Assembly: GCF_003269275.1 (NCBI RefSeq)
Contig: NZ_QLTS01000001.1
Coordinates: forward strand, 652,768-716,767
Direction of reading: 5' to 3'
DNA: 64,000 nucleotides
From: Phascolarctobacterium faecium DSM 14760
GTDB taxonomy: Bacteria > Bacillota > Negativicutes > Acidaminococcales > Acidaminococcaceae
Within the stretch, counting starts at the first letter, position 1, and every line of letters begins with the position of its first letter. Of the stretch, positions 1 through 64,000 are shown piece by piece. Both the position numbers and the translations under genes were made by a program. The notes beneath the pieces are model-generated. The model was not told the origin of the DNA. It saw nothing but the letters and a program-made list of their open reading frames with translations, and searched no databases.

Positions 1-96
1 GATTGCTGCGGTCAGGGTTGTTTTACCATGGTCTACGTGACCGATGGTGCCGATATTAGCATGCGGTTTTGTTCTTTCATATTTTTGCTTTGCCAT
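1..96 (-). CDS. tuf: Elongation factor Tu, N-terminal fragment (cut by window edge)
   Basis: Only the first 32 codons lie in the window. The translation has the EF-Tu start [20 protein letters not shown] and the P-loop GHVDHGKT at residues 19-26, which binds GTP. EF-Tu carries aminoacyl-tRNA to the ribosomal A site. The start is fixed by GGAGG at 105-109, eight bases upstream. It lies downstream of five tRNA genes, separated by a terminator, and has its own promoter. That neighbourhood resembles the tRNA-tufB arrangement of proteobacteria. Confidence 0.96.
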
Positions 97-147
97 TCAT
101 TTTTCCTCCGAATCTCTTTTGTTTTTTATAAAATAGGCTTTGACGCC

Positions 148-177
148 ATTTTACCATATTCGCTGTCTGCCTGTAAA
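148..177 (-). promoter_or_regulatory. Putative tuf promoter
   Basis: Read on the minus strand, TTTACA (172-177) and TAAAAT (148-153) are separated by 18 bases, about 50 bases upstream of the tuf start codon. It lies beyond the tRNA terminator, so tuf can be transcribed independently of the tRNAs. Confidence 0.6.
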
Positions 178-202
178 CTCCTGCTTGGTTTTATGACTAT
201 AA

Positions 203-227
203 TAAAAAAAACCCCATCACTGAGGTT
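203..227 (-). terminator. Rho-independent terminator of the tRNA operon
   Basis: On the minus strand AACCTCA pairs with TGGGGTT around a GTGA loop (210-227) and is followed by a run of T. It lies just after the last tRNA gene and before the tuf promoter. Confidence 0.75.
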
Positions 228-238
228 TTATTTTTTAT

Positions 239-315
239 TGGTGGCGGCGCACGGATTTGAACCGCGGACACTCCGGGTATGAACCGAATGCTCTAGCCAA
301 CTGAGCTACGCCGCC
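239..315 (-). tRNA. tRNA-Met (CAT), elongator
   Basis: Cloverleaf of 77 bases with an encoded CCA. The acceptor GGCGGCG pairs with CGCCGCC, the anticodon loop is TTCATAC, and the T-loop is GGTTCAAATCC. The fully paired acceptor distinguishes it from the initiator tRNA at 422-497. It is the last tRNA of the five-gene cluster. Confidence 0.95.
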
Positions 316-324
316 ATATTTATT

Positions 325-400
325 TGGAGCTGATGACCAGGATTGAACTGGTGACCTTATCCTTACCAAGGATACGCTCTGCCGACTGAGCTACATCAGC
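325..400 (-). tRNA. tRNA-Thr (GGT)
   Basis: Cloverleaf of 76 bases with encoded CCA. The acceptor GCTGATG pairs with CATCAGC, and the anticodon loop TTGGTAA gives anticodon GGT. Fourth gene of the tRNA operon. Confidence 0.95.
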
Positions 401-421
401 ATCGCAACCAAATAATCAAAA

Positions 422-497
<76 letters not shown>

Positions 498-517
498 ATG
501 AAAACTAATTAAGAAAG

Positions 518-602
518 TGGTGGAGAGGGTTGGATTCGAACCAACGAAGCGAAACGCGGCAGATTTACAGTCTGCTCCCTTTAGCCACTCGGGAACCTCT
601 CC
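518..602 (-). tRNA. tRNA-Tyr (GTA)
   Basis: Class II tRNA of 85 bases with a long variable arm. The acceptor GGAGAGG pairs with CCTCTCC, the anticodon loop is CTGTAAA, and CCA is encoded. Second gene of the operon. Confidence 0.95.
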
Positions 603-605
603 ATT

Positions 606-681
606 TGGAGCTGGCAATAGGACTTGAACCCACAACCTGCTGATTACAAGTCAGCTGCTCTACCAGTTGAGCTATGCCAGC
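606..681 (-). tRNA. tRNA-Thr (TGT)
   Basis: Cloverleaf of 76 bases. The acceptor GCTGGCA pairs with TGCCAGC, the anticodon loop CTTGTAA gives anticodon TGT, and CCA is encoded. First gene of the cluster, directly behind a consensus promoter. Confidence 0.95.
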
Positions 682-702
682 ACTTAATTAGTGACAAGGA
701 AG

Positions 703-731
703 ATTATATATTAACATAATCATTTTGTCAA
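703..731 (-). promoter_or_regulatory. Promoter of the tRNA operon
   Basis: Minus strand TTGACA (726-731), a 17-base spacer and TATAAT (703-708): an exact consensus promoter about 20 bases upstream of the first tRNA, as expected for stable RNA genes. Confidence 0.85.
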
Positions 732-772
732 CTACTTTTCAATTAATTCAGTAACTTTTTTTACAAAACTCT

Positions 773-1577
773 TTAAAAGTAAAAGTATGTTAAAGCAGCT
801 ACAGCAAGTATGATACGATAATATGCAAAAGATGTCAAGCTATATTTATGAAGAAATTTTAAAAACCACAGCACGGACCAGTAAGCAACCACAAAAGCAA
901 CCACAAAACCAATCGCCAACATCTGCAGATCATCTACTGTTAAAATACTGATATTTTTTAAAAGATCATAAAGACAGGCTACAAACATCAAAGGTACAGC
1001 AATCAAAAAAGTATAATTTGCTGCAGTCTCACGTTTTAAACCTACTAAAAGTCCACCCGCCAAAGTACTTCCCGACCGGGAAAAACCAGGCCACAACGAA
1101 AGCAACTGAAACGCCCCAACAAGCGCCGCCTGTTTTAAAGAGATCTTATCTAAATCATCCAATAATTCTGCTTGGTTATCTTTAGTCTTATATTCAGCAT
1201 ACATCATTAATAAAGCACCCAATACCAATCCTATCGCTACTGTAAATGGAGAAAAAAGATATTCTTTAATATATTTATATGCAAAAAAAAGCCACGCCCA
1301 TTACAGGCACAATACCAGCGGCTACATGCCAGACGCTCAGCCCTTTATCAGCCTGCCAGCCTTCTTTTGTAAAAAATCTAGCAAAACGTTCTTTATAAAT
1401 AAAAATAACTGACAAAATCGCCCCCAGCTGTACGAAAACGTCAAAAATATCTGCCGCCGGACCATCAAAACCCAGCATATGTCCTACTATAATCATATGA
1501 CCTGTTGATGACACCGGCAAAAACTCCGTTACCCCTTCTACAAAGCCTACTATTACCGCTATAAGATTCTGATCCAT
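773..1577 (-). pseudogene. uppP: Undecaprenyl-diphosphatase, apparent frameshift
   Basis: UppP is an integral membrane phosphatase that regenerates undecaprenyl phosphate for cell-wall synthesis. The N-terminal part (from 1577) has the catalytic motif EGVTEFLPVSSTGH at residues 14-27. The C-terminal part, in another frame, has PGFSRSGST and several hydrophobic helices. The first frame stops early, right after a run of eight A (1283-1290 on the plus strand). Removing one base joins the frames into one protein of about 267 residues, the normal family length. So the break is a single-base insertion in a homopolymer, either a sequencing error, slippage or a real mutation. No terminator is seen before the tRNA promoter downstream. 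Confidence 0.88.
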
Positions 1578-1695
1578 TATAATTATCTATCCTTCCATAA
1601 TTACATTGCCACATAAATTTTACTAACTTCTACATTATACAGGTTATTATCGCTACCGCCAAGTTTAATTATATAAATTTACCTGAAATTTATCT

Positions 1696-1738
1696 GAATA
1701 ATAAAGAAAAGGACAGCGGCGTCCATTTCCGCTGTCCT
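1696..1738 (-). terminator. Rho-independent terminator after pfkA
   Basis: Minus strand AGGACAGCGG pairs with CCGCTGTCCT (1710-1738) and is followed by a T-rich tract. It lies about 45 bases after the pfkA stop codon and separates pfkA from uppP. Confidence 0.85.
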
Positions 1739-1783
1739 CTGAATGTTGCTGTAAACTAAAGTTCTTTTGTTTTACTTATTGGG

Positions 1784-2878
1784 TCAGTCACCAAAACATA
1801 AGCCCATTTGACGTCCTGTGCGAATTATATCGCTGTCTACTGGTACTAACCGTGGCTCGGAGGCAACCTTCTCAATAGGCTCCGTAACGATCTTATCGTT
1901 TTGCAGTGATACCATAACGTTATATTCCTTGCGCATGCAAGCCTCGGCCGCTGCTACACCATAACGCGTAGAAAGAACTCTGTCGAAAGGTGTAGGCGTG
2001 CCGCCTCTTTGTAAATAACCTAATACAGTACACCGCGATTCGATACCCGTTTTTTCCTCTATCTCGCGAACCAGTTTTTCTCCTGCTCCGCCAAGACGGA
2101 TGGGCTCGAAGCTGCCCTTGACCATGCGCGCGATCGACATTTCCCCGCCCACAGGTCGTGCCCCTTCAGCTACAACAATAATACTGAATTGTTTCCCAGC
2201 AGCCTGGCGGGCCCTGATTTTTCCGATAACCGAGTTGATACTGTAAGGGATCTCCGGTATCAAAATAACATCTGCTCCGCCGGCTATGCCGGAATGCAAT
2301 GCGATCCAGCCAGCATAACGTCCCATAACTTCCAGCGCCATAACGCGATGATGGGATTCTGCCGTTGTATGGATCCTATCCAAAGCTTCTGTAGCCATCG
2401 CCATTGCTGTGTCAAAACCAAAAGTACGTTCTGTACACGGAAGGTCGTTATCGATCGTTTTAGGTACCCCCACGACCTTTATTCCGCATTCTTTAGCCAG
2501 CCTTGCAGCTATATTTAAGCTGCCGTCTCCGCCGATAACCACTAAAGCTTCAATACCATGTTTTTCAAGATTAGCCAATACTTCCGCGCGTTTATCATAA
2601 TAAACCAATTCCCCGTTTTCTTCTACTGCAAATTTAAAGGGATTGTCGCGGTTAGTTGTTCCAAGAATTGTTCCGCCCCGCGGCAGAATACCTGAAACAT
2701 CTTTGTAATCCATCAGTCCCATCCGGCCTGTCACGAGGCCGTTAAAACCATTTTCTATGCCAAATATTTCATATCCATTATTAAGAGCTGTTTTCACTAC
2801 AGCCCTGATGACTGCATTTAACCCGGGACAATCGCCGCCGCCAGTCAAAACTGCCAGTCTTTTCTTTGCTTGGCTCAT
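1784..2878 (-). CDS. pfkA: 6-phosphofructokinase
   Basis: Phosphorylates fructose 6-phosphate in glycolysis (cytoplasm). The 364 residues show the nucleotide loop GGGDCPGLN (13-21), GGDGS (116-120) and the catalytic PKTIDND (139-145). Gly after GGD suits ATP, while Lys before TIDND resembles the PPi-type. This combination is typical of the so-called mixed-substrate group III enzymes rather than the 320-residue Bacillus/E. coli type, so the phosphoryl donor should not be assumed. The start is supported by GAGGTAAG upstream. The gene begins 15 bases after the BrxF-like gene, so the two are probably co-transcribed; a terminator follows. Confidence 0.93.
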   Translation of the reverse strand: MSQAKKRLAVLTGGGDCPGLNAVIRAVVKTALNNGYEIFGIENGFNGLVTGRMGLMDYKDVSGILPRGGTILGTTNRDNPFKFAVEENGELVYYDKRAEVLANLEKHGIEALVVIGGDGSLNIAARLAKECGIKVVGVPKTIDNDLPCTERTFGFDTAMAMATEALDRIHTTAESHHRVMALEVMGRYAGWIALHSGIAGGADVILIPEIPYSINSVIGKIRARQAAGKQFSIIVVAEGARPVGGEMSIARMVKGSFEPIRLGGAGEKLVREIEEKTGIESRCTVLGYLQRGGTPTPFDRVLSTRYGVAAAEACMRKEYNVMVSLQNDKIVTEPIEKVASEPRLVPVDSDIIRTGRQMGLCFGD

Positions 2879-2893
2879 TGCTTACCTCGCTTT

Positions 2894-3355
2894 TTAATCA
2901 ACGTTCCAAACCGTAAAACCTTCCGAACTGATACGGATCGATTCCGTTCCATCAAATTTATCATAACAGAGTTTTCCTTCTTCAAGGTAACCCGGCCAAG
3001 CTGTTACAATCACAAATTTCTCACTAAGTTTATGCAGCAAAGCATCGACATCAATATGAAACACCGGTACGAACAGTGTTTGCAGACGATCCAACAAAAT
3101 AACTTCGCTGTCATATCCTTCCAATATGTCTGCCATCATCTCAGGTGCTTTTGCCTGACGTTCTCCAGGAGGAACCTCCAAAAATTTTTCAGTAATTAAA
3201 AGGCGGCAATCGATGTAATCCCACTTTTTCTCTTCAGCAGCTTCACGCAATACTTTACTTTTACCGCTGCCCGGTTTACCTGTTACGATAACTACTTTTA
3301 CATCGTGATCTTTAACGCCTTCTACAATTTTTACAAATTCTTCTACTTGGCTCAT
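2894..3355 (-). CDS. BrxF-like P-loop ATPase (stand-alone)
   Basis: A 153-residue protein with Walker A GKPGSGKS (26-33) and a Walker B-like stretch VILLDR (85-90). Length, the LLITEKFLEVPPGERQ segment after the P-loop and the late AWPGYLEEGKLCY segment match what I recall of BrxF, the small ATPase of type 3 BREX defence. No other BREX gene (brxC, pglZ, pglX, brxHII) is near. I start at the ATG at 3355 because GGAGG (3364-3368) is eight bases away; an ATG six bases earlier is too close. It sits 15 bases upstream of pfkA, which suggests a housekeeping role linked to that gene or chance fusion of transcripts. Family call is by eye; function unknown. Confidence 0.65.
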   Translation of the reverse strand: MSQVEEFVKIVEGVKDHDVKVVIVTGKPGSGKSKVLREAAEEKKWDYIDCRLLITEKFLEVPPGERQAKAPEMMADILEGYDSEVILLDRLQTLFVPVFHIDVDALLHKLSEKFVIVTAWPGYLEEGKLCYDKFDGTESIRISSEGFTVWNVD

Positions 3356-3443
3356 GTCCATTACCTCCCAATTACGCTCAGCGTAAAATTTGCCCTTCAC
3401 TTTCTAGTTATTGCTATATTCGCTGTTTATTTACGAAATCCTT

Positions 3444-3482
3444 TAAAAAAATAACATCATTCAGAAAAATCTAAATGATGTT
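3444..3482 (-). terminator. Terminator after sigH
   Basis: Minus strand AACATCATT pairs with AATGATGTT (3453-3482) and is followed by seven T. It lies 28 bases after the sigH stop codon. Confidence 0.85.
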
Positions 3483-3510
3483 GCTTTTTTGTTTCACATT
3501 TATCAATTTA

Positions 3511-4236
3511 TTAATCACGTTTACGATGACTGAACCGTTCGCTGGGATCAATAGCTAAAAGCCCACTATAAACCTCACTCAGATCAGTGTTATCATTACG
3601 ATTTGTAATGTACTTTTCTAATTTGCGTTTTACTCTCTGCAAAGCATTATCAATTGATTTGATGTGCCTATCCAGTTCAACGGCAATTTCCTGATAAGAT
3701 TTGCCATCCAGATAACTCATCAAAACCTTCCACTCAAGGTCACTGAGAATATTATTCATCTTATTCTCAATATCAGCAAACTCTTCCCTGCTGATAATCA
3801 TATCTTCAGGATTAGCAACTTTAACACCGGAAATAATATCCAACAACGTTCTATCAGAATCCTCTTCATAAATAGGCTTATTCAAAGAAACATATGAATT
3901 AAGAGGAATATGCTTCTGCCTGGTAGCTGTTTTTATAGCAGTAATAATCTGTCGAGTAACGCACAATTCAGCAAAAGCTCTGAAAGATGACAGTTTATCG
4001 CCGCGAAAATCACGGATAGCTTTATAAAGGCCTATCATTCCTTCCTGAATGATATCCTCGCGTTCGGCGCCTATTAAAAAATAGCTTCTGGCTTTAGCCC
4101 GCACAAAATTACGGTATTTATGCAAAAGATATTCCTGGGCAAGTGCGTTATCTTCTTGTTTAGCCTTTAAGACGACATCTTCATCCGCCATGTTTTCAAA
4201 AGCAGCATAGGGATTATATGGCGTTTCCGTACTCAT
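3511..4236 (-). CDS. sigH: RNA polymerase sigma factor SigH
   Basis: Sigma-70 family factor of 241 residues. Region 2 is recognisable in EDIIQEGMIGLYKAIRDF and the following FRAFAELCVTRQIITAIK; region 4 is the C-terminal LSDLEWKVLMSYLDGKSY helix-turn-helix with the KRKLEKY end. In Bacillus SigH directs transition-phase and early sporulation genes; here its regulon cannot be read. ATG at 4236 is preferred over GTG at 4242 because GGAGG (4245-4249) is eight bases away. It follows yacP as in Bacillus (cysS-mrnC-rlmB-yacP-sigH) but has its own promoter and terminator. Confidence 0.92.
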   Translation of the reverse strand: MSTETPYNPYAAFENMADEDVVLKAKQEDNALAQEYLLHKYRNFVRAKARSYFLIGAEREDIIQEGMIGLYKAIRDFRGDKLSSFRAFAELCVTRQIITAIKTATRQKHIPLNSYVSLNKPIYEEDSDRTLLDIISGVKVANPEDMIISREEFADIENKMNNILSDLEWKVLMSYLDGKSYQEIAVELDRHIKSIDNALQRVKRKLEKYITNRNDNTDLSEVYSGLLAIDPSERFSHRKRD

Positions 4237-4285
4237 TGGCACAACCTCCGTTTCCTAGGAATTTCCTGCATCTGTCAGCTTTTTC

Positions 4286-4314
4286 ATTATACTCCATAGT
4301 TATGTCAGCGTCAA
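4286..4314 (-). promoter_or_regulatory. Putative sigH promoter
   Basis: Minus strand TTGACG (4309-4314), 17 bases, TATAAT (4286-4291), directly after the yacP stop codon and 50 bases before the sigH start. Confidence 0.75.
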
Positions 4315-4317
4315 TTT

Positions 4318-4833
4318 TTAGGTATTGCGCCGCAGCTTTTCAAAATGATCCAGAATATGCTCCTGCAGCCTGCCGCCAAGTTCATTACGTCCCAAACCCC
4401 TAGCAAGTCGTTCGCTGCGCTGCGCGATCTGTTTTTTTGTAAGCAGATATTCTTCACGAAATTCACGCGCCGAAATCCTATAGGCCCCACTCCCTAAAAC
4501 ATTCAACTGTTCTGCATAATCACTGGTCACAACAAAAACACTGCTTCCGCTCTTAACAAGATCATATACGCGTCGTTCAATCCATGAATCAGCGGTTTCA
4601 CCTTCATTCGTGAAAACAATCTCCAAAGCTCCGTTTTTTTCGAATGATGCAACTCCCTGTACTTCCTGGGCATCAAAAACAACAATTCCTGAATATCCTT
4701 TAAAAGCTATATACTCGGCTAATTTTTCTTTTAAAAGTTCACGGGCATGCTCAAGGTTCTCTTCACGGAATTTACGAAAATCCTGCCAACTGTTGATAAC
4801 ATTGTAACCGTCCACTACAAGCCATTCTTTCAT
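4318..4833 (-). CDS. rae1: YacP/Rae1-type NYN-domain ribonuclease
   Basis: A 171-residue protein of the PIN-like NYN family. The N-terminal VVDGYNVINSW carries the conserved Asp and Asn, and VVFDAQ, ADSWIERRVYD and VVTSDYAEQ give further acidic residues of the metal site. In Bacillus, Rae1 cuts mRNA in the ribosomal A site. The C-terminal part is rich in Arg and Lys (QIAQRSERLARGLGR), suited to RNA contact. It starts three bases after rlmB ends and is the last gene of the gltX block. Confidence 0.88.
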   Translation of the reverse strand: MKEWLVVDGYNVINSWQDFRKFREENLEHARELLKEKLAEYIAFKGYSGIVVFDAQEVQGVASFEKNGALEIVFTNEGETADSWIERRVYDLVKSGSSVFVVTSDYAEQLNVLGSGAYRISAREFREEYLLTKKQIAQRSERLARGLGRNELGGRLQEHILDHFEKLRRNT

Positions 4834-4836
4834 ACT

Positions 4837-5583
4837 TTAAACGCCCGCCTGCACCCGGCGCTGACGTACGACCTCGTACAGCAAAACGGCACCTGCCGCC
4901 GAAGCATTCAGCGAAGAAACTCCCCCCTGCATCGGCAGACTGACAATGATATCACACTTCTCTTTTACAAGGCGTCCCAGTCCTTTTCCTTCAGCACCAA
5001 CTACAATGACCATCGGGCCAGTCAAATTACTTTTGTAATAATCCTCACCGTTCATATCCGCACCGGCAATCCAAAAACCAAGTTTTTTCAATTCTTCAAT
5101 CGTCTGCGGAATATTACCAATTTGAACTACTGGGACATATTCAACAGCACCGGCAGAAATTTTCGCTACCACAGCATTTAGCGGACAGCTGCGACGCTTG
5201 GGAAGCAGCACACCATGCACACCAGCAGCATCCGCCGTTCTAATCAGCGCTCCCACATTCTGCGGGTCCTGCAGCTCATCAAGCAGCAGCAAAAAAGGAG
5301 TTTCATCTTTCTCTTTTGCCAATGCCAAAACCTCTTCTAAACTGTGAAAGCGAATAGGTGCAGCTAAGGCAACAAACCCCTGATGCCGCAAGCCATCTGC
5401 CAGTTTATCCAATCTTTCAGCTTTACAAAATTCCAAAACTACGCCCGCAGTCTTCGCCAGGCCAATAATCTCACTGACACTGCCGCCTTTGATTCCGTCC
5501 TGCACCAACAGTTTATTAATAGATCTGCCGCTGCGCAAGGCTTCTGTTACAGAATTGCGTCCGGCAAGAATTTCTTCAGACAT
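4837..5583 (-). CDS. rlmB: 23S rRNA (guanosine-2'-O)-methyltransferase RlmB (TrmH family)
   Basis: SpoU/TrmH-fold methyltransferase of 248 residues. It has the substrate-binding N-domain (GRNSVTEALRSG) and the three knot motifs: NVGALIRTADAAG, VVGAEGKGL and SLNASAAGAVLLYE. Methylates the ribose of a guanosine in the peptidyl-transferase region of 23S rRNA (G2251 in E. coli). GGAGGAG lies just before the ATG. It is followed almost without gap by yacP and preceded by thyX. Confidence 0.93.
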   Translation of the reverse strand: MSEEILAGRNSVTEALRSGRSINKLLVQDGIKGGSVSEIIGLAKTAGVVLEFCKAERLDKLADGLRHQGFVALAAPIRFHSLEEVLALAKEKDETPFLLLLDELQDPQNVGALIRTADAAGVHGVLLPKRRSCPLNAVVAKISAGAVEYVPVVQIGNIPQTIEELKKLGFWIAGADMNGEDYYKSNLTGPMVIVVGAEGKGLGRLVKEKCDIIVSLPMQGGVSSLNASAAGAVLLYEVVRQRRVQAGV

Positions 5584-5598
5584 AGCTCCTCCTAATTA

Positions 5599-6294
5599 TC
5601 ACTGTTGTTTTTGTTTTGCCGCTAAAATAGCGTCCAAACGTCCGCAGCTCATTGCACCTTCTCTGCATATACCTTCACTTACGCAAGTAGGACCGGCATT
5701 TTCAAATAATACCGGTGCGGCTTTTTTACATTCAGCCAGCATTTTTTCTGCAAGCTGCCTGATCTCCCACTGGGCACGATTACAGCAGCGCAGGCTAAAG
5801 AAATTCATCAAAGACCTGACATTAAATGTTGCCACAATTTTAGTTTCAGCCGCATTAGGAAGTACATAACGGGCATCCTCTGCCGGGATTCCAAATTCAT
5901 CAGTAAATTCATTATACCTAGCCTGAATATCAGCCATAAGCTGTTCAAACTTAGCTTTTGCCTCAGGCCTTGAGGAAATAGTAGGAGGCATAATAGTTTC
6001 AAAATCATGCTCTTTTACATAACGCTGCGATTGCTGTGAATAAGAAGCGATACGGTGACGCACCAGCTGGTGCGTCAATACTCTGGAAACGCCTTCTATA
6101 GCGAAAGTAAATGTAACATGTTCCAATGTCGAAAAATGTCCCATTTCCACAAGTTTACGCACTAATTTTGCTGCCTGTTCATCAGACATTGTTTCTTCAA
6201 GCTGGGCTGCACCAACGGGAGAATAGCACAGACGTGCGCTCATAGCAACTGTCTTTTCCGGTTCCGGTGTGTGTCTGAGTAATTTTACTTCCAT
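5599..6294 (-). CDS. thyX: Flavin-dependent thymidylate synthase ThyX
   Basis: Makes dTMP from dUMP with FAD and methylene-tetrahydrofolate. The ThyX signature RHRX7S is at residues 79-89 ([11 protein letters not shown]). Family length (231 residues) and the C-terminal [11 protein letters not shown] region, which contains the nucleotide-binding Arg residues, agree. It is inserted between mrnC and rlmB, which are adjacent in Bacillus. No thyA is visible in the window. Confidence 0.96.
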
Positions 6295-6300
6295 GTTAAT

Positions 6301-6762
6301 TCACCCTTTCTTCTGCATAGCCTCAGAAATAATTACAAAAGAACGCTCTAATATCTCCTCCAGTCGTTCTTCCCTGTCGCTCAAAAATAACCAGCCCAAC
6401 AGCGCTTCAAATGCTGTTCCCATACGATATTCATGTACGGAGGCGCTTTTAGGCACTATCGATTTAGTATTACGGCCGCGCCTGGCAATATAGGCTTCTT
6501 CTTCCGTCAAATCCGACAGCAATGCCTCCATTGCCTTCGCCTGCATAACCGCCGATACCATTTTTGAACCCAAATCATGTATAACACGAACCTGCCCTGA
6601 GGTTGGCAGCAGCCTCAACCTTACATAAAGAGAAAAAACAACATCACCGATATATGCCAAAAGTATCGGATTAAGTTGTTTCGGTTCTCCGTAAGTCAGC
6701 CCGGCAGCCGTACAGGCTGCCAAAGCATGAGCTTTTATTTGCTGATATTGTTCAAACTTCAC
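6301..6762 (-). CDS. mrnC: Mini-ribonuclease 3
   Basis: Ribonuclease III catalytic domain without a double-strand RNA-binding domain. In Bacillus it matures 23S rRNA. The motif LAYIGDVVFSLYVR contains the metal-binding Asp, and GTAFEALLGWL is the second acidic motif. I start at GTG 6762, whose GTGA overlaps the cysS stop, the usual coupling; a TTG at 6774 is the alternative. Lies between cysS and thyX. Confidence 0.9.
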   Translation of the reverse strand: MKFEQYQQIKAHALAACTAAGLTYGEPKQLNPILLAYIGDVVFSLYVRLRLLPTSGQVRVIHDLGSKMVSAVMQAKAMEALLSDLTEEEAYIARRGRNTKSIVPKSASVHEYRMGTAFEALLGWLFLSDREERLEEILERSFVIISEAMQKKG

Positions 6763-8201
6763 TGTTTTTTCCAACGTACGCCTTGAGGCGTATCCTCCAG
6801 AACAATTCCTATCTCGCTTAATTTATTACGTAAAGCATCAGCCTGTGCATAGTCCTTATTGCTCCTGGCTTCCTGGCGCATAGCAATAAGCATTTCCATC
6901 AGTGGTTCTTCCAAACCGCAACTTTCAGCTTCAACAGCACCTTGAGTTGATTCCAGTACTCCAATAATAGAACACATTTCAGAGAAAACACTTTGCAATA
7001 TAGACACAAGCTTTCCATCCGGTTTACTGCCGACGCTGACGATACTTTGATGATAAATATTAATTTCCTTTGCCAAAGCAAACATATGACTGATTGCCAA
7101 AGCAGTATTAAAATCATCACGCATGGCTTCCATGAACTCGTTGCGCAGTTCCAAAACTTTTCTTCGCAGCTTCAGGCTTTCCTCTGTCGGGCCAGCATTC
7201 ATCAAAGCCATTAAGGCCTGCAGATTTTCCTGAGCCGTTTTCAACCTTGACAAGCTGCGCTGCGCTTCCGCCAACCTCTCATCACTAAAGTCCAATGGAC
7301 TACGGTAATGAGTGGAAAGAATAAAAAAGCGCAGTGTTTCCGGCTCATAATGCTCGAGGATATCAATGACCATAAAGAAATTACCTAATGATTTAGACAT
7401 TTTCTCTTCATTAACAGTGATAAACCCGTTATGCAGCCAGTATTTAACAAAGGGATGGCAACCTGTACAGCCTTCAGATTGTGCAATCTCATTTTCATGA
7501 TGCGGAAAAATCAAATCACTGCCGCCGCCATGAAAATCAAAGGTTTCTCCCAAATATTTCATACTCATTGTTGAGCATTCGATATGCCAGCCAGGACGTC
7601 CTTCACCCCAGGGACTGCTCCAGGAAGGCTCTCCCGGTTTAGCAGCCTTCCACAAGGCAAAATCCATTGGATTATGCTTTTTATCGTTGACATCAACGCG
7701 CGCACCTGCCATCATATCTTCCAGATTACGCCCGGAAAGTTCACCGTAATGCTCAAATTTTTCAACGCTATAATAAACATCGCCGTCCATTTCGTAGGCA
7801 TAACCACGATCAATAAGAGCTTTTACAGTTTCAATGATTTCCTCCATATGCTCAGAAACACGCGGATATACATGTGCACGACGCACATTGAGCTTATCCA
7901 TTACCTCAAAATAAGCATCTATATAACGTCCGCAGACATCACTCCATAAAACGCCTTCTTTATTGGCAGTGTTGATTATTTTGTCATCGACATCAGTAAA
8001 ATTCTGTACATGCAGAACATCATAACCCTCATGCTCCAAAAAACGGCGGATAACATCCCATGTTACAAATGGACGCGCATTACCAATATGCGGATGGTTA
8101 TAAGGCGTAACACCGCAGACATAAATATTAGCTTTACCCGGATGTACCGGTACAAACTCTTCTTTTTGTTTCGTCAATGTATTGTAAACTCTAATCGTCA
8201 T
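6759..8201 (-). CDS. cysS: Cysteinyl-tRNA synthetase
   Basis: Class I synthetase of 480 residues. The zinc ligand Cys29 and the HIGH-type signature HIGN (38-41) lie in CGVTPYNHPHIGNARP, followed by HIECSTM and HHENE for the other zinc ligands and KMSKSLGN for the KMSKS loop. The reading frame is open further upstream, but the family start MTIRVYN at 8201 has GGAGAG in front, so I use it. It begins 13 bases after gltX; the gltX-cysS pair is common in Firmicutes. Confidence 0.96.
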   Translation of the reverse strand: MTIRVYNTLTKQKEEFVPVHPGKANIYVCGVTPYNHPHIGNARPFVTWDVIRRFLEHEGYDVLHVQNFTDVDDKIINTANKEGVLWSDVCGRYIDAYFEVMDKLNVRRAHVYPRVSEHMEEIIETVKALIDRGYAYEMDGDVYYSVEKFEHYGELSGRNLEDMMAGARVDVNDKKHNPMDFALWKAAKPGEPSWSSPWGEGRPGWHIECSTMSMKYLGETFDFHGGGSDLIFPHHENEIAQSEGCTGCHPFVKYWLHNGFITVNEEKMSKSLGNFFMVIDILEHYEPETLRFFILSTHYRSPLDFSDERLAEAQRSLSRLKTAQENLQALMALMNAGPTEESLKLRRKVLELRNEFMEAMRDDFNTALAISHMFALAKEINIYHQSIVSVGSKPDGKLVSILQSVFSEMCSIIGVLESTQGAVEAESCGLEEPLMEMLIAMRQEARSNKDYAQADALRNKLSEIGIVLEDTPQGVRWKKQ

Positions 8202-8214
8202 TCCAAGCTCTCCT

Positions 8215-9687
8215 CTACAGAGTAATACCTGCCTTAGCAAGGCTCGCCCTAATTCTGGCTTCTGTACGTTCCAAACCAAGCAACGGCACCATTTCAGCCA
8301 GTTCCGGGCCATGCTGATTTCCTGTTAAAGCAACACGGATCGGCATAAATACAGCTTTGCCACCCAGCTTGGTAGCTTTTTGGATAGCTTTGAAAGCAGC
8401 TTTTACAGCAGGTCCATCTAAAACTTCCAGCTTAGGCAATTCTTCGAACAACATATTCATTACTGTTGGTACTGATTCTTCCTGCAGAACTGCAGCAGCC
8501 TCTGCATTTTCAAATTCAAATTCATCACTGAAATACATAGCGACACATTCAGGGATCTGCGCAGCAAAAGCAACATGCTCTTTGGCTGTAGTAACTACAC
8601 GTTTAAGCCATTCCAGCTTTTCGCCACACTCATCACCTGTCATATAGCCGGCAGCAACCATATGCGGCTTAGCTGCGGCAAAAAAAGCTTCCTCATCCAA
8701 CTGCCGCATATAGTGCTGATTGATCCAGTTCAGTTTATCGATTTCAAAAACAGCGGGATTTTTAGCGACATGCTCCATCGAAAAGGCCTGAATCAACTCT
8801 TCCATACTGAAAATCTCCTGTTCGCTGTTCGGAGCCCAGCCCAGTAATGCCAGGAAATTATCAATGCCTTCCGGCAGATACCCCAACTGACGATACTGAT
8901 CAACAGAAGTAGCGCCATGGCGTTTAGACATTTTTGTGCGATCCTTACCTAAAATCAATGAAATATGACCGAATGTAGGCTGTGTAAAGCCCAGCGCATC
9001 ATAAATAAGGCATTGGCGCGGAGTATTTGACAAATGCTCTTCAGCACGAATAACATGAGAAATTTTCATCAACGCATCGTCGATTACTACAGCATAATTA
9101 TAAGTAGGAATGCCGTCAGATTTTACGATAACAAAATCTCCGATTCCGTTAGAGTCAAAAACGACATCGCCGCGAACCATGTCGCGGACAAGTATCTGCT
9201 GATCAGCAGGCACACGAAAACGTACGGTTGGTTTGCGTCCTTCAGCTTTGTACTGTTCTATTTGTTCAGAAGTAAGATTACGGCATTTGCCCATATAACG
9301 AGGCATTTGCCCTTTGGCAGACAAAGCCTGACGTTCTGCTTCCAGCTCTTCATCTGTGCAGTAACAATAGTAGGCCTTACCTTCAGCCAGCAGCTGATCA
9401 GTATATTTTTTATACAGTTCAAGACGCTCTGTTTGACGATAAGGACCGTATTCCCCACCTACATCAATACCTTCGTCCCAATTCAAGCCTAACCATTTTA
9501 AGGCAGCCTTGATATTCTCTTCAGATTCGCGGCTGGAACGCTCAAGGTCAGTATCCTCGATACGCAAAACAAGCTTGCCGCCCATTTTACGGGCAAACAG
9601 CCAGTTAAATAAAGCACTGCGAGCGCCGCCGATATGGAACGGTCCAGTCGGACTCGGTGCAAATCTTACTCTGATTTCATTAGACAT
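8215..9687 (-). CDS. gltX: Glutamyl-tRNA synthetase
   Basis: Class I synthetase of 490 residues. The first signature is FAPSPTGPFHIGGARSALFNW (HIGG at 18-21) and the second KMSKRHG. A CYC...E region between residues 100 and 125 resembles the zinc-binding insertion. Probably charges tRNA-Glu and, as in most Firmicutes, tRNA-Gln, with an amidotransferase correcting the latter; that enzyme is not in the window. First gene of the block gltX-cysS-mrnC-thyX-rlmB-yacP. Confidence 0.96.
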   Translation of the reverse strand: MSNEIRVRFAPSPTGPFHIGGARSALFNWLFARKMGGKLVLRIEDTDLERSSRESEENIKAALKWLGLNWDEGIDVGGEYGPYRQTERLELYKKYTDQLLAEGKAYYCYCTDEELEAERQALSAKGQMPRYMGKCRNLTSEQIEQYKAEGRKPTVRFRVPADQQILVRDMVRGDVVFDSNGIGDFVIVKSDGIPTYNYAVVIDDALMKISHVIRAEEHLSNTPRQCLIYDALGFTQPTFGHISLILGKDRTKMSKRHGATSVDQYRQLGYLPEGIDNFLALLGWAPNSEQEIFSMEELIQAFSMEHVAKNPAVFEIDKLNWINQHYMRQLDEEAFFAAAKPHMVAAGYMTGDECGEKLEWLKRVVTTAKEHVAFAAQIPECVAMYFSDEFEFENAEAAAVLQEESVPTVMNMLFEELPKLEVLDGPAVKAAFKAIQKATKLGGKAVFMPIRVALTGNQHGPELAEMVPLLGLERTEARIRASLAKAGITL

Positions 9688-9721
9688 TAGAATGATCCCT
9701 CCAAAAATACTTATCTTGAAT

Positions 9722-9730
9722 ATTATACCA
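9722..9730 (-). promoter_or_regulatory. Putative extended -10 promoter of gltX
   Basis: Minus strand TGGTATAAT: TATAAT at 9722-9727 with the TGn extension. No good -35 hexamer is seen. It lies inside the first copy of a 23-base direct repeat. Confidence 0.55.
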
Positions 9731-9806
9731 CAAGGGCATGTATGAGTGCTAAGTCCGTAAAGACCTCACTATGTACTCAAACGATACCACAAGGACATAT
9801 ATGGGT
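9725..9806. repeat. Pair of 23-base direct repeats between ispF and gltX
   Basis: Copies at 9725-9747 and 9784-9806 match at 20 of 23 positions (core ATACCACAAGG, then CAT, TATG and GT). The first copy carries the gltX -10 element; in the second copy the matching position has lost the TATAAT match. The two copies lie 59 bases apart, start to start. Confidence 0.8.
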
Positions 9807-9833
9807 ACCTCGTTTCAGTAAAGCGAATTTACA

Positions 9834-10337
9834 TCATCCTCTGATAATACTTACAACAGCCTCTGACGCCATCCCTTCGCCCCGTCCAACAAAACCTAAT
9901 TTCTCTGTTGTCGTTGCTTTTACATTGACAGCACTTCTTTCAATCCGCATTTCCCGGGCAATATTAGCCGCCATCTGTTCAATATAGGGAGCCAGCTTAG
10001 GCCGCTGTGCCATAATAGTCACATCGGCATTGTTTATCTGCCAGCCATGCTTTTGCAGTAAACCAACCACCTGCCTCAACAGCAGCATACTATCGGCATC
10101 TTTAAATTTCATATCCGTATCCGGAAAATGCCTGCCAATATCACCAAGACCCGCTGCGCCAAGCAAAGCATCCATCAATGCATGAAGGGCCACATCGGCG
10201 TCAGAATGTCCTAACAACCCTGATTCATAAGGAATCTCAACTCCGCATAAAATCAATTTACGGTCAGCAGCAAGTTTATGTACATCGTACCCGCAGCCTA
10301 CACGAAACTGCGGCCAGTTATTATTTTTTTCTATCAT
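9834..10337 (-). CDS. ispF: 2-C-methyl-D-erythritol 2,4-cyclodiphosphate synthase
   Basis: Fifth enzyme of the non-mevalonate isoprenoid pathway. The metal site is seen in GCGYDVHKL (Asp18, His20) and the downstream GHSDADV; the C-terminal [14 protein letters not shown] is the usual signature. 167 residues, slightly longer than normal because of an N-terminal extension ([10 protein letters not shown]). Its ATG overlaps the ispD stop (ATGA), so translation is coupled. Confidence 0.96.
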
Positions 10338-11044
10338 CTTACAAGACCTCTGCTTTTACATAAATTTTCTGCCATGATCAAATCTTCCGGCGTTGTAATC
10401 TTAATATTCTCATAGCTTCCTTCAGCAACAGCAACAGCTATTCCCAAACGTTCTACCAGTGAAGCGTCATCCGTTACATTACCATGCTGTTTCTGCAAAA
10501 GCTCGTATGCCTGCTTTAAAATACTGATTTTAAAAATCTGCGGTGTCTGCACAGCACGCAGAGTACTGCGCACAGGCGTATACTGCACAAGATTATTTTC
10601 ATCCACAACCTTAACCGTATCCTTAACAGGCACAGCAGCAATAGCCGCACCGCTATCGGCAGCAGCTTTCAACACTCTTTTAAAAACCTCTTTGCCGGCA
10701 AAAGGACGAGCACCGTCATGCACAGCTATATAACCATCACTCTCCGTAACTGCAGACAGAGCATTAGCAACAGAATCCTGTCGTTCCTTTCCGCCGGCAA
10801 CAACACAGAAAGGCAACAGCGGATAATACTCCTTGCTGTATTCCTCCAGCATCAATTCTGCTTCCTTGACCTCCTGTGGCCGTACAACAGCGATCACTCT
10901 GCTCACACAGTCTGTATCAGCCAGCATTCTCATACACTGTACCAGAAGCGGCAATCCGCCCACATCGGCAAAAGCTTTATTTTTACCTAACCCCAAGCGG
11001 CTTCCCAACCCTGCAGCCGGAACAATCGCTATGATTTTTTCCAT
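10334..11044 (-). CDS. ispD: 2-C-methyl-D-erythritol 4-phosphate cytidylyltransferase
   Basis: Transfers CMP to methylerythritol phosphate. The nucleotide-binding loop [17 protein letters not shown] is at the N-terminus; HDGARPF and PVKDTVK are family motifs. 236 residues, normal length. Operon order yacL-ispD-ispF, with 11 bases between yacL and ispD. Confidence 0.96.
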
Positions 11045-11055
11045 AAACGCCCCCG

Positions 11056-12180
11056 CTATTTCAGTTTCGCGAAAATCATTCTACCTGCTGAAGTCTGCAG
11101 GACAGAAGTTACTACAACAGCAGTATTTTCACCTACCAGTTTTTTACCGCCTTCAACAACGATCATTGTACCATCTTCAAGATAAGCAACGCCCTGATTA
11201 TTTTCTTTGCCATCTTTAACGACAAAAACATTCATCTCTTCCCCCGGAAGAACCACCGGTTTAATGGCGTTAGCCAGATCATTGATATTAAGCACACTGA
11301 CACCTTGTATCTCGGCAACTTTATTAAGATTGAAATCATTAGTTATAATAACAGCTTCTGTCTGTTTAGCCAATTTCACCAATTTAGCATCTACTTCATT
11401 CAAATCTTCAAAATCAGTATCTTCTACAAGCAATTGTTCTTTATTTTTCTGCTGTATCTCCTGAATAAGATCCAAACCTCGGCGGCCTTTGGCCCGTTTC
11501 AGATTATCAGACGAATCTGCCAGCTTCTGCAATTCTTCCAAAACAAAGTTGGGAACGATCAAACGACCTTCCAGAAAACCTGTTTTCAGAATATCAATAA
11601 TACGACCGTCGATAATGACACTGGTATCCAGTAATTTATTTTTACTGTACAATCTGTCACTCAGCGCCAACGATTTAACTGCAGCCGGTTTTACCGCACC
11701 TTTTAAGCTAGGAATACTGCGGTTAAAAAAGCCTACGATATCCTTATGCTTACGTAAAGCAACTTTCGCCCCAATAATAGAAAGCACCAGACTAAAGATC
11801 AAAGGAATATAGGGACCAATAATCGGCAAATGCGAAAAAGGCCCACCCAAAAGGTTAGCCAAAATCAAACCAATACCAATACCAAGCGTCATAACAAGAA
11901 TATCACTGGTCGGCACCTTGGATAAAACGATCGCCATACGTTCCGTATAACCCATAATATGATAAATAAGCACCGGTGCAACAGCTACACCAAGACCACC
12001 AAAAACAAAGATGCCCACAGCACCTGAAACAATAGTTGCCAAAGCTATGCCAAAAAAGCCGTTGTCATAAAGATCGTAACCAAAAAAATCCGAAATATAA
12101 GGCAGTAAATATTCAGTAAGTATGAGTCCGGTAAGCGCAAACACAACGACAATGGTCAGCTTCAAAATCCTGTTTAACAT
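11056..12180 (-). CDS. yacL: PIN/TRAM-domain membrane protein (YacL family)
   Basis: About five hydrophobic segments fill residues 1-145. A PIN nuclease-type domain follows (LLDTSVIIDGRIIDI near 183, then VLEELQKLAD and VIITNDFNLNKVAE with conserved acidic residues), and a TRAM domain ends the protein (AYLEDGTMIVVEGG). In Bacillus yacL lies beside carD-like, ispD and ispF genes as here. The role is not established; RNA binding or cleavage at the membrane is inferred from the domains. GGAGG precedes the ATG. Confidence 0.9.
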   Translation of the reverse strand: MLNRILKLTIVVVFALTGLILTEYLLPYISDFFGYDLYDNGFFGIALATIVSGAVGIFVFGGLGVAVAPVLIYHIMGYTERMAIVLSKVPTSDILVMTLGIGIGLILANLLGGPFSHLPIIGPYIPLIFSLVLSIIGAKVALRKHKDIVGFFNRSIPSLKGAVKPAAVKSLALSDRLYSKNKLLDTSVIIDGRIIDILKTGFLEGRLIVPNFVLEELQKLADSSDNLKRAKGRRGLDLIQEIQQKNKEQLLVEDTDFEDLNEVDAKLVKLAKQTEAVIITNDFNLNKVAEIQGVSVLNINDLANAIKPVVLPGEEMNVFVVKDGKENNQGVAYLEDGTMIVVEGGKKLVGENTAVVVTSVLQTSAGRMIFAKLK

Positions 12181-12251
12181 CTTTACACCTCCTTTCTTTA
12201 AATAATATGGATAATATAATATTTTACTACAATTTTCGTATTAAAAACAGC

Positions 12252-12288
12252 TAAAAAAATAAAATACGTCGGAAAATCCGACGTATTT
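12252..12288 (-). terminator. Terminator after carD
   Basis: Minus strand AAATACGTCGGA pairs with TCCGACGTATTT (12262-12288) with a three-base loop, then a T-rich tail. It starts two bases after the carD stop, so yacL-ispD-ispF probably need their own promoter. Confidence 0.9.
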
Positions 12289-12290
12289 CA

Positions 12291-12770
12291 CTAAAAAAAC
12301 TTATTCAGCCAGTTTTCAATATCCTGCTGTTCAGCATTTTTTACAAGCATCACTTCGCTGATCAAAATCTGTCTGGCTGTACCCAATAATCTACGCTCGC
12401 CGGTAGATAATTTTTTTTCATTCTCCTGCACCTGCAATGTTCTTATTACATCGGCAACTTCAAAAACATTACCGCTTTTCATTTTTTCCAAATACATATT
12501 AAAGCGTCTGTTCCATGTAATAGCTTTATTGTAATTATCAGGACGTTCTTCCAAAACTTTTTCAACGGCATCGATATCATCATTTTCGATAACATGCCTC
12601 AAGCCAACACGTTCCACACTGTCGACCGGAACCATGACCTTCATCTCTCCAAGAAGCATTGCCAGGATCAGATAGTCGACACTTTGACCGTCACGTTCAC
12701 GCTTTTCTATTGTTTTTACTACTCCGGCGCCGTGCATCGGATATACGACTTTGTCTCCTACTGCAAACAT
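12291..12770 (-). CDS. CarD/CdnL-family transcription regulator
   Basis: 159 residues. The N-terminal RNA polymerase-binding Tudor-like domain contains FAVGDKVVYPMHGAGVV and the C-terminal part is helical (NRRFNMYLEKMKSGN, RRLLGTARQILISE). CarD proteins bind the polymerase beta subunit and help open rRNA and tRNA promoters. Two tandem promoters precede the gene, which suggests strong expression. Confidence 0.93.
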   Translation of the reverse strand: MFAVGDKVVYPMHGAGVVKTIEKRERDGQSVDYLILAMLLGEMKVMVPVDSVERVGLRHVIENDDIDAVEKVLEERPDNYNKAITWNRRFNMYLEKMKSGNVFEVADVIRTLQVQENEKKLSTGERRLLGTARQILISEVMLVKNAEQQDIENWLNKFF

Positions 12771-12811
12771 CTTCTGCCCTCCTAAGGAACACGCTATTTT
12801 TATATGTATTT

Positions 12812-12840
12812 ATTTTAACACCTCCTGTTATTTTTGTCAA
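12812..12840 (-). promoter_or_regulatory. carD promoter, proximal
   Basis: Minus strand TTGACA (12835-12840), 17 bases, TAAAAT (12812-12817), with TGT before the -10 as an extended element. It is 42 bases upstream of the carD start. Confidence 0.8.
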
Positions 12841-12849
12841 AACTTTATT

Positions 12850-12878
12850 ATTTTATCATAGCTCCATATTTGTGTCAA
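12850..12878 (-). promoter_or_regulatory. carD promoter, distal
   Basis: Minus strand TTGACA (12873-12878), 17 bases, TAAAAT (12850-12855), with TGA before the -10. Same architecture as the proximal promoter 38 bases away. Confidence 0.8.
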
Positions 12879-12916
12879 TCATTTTTTATATAAATTTTCT
12901 GATTTTATTTTAAAAT

Positions 12917-12950
12917 AAACAAAAAAGAGCGGAGAAACCTCCGCTCTTTT
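12917..12950 (-). terminator. Terminator after radA
   Basis: Minus strand AAAAGAGCGGAG pairs with CTCCGCTCTTTT (12923-12950) around a four-base loop, followed by T. The radA stop codon lies inside the 5' arm. Confidence 0.9.
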
Positions 12951-14307
12951 AAGCAAAAACCTTATCCAGCGCTTCTTCCAAAGTTTTAACCTGCACAATA
13001 CCATTGCAGGGTTCATCCAATGACAGCTTGCCCATTGGCAAAACAAATCTTTTAAAGCCAAGATTCATAGCATCCTTGATACGCCTTTCCGGCGAACCTA
13101 TTCGTCGCACTTCTCCTGTAAGCCCCACTTCACCCATGACTAATACGCCATGCGGAATCGGCCGATTACGATAGCTGGATACCAGCGCAGCAGCCACAGC
13201 CAGATCTGCAGCTGGCTCAGTGACTCTCATCCCGCCAACTACATTGACGTAAGCATCGTAAGCGCCAAAATCCATTCCTAAGCGCCGTTCCAAAATCGCC
13301 AAAAGCATAGTGACCCGATTATAATCAAATCCAACAGCAGTGCGTCGGGGCATCCCATACGGTGTTTTGGCAACCAAAGCCTGCACTTCAACTAAAATAG
13401 GCCTGTTACCTTCCAGGCAGGCACAAACAACTGAACCGGAAGCATCGTTACTGCGTTCTTCCAGGAATAATCCTGCTGGATTACTTATTTCCTGCAGCCC
13501 ACTGGCTTCCATAGAAAAAATACCGCTTTCATTTGTAGAGCCAAAACGATTTTTCAAGGCACGCAGCACCCGAAAAGAATAGGATCTATCCCCTTCAAAC
13601 TGCAGCACCACGTCGACCATATGTTCAAGCAATCGCGGGCCGGCAATATTACCGTCTTTAGTCACATGACCGATAATAAGCACGGCAATGCCGCTGGTTT
13701 TTGCAAAACGCAGCATTTTCGCCGTACACTCGCGCACCTGTCCGACACTGCCTGCTGCAGTAGGCAGCTCGCTGTTGTACATAGTCTGAATAGAATCAAT
13801 TACCAACAATGCCGGCTGCACTTCCTGTGCCTGCAGTAAAATAATATTCAAATCGGTAGCCGTCATCACCAGCAGGTTTTCACCGCTGCTGCCTAAACGT
13901 CTCGCCCGCATTGCTGTTTGCGCTTCTGATTCTTCACCAGAAACATACAAAACTTTTATATTATTCCGGCTAAACTTCATGCCGGCATCCAAAAGCATAG
14001 TCGACTTGCCAATGCCCGGGTCTCCGCCCAACAAAACCAGGCTGCCGGGAACAATCCCTCCCCCAAGCACACGATCAAATTCACGGATACCTGTCTGCAG
14101 ACGGCTGAGGGACTGTTCCGCCACCTGATGCAACGGTTTGGGCTTAGCGGTTTCGCCTACAGGCAGGTAACTCTGTCCAGGACGTTCAGGCACGTCCATT
14201 TCTTCGACAAAGCTGTCCCATTGACCACATTCCGGACACTTTCCCAACCATTTAGCCGTTACATAACCACACGACTGACAAACGAAACGTATTTTCGGTT
14301 TTGCCAT
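12949..14307 (-). CDS. radA: DNA repair protein RadA
   Basis: RecA-like helicase that helps branch migration in recombination. The N-terminal zinc finger CQSCGY...CPECGQW, Walker A GGDPGIGKST, the RadA motif LKNRFGSTNE, and a C-terminal Lon-protease-like domain are all present in 452 residues. Its ATG overlaps the clpC stop (TAATG), so it is the third gene of ctsR-clpC-radA, an arrangement common in Firmicutes. Confidence 0.96.
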   Translation of the reverse strand: MAKPKIRFVCQSCGYVTAKWLGKCPECGQWDSFVEEMDVPERPGQSYLPVGETAKPKPLHQVAEQSLSRLQTGIREFDRVLGGGIVPGSLVLLGGDPGIGKSTMLLDAGMKFSRNNIKVLYVSGEESEAQTAMRARRLGSSGENLLVMTATDLNIILLQAQEVQPALLVIDSIQTMYNSELPTAAGSVGQVRECTAKMLRFAKTSGIAVLIIGHVTKDGNIAGPRLLEHMVDVVLQFEGDRSYSFRVLRALKNRFGSTNESGIFSMEASGLQEISNPAGLFLEERSNDASGSVVCACLEGNRPILVEVQALVAKTPYGMPRRTAVGFDYNRVTMLLAILERRLGMDFGAYDAYVNVVGGMRVTEPAADLAVAAALVSSYRNRPIPHGVLVMGEVGLTGEVRRIGSPERRIKDAMNLGFKRFVLPMGKLSLDEPCNGIVQVKTLEEALDKVFA

Positions 14308-16982
14308 TACGGACGTTCCTCTCCAGCTGCAACCAAGGCTTCTTCCTTGTGCGCTTCTTCTTTATCAAAATAGATTTTACCAGCCTCATCAGTACGGGTC
14401 AAAATAGTATCACCGCGTTTTAATTCTGAAGCCAGATACAAATCGGAAACAGGATCCTCAACCAGTTTCCTTAAAGCCCTGCGCAGAGGCCGTGCACCAT
14501 AACGCGTATCCTTGCCAGCTTTTAAAAGCTCGGCCTTAGCCTCATCAGTAACCTTGATATCAAGGCCATTTTCCTGCAAACGACCTGAAAGTTCTTTGAG
14601 CATCTGTTCGACAATTTGTCGCAGTTCTGCTTCACCAAGCGGATCAAAGACCAGAATTTCATCAATTCTATTTAAAAATTCAGGACGGAAGATTCTTTTT
14701 ACTTCTTCCAATACAGCACTTTTGCGTCCGTCGTTTACCTGTTTCTCACCAGTCGCAAATCCCAACGGCTTGCTGTCCAGTAAAGCTCTGGCACCAGCGT
14801 TGCTGGTCATAATGATAACAGCATTTTTAAAATCAACAGTCCGTCCCTGCCCGTCAGTCAAGCGGCCGTCTTCCATAATCTGCAGCAGCAAGTTGAAAAC
14901 ATCAGGATGCGCTTTTTCAATTTCATCCAGCAAAATTACCGAATAGGGCCGCCGGCGCACAACATCTGTCAGCTGACCGCCTTCTTCATAACCAACATAA
15001 CCAGGAGGAGCACCTACCAACCGAGAAGTAGTATGCTTTTCCATATATTCAGACATATCAAATCTAATCAAAGCACGTTCATCGCCAAAAAGGTTCTCTG
15101 CCAGCGCTTTAGCCAGCTCTGTTTTACCTACCCCGGTAGGTCCTAAGAACAGGAACGATCCTACAGGGCGGTTTTTATCCTTAAACCCGGCTCTGGCTCT
15201 ACGGATAGCTTTTGCAACAGCGTCAACAGCCGCATTTTGACCGACCACACGCTCATGCAGCGCCTCCTCCAAATGAATAAGTCTTTTAGATTCACCTTCG
15301 GTAAGCTTACGCAGTGGAATATTTGTCCAGGAAGCAACTACTTCGGCAACATCTTCTTCACTTACCGTCAATTTACTGCTTGATCCACTGCGCTGCGACT
15401 GACGCTCACCATCAAGCTGTTCCTGCAGCTTGCGTTCTGCGTCACGCAATTCAGCAGCACGTTCATACATTTGCTGAGTAATAGCCGATTCTTTTTCAAT
15501 GCGCACTTTTTCAAGCTGTTGTTCAATTTCCCGCTGCGGCAAGGAAATCTTATAGCTTTGCAGCCGTACCCTCGAACAGGCTTCATCCATTAAATCGATA
15601 GCTTTGTCCGGGAGATTACGGTCAGTGATATAACGATCAGACAGACGCACTGCCGCCATAATAGCCTCATCTGTGATTTGAATACGATGAAAGGCTTCAT
15701 ATTTATCGCGCAGTCCCTTCAAAATCTCAATTGAATCATTAACATCAGGAGCACCTACAACTATAGGTTGAAAACGACGTTCCAGTGCCGCATCTTTCTC
15801 AATATTTTTCCGGTATTCGTTTAAAGTAGTGGCTCCTATAGCCTGCATTTCACCCCTGGCCAAAGCCGGTTTTATAATATTGGCAGCATCGATAGCGCCC
15901 TCTGCGGCACCTGCTCCGATGATAGTATGCAGTTCGTCAATAAAAAGAATAATATTTTTATTTTCTTTTACTGCTTCCAGTAATTCTTTCAAACGTTCCT
16001 CAAATTCACCGCGGTATTTAGTTCCCGCCACCAGATACCCTATCTCCAGCGAGAACACAATTTTCTCACGCAGTATCTCCGGAACATTACCGTCAACAAT
16101 TCGCTGGGCCAGGCCCTCGGCAATAGCCGTTTTACCAACGCCGGACTCTCCAATCAACACCGGATTATTTTTTGTACGCCGACACAGAATCTGAATAATG
16201 CGTTCAACCTCTTTTTCGCGGCCAACAACGGGATCAATTTTTCCATCTGAAGCCAGCTGATTGAGATTGCGGCCAAATTCCGACAGCATTTCCAACACAT
16301 TGCTCTTTGTTTCCACATCGCTGTCGCCAGCATTATAATTGCCATCTGTCAATGGCTGATTATCATAAACAGCCTTAATGACCTTCATGACCTGTTCTGC
16401 CGTAACGTTAAAGCGCCGCAATACCTGAGCAGCCACGCCTTCTCCTTCACGCAGCAAGCCCAACAGCAAATGTTCGGACCCTACATAGTGCAGCTTAAAA
16501 GCTGCTGCTGCTTCACCAGCAAGCTCTAAGGCCCGTTTGGCACGCGGGGTATAACTGATCATCAGCTCAGTGCTGCCAGCGGGCTCCATCCAGCTTTCCA
16601 GCTCTTTTATGACCGCCTGATTATCAATGCCAAGTTTTTCTAGAATCTTCTTGGCAAAACAATTTTCAACATTCAGCAACGCCAGCAAGATATGTTCTGT
16701 TCCAACATGATCATGACCCTTATCCAATGCAAAACGCATCGCGTCTTCCAAAATACCTTTGGCACGTTCAGTAAAACGATTCATGATCTGTTCTTCTCTA
16801 GCTTTTGGTTTCAAAAGCCCATCTAAAAACTCTTTGGCATTGAAAACAGTTCCCGACAAAAAATTAGACGGAGCCAATTCTTCAACACAATCCGAGCACA
16901 GCCATTTGTCGATTTGTTTATCGTTGACCACGCATACCACGTGGACCACAGCTTCTTTTAATCCGCATTTCTGACATAACAT
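14307..16982 (-). CDS. clpC: ClpC ATPase with N-terminal McsA-like zinc-finger extension
   Basis: AAA+ unfoldase of the ClpCP protease, 891 residues. Residues 1-66 form an extra domain with Cys3, Cys6, Cys29 and Cys32, a pattern like the N-terminus of McsA, including the final FLDGLL. Normal ClpC begins at Met67 ([10 protein letters not shown]), followed by two Clp-N repeats, AAA-1 (GESGVGKT), a UVR-type helix ([13 protein letters not shown]), AAA-2 (GPTGVGKT) and an LGF tripeptide near the ClpP-docking position. In Bacillus the order is ctsR-mcsA-mcsB-clpC; here mcsA and mcsB are missing between ctsR and clpC. AGGTG precedes the first ATG and only a weak site precedes Met67, so the fusion seems real. 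Confidence 0.93.
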
Positions 16983-16993
16983 ATCAATTCACC

Positions 16994-17407
16994 TCACTCA
17001 CGTTCTGTCATTTTAGTAATAGCCGTCTCCAAAACAGCTCTTTTTTTAGCTTCATCAGCATCCAGAATTTCCATCATATACTGCAACAGTGATTTTTCGC
17101 GCCTGCTGATCAAACGGTTAGCAGCCCAGTGCTCAATCAAATCATGCACTGTCGGCTCACAGTTCTCTTCCTGCAATTCATGAGGCATCACCCTTACAAT
17201 ACGGACAAAGCCGCCGCTTCCGCGTCTGGATTCGACCATAAACCCCCGTTCAGGAGTAAAGCGCGTGCTCAGCACATAACTGATCTGCGACGGTGCGCAC
17301 GACAGTTTATCGGCAAGTTCATTACGCTGTACTAAAACAGCGTCCTCTCTGTCCTCTAAAAGCTGTCTGATGATGAAATTTTCTATTGCATCTGCAAGAT
17401 TTCTCAT
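16994..17407 (-). CDS. ctsR: Transcription repressor CtsR
   Basis: Class III heat-shock repressor of clp genes. 137 residues with the N-terminal winged helix-turn-helix (LADKLSCAPSQISYVLSTRF) and the glycine-rich wing tip ESRRGSGGFVRI, which contacts DNA and senses heat. The C-terminal half is helical. First gene of ctsR-clpC-radA, with a promoter that overlaps a CtsR-box-like site, so autoregulation is likely. Confidence 0.95.
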   Translation of the reverse strand: MRNLADAIENFIIRQLLEDREDAVLVQRNELADKLSCAPSQISYVLSTRFTPERGFMVESRRGSGGFVRIVRVMPHELQEENCEPTVHDLIEHWAANRLISRREKSLLQYMMEILDADEAKKRAVLETAITKMTERE

Positions 17408-17482
17408 CTTAATTACCTTCCTTTTATCGTTTCAGCATTAAAGTCAAACTTTTCTGCCGGCATCTATAATTAGATTAATTCT

Positions 17483-17511
17483 ATTATATTTGACCTTTCG
17501 ACTTTTGGCAA
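17483..17511 (-). promoter_or_regulatory. ctsR promoter with CtsR-box-like operator
   Basis: Minus strand TTGCCA (17506-17511), 17 bases, TATAAT (17483-17488). The spacer holds AGTCGAA-A-GGTCAAA (17489-17503), two heptads like the CtsR consensus (RGTCAAA, three bases, RGTCAAA) but with one changed base and a one-base gap. A further AGTCAAA is on the plus strand at 17442-17448. Confidence 0.65.
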
Positions 17512-17541
17512 GTAAATTATTCGTGAACATCTTTTCAGCAG

Positions 17542-17577
17542 AAAAAAAACAAGCAGACGCATAAAACTCGTCTGCTT
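17542..17577 (-). terminator. Terminator after the flavodiiron gene
   Basis: Minus strand AAGCAGACG pairs with CGTCTGCTT (17551-17577), then eight T. It begins 11 bases after the stop codon. Confidence 0.88.
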
Positions 17578-17588
17578 GATCAATTTTT

Positions 17589-18764
17589 TTATTTTTGCAG
17601 CTTCCTGGCAAATTCATAACCAAGCTGCCTTGCTGCTTCCAGGTCTTCTGGCTGTGCCTTCCATTTACAGGTAAAACCCGGTTCCAACTCAAAACCAGCC
17701 GCTGTCAGCAAAGCTTCCATATCTTTCTGAGCTCCGCCGGCCCAGCCATATGTACCGAAAACAGCTGCTTTTTTACCTGTTGGGTTTAAGCCTTTAAGGT
17801 ATACAAGCAGACTGCCCATAGTGGGCAGCATTCCGCTGTTCAGTGTTGAAGAGCCGATGATCATACCACCTGCTTCAAATAAATCCGCAACAGCAGTACT
17901 ATTCGGAGTTTCGTTCATACGCAGCAGCACAGCATCACTACCGGCACTGACAACACCCTCCAGCACAGCACGAGCCATTTGCTCCGTAGCGCCCCACATC
18001 GTATCATAGGCAATAACTACACTGCTGCCGCTCACGCCTTTGCCCCAGGCAGCATATTTGGCAATAATTTCCTGAATATGACTGCGCCAGATAATACCAT
18101 GGGCTGTAGCTATCATCTTTAAATCAAGCGCCGCTGCTTTCGCCAGCGCTTTATCAATTAATTTCGCATATGGCCAGAGTATATTGGCAAAATATTTTTT
18201 TGCTTCATAAAAAAGTATTCCCAGATCCACTTCATCATCAAAACGTTTAGCAGCCGCATAATGCTGGCCAAAAGCATCATTAGAAAACAAAATCCCATCA
18301 TCTGCACAATAGGTTGCCATACTGTCAGGCCAGTGCAGCATTGGTAAAGTTACAAAAGTCAATTCACGTTTGCCTAATGATAATTTATCGCCATCCTTCA
18401 CGACCTGAAAATCATATAAATCACCATAATGACGAATTGCTTCCGCCTTCCCTTGAGCTGTAATAAAAAACTTAGCATTCGGAGCCGCTTTGACCAGCGC
18501 CGGCAATGCCCCTGCATGATCCGGTTCCACATGGTTCACTATTACGTAATCAATTTTTCCAGGGTCGACAACACGTTCAATCTTTGCCAATAATTCTTCA
18601 GCAAACATCGCTTTCACTGTATCGATCAAACAGATTTTTTCATCCATGATCAAATATGAATTATATGAAGCACCGCGTTCCGTCTTATATCCGTGAAAAT
18701 CACGCACAGCCCAGTCAACAACACCCACATCATAAATTTTAGGAGCTATTTCCAATGGCATCAT
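17589..18764 (-). CDS. Flavodiiron protein (FprA family, O2/NO reductase)
   Basis: 391 residues. The metallo-beta-lactamase domain carries the diiron ligands HVEPDH (His78, Glu80, Asp82, His83) and later His residues. A flavodoxin domain begins near residue 254 (VVIAYDTMWGATEQMA). Such proteins reduce oxygen to water or nitric oxide to nitrous oxide in anaerobes. There is no rubredoxin domain, so electrons must come from a separate donor. It has its own promoter and terminator. Confidence 0.93.
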   Translation of the reverse strand: MMPLEIAPKIYDVGVVDWAVRDFHGYKTERGASYNSYLIMDEKICLIDTVKAMFAEELLAKIERVVDPGKIDYVIVNHVEPDHAGALPALVKAAPNAKFFITAQGKAEAIRHYGDLYDFQVVKDGDKLSLGKRELTFVTLPMLHWPDSMATYCADDGILFSNDAFGQHYAAAKRFDDEVDLGILFYEAKKYFANILWPYAKLIDKALAKAAALDLKMIATAHGIIWRSHIQEIIAKYAAWGKGVSGSSVVIAYDTMWGATEQMARAVLEGVVSAGSDAVLLRMNETPNSTAVADLFEAGGMIIGSSTLNSGMLPTMGSLLVYLKGLNPTGKKAAVFGTYGWAGGAQKDMEALLTAAGFELEPGFTCKWKAQPEDLEAARQLGYEFARKLQK

Positions 18765-18802
18765 TTTTTACACTTCCTTTCTGAAAAACTGCTTCTTTAT
18801 TT

Positions 18803-18831
18803 ATTATATAAGCAAATCACAGCAAAGTAAA
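18803..18831 (-). promoter_or_regulatory. Putative promoter of the flavodiiron gene
   Basis: Minus strand TTTACT (18826-18831), 17 bases, TATAAT (18803-18808), 39 bases before the start codon. Confidence 0.65.
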
Positions 18832-18891
18832 AATTTCTTTTAGCAAAAAACAGTAAATTCTACTTACAAAATTCTATGCCTGACATTATTT

Positions 18892-20625
18892 TCACAAGGC
18901 CCGTTCAATAACACTGTGCTGACCTTTATCAATAAACAACCCTATTTGGTGGAAACTGCTCAAACTACTGCGATGTCCAATACTGACTATGGTAGTATCC
19001 GGCATTAAAGTTTCAACAAGCTTATACATCACCGCTTCTGTCTCCTCATCTAAAGCAGAAGTAGCTTCATCTAAAAACAGCCATGACGGTTGATAGATCA
19101 GTGCCCTTACAAAAGCCAGCCTCTGCTGTTCACCGCCGCTAAGCACATGTGACCAGTCTGCTTCGACATACAGGTCTTTTGCCAGGTAGCCAATCCGACA
19201 TTGCTCCAGCAACATCACCAACTCTTCATCTGTTTTATGGCAACTGCCTGGATAAAGCAACGCTTCTTTCAATGTTCCCAATGGTAAATAAGGTTTTTGC
19301 GGAATAAACATCAGTTTCTCGGCAGCAGGCAGTTCCAATTTACCATGCACATATGGCCAGATACCAGCCACAGCACGCAGCAATGTACTTTTACCGCTGC
19401 CACTTGCGCCTTTGATCAGGATATTTTTATTTCGGCCGGGTACTAAAGTAAAATTGACATTTTTCAACAAGATCCTGTCATCTGGTAATTCAACCTGCAA
19501 GGACGCAGCTACGATAGTATCGTTGCGACTTTCCATTCGTTCAAGATCAATCTGCGGTTTTTCCTGTTTTACCTCGTGCATATGTACCCCAAAACCCGTA
19601 AGACGCTCTACAACTGCCCGCCATTCAGCCAAAGAAGCATACATATCTACAAAATATGATAATGATTCCTGCACCCTGCCAAAGGCACTGGCAATCTGGA
19701 TCAGGCCGCCTAATGTTATTTCCTTACTTAAGTAACGCGGCATAGCCACTACGAAAGGGAAAATAATTGCAATCTGTGAATAGCCGGAATTAAGCCAGAC
19801 CAACTGTTTTTGTTTTTCTACTATCTTCCAGAAATTATCCAGCAGCAGTTTAAAACGCTTCTTAAATACGCCGCCTTCCTGTTTCTCACCGCTGTAAAAC
19901 GCTACACTTTCAGCATTTTCCCTCATTCGCATCATACTGAAACGAAAATCCGCTTCATAACGTTGCTGAACAAAATTCAGCCCTACCAGTTTTTTACCAA
20001 TCAAATGAGTAAGCCCTGTACCAACAATGGAATAAACCAAGGCTACCCAAACCAGATAGCCTTCAATATGCCACACTTGCCCCGCCAAAGTAAATTCCAG
20101 TGAACCTGACAGTTCATATAAAATAAATACGAAAGACACAAAAGTACAAAAAGCCTTTAAAACACCGATACTGAACTTTAACGTCATCTCAACAAACAAA
20201 CGCACATCCTCACTAATACGCTGGTCAGGGTTATCAGTATCAGAGCCGAACATCTGCAGACGATAGTAGGTCTTATTTTTCAACCATTCATCAATATACC
20301 TGTTAGTCAGCCAACGACGCCAGTTAAGCACCAGTACCTGCTGCAAATAAAAGGCATAAACTGCCAGAATAATGTAGATCACAGCCAGCCAGCCGAAATG
20401 TATCAGCTCATCAAAAATAAGTTCGGTCTGGTAATTTTGCAGTGCATTATAAAAGGAATTGTTCCATTTATTCAACAGCACCAGCATATACACTACGCCT
20501 AAAGTTAGTGCTATGATTGCCGTCAACAGCAAATAAGCCTTTCCCTTTTCTTCTGACTGCCAATAACTTTTGGTCAGGTACCAGACATCTCTGAGAAATT
20601 TACTTTTATTTTTTAATTCATTCAT
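18892..20625 (-). CDS. ABC transporter, fused membrane and ATPase domains (SbmA/BacA-YddA type)
   Basis: 577 residues. About six hydrophobic segments occupy residues 1-300, with the LNWRRWLTNRYIDEWL and NPDQRISEDVRLF motifs typical of the SbmA/BacA-like ABC_membrane_2 family. The nucleotide-binding domain has Walker A GASGSGKST, the signature LSGGEQQR and Walker B WLFLDEATSAL. Relatives move peptides, vitamin B12 or fatty acyl-CoA; the substrate here is unknown. It lies between the RND genes and the flavodiiron gene, all on the minus strand, but the RND terminator separates it from the pump. Confidence 0.88.
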   Translation of the reverse strand: MNELKNKSKFLRDVWYLTKSYWQSEEKGKAYLLLTAIIALTLGVVYMLVLLNKWNNSFYNALQNYQTELIFDELIHFGWLAVIYIILAVYAFYLQQVLVLNWRRWLTNRYIDEWLKNKTYYRLQMFGSDTDNPDQRISEDVRLFVEMTLKFSIGVLKAFCTFVSFVFILYELSGSLEFTLAGQVWHIEGYLVWVALVYSIVGTGLTHLIGKKLVGLNFVQQRYEADFRFSMMRMRENAESVAFYSGEKQEGGVFKKRFKLLLDNFWKIVEKQKQLVWLNSGYSQIAIIFPFVVAMPRYLSKEITLGGLIQIASAFGRVQESLSYFVDMYASLAEWRAVVERLTGFGVHMHEVKQEKPQIDLERMESRNDTIVAASLQVELPDDRILLKNVNFTLVPGRNKNILIKGASGSGKSTLLRAVAGIWPYVHGKLELPAAEKLMFIPQKPYLPLGTLKEALLYPGSCHKTDEELVMLLEQCRIGYLAKDLYVEADWSHVLSGGEQQRLAFVRALIYQPSWLFLDEATSALDEETEAVMYKLVETLMPDTTIVSIGHRSSLSSFHQIGLFIDKGQHSVIERAL

Positions 20626-20703
20626 CTGCTTTTACCTCTAAACACTCTTTGTCAGAAATTTTCAGTTACCTTTTTTAAATACCACATAAATAAAAAAATC
20701 CTG

Positions 20704-20740
20704 CAAAAAAATAATGCCCCGTCTTTAAGACGGGGCATTA
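20704..20740 (-). terminator. Terminator after the RND operon
   Basis: A strong hairpin on the minus strand: TAATGCCCCGTC pairs with GACGGGGCATTA (20712-20740), followed by seven T. It is 23 bases after the RND stop codon. Confidence 0.93.
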
Positions 20741-20762
20741 TATATTTACAAAACACCTAAAT

Positions 20763-23700
20763 TTATTCTTCGCTGTGTTTTTTTCTGTTGAAAATACGTT
20801 CAACGACAACGAATAATACCGGGATCATAAAGATACCGATCATCGTAGCAAAGGTCATACCGCCAACAACGGCATTACCCATAGAAACACGGGCACCGGC
20901 ACCTGGACCTGTTGCAATCGCCAAAGGCACACAGCCAAGAATGAACGCGAAGGATGTCATCAGAATCGGACGCAAACGCAGTCTGGCAGCATCAAGCGCC
21001 GCTTTAACTACAGGTTCGCCATTTTCCATGTTCATCTTTGCATATTCTACGATCAGAATCGCATTTTTAGCATTCAGACCAATCAGCATGATCAAACCGA
21101 TCTGCATATAAACGTCGTTCTGCAAACCGCGCAGATACTGAGCGCCAAAACAGCCAAGGGCAGCAACAGGCACTGACAGCATAACTGCCAACGGGATAGT
21201 CCAGCTTTCATACAAAGCTGCCAGACACAAAAATACGAAGATCAGAGAAATAATGAAAATCTGTGTTGATCTGTTTCCTGCTTCCAGTTCGTCACGGCTC
21301 TGATCTACCCATTCATAGGTATAAGTAGTCGGCAAAATTTCTGCAGCAGTTTCTTCCAGTGCAGTCATAGCCTGACCTGTACTATATCCTGTAGCAGGGT
21401 TACCAGCTATTTTAATAGCTCGTACACCGTTGAAGCGGGTTACAGTAGCAGAACTTGTTTTACCTTCGTCAGTAACCAAGGTATTAAGAGGCACCATATC
21501 GCCGTTATTGCTGCGTACAAAGAAATAACGCATATCATCAACATTCGTACGATATTTTGCATCCGCCTGCATAACTACTTTCCAAGTACGGCCAAAAGCA
21601 TTGAAGTCATTGATCTCACTGCCGCCGAGGAAAGTCTGTAAAGCTGTAAATACGCTTGCTACAGGTACATTTAGAGACTCTGCTTTTTCACGGTCTACGT
21701 TAAACTGATAAACCGGCGTATTAGTATTAAAGGTGGTATAAGCCATACCAATTTCAGGACGTTGATTGGCTTTAGCAAGAAATTCGTTAGCAACTTCCTG
21801 CATCCGCTCCATATCGTCACCGCCCAGATTCATCAGGTACATACTCAAACTGCCTGTGCTGGACGCACCCGGTAATGCAGGCGGATCAAACGCCATAACG
21901 CTTACCTGCGGCATTTGGGCACCGATGCCATAAATCTGCGGCACTATATCCTGAGCACTGTTATCACGTTTGTCATAATCTTCCATCGCCGCAACGATCA
22001 GACCGGCACTGGACTTAGGGGCGTCAGTAAGGATATCAAAGCCAGATACTTCCATAACATATTTAACGCCCGGCAGCGACTTGATCTTATCACCCAGCTC
22101 CATCATAGCCTGAATACCACGATTACTGGATGCACCCTCCGGCAAATTAAATGACGTTACAGAATAACCCTGATCTTCACTTGGCACAAATCCGGTAGGA
22201 GTAACCTTAGCTACCCAGCCCAATAAAATAACCATAACCAGCAAAACGGCCATTGAGATTTTTGCATGACGGATACATTTTTCAACATTTTTAACATATT
22301 TACTTAAAGTATTGGCAAACCAGACATTGAACTTATGGATAAATTTACCAATAGGTCCTTTGACTTCGTCTTTATCATGCGGTTTCAACAGCAATGCACA
22401 CAACGCTGGAGTCAAAGACAATGCTACGATAGCCGACAGCGCCATAGAAACAGAAATCGTTAAAGCGAACTGTTTATAAAGCTGACCAACAGTACCGCCG
22501 GTAAATGCAACCGGGATAAATACTGCTGCCAAAACGAACGCAATCGCCACAACAGGACCGGAAACTTCTTTCATCGCCCGATAAGTAGCTTCTTTTGGAG
22601 TCATTCCATTATCCTGGATGTGATGCTCAACTGCCTCAACAACAACGATCGCGTCATCAACAACGAGGCCGATAGCAAGAATCATCGCAAACATTGTTAA
22701 AGTATTGATCGAAAATCCCATCAGCACGAACGCACCGAAGGTACCAACCAAAGAAACAGGAATCGCCAGCAGCGGAATAAGCGTTGCACGCCAGCTGCCC
22801 AGGAAAATAAATACAACAAGAATAACCAGCGCCAAAGCTTCAAAGAAAGTATGAGCTACTTTTTCCAGCGCTTCGCGTACGAACTGGGTATTATCCTGAA
22901 CAATAGTCAGCTCCATACCTTCCGGAAAACGCGTTTCAGCATCGGCCAATACGGCTTTGATGTTATTGACGGTTTCCAAAGCGTTAGCGTCGCTTGTTAA
23001 GTAAACAGGGAAAACAACAGAAGAACCGCCGTTCAGATAACCAGCAACGTTATCACTGCGGGCACCAGCTTCAATTTTCGCAATTTCTTTAAGCTTCAGG
23101 TTATTGCCGTTTTGAGAACGGACAATAATATTACCAAACTCTTCCGGAGTCGACAAACGCCCCTGGGCATTAGCAGAATATTGGAATTCCTGCTGCTCCG
23201 CTGTAGGACGCGTACCAATAGAACCAACAGGAGCCTGAATGTTCTGACTCTTGATTGCATTGGAAACATCATCTGCGGTCACACCCAACTGAGCCATTTT
23301 ATCTGGCTGCAGCCATAGGCGCATTGCGTATTCCTGACCAAAAATATCAATACTGGAAACACCCTTAACGCGTTTGCAGGCATCAAGGAAGTTTGTCATC
23401 GCATAAGAGGTAAGAAACATCGTATCAAACGTTCCATCAGGTGAGTGCAACGCAAAATACATGATGGTCTCGGCAGATTTCTTGGCTGTCGTGATACCGT
23501 AAGCACTTACCTCTGACGGCATGGAGGACGAAGCCTGAGAAACACGGTTCTGTACCTCTACAGAACCGATATCTGCATTTTTATCAAGATTGAAATATAC
23601 GTCAAGTGTGTATTCGCCTACGCTGGTACTAGTAGAGTTCATGTACAGCATATTTTCTACACCATTAACTTTTTGTTCGATCGCCTGCGCAACAGATTCC

Positions 23701-23873
23701 TCAACAACCTCCGCACTAGCACCCACATAGTTCGTAGAAACGGCAATGTGCGGCTTGGTGATATCCGGGTATTGAGCAATTGGCAGGCTGAATCCGGCAA
23801 TAGTACCAAGTAAGGTAATAAGTATTGCCAGCACTATCGCAAAGACCGGACGGTCTATAAAAAAGCGTGCCAC
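20763..23873 (-). CDS. RND multidrug efflux pump, AcrB-like (HAE1 family)
   Basis: 1036 residues, normal for the family, inner-membrane trimer. It starts MARFFIDRPVFAIV, and the proton-relay Asp pair lies in GLVVDDAIVVVEAVEHH of transmembrane helix 4. FMIPVLFVVVE near the C-terminus is also typical. It works with the adaptor encoded directly upstream and an outer-membrane channel that is not in the window. RND pumps of this type need an outer membrane, so this is evidence of a diderm cell. Confidence 0.96.
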   Translation of the reverse strand: MARFFIDRPVFAIVLAILITLLGTIAGFSLPIAQYPDITKPHIAVSTNYVGASAEVVEESVAQAIEQKVNGVENMLYMNSTSTSVGEYTLDVYFNLDKNADIGSVEVQNRVSQASSSMPSEVSAYGITTAKKSAETIMYFALHSPDGTFDTMFLTSYAMTNFLDACKRVKGVSSIDIFGQEYAMRLWLQPDKMAQLGVTADDVSNAIKSQNIQAPVGSIGTRPTAEQQEFQYSANAQGRLSTPEEFGNIIVRSQNGNNLKLKEIAKIEAGARSDNVAGYLNGGSSVVFPVYLTSDANALETVNNIKAVLADAETRFPEGMELTIVQDNTQFVREALEKVAHTFFEALALVILVVFIFLGSWRATLIPLLAIPVSLVGTFGAFVLMGFSINTLTMFAMILAIGLVVDDAIVVVEAVEHHIQDNGMTPKEATYRAMKEVSGPVVAIAFVLAAVFIPVAFTGGTVGQLYKQFALTISVSMALSAIVALSLTPALCALLLKPHDKDEVKGPIGKFIHKFNVWFANTLSKYVKNVEKCIRHAKISMAVLLVMVILLGWVAKVTPTGFVPSEDQGYSVTSFNLPEGASSNRGIQAMMELGDKIKSLPGVKYVMEVSGFDILTDAPKSSAGLIVAAMEDYDKRDNSAQDIVPQIYGIGAQMPQVSVMAFDPPALPGASSTGSLSMYLMNLGGDDMERMQEVANEFLAKANQRPEIGMAYTTFNTNTPVYQFNVDREKAESLNVPVASVFTALQTFLGGSEINDFNAFGRTWKVVMQADAKYRTNVDDMRYFFVRSNNGDMVPLNTLVTDEGKTSSATVTRFNGVRAIKIAGNPATGYSTGQAMTALEETAAEILPTTYTYEWVDQSRDELEAGNRSTQIFIISLIFVFLCLAALYESWTIPLAVMLSVPVAALGCFGAQYLRGLQNDVYMQIGLIMLIGLNAKNAILIVEYAKMNMENGEPVVKAALDAARLRLRPILMTSFAFILGCVPLAIATGPGAGARVSMGNAVVGGMTFATMIGIFMIPVLFVVVERIFNRKKHSEE

Positions 23874-23887
23874 AACTAGTTACCTCC

Positions 23888-25054
23888 TTAGGATTCTTTC
23901 AAAGATACAGCAGTATCCAATTCTGCCTCGGTCATCGGTTCAGGTTTTACCTCAGAACCCTGTTTAATTTTGTTGATGCCTTCGACAACAACCGTTTCGT
24001 TGCCTTCCAGACCACTTTCAACCAGCCACAAACGACCGATACGTGGACCTAATGTAACTTCGCGCATGGATACTTTATTATCATCGCCAAGTACATAAAC
24101 AAATTTCTTATACATAAGCTCGGTTACAGCACGCTGCGGAATCAGCTTAGCGTCATGTACAGTACCACTGTTGGCCTGCAGATGAGCAAACATGCCAGGC
24201 AGCAGGATCTTAGCAGGATTTGGGAATTCAGCTTTCAGCGACAAAGTACCTGTCCCCTGCGTAATGCTGCGATTGACCTGATCGACACGGCCTTTTTCAG
24301 AATAAGTGCTGCCATCGCTCAAAACGATCGTCAGATTTTCCAACGACGCTCCACCTGCATCATTATGAGCGCTCAGAAGTTTTAAATATTCGTTTTCTGC
24401 CAGACTGAATTCTACAAATACCGGATCTGTATTAGAAATAGTAGCAAGAACAGTCTGACCGGCAGTAACATAGTTGCCTACAGAAAGATCATTGGTATCT
24501 ATACGTCCGTCAAAAGGCGCAACGACATTAGTTTCTCCCAGATCAATATTGGCATTTTCCAGCAAAGCCTGCTGTGCATCAACAGCAGCCTGCGCCTGTT
24601 CGGCCTCAGCGACCCTGTTATCAAGCTCCTGCTTGGAAACAGCGTTCTGCTCATATAGCTTTTTATAACGCTCCAGATCACGGCTGGTACGAATCAAAGT
24701 TGCCTGGGCACTGGCAAGTCCGGCCTGTGCATTCAGAACTTTTGCCTGATATGTACGCTGATCAATAGTAAACAAGGTCTGTCCCGCAGTTATTTTTTCA
24801 CCGCCCAAGAAATACTTTCCTGTGATCTGTCCACTGACCTGCGCCATCAAATTGACTTCTTTCTGCGCCTGCACAAAACCTGTATAGTCATAAACGATCG
24901 GCGTATCGCGTTTGATAACTTCCATCGTTTTAACCAACGTTGCCTGTGGTGCCTGCTGCTCTTTGCTGCAGCCAGCCAAAGCCATCACGGTAAATGCCGC
25001 TACCGCAACAGCCAAGGCCTTTTTCCTTCGGCCTTTATCAAAAAAACTCAGCAT
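23888..25054 (-). CDS. RND efflux periplasmic adaptor lipoprotein (AcrA-like)
   Basis: 388 residues. The signal peptide ends in the lipobox ALAGC, so the protein is probably lipid-anchored. Then come the barrel-sandwich hybrid halves (VNLMAQVSGQITGKYF and DLSVGNYVTAGQTVL), a helical hairpin rich in Ala, Gln and Glu (about residues 100-170), and the beta-barrel and membrane-proximal domains. First gene of the RND operon, 14 bases before the pump. GGAGG precedes the ATG. Confidence 0.95.
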   Translation of the reverse strand: MLSFFDKGRRKKALAVAVAAFTVMALAGCSKEQQAPQATLVKTMEVIKRDTPIVYDYTGFVQAQKEVNLMAQVSGQITGKYFLGGEKITAGQTLFTIDQRTYQAKVLNAQAGLASAQATLIRTSRDLERYKKLYEQNAVSKQELDNRVAEAEQAQAAVDAQQALLENANIDLGETNVVAPFDGRIDTNDLSVGNYVTAGQTVLATISNTDPVFVEFSLAENEYLKLLSAHNDAGGASLENLTIVLSDGSTYSEKGRVDQVNRSITQGTGTLSLKAEFPNPAKILLPGMFAHLQANSGTVHDAKLIPQRAVTELMYKKFVYVLGDDNKVSMREVTLGPRIGRLWLVESGLEGNETVVVEGINKIKQGSEVKPEPMTEAELDTAVSLKES

Positions 25055-25073
25055 AAATATATCCTCCTCACGT

Positions 25074-25109
25074 ATTCAAAAAAACGGCTGCGCCCTGTAA
25101 AAGGGCGCA
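25074..25109 (-). promoter_or_regulatory. Terminator-like hairpin in the RND operon leader
   Basis: Minus strand TGCGCCCT pairs with AGGGCGCA (25089-25109), followed after four bases by seven T. It lies between the mapped promoter and the ribosome binding site of the adaptor gene, so it could act as an attenuator; it could also be an imperfect terminator of the upstream gene. Confidence 0.55.
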
Positions 25110-25137
25110 CGGCTCCGCTATTTTCAAGAATACTCTT

Positions 25138-25166
25138 ATTATAGTTTATCGTAATTATAAACGCAA
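25138..25166 (-). promoter_or_regulatory. Putative RND operon promoter
   Basis: Minus strand TTGCGT (25161-25166), 17 bases, TATAAT (25138-25143), about 85 bases upstream of the adaptor start. Confidence 0.65.
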
Positions 25167-25235
25167 CCGCTATTTTAACCGATTAAAGCCTTTTTTCTTA
25201 ATTTTTCGTATTTTTTCTCTGTTTTTCACTATTTG

Positions 25236-25251
25236 CTGACTGACCAGTCAG
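25236..25251. promoter_or_regulatory. Inverted repeat upstream of the RND promoter (TetR-type operator candidate)
   Basis: CTGACTG-ac-CAGTCAG: perfect 7-base arms with a two-base spacer. It is 70 bases upstream of the -35 element. The shape and the TGACTG/CAGTCA halves resemble TetR/AcrR-family operators, but no such regulator gene is nearby. Confidence 0.5.
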
Positions 25252-25257
25252 TTCTCT

Positions 25258-26600
25258 TTAAAATAATTCCGGTTTCAGTAAAAACTTTTTCAGATCGCTT
25301 GCAGCCACCGTTGCTTCCAACCACTCGCCGGTTTCACTTCGCTGACAAAACACAAAATTAGTCCCGTTATAATACCAGCTTTCAGGAATACCTTTACTGA
25401 AATCCACCATATCTTTCTTTGTCAGCAACCTTAAAACAGGAAGTAAATCGGCATCACGTAAATTCAAAACATCACCAAGTGCCAATTGTGCTCCAGTTTG
25501 TACATCAATATTTAATGGTATCTTAGCAAAAATTTCTTTTTCACCTTCATCCAGTACACCAAAAAACACTATACTGATAAACTTTTCACTGACGAAGGTC
25601 AATGTATAATCAAGTTCGCAGCCTCCAGTTGCCAGATTCTGCAAATAAGGACCAGCAATAATCGCAAAATCTCCATTGAGCTTATTTTGCACCTCAGGCG
25701 CCGCAATCGCAGTAAAAACAGGATAAGTTACGCTGCTGCTGTCATGCACCGCCTGCCTCGGTAAAATCCGCCAGTTTTTTCATTATAGCTGCGATGGAAT
25801 TTGTCGTCTTTATTTTTGCCGCCGCTGTAAAAAGTTTTACTTTTTAATTTCCAGCCACTGCTGTCATCATATGACCACACCCCGGCCAGCTTGCCAAGCA
25901 GGTCTTCCCTGTTTAACCCACTGATGTTCTGCAGCGACAACAGTTCCAAAATCCCGTCCTGCTCCATATCTACAGCAACCAGCGAATGTATTTTCCCGAC
26001 ATACGGGCGTCGATACCCCTTTAATAAGGTACCGTCAACGTCATAAAGCCCACGCTGTTCATAAAACTCTTTCTCTTTGGGAAGCAGTTCATAATTAGTG
26101 CTGCCGTCTGCAAAAGCAATTTTACTGCGAAAATCCGGCATAAATTCCGCAGTTGCCGCTACACCTGCATTATCGCTGCCAGTAAAAATCTCCTTCACCG
26201 ACTTAGGATCAGCAAAGTCAATGATACGATATTCTATACTGCCATCGTCGCCTCCCTGTCCAACAGACAAAATCAGCTGTTCGCCTCTGCCAGTAAACCT
26301 TGCTTTTTCTAAACTGCAGTCGTAACCGCCATTAATACTTGGTACATATGCCGTCAGCAATTCAGAGTCACTGCCTTTTAAAAGCAATAAAAAATCATTC
26401 CTGTAACTGCTGCCGCGAGTCATCTGACCGCCATACAGTTCCACAGTTTCCAGACTGCCGTTACCGTCAACATCCAGCTGCAACAGCGCCAGCGGTTCCT
26501 GCTCAGCCTGCTGTGCTGAAGCACTGTTCATACTGACCAGCAATCCAGCTGCAAACATGGCTGCCGACATCATTTTTTTCAAATTTATGATATTTCCCAT
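25258..26600 (-). pseudogene. Secreted protein with VCBS/FG-GAP-like repeats and a DUF3298-like C-terminus, apparent frameshift
   Basis: The first frame starts at ATG 26600 behind GGAGG (26606-26610) and encodes a signal peptide ending near SASAQQ. It then has LDVDGNGSLETVELY and VDMEQDGILELL, Asp-rich loops like those of VCBS/FG-GAP repeats. The frame goes wrong at six T (25775-25780, plus strand); adding one base continues into the second frame, whose end (GFVLDEG-type beta strands, NIDVQTGAQLALGDVL) looks like the DUF3298/RsiV C-terminal fold. I do not know the function. The intact product would have about 447 residues. Base usage is like its neighbours. Error and real decay cannot be separated here. 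Confidence 0.7.
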
Positions 26601-26800
26601 GCGGGCCTCCGTTCTAAAAAATACTTTCATCTTTATACATTATACCAATTCCTTTACCTTACTGAAAGTTTTTTCTATTTTTGTCTATAGATATTTAAAT
26701 ATTTATTTAAAAATTCTTCTTTTTTTCTGCAAAAAATACTGCAAAAAACTTGGAGATATTGTAAAATTATGAAAGACATTATTTTGTCTGCACTACATTT

Positions 26801-26817
26801 TTGTACTTAACGTACAA
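26801..26817. promoter_or_regulatory. Inverted repeat before the SsuABC-type operon
   Basis: TTGTAC-ttaac-GTACAA: perfect 6-base arms, 19 bases before the start codon of the binding protein. A regulator site is possible. I could not place a convincing promoter in 26631-26800, which is AT-rich and otherwise empty. Confidence 0.45.
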
Positions 26818-26835
26818 TATAAGGAAGGGAAATAA

Positions 26836-27855
26836 ATGAAAAAAATCTTGATTTTGTTTACAGCAGTTTGTTTTATGTTCTTGATGGCAGGCTGCGGCGG
26901 TGAGGACAAAAAAGCCGCTGACCCCAAAGCAAAAACAGCAGTATCTCTGGGTATGCTTCGCCTTACCAGTTCTGCACCGCTTTTTATCGCTTTAGATAAA
27001 GGCTACTTTGCCGAAGAAAACCTTGAAATAGATCAACAGTGGTTTGACGCAGCTCATCCTATTGCTGTGGCTACAGCTTCCTCTAAAGTAGACGTCGGCG
27101 CTACCGGTATCACTGCCAGTCTCTTCAATATGGCTGCCAGCGGTCAACAACTTGCTATCGTTGCCGATAAAGGCCGTGAACAAAAAGGCTTTTCTTCCTC
27201 AGCACTTTTAGTCACCTCCGATAACTACAACAATGGAATTACCAAGCTCGAAGATATCAAAGGCAAACGCATCGGCATTACTCAAAAAGGTTCTACCTTC
27301 CATTATATGCTTGGGCGGATGCTGGAAACCAAAGGATTGACTCTTGAAGATGTGGAGATCGTACCTCTTGGCAAATTGAGTGCTGTTATGGCCGCTCTTG
27401 AAAGCAAACAAATCGACGGAGCCATACTCAACGAACCCAATATCACCAAAGTGCAGACTGCAGGCTATGGTAAACTTGTCACCCAAGTCGGTGACGTTAT
27501 CCCCTATCAAACCTCTGCCCTTTTCTTTTCTCCCAAATTCCTGAAAAATGAAGATGCAGCAGTACGTTTCTTAAGAGCATACAAAAAAGCCTGCAATTAC
27601 TACTATGACGCAGCTATTGACAATAAAGACCCCAAAAAGCTGGACAAAGTCGTAGGCATTATCGCCAAATATGTTAAAGCTCCTGAAGCTGACATCAAGC
27701 TCGGCCTGCCTTATATCGATCGTGACGGCAAACTGCTGGACAGCGATATCCAGACTCAGATAGACTGGTATACTTCTCATGGCATGATCGAGGGCAAGCT
27801 TGATCCACAAGCCGTCACCAATACCAGCCTGCTCAGCAAGGCTATGCAAAAATAA
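26836..27855 (+). CDS. ABC transporter substrate-binding lipoprotein (SsuA/TauA/NMT1 type)
   Basis: 339 residues with a signal peptide ending in the lipobox LMAGC. The fold is that of SsuA/NrtA proteins: SSAPLFIALDKGYFAEENL at the start, then ATGITASLFNMAASG and the hinge ITKLEDIKGKRIGITQKGST. Such proteins deliver sulfonates, taurine, nitrate or thiamine precursors. No riboswitch, desulfonase or thiamine gene is adjacent, so the substrate is open. First gene of a three-gene operon; AAGGAAGG precedes the ATG. Confidence 0.9.
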   Translation: MKKILILFTAVCFMFLMAGCGGEDKKAADPKAKTAVSLGMLRLTSSAPLFIALDKGYFAEENLEIDQQWFDAAHPIAVATASSKVDVGATGITASLFNMAASGQQLAIVADKGREQKGFSSSALLVTSDNYNNGITKLEDIKGKRIGITQKGSTFHYMLGRMLETKGLTLEDVEIVPLGKLSAVMAALESKQIDGAILNEPNITKVQTAGYGKLVTQVGDVIPYQTSALFFSPKFLKNEDAAVRFLRAYKKACNYYYDAAIDNKDPKKLDKVVGIIAKYVKAPEADIKLGLPYIDRDGKLLDSDIQTQIDWYTSHGMIEGKLDPQAVTNTSLLSKAMQK

Positions 27856-27918
27856 TTTCTCAACAAAGTTTTCCTTATTTTTATACTTTATCAAACAACA
27901 CCGGAGGCAGTAGTTTAA

Positions 27919-28707
27919 ATGAAATTAGTTATCGACAATGTCAGCAAAAATTTCATCGATCCTCAAGGCAAACAGCTGTCTGTACTTGAAAACGTCAGCC
28001 TGACTGTACACAGCGAGGAATTTGTAGCTTTGGTAGGGCCTTCCGGCTGCGGTAAATCGACTCTGCTCAATCTTACAGCAGGGTTGCTGTCACCAAGCTA
28101 TGGGAGTATTTATTTCACAGATCTGACGGAAGGCCACACTCCTGCTATGGGCATCGTCTTCCAGGAAACAGGCCTGTTTCCCTGGCGCAGCGTTTATGAA
28201 AATATTGCCTTTGGACTTGAAGCCACAGGCGTACCAAAGACAGCACAGAAAGAACGGATCCATCACTATATCAATTTAGTTGGACTCGGCGGTTTTGAAA
28301 AAGCCTTTCCGCACCAGTTATCCGGCGGTATGCGGCAAAGAGTCGGTATCGCCAGGGCGCTTGTCATAAATCCTGACCTCCTTTTAATGGATGAACCATT
28401 TTCTGCTTTGGACGCACAAACTCGCACGATCATGCAGGAAGAACTTGTTACTCTTTGGGAAAAGACCAGACTCAGCACCTTATATGTTACTCACAATATT
28501 CAGGAAGCGGTAATGCTGGCTGACAGAGTCGTGCTTTTATCAAGACGCCCCGGTAAAGTCAGCAAAATCCTGACCATTGCAATTCCGCGAGCTGACAGGG
28601 AAAAAACTGAAAATACCGCTCAGATAGCCGAATTTATCCGCATCATCTGGGAACATATAAGCAGTGATGCCCGTGCGGCTCTGATGGAGGTGGAAGCTAA
28701 TGGCTGA
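27919..28707 (+). CDS. ABC transporter ATP-binding protein (SsuB/TauB type)
   Basis: 262 residues. Walker A GPSGCGKST, a Q-loop in VFQETGLFPW, signature LSGGMRQRVGIARAL and Walker B DLLLMDEPFSALD are complete. It belongs to the nitrate/sulfonate/taurine importer family. The next gene overlaps it by eight bases, so the membrane and ATPase parts are translated together. Confidence 0.94.
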   Translation: MKLVIDNVSKNFIDPQGKQLSVLENVSLTVHSEEFVALVGPSGCGKSTLLNLTAGLLSPSYGSIYFTDLTEGHTPAMGIVFQETGLFPWRSVYENIAFGLEATGVPKTAQKERIHHYINLVGLGGFEKAFPHQLSGGMRQRVGIARALVINPDLLLMDEPFSALDAQTRTIMQEELVTLWEKTRLSTLYVTHNIQEAVMLADRVVLLSRRPGKVSKILTIAIPRADREKTENTAQIAEFIRIIWEHISSDARAALMEVEANG

Positions 28708-29497
28708 ATATAAAATCCACAACCGTATGACTCACTGGCAGAAAACTTATCCGGCCTGGATATCTTTCGCTGCGATAGCCTTCTTACTGGCAGTATGGGA
28801 AATAATCTGCAGTACAGGTCTGATTTCCTCATTGTTTCTACCGGCACCAAGCGCAATCCTTACTGCACTCGGCAAGCTTATTACAAGCGGCGAAATCAGC
28901 CGCAGTCTGACAGCCAGTCTTTACCGCATTCTGCTGGGCTTTGCTTTAGGCAGCATCATCGGTTTGCTGGTAGGGCTCGTCACCGGCACCTCTGCGCTGA
29001 TGGACCGAATAGGAACACCGATCGTCAATGCCCTTTATCCGATCCCAAAAATCGCTTTACTGCCGCTTTTTATTCTCTGGCTTGGAATCGGTGAATTATC
29101 TAAAGTCACTATCATTGCTTTGGGCGTTTTCTTTCCCGTTGCGATGAATACCTATTCAGGTGTCAAAAACGTCGACACATTGCTGATCAAGGTAGCCGTC
29201 AGCTTTAATGCCAGCTGGTGGCTGACGATGAAAAGCGTAGTTCTGCCGAGCGCATTGCCGGTAATCTTTGCCGGGCTGCGTCTGGCAGCGGGCACTTCAC
29301 TGCTGCTACTTGTAGCTGCCGAAATGATCGCGGCACAAGAAGGTATCGGCGCTTTGATCCTGCATTATGGAGATCTGATGATCACCGACCGTTTAATGGC
29401 CGGCGTTATCGTTCTTTCACTCCTGGGACTCATTTTCAATTTAGGTCTGCAATGGCTGGAACATAAAATAGTACCCTGGAAGACCCAAAGCAAATAA
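28700..29497 (+). CDS. ABC transporter permease (SsuC/TauC type)
   Basis: 265 residues with about six membrane segments. The EAA-like loop, which contacts the ATPase, is visible around AVSFNASWWLTMKSVVLPSALPVIFAG. GGAGGTGGAAGCTA precedes the ATG within the end of the ATPase gene. It ends the importer operon and is followed by a bidirectional terminator. Confidence 0.93.
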   Translation: MAEYKIHNRMTHWQKTYPAWISFAAIAFLLAVWEIICSTGLISSLFLPAPSAILTALGKLITSGEISRSLTASLYRILLGFALGSIIGLLVGLVTGTSALMDRIGTPIVNALYPIPKIALLPLFILWLGIGELSKVTIIALGVFFPVAMNTYSGVKNVDTLLIKVAVSFNASWWLTMKSVVLPSALPVIFAGLRLAAGTSLLLLVAAEMIAAQEGIGALILHYGDLMITDRLMAGVIVLSLLGLIFNLGLQWLEHKIVPWKTQSK

Positions 29498-29501
29498 ACA
29501 T

Positions 29502-29540
29502 AAACCCCGCTGCGATTAATCGCAGCGGGGTTTATTTATC
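29502..29540. terminator. Bidirectional terminator between the importer and the aminotransferase gene
   Basis: A perfect 32-base palindrome (AAACCCCGCTGCGATT and its complement, 29502-29533) between two converging genes. T-rich tracts flank it in both directions. Confidence 0.9.
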
Positions 29541-29543
29541 CAA

Positions 29544-30722
29544 TTACATACATTCTCTGATAGCTTTCGCCATCCGTTTTACACCTTCGATGATTTTCTC
29601 TTCCGGCATATTGGAAAAATTGATACGCATATTACGGTCAGTTTTACCATTAGGGTAGAAGGCATCACCGGTAACGCCGGCAACCTTCATCTCGATACAT
29701 TTGTGGAAAACCTTATCAGCACTGCAGCCCTGCGGGAAAGTCAGCCACAGGAACAACCCGCCTTCAGGATGTGTCCATTCCGTACCTGCCGGAAATTCTT
29801 CCGCCATAGTTTTTAAAATCAGATCGCGGCGTTTTTTATAAAGGGCTTTGATCTCTTCAACATGCTTATCCAAATCATAATTTTCCATATAAGCGTCAGC
29901 TATCCCCTGGTCAAAATTAGAGGTATGCAGATCAGCGCTTTGTTTGATTTTTACATATTCACTGACAACGTCCTTAGAGGCAGCGACCCAGCCTAAACGC
30001 AGTCCCGGACAGAAAATCTTGGAAAAAGTGCCGAGGAACATAACCAGACCTTTGGTATCCATAGATTTTAAGGACGGTAATATCTCCCCTTCATAACGCA
30101 GCTCGCCATAAGGGTTGTCTTCCAGCACAGGCAGATTATGTTTGTTGATCACTTCCATAAACTTTTTGCGGCGTTCCAAACTCCAGGTACGACCGGTCGG
30201 ATTTTGGAAATCGGGGATAACATAAATAAATTTACAACGGTCGGTAGTGCTTAAGATTTTGTCCAATTCTTCCGGAATCAGACCAACATTATCAGTTGGC
30301 ACTTCTACAAAAGTAGGCTCATAGGCATTAAAGGCATTAAGTGCACCCAAATAAGAAGGACTTTCACATAAAACAACATCACCGGGATCAAGGAACAATT
30401 TACCTGCAAAATCGAGACACTGCTGTGAACCGGTAGTGATCAAAATCTCATCCGGATCAACCTCAGTATGATATTTATCTTTCATTCTGGCAGCAATTTT
30501 AGCCCTCAGAGTCGGACGCCCTTCGGTCGTGGCATACTGCAGCAGCTGCTGACCTTCTTTTTCCACCAGGTCATGTGATACTTTAGCTATTTCTTTCACC
30601 GGAAACAGTTCCGGTGCCGGTAAACCGCCGGCAAACGAAATAATATCCGGCTGTGCCGTCAATTTTAACAGTTCACGGATTTCAGACGATTGCATACGTT
30701 CCATACGTTTAGCAAATTTCAT
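29544..30722 (-). CDS. PLP-dependent aminotransferase, class I/II (MocR/2-aminoadipate transaminase type)
   Basis: 392 residues. ISFAGGLPAPELFP and LQYATTEGRPTLR at the N-terminus, YVIPDFQNPTGR in the middle and the lysine motif GTFSKIFCPGLRLGW place it with 2-aminoadipate and aromatic aminotransferases. There is no N-terminal GntR domain. The amino donor may be glutamate, which fits the next gene, glutamate dehydrogenase, but the two have separate signals. GGAGGGG precedes the start. Confidence 0.92.
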   Translation of the reverse strand: MKFAKRMERMQSSEIRELLKLTAQPDIISFAGGLPAPELFPVKEIAKVSHDLVEKEGQQLLQYATTEGRPTLRAKIAARMKDKYHTEVDPDEILITTGSQQCLDFAGKLFLDPGDVVLCESPSYLGALNAFNAYEPTFVEVPTDNVGLIPEELDKILSTTDRCKFIYVIPDFQNPTGRTWSLERRKKFMEVINKHNLPVLEDNPYGELRYEGEILPSLKSMDTKGLVMFLGTFSKIFCPGLRLGWVAASKDVVSEYVKIKQSADLHTSNFDQGIADAYMENYDLDKHVEEIKALYKKRRDLILKTMAEEFPAGTEWTHPEGGLFLWLTFPQGCSADKVFHKCIEMKVAGVTGDAFYPNGKTDRNMRINFSNMPEEKIIEGVKRMAKAIRECM

Positions 30723-30749
30723 AAGTTCTTCCCCTCCAACATTATTAGT

Positions 30750-30778
30750 TTGTACAATAATAGTAGCTACTTTGTACG
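30750..30778. promoter_or_regulatory. Cluster of palindromes before the aminotransferase gene
   Basis: TTGTACAA (30750-30757) is a palindrome; AGTAGCTACT (30762-30771) is a second; TTGTACG (30772-30778) repeats the first motif 22 bases on, two helical turns. They lie about 30-55 bases upstream of the start codon. Confidence 0.5.
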
Positions 30779-30901
30779 TTTATAATTAAAAATTCTATCA
30801 CTCTTACTAGAGCAAGTCAACGTATAAAATCAAAACGCAACAACTTTCTCGATTATTTGTTTACATTTGTCTTTTTAAAGCGCACCTTTTGCATCAGAGA
30901 A

Positions 30902-30928
30902 TAAAAAAGAGCGGCTTTTAGCCGCCCT
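30902..30928 (-). terminator. Terminator after gdhA
   Basis: Minus strand AGGGCGGC pairs with GCCGCTCT (30908-30928) around TAAAA, followed by six T, 11 bases past the gdhA stop codon. Confidence 0.88.
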
Positions 30929-30938
30929 TTTATTATTC

Positions 30939-32174
30939 TTAGTACATACCACGATATTTCATAGCTTCTGCCAAATGACCCAAAGCTACAATATAAGCCG
31001 CTGTACGCATATTAACTTTATGCTCCTTGGCAGTATCGTAAACTTTCTTGAAAGCATCTATCATCAGACTTTCCTGTTTTTCGATAACTTCTTCTTCAGT
31101 CCAGAAATAACGATACAGGTTTTGCACCCATTCGAAATAACTTACAGTTACACCGCCGCCATTAGCGAGGATATCAGGTACAACGAGAATACCTTTTTTG
31201 TCAAGAATCTTATCTGCATCAGGAGTTGTCGGTCCGTTAGCACCTTCAACGATTACCTTGGCCTGTACCTTGGCTGCGTTGGCTTTAGTCAGCTGCAGTT
31301 CCATTGCACACGGAGCAAGGATCGTAACATCCATAGCCAGCAGTTCTTCATTGCTGATGGGTTTTGAACCTTTATAACCAACAACGCTGCCTGTTTTCTG
31401 CAGATGTTTTTCAACATCATAAGGATTCATACCTTTGGGATTATGGATGGCACCGTTGATATCACTTAAAGCAACGATCTTTACACCCATATCATGGATC
31501 AGTTTAGCAGTCCAGCTGCCAACATTACCAAATCCCTGCACAGCGCAGGTAGCCTGCTTCGGCTTAATACCCAAAGCTTTGATAGCCTCGCCGGCAGCTA
31601 CCATAACGCCGCGTCCGGTAGCTGCGTTTCTGCCTAAAGAACCACCCAGACAGATCGGTTTGCCGGTAACGAAACCCGGTTCAAACTGGCCTTTAATCTT
31701 GCTGAATTCATCCATCATCCAGCCCATGATTTTAGCATTGGTATTCATATCAGGTGCCGGGATATCCATTTTCTCGCCGATGATCGGAGCGATCCTGTCA
31801 ATAAAGCCGCGAGTCAAGCCTTCCAGTTCTCTTTCAGAAAGTTTAGAAGGATCAACAACTATGCCGCCTTTGCCGCCGCCGTAAGGTAAACCTGCAACTG
31901 CGCATTTGCAGGTCATCCAGAAAGCCAGAGTCTTTACTTCGTCCATGTTGACTCCGGGATGATAACGAACGCCGCCTTTAGCCGGCCCCATAATGGTGCT
32001 GTGCTGACTGCGATAACCGGTAAATACTTTTGTAGTTCCATCGTCCATACGAACAGGAATGGAAACCTCCAGAGTACGTTCAGGAGTTGCGATAATGTCC
32101 GCAGCACTCGGGTCAAGTTTCATGACCTCAATTGCTTTGTTCAGAGGAATTTTTGCCATTTCAAACAGATTCAT
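30939..32174 (-). CDS. gdhA: Glutamate dehydrogenase
   Basis: 411 residues. The family core GGVRYHPGVNMDEVKTLAFWMTCK, the catalytic Lys motif PYGGGKGGI, the dinucleotide fold VQGFGNVG and the C-terminal ANGGGVTVSYFEW are present. Interconverts glutamate and 2-oxoglutarate with ammonia; in anaerobic amino-acid fermenters it often runs in the catabolic direction. GGAGG precedes the ATG. The 234 bases upstream contain a TATAAT-like element at about 32290 but no clear -35. Confidence 0.96.
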   Translation of the reverse strand: MNLFEMAKIPLNKAIEVMKLDPSAADIIATPERTLEVSIPVRMDDGTTKVFTGYRSQHSTIMGPAKGGVRYHPGVNMDEVKTLAFWMTCKCAVAGLPYGGGKGGIVVDPSKLSERELEGLTRGFIDRIAPIIGEKMDIPAPDMNTNAKIMGWMMDEFSKIKGQFEPGFVTGKPICLGGSLGRNAATGRGVMVAAGEAIKALGIKPKQATCAVQGFGNVGSWTAKLIHDMGVKIVALSDINGAIHNPKGMNPYDVEKHLQKTGSVVGYKGSKPISNEELLAMDVTILAPCAMELQLTKANAAKVQAKVIVEGANGPTTPDADKILDKKGILVVPDILANGGGVTVSYFEWVQNLYRYFWTEEEVIEKQESLMIDAFKKVYDTAKEHKVNMRTAAYIVALGHLAEAMKYRGMY

Positions 32175-32408
32175 AATGATGCCTCCTTTAAATATTTTTT
32201 AATTTAAGCATAATTTTATTACATTTCTAGTTATCCCTACATTCCAAAATACATAGTTGAATTTTGTATAATGTATCCCCTCAGCTTTATTATAACTCTA
32301 AGCACAAGCGGCAGTCTAGCTATTTTTATACGCACAAAGAAAATTTTTTGAAAATTTTAGCAATTTATACACTTTCTGCAAATTTATGCATTTTTAATAT
32401 TTTCCACA

Positions 32409-33611
32409 TCACAAACGAGGAAATTCCTCGTAAAGCTTCCCAAAATCCAAACCGCAAACGACCTTATTTTTGTATTGTTCCCGTAAATCTTCCATGCCAT
32501 TGCGCAAATGCTTCGAACTGATACCATATTCTATTGAAAGATAGGCTTCCACAAAAGCTGCCAGATGGTCGCAGCATTTTAACACAGTACCATCAACGGC
32601 CCTATATCCCTTACCGTTCTCATTATATTTTAGCCCAATCTCTTCCGGCCTGCAGGTAATCTTCTCACCGTCAACAACAGCCCGGTTACTGAATTCATCT
32701 TCAGTAAAGTACAGGATATCCTCATGCCAGCTATGCGGTAGCAGCGGCAGCAATTTTTCTGCAACCTGACGTTTTTCAATATCCTTGATCAGATCGTCCA
32801 GCCCCTGGATCGAGCGTTTGATCGGCGAAATAATGTCTCGGGTCAGCACCTCAGGCAGGTCGTGGAATAATCCACACAGAAAATCATTGACGATACGCTC
32901 ATCTGAAGCCTGCATTTTTACAGCACAGAAATATGCCAGAGCAGCTACGATCAGCACATGGCCCATTACTGAAGTTTCCGGCACACGCGGAGACTGCGCC
33001 CAGCGTTTCTGAAAACGCAGCTGACCTACCAGATCAACAAACTTGCTGGTCTTACCTTTCAGCGACAATTTCTGCACTCCTGCAAGATCATAGTGATCCT
33101 CGATCTCACTTTCTATAGCCGCTTTCGTTTCCTCAACACCGTAAATGCCCTGATTGAAATGATAAATAATACCAAATTCCCACTGAGTGGCCAGATAATG
33201 TGCAGCACGCAGAAGTTTCTTTTCCAGATAATTTTCCTGTGGTTCATCAAAATGTCTCTGCATTTTAGCCATAAAAACAGTATCCAGATCAGGTATCCGC
33301 TGCCGCAGTTCCTCATAAACCCAACTATTGAGTTTTTTACCATGCACACGCATCAATTCATGGAACACCGGCGGCTTGATATCAGTCAGCACGATCCGAT
33401 GCAGAAATTCAAAAATACCGCCTTCGATCAGTACTCGCCAGTTCAGTTTTGCCTGATGATCCTGCTCCTCATACTTTGCAAGCACATACAAAATCATCAT
33501 TTTATGCGCTTGCTTATCCAGCTCCGTGAAGCCGTTAGGACGGATGTGATCGTTCCAGCGCTGAATGTGCGCCGCTTCATATAAAAATTCTACAAAAACC
33601 TTATTCAGCAT
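32409..33611 (-). CDS. HD-domain hydrolase (YfbR-like HD_3 type)
   Basis: 400 residues. HIQRWNDHIRP at residues 15-25 and a later VMGHVLIVAALAYF...FHDLPEVLTRDIISPIK give the His, His-Asp and Glu pattern of HD phosphohydrolases. The PEVLTRDI element is like that of 5'-deoxynucleotidases, but the first 180 residues form an extra domain I do not recognise. Probably metal-dependent; the substrate is not known. It lies 18 bases upstream of the muramidase gene end, on the same strand. Confidence 0.75.
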   Translation of the reverse strand: MLNKVFVEFLYEAAHIQRWNDHIRPNGFTELDKQAHKMMILYVLAKYEEQDHQAKLNWRVLIEGGIFEFLHRIVLTDIKPPVFHELMRVHGKKLNSWVYEELRQRIPDLDTVFMAKMQRHFDEPQENYLEKKLLRAAHYLATQWEFGIIYHFNQGIYGVEETKAAIESEIEDHYDLAGVQKLSLKGKTSKFVDLVGQLRFQKRWAQSPRVPETSVMGHVLIVAALAYFCAVKMQASDERIVNDFLCGLFHDLPEVLTRDIISPIKRSIQGLDDLIKDIEKRQVAEKLLPLLPHSWHEDILYFTEDEFSNRAVVDGEKITCRPEEIGLKYNENGKGYRAVDGTVLKCCDHLAAFVEAYLSIEYGISSKHLRNGMEDLREQYKNKVVCGLDFGKLYEEFPRL

Positions 33612-33629
33612 TTACTTCCAATCCTTTCA

Positions 33630-34862
33630 TTATTTATAAAGCAGATACGGCCGCACCTGCTCAGCAAACTCCTGTGCTTCCCTGTCCCAACGCGGCAGCA
33701 GGCGCTCTAATGGCACCCCCACGCGCAAAGCCGTTTCGCCCAGGGCAATATCTATTTTATAGCCTTTACCGCCATAGCGGGCCGGGTAAACAACCTTGTC
33801 AGGATACAGTTCTTCAATGCAGCGCAGGATATTCGCCCCGGTAAGCGCGGCACGATATATCTCCGCATCAGTAATATAAATTTCCACACCCTGGCACAGC
33901 TCTTTTGCAAACGCTCCGTAAGCTGGAATAAAAGCCGCCGGTCTGAAATACACGCCTGGCAGCTGCAAACTGTTCAATTTATCCGCAACCGCATCTTTTT
34001 CAGCAAAGGGAGCACCTACATAATAAAATGGTTTTGTTGTTCCGATACCAACCGAAAGGTTAGTATCCCCCAAAATACCCGTAGTCACGTAATATAAAGC
34101 CGTAGCAGCTGTAGGTATCTGCGGCGAAGTGCCTACCCACGGCAGCCCCGTATCCTGCCAGTACATTTTCCGCTGCCAGCCCTTCATCGGAATCACCGTC
34201 AAATCAAGGCCAAGCTTCTGCGTATCGTTGATATATCTGGCATATTCCCCGATAGTCAGTCCATGACGCAGAGGCACCGGATAAAGGCCGATAAAGCTTG
34301 CCTGTTCTTGACGCAGCAGCGGCCCCTCCATCAATCCCCCAATCGGGTTGGGACGGTCGAAAACAACAAACTTTTTACCGGCTTTAGCACATTCTTCCAT
34401 AGCATAGGCCATTGTTGAAACATAAGTATAATGCCGGGCACCCACATCCTGAATATCAACAGTCATCACATCGATCGAATCCAGCATTGCCGGCGTTGGC
34501 CGTCTTGCCGCTCCATACAGACTGTATACCTTCACACCTTTGTATTCAGCGCCGTCCACATCGTCTCCGGCAGCCACGGCGCCGAACAAACCATGCTCCG
34601 GCACAAAAATCCCTGTCAGATCAGTATGCGCCAGTAAAATATCCTCACTGCTGCGCAGCTTACTGTCAACACCGGTCTGATTTGTAATCAGACCCACACG
34701 CTTCCCTGCAAACAGCTGCTCATACTCGCCGATGCGTTCGATCCCTAACGTTACCGTCGGGCTATGCACCGATTTTTTATCCTGATCACGCCTGCCGGCA
34801 TCAGCGCAGCCGGTTATTAAAACAACTACCAACAAAATCAATGCCAGTATCAATCGTTTCAT
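33630..34862 (-). CDS. namZ: Exo-beta-N-acetylmuramidase NamZ-like lipoprotein (DUF1343)
   Basis: 410 residues. The signal peptide ends in the lipobox VLITGC, so it is probably a surface lipoprotein. The DUF1343 core is seen in GKRVGLITNQTG, FVPEHGLFG and DRPNPIGG; such enzymes (GH171) remove MurNAc from peptidoglycan fragments. I start at ATG 34862, which has GGAGG 10 bases upstream; the frame is open further but lacks a site. The function fits cell-wall recycling. Confidence 0.88.
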   Translation of the reverse strand: MKRLILALILLVVVLITGCADAGRRDQDKKSVHSPTVTLGIERIGEYEQLFAGKRVGLITNQTGVDSKLRSSEDILLAHTDLTGIFVPEHGLFGAVAAGDDVDGAEYKGVKVYSLYGAARRPTPAMLDSIDVMTVDIQDVGARHYTYVSTMAYAMEECAKAGKKFVVFDRPNPIGGLMEGPLLRQEQASFIGLYPVPLRHGLTIGEYARYINDTQKLGLDLTVIPMKGWQRKMYWQDTGLPWVGTSPQIPTAATALYYVTTGILGDTNLSVGIGTTKPFYYVGAPFAEKDAVADKLNSLQLPGVYFRPAAFIPAYGAFAKELCQGVEIYITDAEIYRAALTGANILRCIEELYPDKVVYPARYGGKGYKIDIALGETALRVGVPLERLLPRWDREAQEFAEQVRPYLLYK

Positions 34863-34986
34863 TAATAAAAAGCCTCCAAATTTTGGAATTTTTCCGCAAA
34901 AAATCATCAAAAACTGTCATTATTGCGTATGAGTATCAATATTCTCTGTTTTTTAGCAAAATACCTCTAAATTTTACAAAAAATTA

Positions 34987-35016
34987 TTGAATTTTTGGGT
35001 CAAATCTGTATATAAT
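34987..35016 (+). promoter_or_regulatory. Putative promoter of the pot operon
   Basis: TTGAAT (34987-34992), 18 bases, TATAAT (35011-35016), 58 bases before the potA start. Confidence 0.65.
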
Positions 35017-35074
35017 AAGTTGTTATCTGCATAAGGATAAAATCTGCATTACGAAAGGTTGTGACAAGCAAAAA

Positions 35075-36079
35075 ATGAAAGAAATGGTCCGTTTACAGGG
35101 AATCACAAAAAAATTTGGTAATAACGTCATTATCCCCTCTCTCGATCTGACAATTTACGATGGAGAATTTATTACGTTGCTCGGTCCTTCCGGCTGCGGC
35201 AAAACCACTTTGCTGCGCATGATCGCCGGCCTGGAAACTCCTACCGAGGGCAGTATCTATCTGGACGACGAAAACGTCACTGCCTTGCCGCCCTATAAAC
35301 GTGATGTGAATATGGTATTTCAACATTACGCGTTATTCCCTCACATGACTGTTGAGGAAAACATAAAATTCGGCCTGATGATGAAAAAAGTTCCTGCCGA
35401 TGAACAAAAGGAACGTGTTGCTCAGGTCCTTTATCTTACCCAGCTCGAAGAGTTCCGCAACCGCCGTCCCCAGCAAATGTCCGGCGGACAGCAGCAGCGT
35501 GTCGCAATTGCCCGCGCTTTGGTCAACAATCCCAAGGTCCTCTTACTGGACGAGCCTTTGGGCGCGCTGGATTACCAGCTGCGCAAAAATCTGCAGCTGG
35601 AACTAAAAAACCTTCAGCGCGGTCTGGGTCTGACCTTCATCTATGTAACGCACGATCAGGAAGAGGCATTGACGATGTCTGACCGCATCGTCGTAATGAA
35701 TAAAGGCGTTATCGAACAGGACGACAATCCTGATAATATTTATCATTATCCTTCCACAAAATTTGTTGCCAAATTCATCGGCGAAAGTAATTTCTTCGAT
35801 ACTGAAACTGAAACTTTGGCCCTGCGGCCGGAAAAGCTGAACCTCTGCGAAGAAGCTGAAAGCGAAGACAAAGCCGCAGCGCATCCCGAGCCTGCTTTTT
35901 ACGGCACCGTCGTCGATGTTGTCTTCTACGGCACTATCGACAAAGTCTTTGTCCGTCTTGACAACTCGAACCAGACCGTAGTCGCATATCAGTACTTTGA
36001 CGACGTCAAACGCTGGACGCCCGACGAACGCGTCGGCATCTGGTGGTACGAAAGAGACGAGGTGAAAGTACAGCGATGA
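35075..36079 (+). CDS. potA: Spermidine/putrescine ABC transporter ATP-binding protein
   Basis: 334 residues. Walker [10 protein letters not shown]-loop [11 protein letters not shown], signature [15 protein letters not shown] and Walker [13 protein letters not shown] are intact. A C-terminal regulatory TOBE-like domain follows residue 240 (LRPEKLNL). No strong ribosome site is close to the ATG; AAAGG is 15 bases away. First gene of potABCD; it overlaps potB by four bases. Confidence 0.94.
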
Positions 36080-36936
36080 TGAAAAACGGTAAACTGCTGG
36101 TAGCGCCGGCCCTGCTCTGGCTCAGCATCTTTTTCGTTATACCGCTGCTGATCGTCGTTGCAGTGTCCTTTGCCGGACGCACACCGTATGGACAGGTCAT
36201 CTTTTCTTTTACCATTGATAACTACCTGCGGTTTTTGGAACCCTTATACCTTAAAATTTTTGCAGATACCCTGGTCGTAGCTATCGTAACTACGCTTGCC
36301 ACGATCCTGATGGGTTACCCGCTGGCCTATACCATAGCCCAGCTGCCTAAAAAATGGCAGCAGCCAGGTCTGATACTGGTCATGATCCCTTTCTGGATCA
36401 ATTTTCTGATCCGTTCCTATGCCTGGGTCATTATCCTGCGTTCACAGGGCGTAGTCAATACGCTGCTGTTGAATCTGGGCCTTATCGACCAGCCGCTGCA
36501 GATGCTTTACAATGATATGGCCGTTATGCTTGGTATGGTCTATGCACTGCTGCCCTTTATGGTGCTGCCGATCTATGTATCTATCGAACAGCTGGATACC
36601 CGGCTTTTAGAAGCAGCATCCGATCTGGGTGCCAAACCGCTGACAGCCTTTCGTAAAGTTACTCTGCCCCTGACCATGCCCGGTATTGCTGCCGGTACAA
36701 TTCTGGTCTTCATTTCTTCGCTGGGGATGTTCGTTGTTCCCGACGTTATGGGCGGTGCTAAATCGGCGCTCATCGGCAATCTCATCCAAAACCAGTTCCT
36801 GTCAGCCCGTGACTGGCCCTTTGGCTCAGCGCTCTCCATAGTGCTGGCCGTACTGAGTCTGGTGCTGATCATCCTGTACTACAAAGCTCTGCAGGCACAG
36901 GAAGGAGGTGACGGCGATGCAAAAGACGTGGCGTAG
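36076..36936 (+). CDS. potB: Spermidine/putrescine ABC transporter permease
   Basis: 286 residues with six hydrophobic segments. The EAA loop is [31 protein letters not shown]. The ATG at 36076 overlaps the potA stop (ATGA) with GAGGTG upstream; the frame is open before it but without support. Works as a heterodimer with PotC. Confidence 0.94.
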
Positions 36937-37714
36937 CCATCTGATGGTAGCCTATTCTTTAGCTATTCTGGCTTTCCTTTATCTGCCGCTGCTGATCCTG
37001 GCCATGTATTCTTTCAACGAATCAAGGATCAACGCCGTCTGGACAGGCTTCACCTTCAACTGGTATGAAGCTCTTTTCCAAAACCGCCGCGTTTTAGAGG
37101 CACTCACCAACAGCCTTTTTATTGCTGTGATCTCTACAATAGCCTCGACTACGCTGGGCACGATAGCCGCTATCGCGCTCAATCGTTACCAATACAAGTA
37201 CAAACCGGTCATCAACGGCCTCTTATACCTGCCGATCCTGATCCCGGAAATCGTTATGGGTCTTTCCCTGCTGGTACTATTTGCCCAGGCACAGGTACCG
37301 CTTGGTAAAACTACCCTTATCCTTGCACACATCACCTTCTGTGTTTCCTTCGTTGTCATCACTGTCAACGCCAGACTGGAAGGTATGCGGCATGAACTGG
37401 AACAGGCAGCAATGGACCTGTATGCGACTCCGTGGAAGACCTTCCGCTACGTCACATTACCGCTGGCACTGCCAGGTATCGTGGCCGGCGCTCTGATCGC
37501 CTTTACGCTATCTATCGACGACTTTATTATCAGCTTCTTTGTGGCAGGTCCCAATTCTACTACGCTGCCGCTTTACATCTACGCTATGGTCAAACGCGGC
37601 ATCTCACCCGAGATCAACGCCCTGTCCACACTGCTGATGTTCGCAACGATCACGCTGGTCGTGATCGCTCAGATCCTGCAGCCGCAGCACACATCTGATA
37701 AAAACTCCGATTGA
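36917..37714 (+). CDS. potC: Spermidine/putrescine ABC transporter permease
   Basis: 265 residues, six hydrophobic segments. The EAA loop is GMRHELEQAAMDLYATPWKTFRYVTLPLALPGI. I start at ATG 36917, eight bases after GGAGG, inside the end of potB. The membrane pair PotBC matches the two-permease layout of polyamine importers. Confidence 0.94.
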   Translation: MQKTWRSHLMVAYSLAILAFLYLPLLILAMYSFNESRINAVWTGFTFNWYEALFQNRRVLEALTNSLFIAVISTIASTTLGTIAAIALNRYQYKYKPVINGLLYLPILIPEIVMGLSLLVLFAQAQVPLGKTTLILAHITFCVSFVVITVNARLEGMRHELEQAAMDLYATPWKTFRYVTLPLALPGIVAGALIAFTLSIDDFIISFFVAGPNSTTLPLYIYAMVKRGISPEINALSTLLMFATITLVVIAQILQPQHTSDKNSD

Positions 37715-37776
37715 TATCACAACTAACTGTGATACAATATAAACAACAAATAAAATTATGAAAGGGTGATCCGACA

Positions 37777-38847
37777 ATGAAAAAACTTTTTGTTTTCCTC
37801 ATCGCTGTTTTAACGTTGGCTCTCATGGGCTGCGGCGGTGACGCTCCCAAAAAGGACGCAGCAGCTCCCGCCGGCGGCGACAAGCAAGTGCTGAACCTGT
37901 TCAGCTGGGCCGACAATTTCGATCCGGAGGTCATTGCCGAATTTGAAAAGCAAAACAACTGTAAAGTAAATTACGACGTTTTTGCCAATAATGAAGAACT
38001 GCTGGCCAAGATCCAGGCCGGCGGCGCGCAATACGACCTCATCCAGCCCTCCGATTACATGGTAGCAACTATGCTGAAACTGAACCTTCTGGAAGAGCTG
38101 GATCTTGATAAAATACCCAATGCCAAAAATATCGTCAGCAGCTTGAAGGCTCCTGTTTACGATCCCACCGGCAAGCATTCCCTTGTTTACACCTGGGGCA
38201 TTACCGGCATCGTCTACAACAAAAATTTTATCAAAGAAACTCCCACCTCATGGGAAGACCTGTGGAACCCGGATTATAAAGGCCGCGTGATTCTGCTTAA
38301 CGACAACCGCGAAGTTATCGGTATGGCACTGAAGAAAAACGGCTATTCCAACAATTCCACTGACCAGGCTCAGGTAGAAAAAGCTTTTAATGACCTGAAA
38401 ACGCTGGCTCCAAACGTACTGGCTTTCGACACCGATACTATCAAGCAGAAATTTATCGCAGAAGAAGCCTGGATCGGTACTATGTGGTCAGGTGATGCTT
38501 CCTACACCTACAAAGACAATAAAAACATCGGCTTTGTGATCCCCAAGGAAGGCGCTACCATCTGGGCAGACACCTTTGCTATTCCCAAAGGCGCTAAAAA
38601 CAAAGCTTTAGCTGAAAAATTCATCAACTTCATTTACGAACCCAAGATCAGCGCTAAAAACTACGAATATATCGGTTATAACGACCCTAACGAAAAAGCA
38701 ATGGAATTCCACAGTGAAGAATTCCGCAACGATCCCATGCTCAAGGTCGGTATGGATAACATCGACAAAGGCGAATGGCTCATCGATATCGGCGAAGCCC
38801 TGCCTATGTATGATCGTTATTGGACTGAACTCAAAACCGCTAAATAA
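37777..38847 (+). CDS. potD: Spermidine/putrescine-binding lipoprotein, copy 1
   Basis: 356 residues with a signal peptide ending in the lipobox LALMGC. The PotD fold is seen in LNLFSWADNFDPEVIAEFEKQ, YDLIQPSDYMVATM and YTWGITGIVYNKNF. Trp and acidic residues of a polyamine pocket are present (WSGDASYTY, IWADTFAIPKG). A tandem copy follows, separated by a terminator. Confidence 0.94.
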   Translation: MKKLFVFLIAVLTLALMGCGGDAPKKDAAAPAGGDKQVLNLFSWADNFDPEVIAEFEKQNNCKVNYDVFANNEELLAKIQAGGAQYDLIQPSDYMVATMLKLNLLEELDLDKIPNAKNIVSSLKAPVYDPTGKHSLVYTWGITGIVYNKNFIKETPTSWEDLWNPDYKGRVILLNDNREVIGMALKKNGYSNNSTDQAQVEKAFNDLKTLAPNVLAFDTDTIKQKFIAEEAWIGTMWSGDASYTYKDNKNIGFVIPKEGATIWADTFAIPKGAKNKALAEKFINFIYEPKISAKNYEYIGYNDPNEKAMEFHSEEFRNDPMLKVGMDNIDKGEWLIDIGEALPMYDRYWTELKTAK

Positions 38848-38888
38848 ACACGTAGCGACCTCTGTTTATTTAACTCTGCTTTAAGATC

Positions 38889-38917
38889 AGGCTGTCTCCC
38901 ATGAGGCAGCCTTTTTT
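38889..38917 (+). terminator. Terminator between the two potD copies
   Basis: AGGCTGTCTC pairs with GAGGCAGCCT (one T-G pair), loop CCAT, followed by six T. Only about 30 bases lie between it and the second potD, with no evident promoter, so the second copy probably depends on read-through. Confidence 0.85.
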
Positions 38918-38948
38918 ATAACACATTAAAGGGGAAGTGTTTAGCTTT

Positions 38949-40007
38949 ATGAAAAAACTTACATATTTACTGACCGCTCTCTGCTTTGCCGTTCTGCTGG
39001 GCGGCTGCGGATCGGACAACTCAGCTAAAGATGCCGGAGCGCCCCAGGTCCTGAACCTTTACGGGTGGGCAGATTATTTTGATCCCGATGTTATATCTGA
39101 TTTTGAAAAGCAAAACAACTGCAAAATCACCTATGACGTTTTTTCTAACAATGAAGAACTGCTGGCTAAAATGCAGGCAGGCGGAGCCCAGTTTGATATC
39201 ATCATGCCTTCCGACTATATGGTAACTACCATGCGCAAGCTGGATATGCTGGAAAAACTGGATCTTGCCAAGATCCCCAATGCAAAATATATCAGTGCTG
39301 ACCTGCGCAAGCTGCCCTTTGACCCGACCGGCGAATATACCCTGCCTTATACCACCGGCATCACCGGTATCATCTATAACAAAAAATATGTCAAAGAAAC
39401 TCCTGCCAAATGGGACGATCTGTGGAACCCGGAATATAAAGGACATGTACTGCTTTTGAATGACTGCCGCGAAGTTTTCAGTGTAGCCCTGAAAAAACAT
39501 GGCTGGTCTAATAACAGCACTGACCCGGCTCAGGCAGAAGCAGCCTTCAAAGACTTGAAGCAGCTCAACAGCAGTGTTATTGCCTACGATACCGAAACCC
39601 TGAAACAAAAGTTTATTGCTGAAGAAGGCTGGATCGGCATTATGTGGTCAGGCGACGCCGCCTTTACTTACAGAGAAAATAATAATGTCGGTTTTGTTGT
39701 CCCAGATCAGGGCTCACTGATCTGGTCAGATAACTTTGCCATACCCAAGGGCTGTAAAAATAAAGAACTGGCCGAAAAATTTATGAACTATATGTACGAC
39801 CCCAAGGTCAGCGCTAAAAACTGGGAATTTATGAACTGCGCCAATCCTAATGACGAAGCACTCAAATATCACTCCCAAGCCTACCTTGATGACCCCATGC
39901 TGAAAATTGGCAAAGAAAGCATCCCCAAAGGCGAATGGCTGACCGATATCGGCGACAGTATCACTATGTACGACCGTTACTGGACTGAGCTGAAAGCTGG
40001 TCAATAA
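38949..40007 (+). CDS. potD: Spermidine/putrescine-binding lipoprotein, copy 2
   Basis: 352 residues. Signal peptide with lipobox LLGGC. It is plainly a paralogue of the first copy, matching along its whole length (for example FEKQNNCKITYDVFSNNEELL, TGITGIIYNKKYVKETP and IGDSITMYDRYWTELK). Differences in pocket loops (CREVFSVALKKHGW) might change ligand choice. ATG 38949 is preferred; GTG 38937 is only two bases from AAAGGGG, while ATG is 14 bases away, so the start is not certain. Confidence 0.92.
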   Translation: MKKLTYLLTALCFAVLLGGCGSDNSAKDAGAPQVLNLYGWADYFDPDVISDFEKQNNCKITYDVFSNNEELLAKMQAGGAQFDIIMPSDYMVTTMRKLDMLEKLDLAKIPNAKYISADLRKLPFDPTGEYTLPYTTGITGIIYNKKYVKETPAKWDDLWNPEYKGHVLLLNDCREVFSVALKKHGWSNNSTDPAQAEAAFKDLKQLNSSVIAYDTETLKQKFIAEEGWIGIMWSGDAAFTYRENNNVGFVVPDQGSLIWSDNFAIPKGCKNKELAEKFMNYMYDPKVSAKNWEFMNCANPNDEALKYHSQAYLDDPMLKIGKESIPKGEWLTDIGDSITMYDRYWTELKAGQ

Positions 40008-40011
40008 TAAC

Positions 40012-40047
40012 AAAACAGGTTCACCGCTAAAGCGGTGAACCTGTTTT
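40012..40047. terminator. Terminator after potD copy 2, shared with the converging reductase gene
   Basis: AAAACAGGTTCACCGCT pairs with AGCGGTGAACCTGTTTT, followed by T on the plus strand; A/T runs allow use in both directions. Confidence 0.9.
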
Positions 40048-40061
40048 TATTAACCTGCATC

Positions 40062-41678
40062 TCAGCCGATCAGCTGCAGCAGTTCATCGATATTCTTTTT
40101 ACCAAAGCTGATCTTATCATTATAAATCAGACAAGGCACACTCATAATTTTATATTGCTTGCGCAGCTCCGGGAACAAATTGATATCAAATACATCTATC
40201 TCGATCCCGTCATTTTCAACTGCCAGCCTGCCGGCTGCCATTACCAGCTCGGGGCACATCGTACAGGACAATGAAATGACCACCTGCAGCTTTTTCCTTC
40301 CGCTCAGCGCTTTGACCGCAGCCAACTGCTCCTCACCGATAGCCTGACCCGGCCCGGCCGCATTATACAGTGTCACGATAAATGAATTAAACTCATGACC
40401 TCCCGGCACACCGTGAAAACGGAATCCTAAAGACGTTCCGTCCGCACGGCAGACCTCGATATACGGCAGCCCGTTTGCAGCCTCCCCGGCTTCTTCCCAG
40501 CGCAGATGAGCGCTTAAGGGTGTCAGCTCGTTTAAAAAGCCGCGTATTTCTGCCGCCGCCCGGCTGTTATCCAATGCGGCCCGCAGTAATAAATCATCTG
40601 TAAATTTTGCAAAAACAGGCGTCAGCTGCGTTTTAATAGCTTCCGAAATAAACGCGCCGTCATCGGCAGCAGCTGCTTCCGTCTGCTTAACTGCCGGCTC
40701 CGTGATTTGCTTTTTAGTTACTGCAAAACGCGGCAGCTTCAACTTATCGTGCAGCTGTGCAGCATATTTCTCAAGCGAAGTAGCCGCTTTGGCGCCGTCA
40801 GACACCGCTGTGACCACCTGCCGCAGATTTTTGATGCACAAGTCACCGGCGCCATAAACGCCGTCCAGATTAGTCTTTTGATCCATATCGGTGACCAGAT
40901 AACCTTCACAGTCAGTTTCCAGACCGTTCAACAGCGGGCCGCCTACAGGAACATACCCGGCAAAAACAAATACGCCGAAGGTCGCGTCACTGGTCTCATA
41001 ACGTGTACGTTCACCGGTCTTGCAGTTTTCATAAACAGCATAACGCAGTACGTCTCCTCCGCCGACTTCCAGCATGGCAGTATTATACAGTACTGTTATC
41101 TGCTCGTGCCGTTTCGCTTCATCGGCGATCGACCCGGCACAGGTAAAATCATCACCGCGCACCAGCACTGTCACATGCCGCGCATAACGGGTCAGAAAAA
41201 TCGCTTCTTCGGCAGCAGCAAAACCACCGCCCACAACAAATACATCCAGGCCAGTAAAAAATTCGCCGTCACAGGTAGCACAATATGCTACGCCGCGCCC
41301 GCGGTATTCCGACTCGCCTGTGAAACCCACCTGCCGTGGCACGGCTCCCATAGCCATGATCACACCCAGCGACTTAAAGGTTCCCTTATCGGTATGCACC
41401 TCTTTGATATCGCAGTCCAGCTTACTTTCCAAAGCCTCTGCCAGTAAAAACTCCGCCCCGAAGCTTTCTGCCTGCAGACGCATCTGCTCAGTAAGCTCTT
41501 TACCCGTAGTTTTTAAAACGCCCGGATAATTTACCACCTCGGAAGTAATCGTGATCAGACCGCCGATCTTCTCTTTTTCGATAACCAGCGTCTTATACTT
41601 GGCCCGAGCCATATAAACGGCAGCGGCAAGGCCCGCAGGCCCGCCGCCGATGATGATGACATCATACATCCGGTCCAT
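40062..41678 (-). CDS. Thioredoxin reductase-like flavoprotein fused to an AhpF N-domain-like module (permuted AhpF)
   Basis: 538 residues. Residues 1-310 are a thioredoxin-reductase core: FAD site GGGPAG (11-16), redox pair CATC (Cys133, Cys136) and NADPH site VVGGGFAAAEE. After a linker (about 310-350) comes a module that looks like the two-thioredoxin-fold N-terminal domain of AhpF, with a redox CTMC (Cys472, Cys475) in ISLSCTMCPELV and IMSVPCLIYND. In standard AhpF this domain is at the N-terminus; here it is at the C-terminus. It starts two bases after ahpC ends, so it probably reduces that peroxiredoxin with NAD(P)H. Confidence 0.9.
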   Translation of the reverse strand: MDRMYDVIIIGGGPAGLAAAVYMARAKYKTLVIEKEKIGGLITITSEVVNYPGVLKTTGKELTEQMRLQAESFGAEFLLAEALESKLDCDIKEVHTDKGTFKSLGVIMAMGAVPRQVGFTGESEYRGRGVAYCATCDGEFFTGLDVFVVGGGFAAAEEAIFLTRYARHVTVLVRGDDFTCAGSIADEAKRHEQITVLYNTAMLEVGGGDVLRYAVYENCKTGERTRYETSDATFGVFVFAGYVPVGGPLLNGLETDCEGYLVTDMDQKTNLDGVYGAGDLCIKNLRQVVTAVSDGAKAATSLEKYAAQLHDKLKLPRFAVTKKQITEPAVKQTEAAAADDGAFISEAIKTQLTPVFAKFTDDLLLRAALDNSRAAAEIRGFLNELTPLSAHLRWEEAGEAANGLPYIEVCRADGTSLGFRFHGVPGGHEFNSFIVTLYNAAGPGQAIGEEQLAAVKALSGRKKLQVVISLSCTMCPELVMAAGRLAVENDGIEIDVFDINLFPELRKQYKIMSVPCLIYNDKISFGKKNIDELLQLIG

Positions 41679-41680
41679 GA

Positions 41681-42244
41681 TCAGATAATCCCTACCAGAT
41701 CAAGGCTGGGTTTCAAAGTGCTTGCGCCAGGCTGCCATTTGGCAGGGCAGACCTGATCGCCATGTTCGGCAACAAACTGCGAAGCCTGCACACGGCGCAG
41801 CAGCTCATCAGCATTACGTCCGACATTGCCGGCAATAACTTCATAAGCTACGATCCTGCCTTCCGGATTAACGATAAAGCTGCCTCTTTCGGCCAGGCCG
41901 TCAGCTTCGATCATCACATCGAAATCTCTTGCCAAAGCCCCGGTCGGGTCAGCCAACATCGGATACTGTATTTTTTTGATCGTATCCGATGCATCATGCC
42001 ATGCCTTATGGACAAAATGAGTATCGCAGGATACGGAATAAATCTCGCAGCCGATTTTTTTGAATTCTTCGTATTTATTCGCCAGATCCTCTAACTCAGT
42101 CGGGCACACAAAAGTAAAATCAGCCGGATAGAAAAAGAACACCGACCATTTCCCTAAAATATCTTTTTTAGTAACCTCTTTAAAATCTTTGCCTACATAG
42201 GCCTGAACCTTAAAATCGTTAACTTCCTTGTTGATCAATGACAT
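41681..42244 (-). CDS. ahpC: Peroxiredoxin AhpC
   Basis: Two-cysteine peroxiredoxin of 187 residues, removes hydrogen peroxide and organic peroxides. The peroxidatic Cys47 lies in DFTFVCPTELED, the resolving Cys166 in GDQVCPAKW. Operon with the AhpF-like reductase; the promoter region has a palindrome likely bound by a redox or metal regulator. Confidence 0.96.
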   Translation of the reverse strand: MSLINKEVNDFKVQAYVGKDFKEVTKKDILGKWSVFFFYPADFTFVCPTELEDLANKYEEFKKIGCEIYSVSCDTHFVHKAWHDASDTIKKIQYPMLADPTGALARDFDVMIEADGLAERGSFIVNPEGRIVAYEVIAGNVGRNADELLRRVQASQFVAEHGDQVCPAKWQPGASTLKPSLDLVGII

Positions 42245-42285
42245 AATAACTGCCTCCTTATATAAACATAAATTAAGTTGCTTTA

Positions 42286-42338
42286 GTTAGCGTTCGCTAA
42301 CGCACCTTTAATATAACATATGTCATTTAAAAACGCAA
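42286..42338 (-). promoter_or_regulatory. ahpC promoter and palindromic operator
   Basis: Minus strand TTGCGT (42333-42338), 17 bases, TATATT (42310-42315). Just downstream, near the expected transcript start, lies GTTAGCG-tt-CGCTAAC (42286-42301), a perfect inverted repeat with 7-base arms. The sequence does not match the PerR box as I know it. Confidence 0.65.
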
Positions 42339-42464
42339 GGGAAATTTATTTGAAATTAATAATTATTATTGTAATCGTTTTATACCCTCATAAACCAAAA
42401 TGCTTTTAAAAGACTCTGTACCGTATAAATTACTGCTAACAATATAAGCAGAAAATAACAAAGC

Positions 42465-42502
42465 AAATCAGCGATATGAAACTTACTTCATATCGCTGAT
42501 TT
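42465..42502 (-). terminator. Terminator after the autotransporter gene
   Basis: AAATCAGCGATATGAA pairs with TTCATATCGCTGATTT around a six-base loop. T follows strongly on the plus side and weakly on the minus side. The remaining AT-rich stretch between here and the ahpC promoter shows nothing else. Confidence 0.75.
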
Positions 42503-42553
42503 TTTACATTACTAAAATTAGTACTGCCATATAACAGTGCCTCAAATCCTCAC

Positions 42554-45330
42554 TTAAAACGTGAACCTTAGCCCGGCATTGACGCTCCACTTTTTGTTGA
42601 TGTCGCCGCCGAAGCCGCGCGTCACTTCACCGTAGAAGTTGCCCGTTTTGCTGATCCTGACGTTACCGCCCAGACCCAGCTCAAACCATGTATCACCGTA
42701 ATCACTATGTTCTCTCAAAATATCGTTGGCACCACCTGCATCCGATGTCAGCTGCAAATCACGCTCCCCTGCAAATTCGTGTAGCAGGTCGGCTTTGATA
42801 TAGATATCGCTGTCGTTTTTGACCTTTTGTCCCAAAACAAAGCCGATACGCCCGATAGCACTATTCATGCCTTCGATATAGCCGTTGGCTCCTCTGTCGG
42901 TAGTGTAGCTGATGCTATTTATTCGTCCCATCGTAAACTGTGCCTGTGGTTCGAAGAAAAGACCCTGATGATAATCAAAACGCTGTCCGTATTCCACACT
43001 TATACTGTAGACATGGTGCTTGTAGTCAGCTTTGTCCGGATAACCGCCATAAGATTTCAGATCCGTTGTAAAACTGCCGTAACGGGCTGTGACGTTGGTA
43101 TAGGTGCCGCGATTCCCCTGCCAGACACCATATAAACTTAACGCTGTCAGTTTGTCCTTACCGCTGCCGTAGGCATAGCTACCTGTGCCATCACCGTAAT
43201 CAATAGCTGCACCGTAAACACTTTTATCGGCAAATATTTTATCATAACCCAGTTGGTACAGGTTATAGCGGCCTTCGTAACCGCTGCCACTGAAGCGTCC
43301 GGTCTGCGTACGAGCCCAAATCCCGTTGTCATGCTCAGTACTTCCATGCAGCTCACCCAAGCGGCTGCGCAGGCTGTCCGCGGTGTTGCGCCACATGGCG
43401 TAGCTGTTCTCGGCGTCAAACAGCAATACTTTGGTATCATTATTCGCTGTTTTCACGATTCTTGACAAATACCACTGGTTGGTCTCTTTATTTAAAACAG
43501 GTGTCGCATCCCACAAGCCACCGTTATTAGCGGTAATTCCTTCGAAGTTCAACCTGCCGCTCTGGTCATCGATCAACAGCAGCCTGCCTGTCAGTTCCGT
43601 ATCACTGACGATGCTCTGATCGTTGACATAAACAGCATACGTTCCCGTGCCGTTATTAGTGCTATTGACAATGATCTGATCGCCAGTATTATTAGCCAGA
43701 TCCGTATCCATATAAATATTGCCGCCTGTACCCTGAGGTCATTAAGGGTCAGCATCTGATAAACAGGTGCCACACGCAGATTTGGCATAATGCCAGCACC
43801 GTTTGTCAGATCTAACACACCATTATTGATTGTCAGAGTATTTGCCAGTGTATAAGCACTGTCTGTCTGCCTCAGCCGCAGGCTGCCTCCGTCTAAAACA
43901 GTGCCGCTGATTACCGCACCGGCTTCGATATACTGCATGCCGCCGCTGCCAACAGTTGTAGCAGTAGCCGTACCACCGCTTCTGACGATCTGGATGCCGC
44001 CTAACAGATCAGTTACTGTACCAGTTCCGCCATCATTGACCTGTTGCTGTCCATTGTTCATCGTCTTTATCGAACCAACACAAGCACTGCCACCGCTATA
44101 GCCGACGATCTGCAGACCGCTGTTCATTATATTGATCGTTCCTGTGCCAACCCCTTTATAACTAGGGTTATTATTATAACCAATCATTTGTATACCATCT
44201 TCCAACGTATCGATGCTGCCATTAGCTATACCAGACAGCCCTATAATCTGCATGGCGCTGGCACCTGACATTATTGTTATACTGCCGTTGTTGCCAGCCC
44301 AGATCTGTTGCTGCCCGCCAACCATGCTTATTATGGCACCACTGGCATTTTCATATCCAGGATTACCGATAATCTGTCGGCCACCATACATGGCACTTAT
44401 TGCACCTGTAGCACTAGCATGTATAAACTGTAACCCTTCAACCATAGTTGCTATCTCAGCATTAGTATTCTTTCCCAAGGTTTGGGAACCGCCATACATC
44501 GTATCAATACTGCCTGAGCCGGCGTTAATAGCCTGTGACCCGCCGCTCATAGTCCCTATATGCCCCTCCGCACCGGCTGATTTGATCCACTGCCAGCCAT
44601 CCAGCATAGTCCCCACAACGCCGCTGCCACCATGAATTGTTTGCACCTGTTGATTGTAGGCGCTGGTAGCGTTCATAACACTGACAATACCTACGCCGCC
44701 GGAAATCACCTGATTTCTTTGCATACTATCGCTTGTATCCATTGCCTTGATGATACTGGTACCGCCTGAAACATGATTTTCCTGTTTATTGACATCAATA
44801 ATACAAGTACCGCCGGAAACATAAATCTGATGTTCGCTGTTGACGACACTGACATTACCTCCTTCTACACGAAGATCTTGATTATTAGAAACAACACTGA
44901 CGTTACCTCCTGACACAGTCACAGAACCTATATTGTTCCCGATATTCAGTGACCCGCCATCAACTACATTTATCTTGGCTCTGTTGGAATCTATTGTACA
45001 AGTGCCACCGCTGGCGACATAGACACTATCATAATCATCAGTACTGGCAATACTTCTGTTCTCGCCGACACCAACACTGTAACTACTGGCAGCCTCGGCC
45101 TTGCTGAAAACCATTTCGTCCACATAGCCTGCCAGTATGGGTAAAACTTCATAGGCATATGATTGCATTTCTTCCTGCTGAGCTTCGCTGACTGACTGTT
45201 TAGGCGCTGGCTCCTGCTGTTCTGTCATAGCCACTGCCACTGCCGGCGCAGCAGTGTTGACCAGATTCATCCCCATAACCACCGTTGCCAGAATACTTTG
45301 TACCTGTAATTTTGTTTCTCTCTTTTTCAT
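42554..45330 (-). pseudogene. Autotransporter adhesin with strand-loop-strand repeats (AIDA-like), apparent frameshift
   Basis: Outer-membrane type V secreted protein. A signal peptide (residues 1-40), then a passenger of repeats about 19 residues long, pattern G-x-I-x-x-M-x-x-G-x-Q-x-I, as in MYGGSQTLGKNTNAEIATM: the strand-loop-strand repeats that are modified by O-heptosyltransferases. The frame breaks at GGG (43731-43733, plus strand CCC). One extra G continues the reading into the other frame (GTGGNIYMDTDLAN), which holds the rest of the passenger and a beta-barrel domain ending VNAGLRFTF. The intact length would be about 925 residues. It is the third gene of the XRE-heptosyltransferase-autotransporter operon, its ATG overlapping the heptosyltransferase stop. 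Confidence 0.88.
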
Positions 45331-46682
45331 CACTGCTCACCCTTTGTCTTCTTTTTATTCACAGCTTGTTCTTGCGGCTTTAATTTATAGTCTTCCATCA
45401 ACCGATCAATGACTTTATTCACAGCTTCCGGCGTAATGTAGCGGCTGCATTCAAACTGTCTGTCGCTGCCTTTTAGCCGTGGACACCATTCAAAGTCCTT
45501 ATGGTCAAATACTACCCGCGTATCATTCCAGCAGCCATTGCAAACATGGTAGCTAATGACTCGGTACGGCGTCTCAAATTCATTTACCGGCAGTGTAAAA
45601 CCGCTGATCAGCACTACCGGTATCCCCACCCCATTGGCCACCCAGCTAAGCCCGCTGGACAGACCTATGAAAAAATCAGCATGGTACAAAAGATCGATCC
45701 GCTCCTGCAAGGGTCTGCGCCCGGTAAAATCTTCCGCGCCGTAAGGAATGATGTTAAATCGGCTGCCCATACCATAATTATTTTCTCTATCAATGCACAG
45801 TACTCGGTAGCCAAGTGTTTTAAGGTGTTTTACCACGTTCAGCCAGCCACGTCCGTTGTTCCAGTATTTGGCCTGACTGCTGGCCTGCGCCGCGATGCAG
45901 ACGTATGGATCTTTAATCCTGCGTACTTTATCCCTCGGTAACAGTTTAATACACTGTTCGTCTACTTTTAGTCCCAGAATACAGGGTGCGTTTTTATGCA
46001 GCCCCACTACTCTGAAATCTGTCGGCTGGTGTTCCCTGTCATCACATGGAAAGAAAATGCCCATGTAATAACTAGCATAAAGACCGTCCGGCCGTTCTTC
46101 CGATTGGACAAAGTTGATCTCCGGATAGCCCGGCTTGATGATCTCGATCATCTCTTCCGCCATAGCGCAGTATAAATCGCACTCATGCTTTTTTCTAAAG
46201 ACTTCGGCATAAGGGAACCATGCCAAAATATCTCCTAAAATACCGACAGGAAATTTTATAAGCACTTTTTTCCCCTGTAAATCCAGGTCATGGGCAAAAA
46301 TCAACTTATCTCTTTCGTAGACCTCGATGCGGAAATCGACAAAATACTTTTTACTACTGGTCACAAGCACGCCGCTGGCATTAGAATCGTACAATGTCAA
46401 ACAGGCTTCCCGGTCCAGAAATCGTACCCTGTAATCACCAGCCGGCACTTCGACACGAGCGCCGTAGTTAAAGTCGAACCTGATACCCTCAAGGCCGCTG
46501 TCCTGAGTAACAGCCCCAGCGTAAAAGCGCATATAGGTTTTTGCAGCGGTGCTGTCAGAATTGTCCTTACAGCTGTCTTTATCAACAGTTTTGCTACTGC
46601 TGGTGCAGTTTCCCCTGCTTGACACTTCTTTTTCCAGATGTTCAGACTGCCGGCCTTTCTCTGCTGCTTTCACTTCAGCCAT
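45330..46682 (-). CDS. Autotransporter O-heptosyltransferase (Aah/TibC family)
   Basis: 450 residues. Attaches heptose to strand-loop-strand passengers in the cytoplasm before export. The Rossmann-type glycosyltransferase part is seen in VLIKFPVGILGDILAWFPY and DFFIGLSSGLSWVANGVGIPVV. A cysteine cluster at 381, 384, 400 and 412 (CX2CX15CX11C) fits a bound metal of the family. The first 45 residues are low-complexity and charged. It lies directly upstream of its likely target and directly downstream of a regulator gene. GGAG lies seven bases before the ATG. Confidence 0.87.
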   Translation of the reverse strand: MAEVKAAEKGRQSEHLEKEVSSRGNCTSSSKTVDKDSCKDNSDSTAAKTYMRFYAGAVTQDSGLEGIRFDFNYGARVEVPAGDYRVRFLDREACLTLYDSNASGVLVTSSKKYFVDFRIEVYERDKLIFAHDLDLQGKKVLIKFPVGILGDILAWFPYAEVFRKKHECDLYCAMAEEMIEIIKPGYPEINFVQSEERPDGLYASYYMGIFFPCDDREHQPTDFRVVGLHKNAPCILGLKVDEQCIKLLPRDKVRRIKDPYVCIAAQASSQAKYWNNGRGWLNVVKHLKTLGYRVLCIDRENNYGMGSRFNIIPYGAEDFTGRRPLQERIDLLYHADFFIGLSSGLSWVANGVGIPVVLISGFTLPVNEFETPYRVISYHVCNGCWNDTRVVFDHKDFEWCPRLKGSDRQFECSRYITPEAVNKVIDRLMEDYKLKPQEQAVNKKKTKGEQ

Positions 46683-46686
46683 CTTA

Positions 46687-47067
46687 CTACTCCTTTACGC
46701 TCAGCCTCTTTTTCTGCTTATGACGCTCAATTTTTATATAAATACAGCATCTGCAAAATCTGCTGCCTTCTTCCCGCATATAAACTTCCTGTCCGCTAGT
46801 CTTATGCGCCTTTGCACTGGCGGCTTTGGCTTCCGCCGACTCTGGAAATGTTCGGGCATCAAAGATATTTTCCATCGTGCAGCCGAAAGCATTAGCGATG
46901 CGCAGCAACAGCTTCAAATTTATTTTTACATGACAATGCTCAATATTACTCAGGTGAGTCTGGCTGATACCGATACGCTTTGCCAACTCCCGTTGGCTGA
47001 GCTGACAGGCAGCGCGCAGGAATTTGATGTTGTTTCCGAGTTGCTGTAAACATTTTTCGTCATACAT
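46687..47067 (-). CDS. XRE-family helix-turn-helix regulator
   Basis: 126 residues. The helix-turn-helix spans about residues 8-66 (LSQRELAKRIGISQTHLSNIEHCHVKINLKLLLRIANAFG). The C-terminal part is basic and has a CRCC sequence near residue 105. It ends four bases before the heptosyltransferase start, so it most likely controls this adhesin operon and perhaps itself. Confidence 0.9.
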   Translation of the reverse strand: MYDEKCLQQLGNNIKFLRAACQLSQRELAKRIGISQTHLSNIEHCHVKINLKLLLRIANAFGCTMENIFDARTFPESAEAKAASAKAHKTSGQEVYMREEGSRFCRCCIYIKIERHKQKKRLSVKE

Positions 47068-47184
47068 TTTAGCGTCACCACCCTTGCTGCAATTTTAAAT
47101 ATTTTTAGTTGCATATCTTTATATTAAAACAATTTATTATGCATCATTAATTTAAAAACATTTGTTAAAATAATATTCTAATTT

Positions 47185-47213
47185 ATCATAGCACGTTTGT
47201 ACCCCCCCGTAAG
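47185..47213 (-). promoter_or_regulatory. Putative adhesin operon promoter with a seven-G tract
   Basis: Minus strand TATGAT (47185-47190) lies 118 bases upstream of the XRE start. Eleven bases before it is a run of seven G (47202-47208), which falls in the -35/-10 spacer. The -35 region (CTTACG) is poor, so this promoter is speculative. Confidence 0.35.
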
Positions 47214-47231
47214 ACACTTACTTTGAGACTG

Positions 47232-47307
47232 TGTAAACCGTCTTCGAGTCTTGCCCGGCGCATTCCGCAGGCGGCTTTACAACTGTAGGCGTCTGCGCTG
47301 GTTTACA
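47232..47307. other. GC-rich inverted-repeat element of unknown nature
   Basis: TGTAAACC (47232-47239) and GGTTTACA (47300-47307) are perfect inverted arms around 60 GC-rich bases in an AT-rich intergenic region. GCGTCTGCG occurs at 47289-47297 and again at 47334-47342. No gene is seen in 47068-47445. It could be a structured RNA or a repeat element. Confidence 0.4.
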
Positions 47308-47387
47308 TTGCTTTCTGTATGCTATGCCGATTGCGTCTGCGTAATTAAAATCTACAATAAAAAATTCCTGCACCAGCAGGCTGGGTA

Positions 47388-47422
47388 AAATAAAAAAACG
47401 CAGACTATACAGTCTGCGTTTT
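47388..47422 (-). terminator. Terminator after the C39-like protease gene
   Basis: Minus strand AAAACGCAGACT pairs with AGTCTGCGTTTT (47395-47422), loop of four, followed by T. It is 24 bases beyond the stop codon. Confidence 0.9.
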
Positions 47423-47445
47423 CATTTCATTTGCAATTAATTATA

Positions 47446-48243
47446 TTATGATTTTGTCCCGTCCTGTGTTTTCATATCTATCAGAGGTTCATATCCGACC
47501 GGCGGCTCTGCTGCCAGCCACTGCTGCTTACGGTCACCGGCTGCAAACAGATGCGAATCGAACCACATATAGAAGAATTTTTCAGCCGGCACAACAACGT
47601 AGCCGTCCTGTAAATGATCGGCCGTATCATAAGGATCAGCCATAATCAGTACGTCACTGCTGGTTAGGTCATCCGTGCCCATTGTGTCATAGCCGATAAT
47701 AACACGCCAATGCCCGCCCCAGTCTACATTTTCTACCATAATAGGTACATTGCGTTTAAGATGCTCGACTACAAATGCTTTGAATTCCTGTGTATTCTGC
47801 GGTGTTTTATCTTTATCAGCTGACGAAGTTACCTGCCAGCCTTTTTTCTTAAAATATTTGACCATACCTTTAGTATTAGTCCCGGTATAGGACTTTGTCC
47901 CCATAATCTTGCCGATCGCCAGTTCATCTTCCTCGCTGCGTCCCTGAAAATGTTCGACCACCATCAATGCAGCGGCAGGGCCGCAGGTATATTCGGTAGT
48001 TTGCTGGTAGGTACGGAACTTCGGCAGCAGCACAAGCGAATCAGTAGGCTGCATATTATAAAAATCGAGCTGCTGAAAATAAGGCGATTTAGGCACATTG
48101 GCCAGTCCATTGTAGGACGACGCCCCGGCACTTTTGGTATCATAATTTGACGGATATGGTATCTGATTTTCATTACTCATACCCAGCATCAGCAACGCTG
48201 ATGCTGCAACAAGCAGTGCGGCAAACAATTTCTTTTGTGGCAT
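47446..48243 (-). CDS. Secreted C39-like cysteine peptidase
   Basis: 265 residues. The N-terminus is a signal-like hydrophobic segment (residues 4-22). The papain-like triad of the Peptidase_C39_2 family is visible: Cys87 in TCGPAAALMV, His178 in GGHWRVIIGYD, Asp203 in MADPYD. No ABC transporter domain or leader peptide gene is nearby, so a role in bacteriocin processing is unproven. It follows the CCA-adding enzyme gene by 15 bases. Confidence 0.85.
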   Translation of the reverse strand: MPQKKLFAALLVAASALLMLGMSNENQIPYPSNYDTKSAGASSYNGLANVPKSPYFQQLDFYNMQPTDSLVLLPKFRTYQQTTEYTCGPAAALMVVEHFQGRSEEDELAIGKIMGTKSYTGTNTKGMVKYFKKKGWQVTSSADKDKTPQNTQEFKAFVVEHLKRNVPIMVENVDWGGHWRVIIGYDTMGTDDLTSSDVLIMADPYDTADHLQDGYVVVPAEKFFYMWFDSHLFAAGDRKQQWLAAEPPVGYEPLIDMKTQDGTKS

Positions 48244-48258
48244 TAGCTTCCCTTCTTT

Positions 48259-49761
48259 CTAGTGACGTTTCTGCCAGCCTCTGACTGCTTCCTCTAAAGC
48301 AGACCTTTCGTTAGGCAGATTGGTGCTTTGCACTCTCTGTAATAAATATCGCATAGCGTCCCTGATCTTGCTTTTATCTTCTAACAGCACAAGCACATCA
48401 TGGCCGCTGATCGCCAGATCCTTAGTATGAACAGGCATTTTACTGCGGGCCAGTTCCAGCACCGCCGTTCCCAAAGCGCGTCCTTCCTCCATCAGTTCGG
48501 TATTCTTACCGGCGTGAGTAGCACCCATATCTGCTAAAAATACTGCTACCAGCTGTTCAAAAGCAGCAGTCATTTCATGACTATCTTTAAAATTACCGCC
48601 GGCCGCCTCGCTGCGCAGCCAACGCAGCAATGTACGTTCACCCGTTACCAGCATCGGTGCGAAGCGCATATGCCTTGACACCAGCCATACTACTCTTTGC
48701 ACAAAAGGAGCCGGATAACGCAGCCGACTTAAAATAACTTCTGCCATAACGGCGCTTTCAGCTTCGTGACCATGATCACTGGGCTGACCTTCTTTATTAA
48801 GCCTGCGGATACCAGGAAGACCTTTAGCTACATCGTGCAAAAGCAGGGCCCAACGTATTGCCAGCTGACGCGGACTGTTATCAACAGCAGCCAGAGTATG
48901 CTCCCATACATCGTAGCAGTGAAAACGCTGGTTCTGCGGCAATCCCGCCAAATGCTCCAGCTCCGGCAAAACATATATTTCCCGATAAGTTCCCTGTTCA
49001 CGCACACGGCAGCGTCCGGCCGCCAGCCCTGTCGCCATCAGCAGCATCAGTCCCTTGCCGGCCCATTTGCCGAGCAGCAGCTTATCCAGCTCTGTCCGCA
49101 CACGTTCCAATGATAGCCCGGCACTGCGGCTAACAGGAAAGCTGTAGCTCTGCGGCAGGTAATACGGCGTCTGCGGCTGTCCAAATGCCGGGCCGGCGCC
49201 CTGCCGCTGTACATAATCAAAGCCCAGCTGACCTACAAAGCGGCAGGCTCTGTACATACGCAAAGCATCTTCCTGATAACGGGCTGGCGCATCACCGACA
49301 GTACGCAGTATTTTCTGCTGCAGGTCCTGCCTACCGCCGTGATAATCGTATACATTGCCGGACTGATCCAAAGCCATGGCATTGACGGTAAAATCGCGCC
49401 GCGACAAATCAGCCTCCAGGTCGTCACAATACCAGACCTGCTCCGGTTTATGCGCATCCCCGCCGTAGGCTTCGCCACGGAAGGTAGCAATTTCTACCGT
49501 TTGGGAGTCCCGATGCACAACAACGACACCGAAGTTCTGCCCCAGTTCGCCAACAACAGTAAACCCGGCCGGTTCTAAAATGCTGATAACAGACTCGGGG
49601 CGGGCCGATGTTGCAACGTCAAAATCGCCGGGTGCCTTTCCCAGCAGCAGATCGCGTACGGCACCGCCTACAACATAGGCTGCAAAGCCCTGCTCTGTAA
49701 GCAGCGTCAATATTCTGTTGATAATGGGCGGCAATAAAAATCGCCTGTTTTCAGCAGTCAT
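48259..49761 (-). CDS. cca: CCA tRNA nucleotidyltransferase with HD domain
   Basis: 500 residues. The polymerase-beta type head is clear: GGAVRDLLLGKAPGDFDVAT with the catalytic Asp pair, and RRDFTVNAM. An HD part lies near residue 310 (LLHDVAKG). A Pro/Gln-rich insertion (about 207-230) is unusual. Adds or repairs the 3' CCA of tRNA; all five tRNA genes here already encode CCA, so it would mainly repair. Poly(A) polymerase is the close alternative. Confidence 0.88.
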   Translation of the reverse strand: MTAENRRFLLPPIINRILTLLTEQGFAAYVVGGAVRDLLLGKAPGDFDVATSARPESVISILEPAGFTVVGELGQNFGVVVVHRDSQTVEIATFRGEAYGGDAHKPEQVWYCDDLEADLSRRDFTVNAMALDQSGNVYDYHGGRQDLQQKILRTVGDAPARYQEDALRMYRACRFVGQLGFDYVQRQGAGPAFGQPQTPYYLPQSYSFPVSRSAGLSLERVRTELDKLLLGKWAGKGLMLLMATGLAAGRCRVREQGTYREIYVLPELEHLAGLPQNQRFHCYDVWEHTLAAVDNSPRQLAIRWALLLHDVAKGLPGIRRLNKEGQPSDHGHEAESAVMAEVILSRLRYPAPFVQRVVWLVSRHMRFAPMLVTGERTLLRWLRSEAAGGNFKDSHEMTAAFEQLVAVFLADMGATHAGKNTELMEEGRALGTAVLELARSKMPVHTKDLAISGHDVLVLLEDKSKIRDAMRYLLQRVQSTNLPNERSALEEAVRGWQKRH

Positions 49762-49833
49762 AATCTCACTTTTTTTAGTTAATTTATTTTATCATAAAGT
49801 TTCAAATCATAGCAACTTTTTCCAAGCCAAAAT

Positions 49834-50664
49834 TTAATCATTCTGGTCAATACCGCCATTAGGAAGCGGATAATCGACGGCAATACCAAAATACTCCCAC
49901 AGCACTCCCTTTAAGTCGTATTCAGTATTGATGGTATAGCGGTATTTGACACGTCCACCCAGATAAAACTTTAAAAGATTTCCCCGGATCGTGATATTGC
50001 AGTCTTCGCGAAAAACAGAGATCGCTTTGCCTTTATTGAGCGGCGAATCCGGATGAAGGTCTGTATAAATGCAGGCGGGAATAAAATCCATATCCAGCTG
50101 CTGTTCTTCTGTAAAGCCAAACAGCCTTTTCCATGGTTTACGCCGTTCCTTCTGCCACAGCAGCCAGCCAAAGAACGGATCGCGGCTGAATTTATATTCG
50201 CAGATACCGTCACTCTGCACTTTGCCCTCTGCCATTTCGAGCGGACAGCGCGGACTTTCACTGTTGACTCCAACATCAGTCAGATAACGTTTATCTTCCA
50301 GTTCGATGCACATTACCCGATGCCGGCGGATCTGGTATTCCTCCAGCCGGTCGATAAAACGGGCCGCATAACTTGTGACTTTATAGCCCAGAGATTCCAG
50401 CAGCCAATTATACAGGCCGTTCAGCTCAAAGCAAATGCCGCCGCGGTTTTTCATAATGATTTTGGCAAACATATCATCATGCTCGAGCGAAGTCAGCCTG
50501 CCGCTCAAAATATCCAGATTCTCATAGGGCACATATTTCAAATGCGCGTCCTGCAGCAGCTTCAGCGTCGCCAGGTCAGGCGGCGGTACAACCTGCGGCA
50601 GATGCAGTTTACGCAGATATTGACATAATTGCCAATGGTTCATCAATGCGGTTTGCTTTTTCAT
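49834..50664 (-). CDS. Arylamine N-acetyltransferase
   Basis: 276 residues. The triad Cys78 (RGGICFELN), His115 (RRHRVM) and Asp130 (LTDVGVN) is complete. NATs move acetyl from acetyl-CoA to arylamines or hydrazines. I start at ATG 50664, eight bases after GGAG; upstream in-frame ATG and other codons are badly spaced. The reading runs towards cca, 72 bases away. Confidence 0.93.
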   Translation of the reverse strand: MKKQTALMNHWQLCQYLRKLHLPQVVPPPDLATLKLLQDAHLKYVPYENLDILSGRLTSLEHDDMFAKIIMKNRGGICFELNGLYNWLLESLGYKVTSYAARFIDRLEEYQIRRHRVMCIELEDKRYLTDVGVNSESPRCPLEMAEGKVQSDGICEYKFSRDPFFGWLLWQKERRKPWKRLFGFTEEQQLDMDFIPACIYTDLHPDSPLNKGKAISVFREDCNITIRGNLLKFYLGGRVKYRYTINTEYDLKGVLWEYFGIAVDYPLPNGGIDQND

Positions 50665-50837
50665 TCCCATCACTCCATCCGCAATTATTCTCTTTCCTTT
50701 ATTGTACCGCAAAAATATGTGTTCCTGCAGAAAATTTTACAACGCTGCGCCTTAACCTGAAGTTAATAAAATATGGCTAAAAGATCATAAATAGGTTACA
50801 ATAAAGTTAGAATGAATCTTGTCGGTGAGGCGATAAA

Positions 50838-51038
50838 ATGAGTAGCAAGCGTTATGCGCAAGTTGATAAGGAATATTGTGTATCCTGCGGCACCTGCACT
50901 AAGGCCTGTCCGCTTCAGGCAATCAGCGTGCCCGATGGTATCAGCGCAGTTGTAGAACTGGCTCGCTGCATCGGCTGCGGTCTGTGCGCCCGTGAATGTC
51001 CGGCATCTGTGATCAAGGTGGTGACTGCTGATGTCTAA
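50838..51038 (+). CDS. Ferredoxin, 2[4Fe-4S]
   Basis: 66 residues with two CX2CX2CX3C clusters: Cys14, 17, 20, 24 and Cys44, 47, 50, 54. Small electron carrier. GGTGAGG lies before the ATG. Its end overlaps the next gene by eight bases, which suggests it feeds electrons to or from that membrane protein. Confidence 0.94.
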   Translation: MSSKRYAQVDKEYCVSCGTCTKACPLQAISVPDGISAVVELARCIGCGLCARECPASVIKVVTADV

Positions 51039-51606
51039 ACGCAATCACTGGTATGATTACCTTTGGGTCCTGACGGCGCTGTATCTGGCTCTGGGCTTTT
51101 TTAATATTCTTTTCGCCTGGCTGGGACTGCTGTGCTTTTTCATTCCGCTTATCATGGCTTCTACATTCGGCACTAAATCATATTGCAATAAATACTGCGG
51201 CCGCGGGCAGCTATTCGAGCTGATCGGCAACAGTTGGAAGCTTTCACCAAAACGCGATATCCCCTCCTGGATGCGCTCACATACCTTCCGTTATGGCTTC
51301 TTGCTGTTTTTTACAACGATGTTTGTCAATATGCTGGTTTCTACCTACCTGGTCTTTACCCATGCTATCTATTTTCATAAGACAGTCAGCCTGCTGTGGA
51401 CTTTTGACGTACCATGGCACTGGGCTTACAGCGGCGGTGCGCAGCCATGGGTCGCGCAATTTGCTTTTGGATTTTACAGCATCATGCTGACCTCCAGCAT
51501 TCTCGGTATCATCACGCTGCTGCTGTTCAAGCCGCGTTCCTGGTGCGTTTATTGCCCTATGGGCACGATAACGCAGCTCATCTGCCGCTGGAAACATCGT
51601 AAATAA
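51031..51606 (+). CDS. Membrane 4Fe-4S protein (NapH/NosR/YccM-like)
   Basis: 191 residues with about four membrane segments. Two Cys groups, SYCNKYCGRGQLFEL (Cys52, Cys56) and SWCVYCPMGTITQLIC, resemble the NapH/NosR type, although each is shorter than the usual CX3CP. The partner ferredoxin overlaps it. Probable quinol-linked or flavin-linked electron transfer; the end acceptor is unknown. Confidence 0.8.
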   Translation: MSKRNHWYDYLWVLTALYLALGFFNILFAWLGLLCFFIPLIMASTFGTKSYCNKYCGRGQLFELIGNSWKLSPKRDIPSWMRSHTFRYGFLLFFTTMFVNMLVSTYLVFTHAIYFHKTVSLLWTFDVPWHWAYSGGAQPWVAQFAFGFYSIMLTSSILGIITLLLFKPRSWCVYCPMGTITQLICRWKHRK

Positions 51607-51616
51607 ACAACAGCTA

Positions 51617-51655
51617 AAAAGCAGTACACATTTTCAAACGTGTACTGCTTTTATT
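51617..51655 (+). terminator. Terminator after the ferredoxin pair
   Basis: AAAAGCAGTACAC pairs with GTGTACTGCTTTT (51617-51652), followed by TATT. It ends the two-gene operon. Confidence 0.88.
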
Positions 51656-51862
51656 ATGCCAATTTCCGGGCAATCAGCACATCCATGCAATGCTGATATA
51701 TTTTCTGTTAATAACATTATTCTCGCCTCTTTCTTTCAGTATAACAAACCTCATGGCGAACTCAATAACTTGTTTTTTGAAAACCAGTTCTTATCCAAAC
51801 TCCAGTTTAAGTACTGTTTAACATTAAATATTTCTAATATATTTAATTATATAATACCGCTA

Positions 51863-51891
51863 TTGACAAATATTCACTTATAGAATACGAT
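51863..51891 (+). promoter_or_regulatory. rsgA promoter
   Basis: TTGACA (51863-51868), 17 bases, TACGAT (51886-51891). It predicts a transcript start near 51898 and a leader of about 180 bases. The 51656-51862 stretch before it is AT-rich and shows nothing. Confidence 0.7.
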
Positions 51892-51897
51892 GAAACC

Positions 51898-52080
51898 ATA
51901 CTGAAAGTTCAGCCTGTAAAATACAGGTATGTCCTGCAGATAAATCTATTAAGAAAAGAGGAATTTTTTATGTTTACATATGGTACATCGGATATTGCGC
52001 AGACCGGGAGGTTTGCATAATCTAATATTTTGCCGAACCTCCCAAAAGGCTTTAATATAACCTTTAGGAGGATAAAAAAA
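51898..52080 (+). promoter_or_regulatory. rsgA leader with two mutually exclusive hairpins (putative translational switch)
   Basis: A first hairpin is CCTGTA-aaa-TACAGG near 51913. Then GGGAGGTT (52006-52013) can pair with AACCTCCC (52036-52043). Alternatively CCTCC (52038-52042) plus AAAGG (52045-52049) pair with CCTTT (52061-52065) plus GGAGG (52067-52071), which hides the rsgA ribosome site. The first arm overlaps the end of a small ORF. Confidence 0.55.
51970..52020 (+). CDS. Putative 16-residue leader peptide upstream of rsgA
   Basis: ATG-to-TAA frame encoding MFTYGTSDIAQTGRFA. AGAGGA (51957-51962) is seven bases before the ATG, a good ribosome binding site, which is rare by chance in this AT-rich leader. 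Its last codons overlap the anti-sequestering arm GGGAGGTT, so ribosomes on it would influence the rsgA hairpins. No family is known to me. Confidence 0.45.
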   Translation: MFTYGTSDIAQTGRFA

Positions 52081-53160
52081 ATGTCTAAAATAAATTTACA
52101 AACATTAGGATTTTCCGCAAAATTCGCTGAAGAAGCAGCCAGTTTTGGCTGTTTCCCTGTCGGACGCGTTTCAGCCCAGTATAAGGATCTTTACCGTGTC
52201 ATAACCGAAACCGGGGAAGTACTGGCAGAGGTTTCAGGCAAGCTGCGCTTTAATGCCGCCGCACTTTCAGATTTCCCTGCCGTCGGTGATTTTGTTCTGC
52301 TTGACCGCACAGATACTGTTGAAGGAAGAGCGATCATCCATCATGTACTGCGCCGCAAAAGCGCGTTTATCCGCAAAGCTGCCGGTACAGGTAACTCTGA
52401 GCAGGTAGTCGCCAGCAATATCGATACGGTATTCATCTGTATGTCATTGAACAGCGATTTTAATCTGCGGCGTCTGGAACGGTATTTAGCCATTGCCTGG
52501 AGCAGCGGCGCACTGCCGATAGTTACTTTAACCAAAGCTGATTTATGTGATGACGTAGCTGCTAAAACAGCAGCGGCTGAGTCCGTTGCCATCGGCGCTG
52601 AAATACTTGTCACTTCTTCACTGGCCGATGCCGGTCACGAGCAAATACTTCCCTACTTGAAGTGCGGCAGTACGGCTGCCTTCATCGGTTCCTCAGGCGT
52701 AGGTAAATCAACTCTTATCAACCGTTTGGCTGGCACCGAATTTGCTACCAATGGTTTGCGAAACGATGATAAGGGTCGACATACAACAACCAGACGCGAA
52801 CTCATCACCCTTACAAACGAGGCTTTAGTCATCGATACTCCGGGAATGCGGGAACTGGGTTTAGAAACGGCTGATTTATCCAAAAGCTTTGCTGATATCG
52901 ACGAACTGTCCCAGCAATGCCGTTTTCGTGATTGTACCCATACCCACGAAACAGGCTGTGCCGTTCAGCAAGCTATCACAGACGGAATACTTGCCGCGGA
53001 CAGACTGGCCAGCTATCAAAAGCTGCAGAAGGAAGTACGCTATGAAGGCCTTGATTCCAAACAGATCGAACTGGAAAAATTCAGTACCATGTTCAAAGAT
53101 ATTGGCGGTATGAAAAAAGCTCGCAAATTTCTGCATGACAACGACAAGCGCAGACGCTGA
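52081..53160 (+). CDS. rsgA: Ribosome small subunit-dependent GTPase RsgA
   Basis: 359 residues. Circularly permuted GTPase: TKAD (G4) precedes GSSGVGKST (G1) and DTPG (G3). An N-terminal OB-fold (AVGDFVLLDR) and a C-terminal zinc motif (CRFRDCTHTHETGC) bind the ribosome. It assists 30S maturation. The ATG at 52081 has GGAGG nine bases before it. Longer reading frames to 52030 are not needed. Confidence 0.93.
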   Translation: MSKINLQTLGFSAKFAEEAASFGCFPVGRVSAQYKDLYRVITETGEVLAEVSGKLRFNAAALSDFPAVGDFVLLDRTDTVEGRAIIHHVLRRKSAFIRKAAGTGNSEQVVASNIDTVFICMSLNSDFNLRRLERYLAIAWSSGALPIVTLTKADLCDDVAAKTAAAESVAIGAEILVTSSLADAGHEQILPYLKCGSTAAFIGSSGVGKSTLINRLAGTEFATNGLRNDDKGRHTTTRRELITLTNEALVIDTPGMRELGLETADLSKSFADIDELSQQCRFRDCTHTHETGCAVQQAITDGILAADRLASYQKLQKEVRYEGLDSKQIELEKFSTMFKDIGGMKKARKFLHDNDKRRR

Positions 53161-53208
53161 AAACTGTGCCGGTAATATTATCAACCGTAAATGACCGACA
53201 ATAAAAAG

Positions 53209-53242
53209 AAACCAGCGTGTACTATAAAGTACACGCTGGTTT
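53209..53242. terminator. Bidirectional terminator between rsgA and ilvB
   Basis: AAACCAGCGTGTACT pairs with AGTACACGCTGGTTT, loop of four, with T after it on each strand. The genes converge here. Confidence 0.92.
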
Positions 53243-53243
53243 T

Positions 53244-54899
53244 TTATTGCTCTTTAAATTTTACAAAGTCACCGATTCCCAAACCGGGAGTGACCATCGG
53301 CTGTACCATATTTTTAGGGTCAAGAGCAACTTCGATGATATAAGGCGCGTCCAGCTGCATAGCTTTTTCAACTGCTGCTGCCAGGGCTTCAGGCGTATCG
53401 ACATGCTCTCCGGCTACGCCAAAGGCTTCGCCGTATTTGACAAAATCGACATAGCCGGGCATTTCGCAGGAAGTAAACCGTTTATTGAACTGCACGGTCT
53501 GCAACTGACGAATCATGCCTAAGCCGCTGTTATTAAAGACTATCGCCGTCACCGGCAATTTATAGCTGGCGATCGTAAACAACTCCGAGCCGGTCATTTT
53601 GAATCCGCCGTCACCGCTGATACTGATCACCCTGCTTTTGGGGCGGGCCAGCTGTGCGCCCATAGCCGCCGGCAAGCCAAAGCCCATCGTTCCCAATCCG
53701 CCTGAAGAAATCCACTGGCGGGCAAACTGGATCTTGATATGCTGAGCAGCCCACATCTGATGCTGCCCGACGTCCGTAGTGATAATATAATCCTTATCTT
53801 TGATAACCGGGTTCAGGGCCTTGAAAAACTGCGGTGCAGCTTCGCCGCCGAAGTCCTCGTCCATACTGGGCCAGCTTTCGATCAGCTGCCACCAGGCATC
53901 AAGATCATGCTTGACGCTGCCTGCCTCCAGCATTTGCAAAGTTGTGTTCATATGACCGGAAATACCGATACTGGAATAAATATTTTTATCCAGCTCCGCC
54001 GGGTCGATATCTAAATGGATAACAGTTTTATTCGCGCTATAACTGCTGCGTTCACCGGTAACACGATCGTTAAACCGGCTGCCAACAGCCAGGATAAGAT
54101 CGGCTTCCTTAACGGCGTTGTTGGCGCGTTCGTGTCCGTGCAGTCCCGTCATCCCTAAAAACAGACTGCGGTAGGCACTGATAGCGCCTAATCCCATCAG
54201 GGTGCTGACAACCGGGATACGCAGCTTTTCGCATAAATGCATGGCATCATATTCCGCATCGGCATTGATAACACCGCCGCCTACAAGCATGACCGGGCGC
54301 TGCGAAGCATTGATTGCCGCCACTGCGGCAGCGATCTGTTTTTCTTCCGGCAGCTCTTTCGCCAGCGGTTCCAGCTCGCCCGGCTCATAATCAAGCAAAG
54401 CGGTCTGCACATCGCGCGGCACATCTACCAGCACCGGGCCGGGACGGCCTGTTTTCGCCAGCTGGAAGGCCAGCCGGATCGTCTGCGCTAAATGTTCAGG
54501 ACGCTTGACCAGGAAATTATGTTTGGTGATCGGCATGGTGATACCGGTGATATCTACTTCCTGAAATGCGTCGCGTCCGATCATTGCCACCGGCACCTGG
54601 CCGGTAATCGCTACGACAGGTATCGAATCTAAAAAAGCATTGGCGAGCCCCGTAACCAGATTGGTCGCTCCGGGGCCGGAAGTCGCTATACAGACGCCGA
54701 CCTGACCGCCTGCACGGGCATAACCGTCAGCAGCATGGGCAGCACCCTGTTCATGTGCCGTCAGGATATGCCGAATGTCAGCCGCTTCACGCAAAGCGTC
54801 ATAAAAAGGCAGGATCGCCCCGCCGGGGTAACCAAAAACCGTAGTAACTCCTTGCTCTGCCAAACATTTGACCATTACTTCTGCGCCGGTCATCTGCAT
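53244..54899 (-). CDS. ilvB: Acetolactate synthase, large (catalytic) subunit
   Basis: 551 residues, thiamine-diphosphate enzyme, first step of valine, leucine and isoleucine synthesis. [14 protein letters not shown] holds the catalytic Glu, and [14 protein letters not shown] with NNSG is the cofactor motif. ATG 54899 follows GGAAGTGAG. It is the last gene of the operon, five genes away from its regulatory subunit ilvN. Confidence 0.95.
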
Positions 54900-54931
54900 A
54901 AACTCACTTCCTTCCAATACTCAAAAATACA

Positions 54932-56002
54932 TCAGGCCAGTTCTGCGGCGATCAGCTGCCCCATCTGCGAGGTCGAAACTTTAGTCAGACCTTCACCGCA
55001 GAGATCAGGAGTGCGATAACCTTTTTCCAAAACTCTGTCAATTGCCGCTTCGATAGCATCGGCAGCAGCATCCTGATCCAAGGAATAACGCAGCATCATA
55101 GCTACGGAATAAATAGTTCCCAAGGGGTTAGCGATGCCCTGCCCTGCAATATCAGGAGCACTGCCGTGAATAGGCTCATACATACCGGTGCCGTCACCAA
55201 GGCTTGCAGAAGGGAGCATTCCGATACTCCCGGCAATCACTGACGCTTCATCCGAAAGGATATCGCCGAAAATGTTATTGGTGAGCACTACATCGAACTG
55301 GCCTGGATTGAGCACCAGCTGCATAGCACAGTTATCTACATAGAAATTATTCAGTTCGATCCCGCTGTAATCCTGCGCCTGCATTTCACCAACTATACGG
55401 CGCCACATCCTGGATGAAGCCAATACGTTAGCTTTATCGACGGAAGTTACTTTACCGCGGCGCTTTTTAGCAGCTTCAAAAGCAAATCTGGCAATGCGTT
55501 CTACTTCCGGGCGGGTATAGATTTCAACGTCAGAAGCCGTCTCTACGCCATCAGCATCAGGAGCAGCTTCATTTTTAGCGCCGAAATAAATGCCGCCGGT
55601 CAGTTCGCGTACGATCAAAAGATCAGTGCCGCTGACGCGTTCATTTTTAAGCGGCGATAAATGTGCGACAAAACGGGAAACCTTGATCGGACGCAGGTTA
55701 CAGTACAGACCCAACGCTTTACGAATTCCGAGCAGCCCCTTTTCAGGACGGATCTCGGGAGCAACATTATCCCATTTAGGTCCGCCCACAGCACCTAGAA
55801 GCACGGCATCAGCAGTTTTTGCAGATGCAATAGTAGCTTCCGGCAGCGGTACTCCTGTAGCGTCGATAGCAGCGCCGCCGATCAGCTGTTTATCATATTC
55901 TATAGTCATACCGAATTTTTTGGCAGCGGCATCAAGTACTTCCACAGCGGCGTCAACAATCTCGACGCCAATGCCGTCGCCCGGCAGTAAAGTGATCTTC
56001 AT
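54932..56002 (-). CDS. leuB: 3-isopropylmalate dehydrogenase
   Basis: 356 residues. LLPGDGIGVEIVD start, FGAKNEAAPDADGV, TSVDKANVLASSRMWR and DEASVIAGSIGMLPSASLG are family motifs. NAD-linked oxidation in leucine synthesis. Overlaps leuD by four bases. Confidence 0.96.
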   Translation of the reverse strand: MKITLLPGDGIGVEIVDAAVEVLDAAAKKFGMTIEYDKQLIGGAAIDATGVPLPEATIASAKTADAVLLGAVGGPKWDNVAPEIRPEKGLLGIRKALGLYCNLRPIKVSRFVAHLSPLKNERVSGTDLLIVRELTGGIYFGAKNEAAPDADGVETASDVEIYTRPEVERIARFAFEAAKKRRGKVTSVDKANVLASSRMWRRIVGEMQAQDYSGIELNNFYVDNCAMQLVLNPGQFDVVLTNNIFGDILSDEASVIAGSIGMLPSASLGDGTGMYEPIHGSAPDIAGQGIANPLGTIYSVAMMLRYSLDQDAAADAIEAAIDRVLEKGYRTPDLCGEGLTKVSTSQMGQLIAAELA

Positions 56003-56484
56003 TCTTGGTGTTCTCCTTTGACATAGTTGATAAGGCCGCCGCAGTCAGCGATCTTTTGAATAAATTCCGGCAATGGTTTGGTTTGGATAGTAATGCCTTT
56101 GTTAACGATTTTGATCTCGCCAGCAGCCATATTTACATCCAATTCATCACCGGCTGCAATTTTTTCAACATCCTTGCCAATTTCCAGCACCGGCAGCCCG
56201 ATGTTGATTGCATTGCGGTAAAAAATACGGGCAAAGCTGTCGGCAATAATGCATTTTACGCCTTTAACTTTGATAACGACAGGAGCATGCTCGCGCGAAG
56301 AACCACAGCCGAAGTTTTTGCCGGCAACAACATAGTCGCCCGGCTGCACGTTAGGAGCAAAAGTAGTATCGATATCTTCCATAGCGTGCTCGGCCAATTC
56401 GTCAAAATCAGCAATATTCAAATAACGGGCGGGTATGATAACGTCGGTATCGACGTGGTCGCCGTAACGCCATACTTTACTCAT
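55999..56484 (-). CDS. leuD: 3-isopropylmalate dehydratase, small subunit
   Basis: 161 residues. [17 protein letters not shown] start and [12 protein letters not shown] swivel-domain motif. Pairs with LeuC to isomerise isopropylmalate. Overlaps leuC by four bases, so both subunits are translated together. Confidence 0.96.
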
Positions 56485-57743
56485 TTCATTACCTCCTCTG
56501 GGCTTGCGATATAGCCTGTGATCGCACTGGCAGCCGCCACATAGGGGCTGGCCAGATAGACCTCGCTGTCGACATGACCCATACGTCCGCGGAAATTACG
56601 GTTGGTAGTCGAAACAGCACGTTCGCCAGCAGCCAGAATACCCATATAACCACCCAGACACGGTCCGCAGGTAGGGGTAGAAACTGCCGCACCGGCATCG
56701 ATAAAGGTATCAATATAGCCCAAACGCATAGCTTCTTTATAAATTTCCTGAGTAGCAGGAATAATAATAGCGCGGACATGCGGATGTACCTTACGCCCCT
56801 GCATCACCTCAGCAGCCTGCTGCAGGTCTTCCAGACGACCGTTAGTGCAGGAACCGACAACGACCTGATCGATCTTGATATGGCCGGACTCAAACGCCGG
56901 ATGTGTATTTTCCGGCAGATGCGGATACGAAACGACCGGCACCAGATCATCTAATTTGATAGTGATAACACGGTCATATACTGCGTCAGCATCGGCAGTA
57001 ACCGCTGTCCACTGACGGCTGACACGACCATTGAGATAGGCAATAGTTTTTTCGTCGACCGGGAAAATACCATTTTTGCCGCCGGCTTCGATCGCCATAT
57101 TGCAGATAGTGAAACGGTCGGACATTTCCAGTTCGGCAACGCCGTCGCCGCAGAATTCCAACGATTGATAACGGGCACCATCGACACCGATCATACCGAT
57201 AAGCGTAAGAATGATATCTTTGCCCTTGACATATTTAGGCAGCTTACCGGTCAGCTCGACTTTGATCGTGGCAGGCACCTTGAACCAGGTAGTGCCGCTG
57301 GCCATAGCCGCACCAATATCGGTTTGACCCATGCCGGTGCTGAGCGCGTTCAGAGCGCCATAAGTACAAGTATGAGAATCGGCGCCAATAATGATCTCAC
57401 CGGGAGCAACAAGACCGCTGTCAGGTAAAAGCGCATGCTCGATACCCATGCGGCCAACTTCAAAATAATTGGTGATTTCATGCTGACGTGCAAAATCGCG
57501 CATGCGTTTACACATAGTTGCCGACTTAATATCCTTACACGGAGAAAAATGGTCCGGAACTAACGCGATCTTATCCTTATCAAAAACAGGACGTCCGATT
57601 TTTTCAAATTCAGCTATCGCCGGCGGTCCGGTGATGTCGTTAGCTAAAACCAAATCCACCTGAGCAACCAGCAGATCGCCTGCCTGGACCGCATCGCGGC
57701 CTGCATGTTGGGCCAGGATTTTTTCCGTCATTGTCATACCCAT
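56481..57743 (-). CDS. leuC: 3-isopropylmalate dehydratase, large subunit
   Basis: 420 residues, HacA/LeuC type. The 4Fe-4S cysteines appear in VVGSCTNGR and [28 protein letters not shown] is the other conserved element. AGGAGGG precedes the ATG by nine bases. Follows ilvC after a 74-base gap. Confidence 0.96.
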
Positions 57744-57817
57744 AACTATAACCCTCCTAAGTTTATACGAAGCAGATCGCGGGGCCTCAGCCCCGCTCTG
57801 CCTAAGGTGTGTACTGA

Positions 57818-59409
<1,592 letters not shown>

Positions 59410-59437
59410 TTTGCCACCTCCCATGGAAAATTGGTAT

Positions 59438-59724
59438 AAAAAAACGCCCCCACCTGCTTAGCAGATAGGGGCGACTTTCACCGCGGTACCACCCTAATTT
59501 GACCTCATTGTCTCAGAGCCTTCGCTCTAAACGCCTAACGCTGCGCCGGCGTCGTTTCCTACTGCTGGTTCAGAAACGCGGCTCCCGGGTGAGTCTTATC
59601 GCTGTACCGCTACGGCTTTCACCAACCGCCGTCTCTCTAAAATCGGTAACATCAGCAACTTTGTTCCCATTCAATGCCTTTATTATCAAGTTGTACAAAC
59701 AAAAGCTAATTTGTTCGTGCTATG
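59438..59724 (-). promoter_or_regulatory. T-box riboswitch, ilv-leu operon (Leu type)
   Basis: Minus strand carries the T-box core AGGGTGGTACCGCG (59482-59495), the terminator GCCCCTATCTGC with GCAGGTGGGGGC (59446-59472) and seven T. In stem I the triplet CTC (59591-59593), followed by ACC, sits where the specifier is expected, giving Leu. AGAGAG and GGTGAAAGCC are present upstream. The operon should open when tRNA-Leu is uncharged. Confidence 0.9.
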
Positions 59725-59730
59725 TTTTAC

Positions 59731-59759
59731 ATTATGCCAGCATTTTCTATGCTTGTCAA
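59731..59759 (-). promoter_or_regulatory. Promoter of the ilv-leu operon
   Basis: Minus strand TTGACA (59754-59759), 17 bases, CATAAT (59731-59736), just before the T-box leader. Confidence 0.85.
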
Positions 59760-59889
59760 GATTTTTTTGTATCATTCTTTTGTGATTTTTCTGAATTTTG
59801 TTTTTCTTTTACAAAAACACTGGACTAAATGTCAATAATATCATATTCTATAATATTATAAGAAAGTAAAAAGTTCGAGGTGCTTGTCC

Positions 59890-60462
59890 ATGAAACTGCT
59901 CAAAGAAAAAATCATGTCCGAAGGCTTGGTCTTAAACGACGCTATTTTAAAAGTCGATTCTTTTTTAAATCACCAGATCGACCCTGAATTGATGATGGAG
60001 ATCGGCAAAGAATTCCACCGCCGTTTTTCAGGCTGCGGAATTACTAAAATCTTTACGATCGAGTCCTCAGGGATCGCCTGCGCCCTGCCTGCCGGTCTGT
60101 GTATGCATGTACCGGTAGTATTCGCACGCAAACAGAAATCGGCGCTTATGAGCAGCGAGGCTTACAGCACCAAAGTATACTCCTTCACCAAAAAAGTCAC
60201 CAGTGATGTGACCGTTCTCAAAAAATTTTTACCGGCCGGCGAAAAGATCCTCATCATCGATGATTTTCTGGCTAACGGCGAAGCGGCCCTTGGTCTGGCT
60301 AACATCGTCCAGCAGGCCGGCAGCGAAGTAGTAGGTATCGGCATAGTTATCGAAAAATCATTCCAGCCGGGGCGTCAGCGCCTTATCGACGCCGGCTTCC
60401 GTGTAGAATCACTGGCCCGTGTCCAGGCCTTTAAGGACGGTAAAGTAATTTTTGCCGAATAA
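59890..60462 (+). CDS. xpt: Xanthine phosphoribosyltransferase
   Basis: 190 residues, type I phosphoribosyltransferase. PRPP loop [13 protein letters not shown], and [11 protein letters not shown] and [13 protein letters not shown] as in Bacillus Xpt. Salvages xanthine to XMP. ATG 59890 follows GAGG. A TATAAT-like element is at 59849-59854, but I see no purine riboswitch in the short leader. Confidence 0.92.
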
Positions 60463-60483
60463 TTTATCGGATATAGATACTAA

Positions 60484-60514
60484 AACACCCGTTACTCAAT
60501 GAGTAACGGGTGTT
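60484..60514. terminator. Bidirectional terminator between xpt and the serA operon
   Basis: AACACCCGTTACTC pairs with GAGTAACGGGTGTT, loop AAT, then seven T on the plus strand. On the minus strand it follows the small membrane-protein gene. Confidence 0.92.
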
Positions 60515-60517
60515 TTT

Positions 60518-60673
60518 TTAATCGTTACGACGTTTATATTTGATGAACATATGGCAAACAGCAAGTCCCATCACGATATATGCAAGAAGGTTGATATCCT
60601 CGTTCAAGTCCTTAAAAGCGACATAACCCATCAAAACGACGATACCAATTTCTCTGTTGAAGCTCGTAATCAC
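60518..60673 (-). CDS. Small membrane protein downstream of serA
   Basis: 51 residues from GTG 60673, whose GTGA overlaps the serA stop codon. It has two hydrophobic stretches (IGIVVLMGYVAF and LLAYIVMGLAVCHMFI) and a basic end (KYKRRND), so two short membrane helices with a charged tail are likely. The overlap with serA suggests translational coupling. It is too short for routine gene calling. I recognise no family. Confidence 0.62.
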   Translation of the reverse strand: MITSFNREIGIVVLMGYVAFKDLNEDINLLAYIVMGLAVCHMFIKYKRRND

Positions 60674-62244
60674 AGTTTTACAAGGTTGACCTGCAGGATA
60701 CCGTCGAGCCCCTGCAGAAGTTTCAGTGTTTCTTTACCTACTTCGCTGTCCACGGTCATAAACATCATGGCGTTACCGTCTTTAAGATTACGGCTGACCT
60801 GCATGGTCGCGATATTGACCTTGCTCGCACCTAAAAGCGTGCCGATCTGCCCGATCATACCGGGTTTATCCTGGTTGCGTGCCACCAGCATGAACGGAGC
60901 CGGAGTAAGGTCGAACTGGTAACCGTCGATTTCGATGACGCGGATCTCTTTTTCACCAAAGACAGTACCGGCTACGGTAAAGATATTACCTTTAGAATGG
61001 ATCTTGACCTCTAAAAGATTATGTTTGCCTGCATGTTTGCTCTCTATAACGTCGACTCCGCGGCTTTCTGCAGTCAGCGCGGCATTGACATAATTAACGC
61101 GTTCCTTGAGGATGGGTTCAAAAACGCCTTTTAAAACAGCACGCGTCAGCATACCTGTTTCCATTTCTGCAACCTCGCCGGTATAGATGATCTCTACCTT
61201 TTCGACAGCTGCTTTTTCCAGCTGATAATAAAGCTTGCCCAGATATTCGCCCAAGGTCAGGTAGCCCTGCATTTCTTTCAGCTCTGTCGGCTGCAAAGTC
61301 GGCAGATTGACTGCATTCGGCACCATTTCTCCATGCAAAGCTGCAATGACCTCTTCTGCAATGGCAATACCCACATTATCCTGCGCTTCTGTTGTATCAG
61401 CACCAAGATGAGGCGTTAAGACACATTCCGGCAGATCGATCAGCGGCGAGATCGGTTTCGGTTCGTCTACCAGTACGTCGATACCGGCGCTGGCAACGAT
61501 GCCTTCCTTGATAGCTGCCGCCAGGTCATTTTCATTGATCAGGCCACCGCGGGCGCAGTTTACTACACGCACGCCACGTTTGCATTTTGCAAATTCTTTG
61601 GCTGTAATCATATCAAAAGTTTCTTCCGTTTTAGGCGTATGGATACTGATAAAATCAGCTTGTTCCAACAATTCATCCAGTGTTTCACATTTTTCGGCGC
61701 TGTATTTACGGAAACGTGCATCGGCAATATACGGATCATAAGCTACGATCTTCATCCCGAAAGCCTGCAGTCTGGTAGCCACCAAACCGCCGATACGGCC
61801 AAGGCCGATGATGCCCAGAGTTTTACCAAGCAGCTCGCTGCCTTTTAAACCGGTACGGTCCCAGACCCTGGATTCGATCATTTTATGAGCTTTGACGACA
61901 TTACGGGCAGAACTCAGCAGCAGGCCGATAGTATGCTCGGCAGCCGATACGATATTAGATTCCGGGGTATTGACAACGATAATACCGCGTTTAGTCGCCC
62001 CTTCCATTTCAATATTATCAACACCGTTGCCGGCGCGGCCAACCACCTTTAAATTAGTGGCGTGCTTATAAAATTCTTCATTGATCTTAGTAACGCTGCG
62101 AACTACGATTGCATCATATTCAGGAATGATCTTCAGCAGTTCTTCCCTTTCGATATCAAAACGCACGTCTACATCAAAATCCGGCACTGCCTGCAGCAAA
62201 GCCACACCCTTGTCGGAAATTTTTTCAGTTACAATAATTTTCAT
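60670..62244 (-). CDS. serA: D-3-phosphoglycerate dehydrogenase
   Basis: 524 residues, long form with ASB and ACT domains. The NAD fold LGIIGLGRIGG, catalytic VNCARGGLINE and TPHLGADTTEAQ, and the C-terminal ACT domain MLVARNQDKPGMIGQIG (serine feedback) are present. First step of serine synthesis. ATG 62244 lies nine bases after GGAG. Serine T-box upstream. Confidence 0.96.
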   Translation of the reverse strand: MKIIVTEKISDKGVALLQAVPDFDVDVRFDIEREELLKIIPEYDAIVVRSVTKINEEFYKHATNLKVVGRAGNGVDNIEMEGATKRGIIVVNTPESNIVSAAEHTIGLLLSSARNVVKAHKMIESRVWDRTGLKGSELLGKTLGIIGLGRIGGLVATRLQAFGMKIVAYDPYIADARFRKYSAEKCETLDELLEQADFISIHTPKTEETFDMITAKEFAKCKRGVRVVNCARGGLINENDLAAAIKEGIVASAGIDVLVDEPKPISPLIDLPECVLTPHLGADTTEAQDNVGIAIAEEVIAALHGEMVPNAVNLPTLQPTELKEMQGYLTLGEYLGKLYYQLEKAAVEKVEIIYTGEVAEMETGMLTRAVLKGVFEPILKERVNYVNAALTAESRGVDVIESKHAGKHNLLEVKIHSKGNIFTVAGTVFGEKEIRVIEIDGYQFDLTPAPFMLVARNQDKPGMIGQIGTLLGASKVNIATMQVSRNLKDGNAMMFMTVDSEVGKETLKLLQGLDGILQVNLVKL

Positions 62245-62271
62245 TGTCCATCGCTCCATTCACCTGTAAAA

Positions 62272-62526
62272 TAAAAAACTCCCGGCTTGATCAATTACAA
62301 TCAAGGACGAGAGTTCTACTCACGTGGTGCCACCTTTTTTCGCCGCACAGCGCGGCCTCATTGCCGATATATCGGTCGGACCCGGACAGGTTGCTACCCC
62401 TGTCTCCTCCGGAGCGGAATTCAGTTTTTAGACGTTACGGCTTGCACTGACCGCCGCTTCTCTTTGCCGCCTGCCAACTTACTTTTCTCCATCGTCGGAT
62501 AAATGAACTATGTAATTTTCAAGCTT
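62272..62526 (-). promoter_or_regulatory. T-box riboswitch, serA (Ser type)
   Basis: Minus strand has the T-box core AGGTGGCACCACGTG (62321-62335) and a terminator, ACTCTCGTCCTTGAT with ATCAAGCCGGGAGT, then T. GAATTCCGCTCC in the specifier loop gives the codon TCC (62416-62418), Ser, which fits serA. It should be read through when tRNA-Ser is uncharged. Confidence 0.9.
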
Positions 62527-62532
62527 GTATCA

Positions 62533-62561
62533 ATTATAGTCCGACACTTTTGGCTTGTCAA
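62533..62561 (-). promoter_or_regulatory. serA promoter
   Basis: Minus strand TTGACA (62556-62561), 17 bases, TATAAT (62533-62538): an exact consensus promoter at the start of the T-box leader. Confidence 0.9.
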
Positions 62562-62592
62562 GCAGCACAAAAATGTTTTTGTGTAATACATC

Positions 62593-62814
62593 TTACAGTT
62601 TTTCCAACATTTTTATCAAAGGATAAATACCAACTGTCAAAGCAACAGCCATGCTGACACTGTCAATATCTATTTTGCCAATGTACAGGCTGTTCAGCCC
62701 TGCAGCAAAGATCATCGTCAGCCAGAACATAGCGTACAATGCCACAAAAATCTGCACCCACCAGGGCTGCTCCTTATAAAGCGGCTGTTCCTGTTCGTTA
62801 TTATTCTCGTTCAT
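62593..62814 (-). CDS. Small membrane protein after rmuC
   Basis: 73 residues from ATG 62814, with GGAGG a few bases upstream. An acidic, Gln-rich start (NNNEQEQPLYKEQPWW) is followed by two hydrophobic segments (VALYAMFWLTMIFAAGL and VSMAVALTVGIYPLI). It overlaps rmuC by 14 bases. Family not recognised. No terminator is seen between it and the serA promoter. Confidence 0.8.
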   Translation of the reverse strand: MNENNNEQEQPLYKEQPWWVQIFVALYAMFWLTMIFAAGLNSLYIGKIDIDSVSMAVALTVGIYPLIKMLEKL

Positions 62815-63988
62815 GCAAAACCTCCTCCTGCCACTCCAAAGTATCTTCTTCGTCTTTCCTGCCGTCAAGACGTTTATTGATTACACGGCTGCGTCTGGCT
62901 GCAGCGTCGATATGCCCGCTGGCTTCCTGCAGTTTCTTTTTTGTTTTATCGAGCAATAAGCTGAAAGTCACAAAATCCTGCTTAACGGCAGCGATCGTTC
63001 GCCAGACTTCACCAGTACGTTTTTCGATAGCCAAAGTTTTAAAACCCATTTGCAGACTGTTGAGCAGCGCTGCCAAGGTAGTCGGCCCTGCCACGCAAAC
63101 GCGGTACGTTCTCTGCAGCTCATCCAGCAGTCCCGGCAAATTTACCGCTTCGGCAAACAGCCCCTCGATCGGCAAATACATGATCGCAAAATCAGTCGTC
63201 TGCGGCGGACACAAATATTTATTCTGGATATCCCTGGCTTCACTTTTCAGCCGCCGTTCAAGCTGCTTGAGCGCAATATCGGCAGCAGCTGTATCAGCCT
63301 GCTCGCGCGCCTCCAGCAGGCGCTGAAAATCCTCCTGCGGAAATTTAGCATCAATCGGCAGCCATACCGTTTCATCCTTGCTGCCCGGCAGCTTCAGCGC
63401 AAATTCAACCCTTTCCGCACTGCCCTGCTTCACAGCAACATTTTCGGCAAATTGCTCCGGTGCCAGCAAATCACGCAGCAAAACTCCCAGCTGCATTTCG
63501 CCCCAGATACCACGGTTCTTTACATTAGAAAGGATGCGTTTCAAATCGCCGACACCGCCGGCCAGGGTCTGCATTTCACCTAACCCTCGATGAACCTGCT
63601 CCAACCGCAGGCTGACCTGCTGAAAGGATTCTCCCAACCGCCGTTCCAAAGTCGACTGCAGTTTTTCATCAACAGTCAGGCGGATCTGTTCCAAATTAGC
63701 CGCAGTGCTTTCCGTCAGCTTTTCCAGTTTTTTATCCAGCTGCTCTCCCAAACGGTCAGAAGCTGCCTGACTTTCCATTCTGGCCGCACGGGCCAGAGTG
63801 TTTTGTTCGCTGCGCAGATCGCGTACATTCTCATAAAAACGTCGTTCCAGGCTTTCCAGCTGACTGTTCACCTCAGCTCCCAGTTCTTGTCCCTGCTGCC
63901 GCCGTGTCTGCAGAAGCCGCCACAGCATTATGAAAATCACCGCCTGCATTAAAACCAGCAGCAATAATAGTATCGTTTCCACTGTCAT
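62801..63988 (-). CDS. rmuC: DNA recombination protein RmuC
   Basis: 395 residues. One N-terminal membrane helix (residues 6-25), a coiled coil (about 30-140), then the RmuC domain with GGVGDLKRILSNVKNRGIWGE, LPIDAKFPQEDF and IMYLPIEGLFAEAV. It limits inversions and unusual DNA rearrangements. ATG 63988 follows GAGAG; a TTG six bases earlier is possible. The promoter lies beyond the window. Confidence 0.94.
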   Translation of the reverse strand: MTVETILLLLLVLMQAVIFIMLWRLLQTRRQQGQELGAEVNSQLESLERRFYENVRDLRSEQNTLARAARMESQAASDRLGEQLDKKLEKLTESTAANLEQIRLTVDEKLQSTLERRLGESFQQVSLRLEQVHRGLGEMQTLAGGVGDLKRILSNVKNRGIWGEMQLGVLLRDLLAPEQFAENVAVKQGSAERVEFALKLPGSKDETVWLPIDAKFPQEDFQRLLEAREQADTAAADIALKQLERRLKSEARDIQNKYLCPPQTTDFAIMYLPIEGLFAEAVNLPGLLDELQRTYRVCVAGPTTLAALLNSLQMGFKTLAIEKRTGEVWRTIAAVKQDFVTFSLLLDKTKKKLQEASGHIDAAARRSRVINKRLDGRKDEEDTLEWQEEVLHERE

Positions 63989-64000
63989 AGCCAAACTCTC

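Follow-up and report, generated by a model that had tools for sequence, protein, structure and literature searches.

The region before a second rsgA gene in the window, the whole 64,000-nucleotide stretch of Phascolarctobacterium faecium DSM 14760 that was analysed, probably acts as a translational attenuator of the ermC/catA86 kind, read by a ribosome. The leader (51898-52080, + strand) is conserved in other bacteria, its rival helices covary, its geometry is fixed and it is associated with a small set of genes, all of which support this assignment. The same leader stands before three unrelated gene families in at least three phyla, probably as the sign of a shared translation-stress response.

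Organisation of the leader and its gene

The downstream gene, rsgA2 (52081..53160, + strand), encodes a protein of 359 amino acids with the RsgA GTPase domain (PF03193, E 4.5e-49; TIGR00157, above cut-off). The other rsgA in the same genome is located at G000:C1:172349-173200 and is 30% identical to rsgA2. Among relatives, rsgA of that other type was nearly universal or commonly kept while rsgA2 was sporadic and often absent. The gene at 52081-53160 is a divergent second paralog and not the canonical single-copy housekeeping rsgA.

A short upstream ORF (uORF) with its own Shine-Dalgarno (SD) sequence lies directly upstream of rsgA2. The SD sequence AGAGGA (51957..51962, + strand), which has strong counterparts in relatives, precedes a leader ORF of 16 codons (51970..52020, + strand; ATG at 51970, stop codon at 52018-52020) encoding MFTYGTSDIAQTGRFA. 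Both had been reported at these places in the initial annotation. Codons 8-10 (51991..51999, + strand) encode Asp-Ile-Ala, the counterpart of a conserved [E/D]-[I/S]-[V/A] motif. A consensus promoter had also been reported for the leader. The sequence TTGACA-17-TACGAT (51863..51891, + strand) does match at 10/12 positions, but promoter-type sites were no more frequent in the window than in shuffled sequence, and it is only plausible as the leader promoter.

The remaining elements are arms that can pair in more than one way, all on the + strand. Arm 0, GCAGACC (51999..52005), was predicted by folding to pair with GGTTTGC (52010-52016) and competes with arm 1, and this pairing family covaries. 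Arm 1, GGGAGGTT (52006..52013), is an SD mimic near the end of the leader ORF. Arm 2, AACCTCCC (52036..52043), has either arm 1 or the rsgA2 SD as its partner and is extended by AAAGG (52045..52049); the extension also covaries. Arm 3, CCTTTAGGAGG (52061..52071), contains the SD of rsgA2. Arms 1 and 2 are complementary over 8 bp. In the rival pairing CCTCC (52038-52042) pairs with GGAGG (52067-52071) and AAAGG with CCTTT (52061-52065). The elements of these two competing hairpins, proposed in the initial annotation, were all found in the sequence, and both covariation and folding indicated helices that exclude each other, with the rsgA2 SD hidden in one of them. The two forms were near in predicted energy (51970-52078: forced 1:2, -23.8 kcal/mol; forced 2:SD, -26.5 kcal/mol), and the folding z-score was -2.6 for 52000-52086. 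The annotation had named these elements correctly but had overlooked a third helix, which spans codons 10-12, as well as the spacing of about 37 nt described below.

No terminator-like site was found between 51970 and 52081. Because no terminator lies between the leader ORF and the gene, the sequence argues that transcription attenuation of the trp or hflXr kind is not the mode. The leader had no relevant match in Rfam 15, riboswitches and T-box included, at the gathering or a relaxed threshold. Elsewhere in the window two T-box leaders scored above the gathering threshold (59464-59683 and 62300-62504, both - strand), near genes of branched-chain amino-acid synthesis.

Conservation and distribution

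Upstream regions of relatives were taken from rsgA2 homologs with approximately 50-65% protein identity. The leader was present before about half of the rsgA2 homologs examined (Clostridia, Negativicutes, Synergistota). The shared order was a strong SD, ATGTTTAAC..., GA(N)ATTGTA, GGGAGG, stop codon, CCTCCC, AAAAGTT...AACTTTT-GGAGG and the gene. A covariance model (CM) was built from 22 of these leaders, and the protein downstream played no part in it. With this model the leader was found in 45 of 300 Negativicutes genomes (E ≤0.01, best 1e-18) and in 27 of 398 genomes sampled across the phylum; the E-values are rough. A broader model from 93 leaders confirmed the earlier matches and added few. 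The window leader, the sole copy in its genome, had an E-value of about 1e-13 to 6.5e-13, with values down to 1e-19 in relatives, again as rough figures. In total the leader was conserved at about 100 loci in Negativicutes, Clostridia, Synergistota, Lactobacillaceae and Coriobacteriia, including matches in Lapidilactobacillus and in the actinobacterium Enteroscipio. A weak match (E 2e-4) was located on a Peptoclostridium megaplasmid. The ORF and the paired arms, for which the initial annotation had proposed a check in relatives, were thus kept.

Two weak CM matches without the arms (L152, L180) were discarded as false and excluded from the tally. A pattern scan of viral contigs returned four chance matches without an SD or leader ORF, and a phage collection gave short weak matches only.

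Some rsgA2 genes had other arrangements upstream. Two Acetobacterium wieringae loci (L037 and L046, 1713-1889) carried about 100-190 nt inserted between leader and gene, which probably uncouples the switch from rsgA2. In Clostridioides difficile (L074, L075, ~1400-1500) the leader upstream of the RNHCP-rsgA2 operon was of another type: CCACAGGAG...CCTGTGG and then a terminator-like T run, with nested ATGTAG / GTGTAG that possibly form a start-stop ORF. C. difficile rsgA2 may be under a different kind of attenuation. Three Lactiplantibacillus loci (L066, L079, L080) had an SD and a very short ORF (MSARN or MSVSR, then stop) ≤250 nt upstream of rsgA2, and a terminator-like hairpin after this ORF just before the gene.

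Geometry of the leader ORF

Nearly all leaders kept the uORF and its fixed geometry. Of 100 leaders, 65 had a distance of 38 nt between the leader ATG and GGAGG and 89 a distance of 35-39 nt, which places GGGAGG at a fixed spacing of ~37 nt. In rsgA2 leaders the stop codon follows arm 1; in the leaders of a GNAT acetyltransferase family and most of those of RNHCP genes it comes immediately before arm 1. The spacing holds although the stop shifts, so what is conserved is where an early elongating ribosome stands with respect to arm 1. Re-initiation coupling between the leader ORF and rsgA was considered and rejected, because 60 nt separate the uORF stop from rsgA and because this stop precedes arm 1 in GNAT and RNHCP leaders.

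Among 69 in-frame leaders codon 8 was E/D in 54, codon 9 was I in 50 and codon 10 was V/A in 67. Ser, Leu and Thr were the alternatives at codon 9, and codon 10 can be Ala. All third bases were used at codons 8 and 10, a freedom that hints at selection on the peptide. The motif could also be driven by the RNA rather than by a stalling peptide, and the two constraints are inseparable at codons 8-10 because the same bases make arm 0. In the window a one-base shift moves GGGAGG to another frame, altering the peptide and leaving the RNA arm intact. The preservation of GGGAGG out of frame indicates that arm 1 is kept as RNA.

Covariation of the competing helices

Covariation was assessed in 85 non-redundant leaders by comparing the pairing of each leader's own arms with that of arms from other leaders, using the flanks outside the invariant GGAGG/CCTCC cores. 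For P1 (arm 1:arm 2) the mean energy was -4.14 kcal/mol with own arms and -2.50 kcal/mol with others (z -8.7 against permuted partners, a statistic inflated by kinship among the sequences). P1 also exceeded partners drawn from the five nearest relatives (p 2e-4), the nearest-neighbour comparison being the conservative one. P2, the extension between arm 2 and the SD flank, gave a similarly inflated z of -8.9 with permuted partners, p 0.002 against the five nearest relatives and p 0.11 in the strictest test, against the single nearest relative. P0, between the codons upstream of arm 1 and the stretch after arm 1, gave z -7.0 under permutation, with the same inflation, and p 0.015; its strictest test gave p 0.18. 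Three control pairings had z-scores from -0.4 to 1.1.

Column counts agreed with these results. Paired cells made up 80.6% for P1 (72% when shuffled, ≤60% in slid register), 79% for P2 (≤60% in slid register) and 77% for P0 (≤58% in slid register). All slid-register controls were lower in both pairing and score. In P0, for which the window has GCAGACC:GGTTTGC, full compensatory changes were seen by eye in GTTCGTC:GACGAAC (L138) and GTCCGTC:GACGGAC (L137), and likewise in ATTGTATTA:TAATACAAT (L031) and AGTGTCGT:ACGATACT (L034). The register of P0 differed among lineages. A pseudoknot with 0:0' and 1:2 formed simultaneously was judged unlikely where both stems are long and the connecting loops are of 3-4 nt (L031, L034). 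Pairing between the codons upstream of arm 1 and the loop between arm 2 and the SD was also above permutation (z -5.4), a possible fourth helix outside the model.

Predicted effect of ribosome position

Each leader was folded with a ribosome placed codon by codon, its footprint spanning -14 to +14 relative to the P site. With the leading edge of the ribosome just before GGGAGG, P(1:2) was 0.91 and P(2:SD) 0.06; with the edge 3-6 nt further P(2:SD) was 0.80-0.86 and the SD was closed. With the ribosome on the 3' part of the ORF, P(2:SD) over 85 leaders was 0.78-0.87. These values address feasibility and geometry rather than regulation, as blocking arm 1 favours 2:SD partly by construction. By this computation 70 of 85 leaders switch with ribosome position. 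In the window leader P(1:2) was 0.99-1.0 with codons 6-8 in the P site, and P(2:SD) was 0.98 from codon 10 on. Other footprints moved the switch point by one codon at most. The earlier proposals that a ribosome which occupies the end of the ORF hides the rsgA2 start, and that busy leader translation lowers RsgA, are therefore borne out in predicted folding, where full translation leads to the closed form.

Proposed mechanism and alternatives

In the proposed attenuator a ribosome would translate the 16-codon leader ORF. If it paused with the P site at about codon 6-8, it would melt the arm 0 hairpin and leave arm 1 free; arm 1 would then take arm 2 and the rsgA2 SD would be released (ON). A ribosome past codon 10, as far as the stop codon, would cover arm 1, so that arm 2 would pair with the SD region and rsgA2 would not be translated (OFF). 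Given the covarying P0 and the fixed ATG-to-GGGAGG spacing, the ON state is clearest for a ribosome that pauses at about codons 6-8. The pause would probably come from translation stress, such as a ribosome-targeting antibiotic. From full translation being off and an early pause on in folding, we infer stalled or slow ribosomes as the natural signal, following the logic of the ermC, cat and toiL leaders.

The initial annotation had read the switch as feedback on a ribosome assembly GTPase, with scarce active ribosomes raising RsgA. In this alternative, translation of the leader itself represses rsgA2, a leader without initiating ribosomes is the natural ON signal and the outcome is homeostasis of ribosome assembly. 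Ribosome-free rsgA2 leaders did lean open when folded (mean P(1:2) 0.71), and leaders translated to the end were predicted to close. However, the same element was predicted to be closed when ribosome-free before RNHCP genes (P(2:SD) 0.72) and divided before GNAT genes (0.56 open, 0.42 closed). In the window leader the ribosome-free P(1:2) was 0.65 or 0.94 depending on the 5' context, but the SD was then largely held by an upstream TGTCCT and was mostly paired, with only 0.21-0.28 open. Feedback of this kind also gives no role to the conserved P0 or the fixed spacing from ATG to arm 1. Its target is a 30% identical paralog and not the canonical rsgA, so ribosome-assembly feedback is not the obvious purpose, and the presence of the leader before GNAT and RNHCP genes means that it is not an rsgA-specific feedback. 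We consider such homeostatic feedback unlikely.

It is much less probable that the [E/D]-I-V/A codons sense tRNA charging (e.g., of Ile or Val) in the manner of amino-acid operon leaders. The conserved Ile codon 9 and Val/Ala codon 10 would be at or beside the A site in the open switch, but there are no codon runs, Ser, Leu or Thr is tolerated at codon 9 and Ala at codon 10, and none of the downstream genes is biosynthetic. Least probable of all is a metabolite riboswitch or protein-binding leader with an incidental short ORF: a structured leader is conserved before several gene families, but the uORF, rival arms and SDs explain the conserved sequence, there is no Rfam match, and the uORF and its geometry are kept in nearly all leaders.

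Genes associated with the leader

The CM matches yielded 95 leaders, of which 54 preceded rsgA2, 30 one GNAT family (GNATa, PF00583), seven the RNHCP zinc-ribbon (PF12647) and one a YjhQ-like GNAT, with three truncated; the tally is skewed to rsgA2, whose leaders were the source of the first model. The YjhQ-like GNAT, downstream of a leader at 1472-1581 (L144), has 32% identity to Escherichia coli YjhQ over 136 amino acids. The three truncated or duplicated leaders (L150, L179, L184) lie next to remnants of rsgA2 or to no recognisable gene. The order leader, RNHCP and then rsgA2 occurs in Anaerotignum, Fusibacter and Enteroscipio. One cassette would control rsgA2, the GNAT family and RNHCP genes, probably as a single translation-stress response. 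The element ties together a duplicated GTPase of 30S assembly, a GNAT family and an uncharacterised zinc-ribbon family, giving them a testable common role in dealing with blocked ribosomes.

Comparison with known attenuators

The statement that no such switch had been described for rsgA held for Rfam 15 and the open literature searched. Nothing relevant was found there on an rsgA leader, the RNHCP family or the RsgA2 paralog.

The ermC/ermCL and catA86 leaders are translational attenuators with a short uORF and a four-segment RNA that forms rival hairpins. Such attenuators usually serve a single resistance gene. Arms 0, 1, 2 and the SD of the window leader correspond one to one to segments 1-4. 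In both, by prediction for the window leader, the SD is hidden by default or after full leader translation and is freed by a ribosome held in the uORF (ermC is summarised in PMC10219788 and PMC12121999). By anatomy the present leader would work like an ermC/cat attenuator, with induction, which defines the kind, being predicted. It differs in its leader peptide, with [E/D]-I-V at codons 8-10. Its targets are also different, namely an RsgA paralog, an RNHCP protein and GNAT enzymes. It is unusual that several phyla reuse one homologous cassette ahead of unrelated genes; the cassette also offers a handy reporter for an inducer search.

The toiL uORF of the E. coli topAI-yjhQ-yjhP operon is a proven attenuator induced by several antibiotic classes, and loss of the leader SD abolished induction (PMC12121999). 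There too a uORF governs exposure of the downstream ribosome-binding site, and the operon encodes the GNAT-type YjhQ, as the L144 leader precedes a YjhQ-like GNAT. toiL differs in pairing directly with the topAI site along its length and in having Rho-dependent termination downstream.

The Listeria hflXr attenuator rli80 is proven and is induced by lincomycin and erythromycin (PMC6310831). As with rsgA2, a duplicated ribosome-associated GTPase, distinct from the other paralog, is under a leader-ORF attenuator. In contrast to the predicted translational control without a terminator here, rli80 acts by transcription attenuation with a terminator and a 14-aa RLR leader peptide. We suggest tentatively, at a little under even chances, that the transferable cassette defines an unrecognised translation-stress regulon (rsgA2, RNHCP, GNAT) in three or more phyla, marked by a new leader-peptide or codon signal, [E/D]-I-V, in which the RsgA paralog, induced by antibiotics or stress, would rescue or protect ribosomes in the manner of HflXr.
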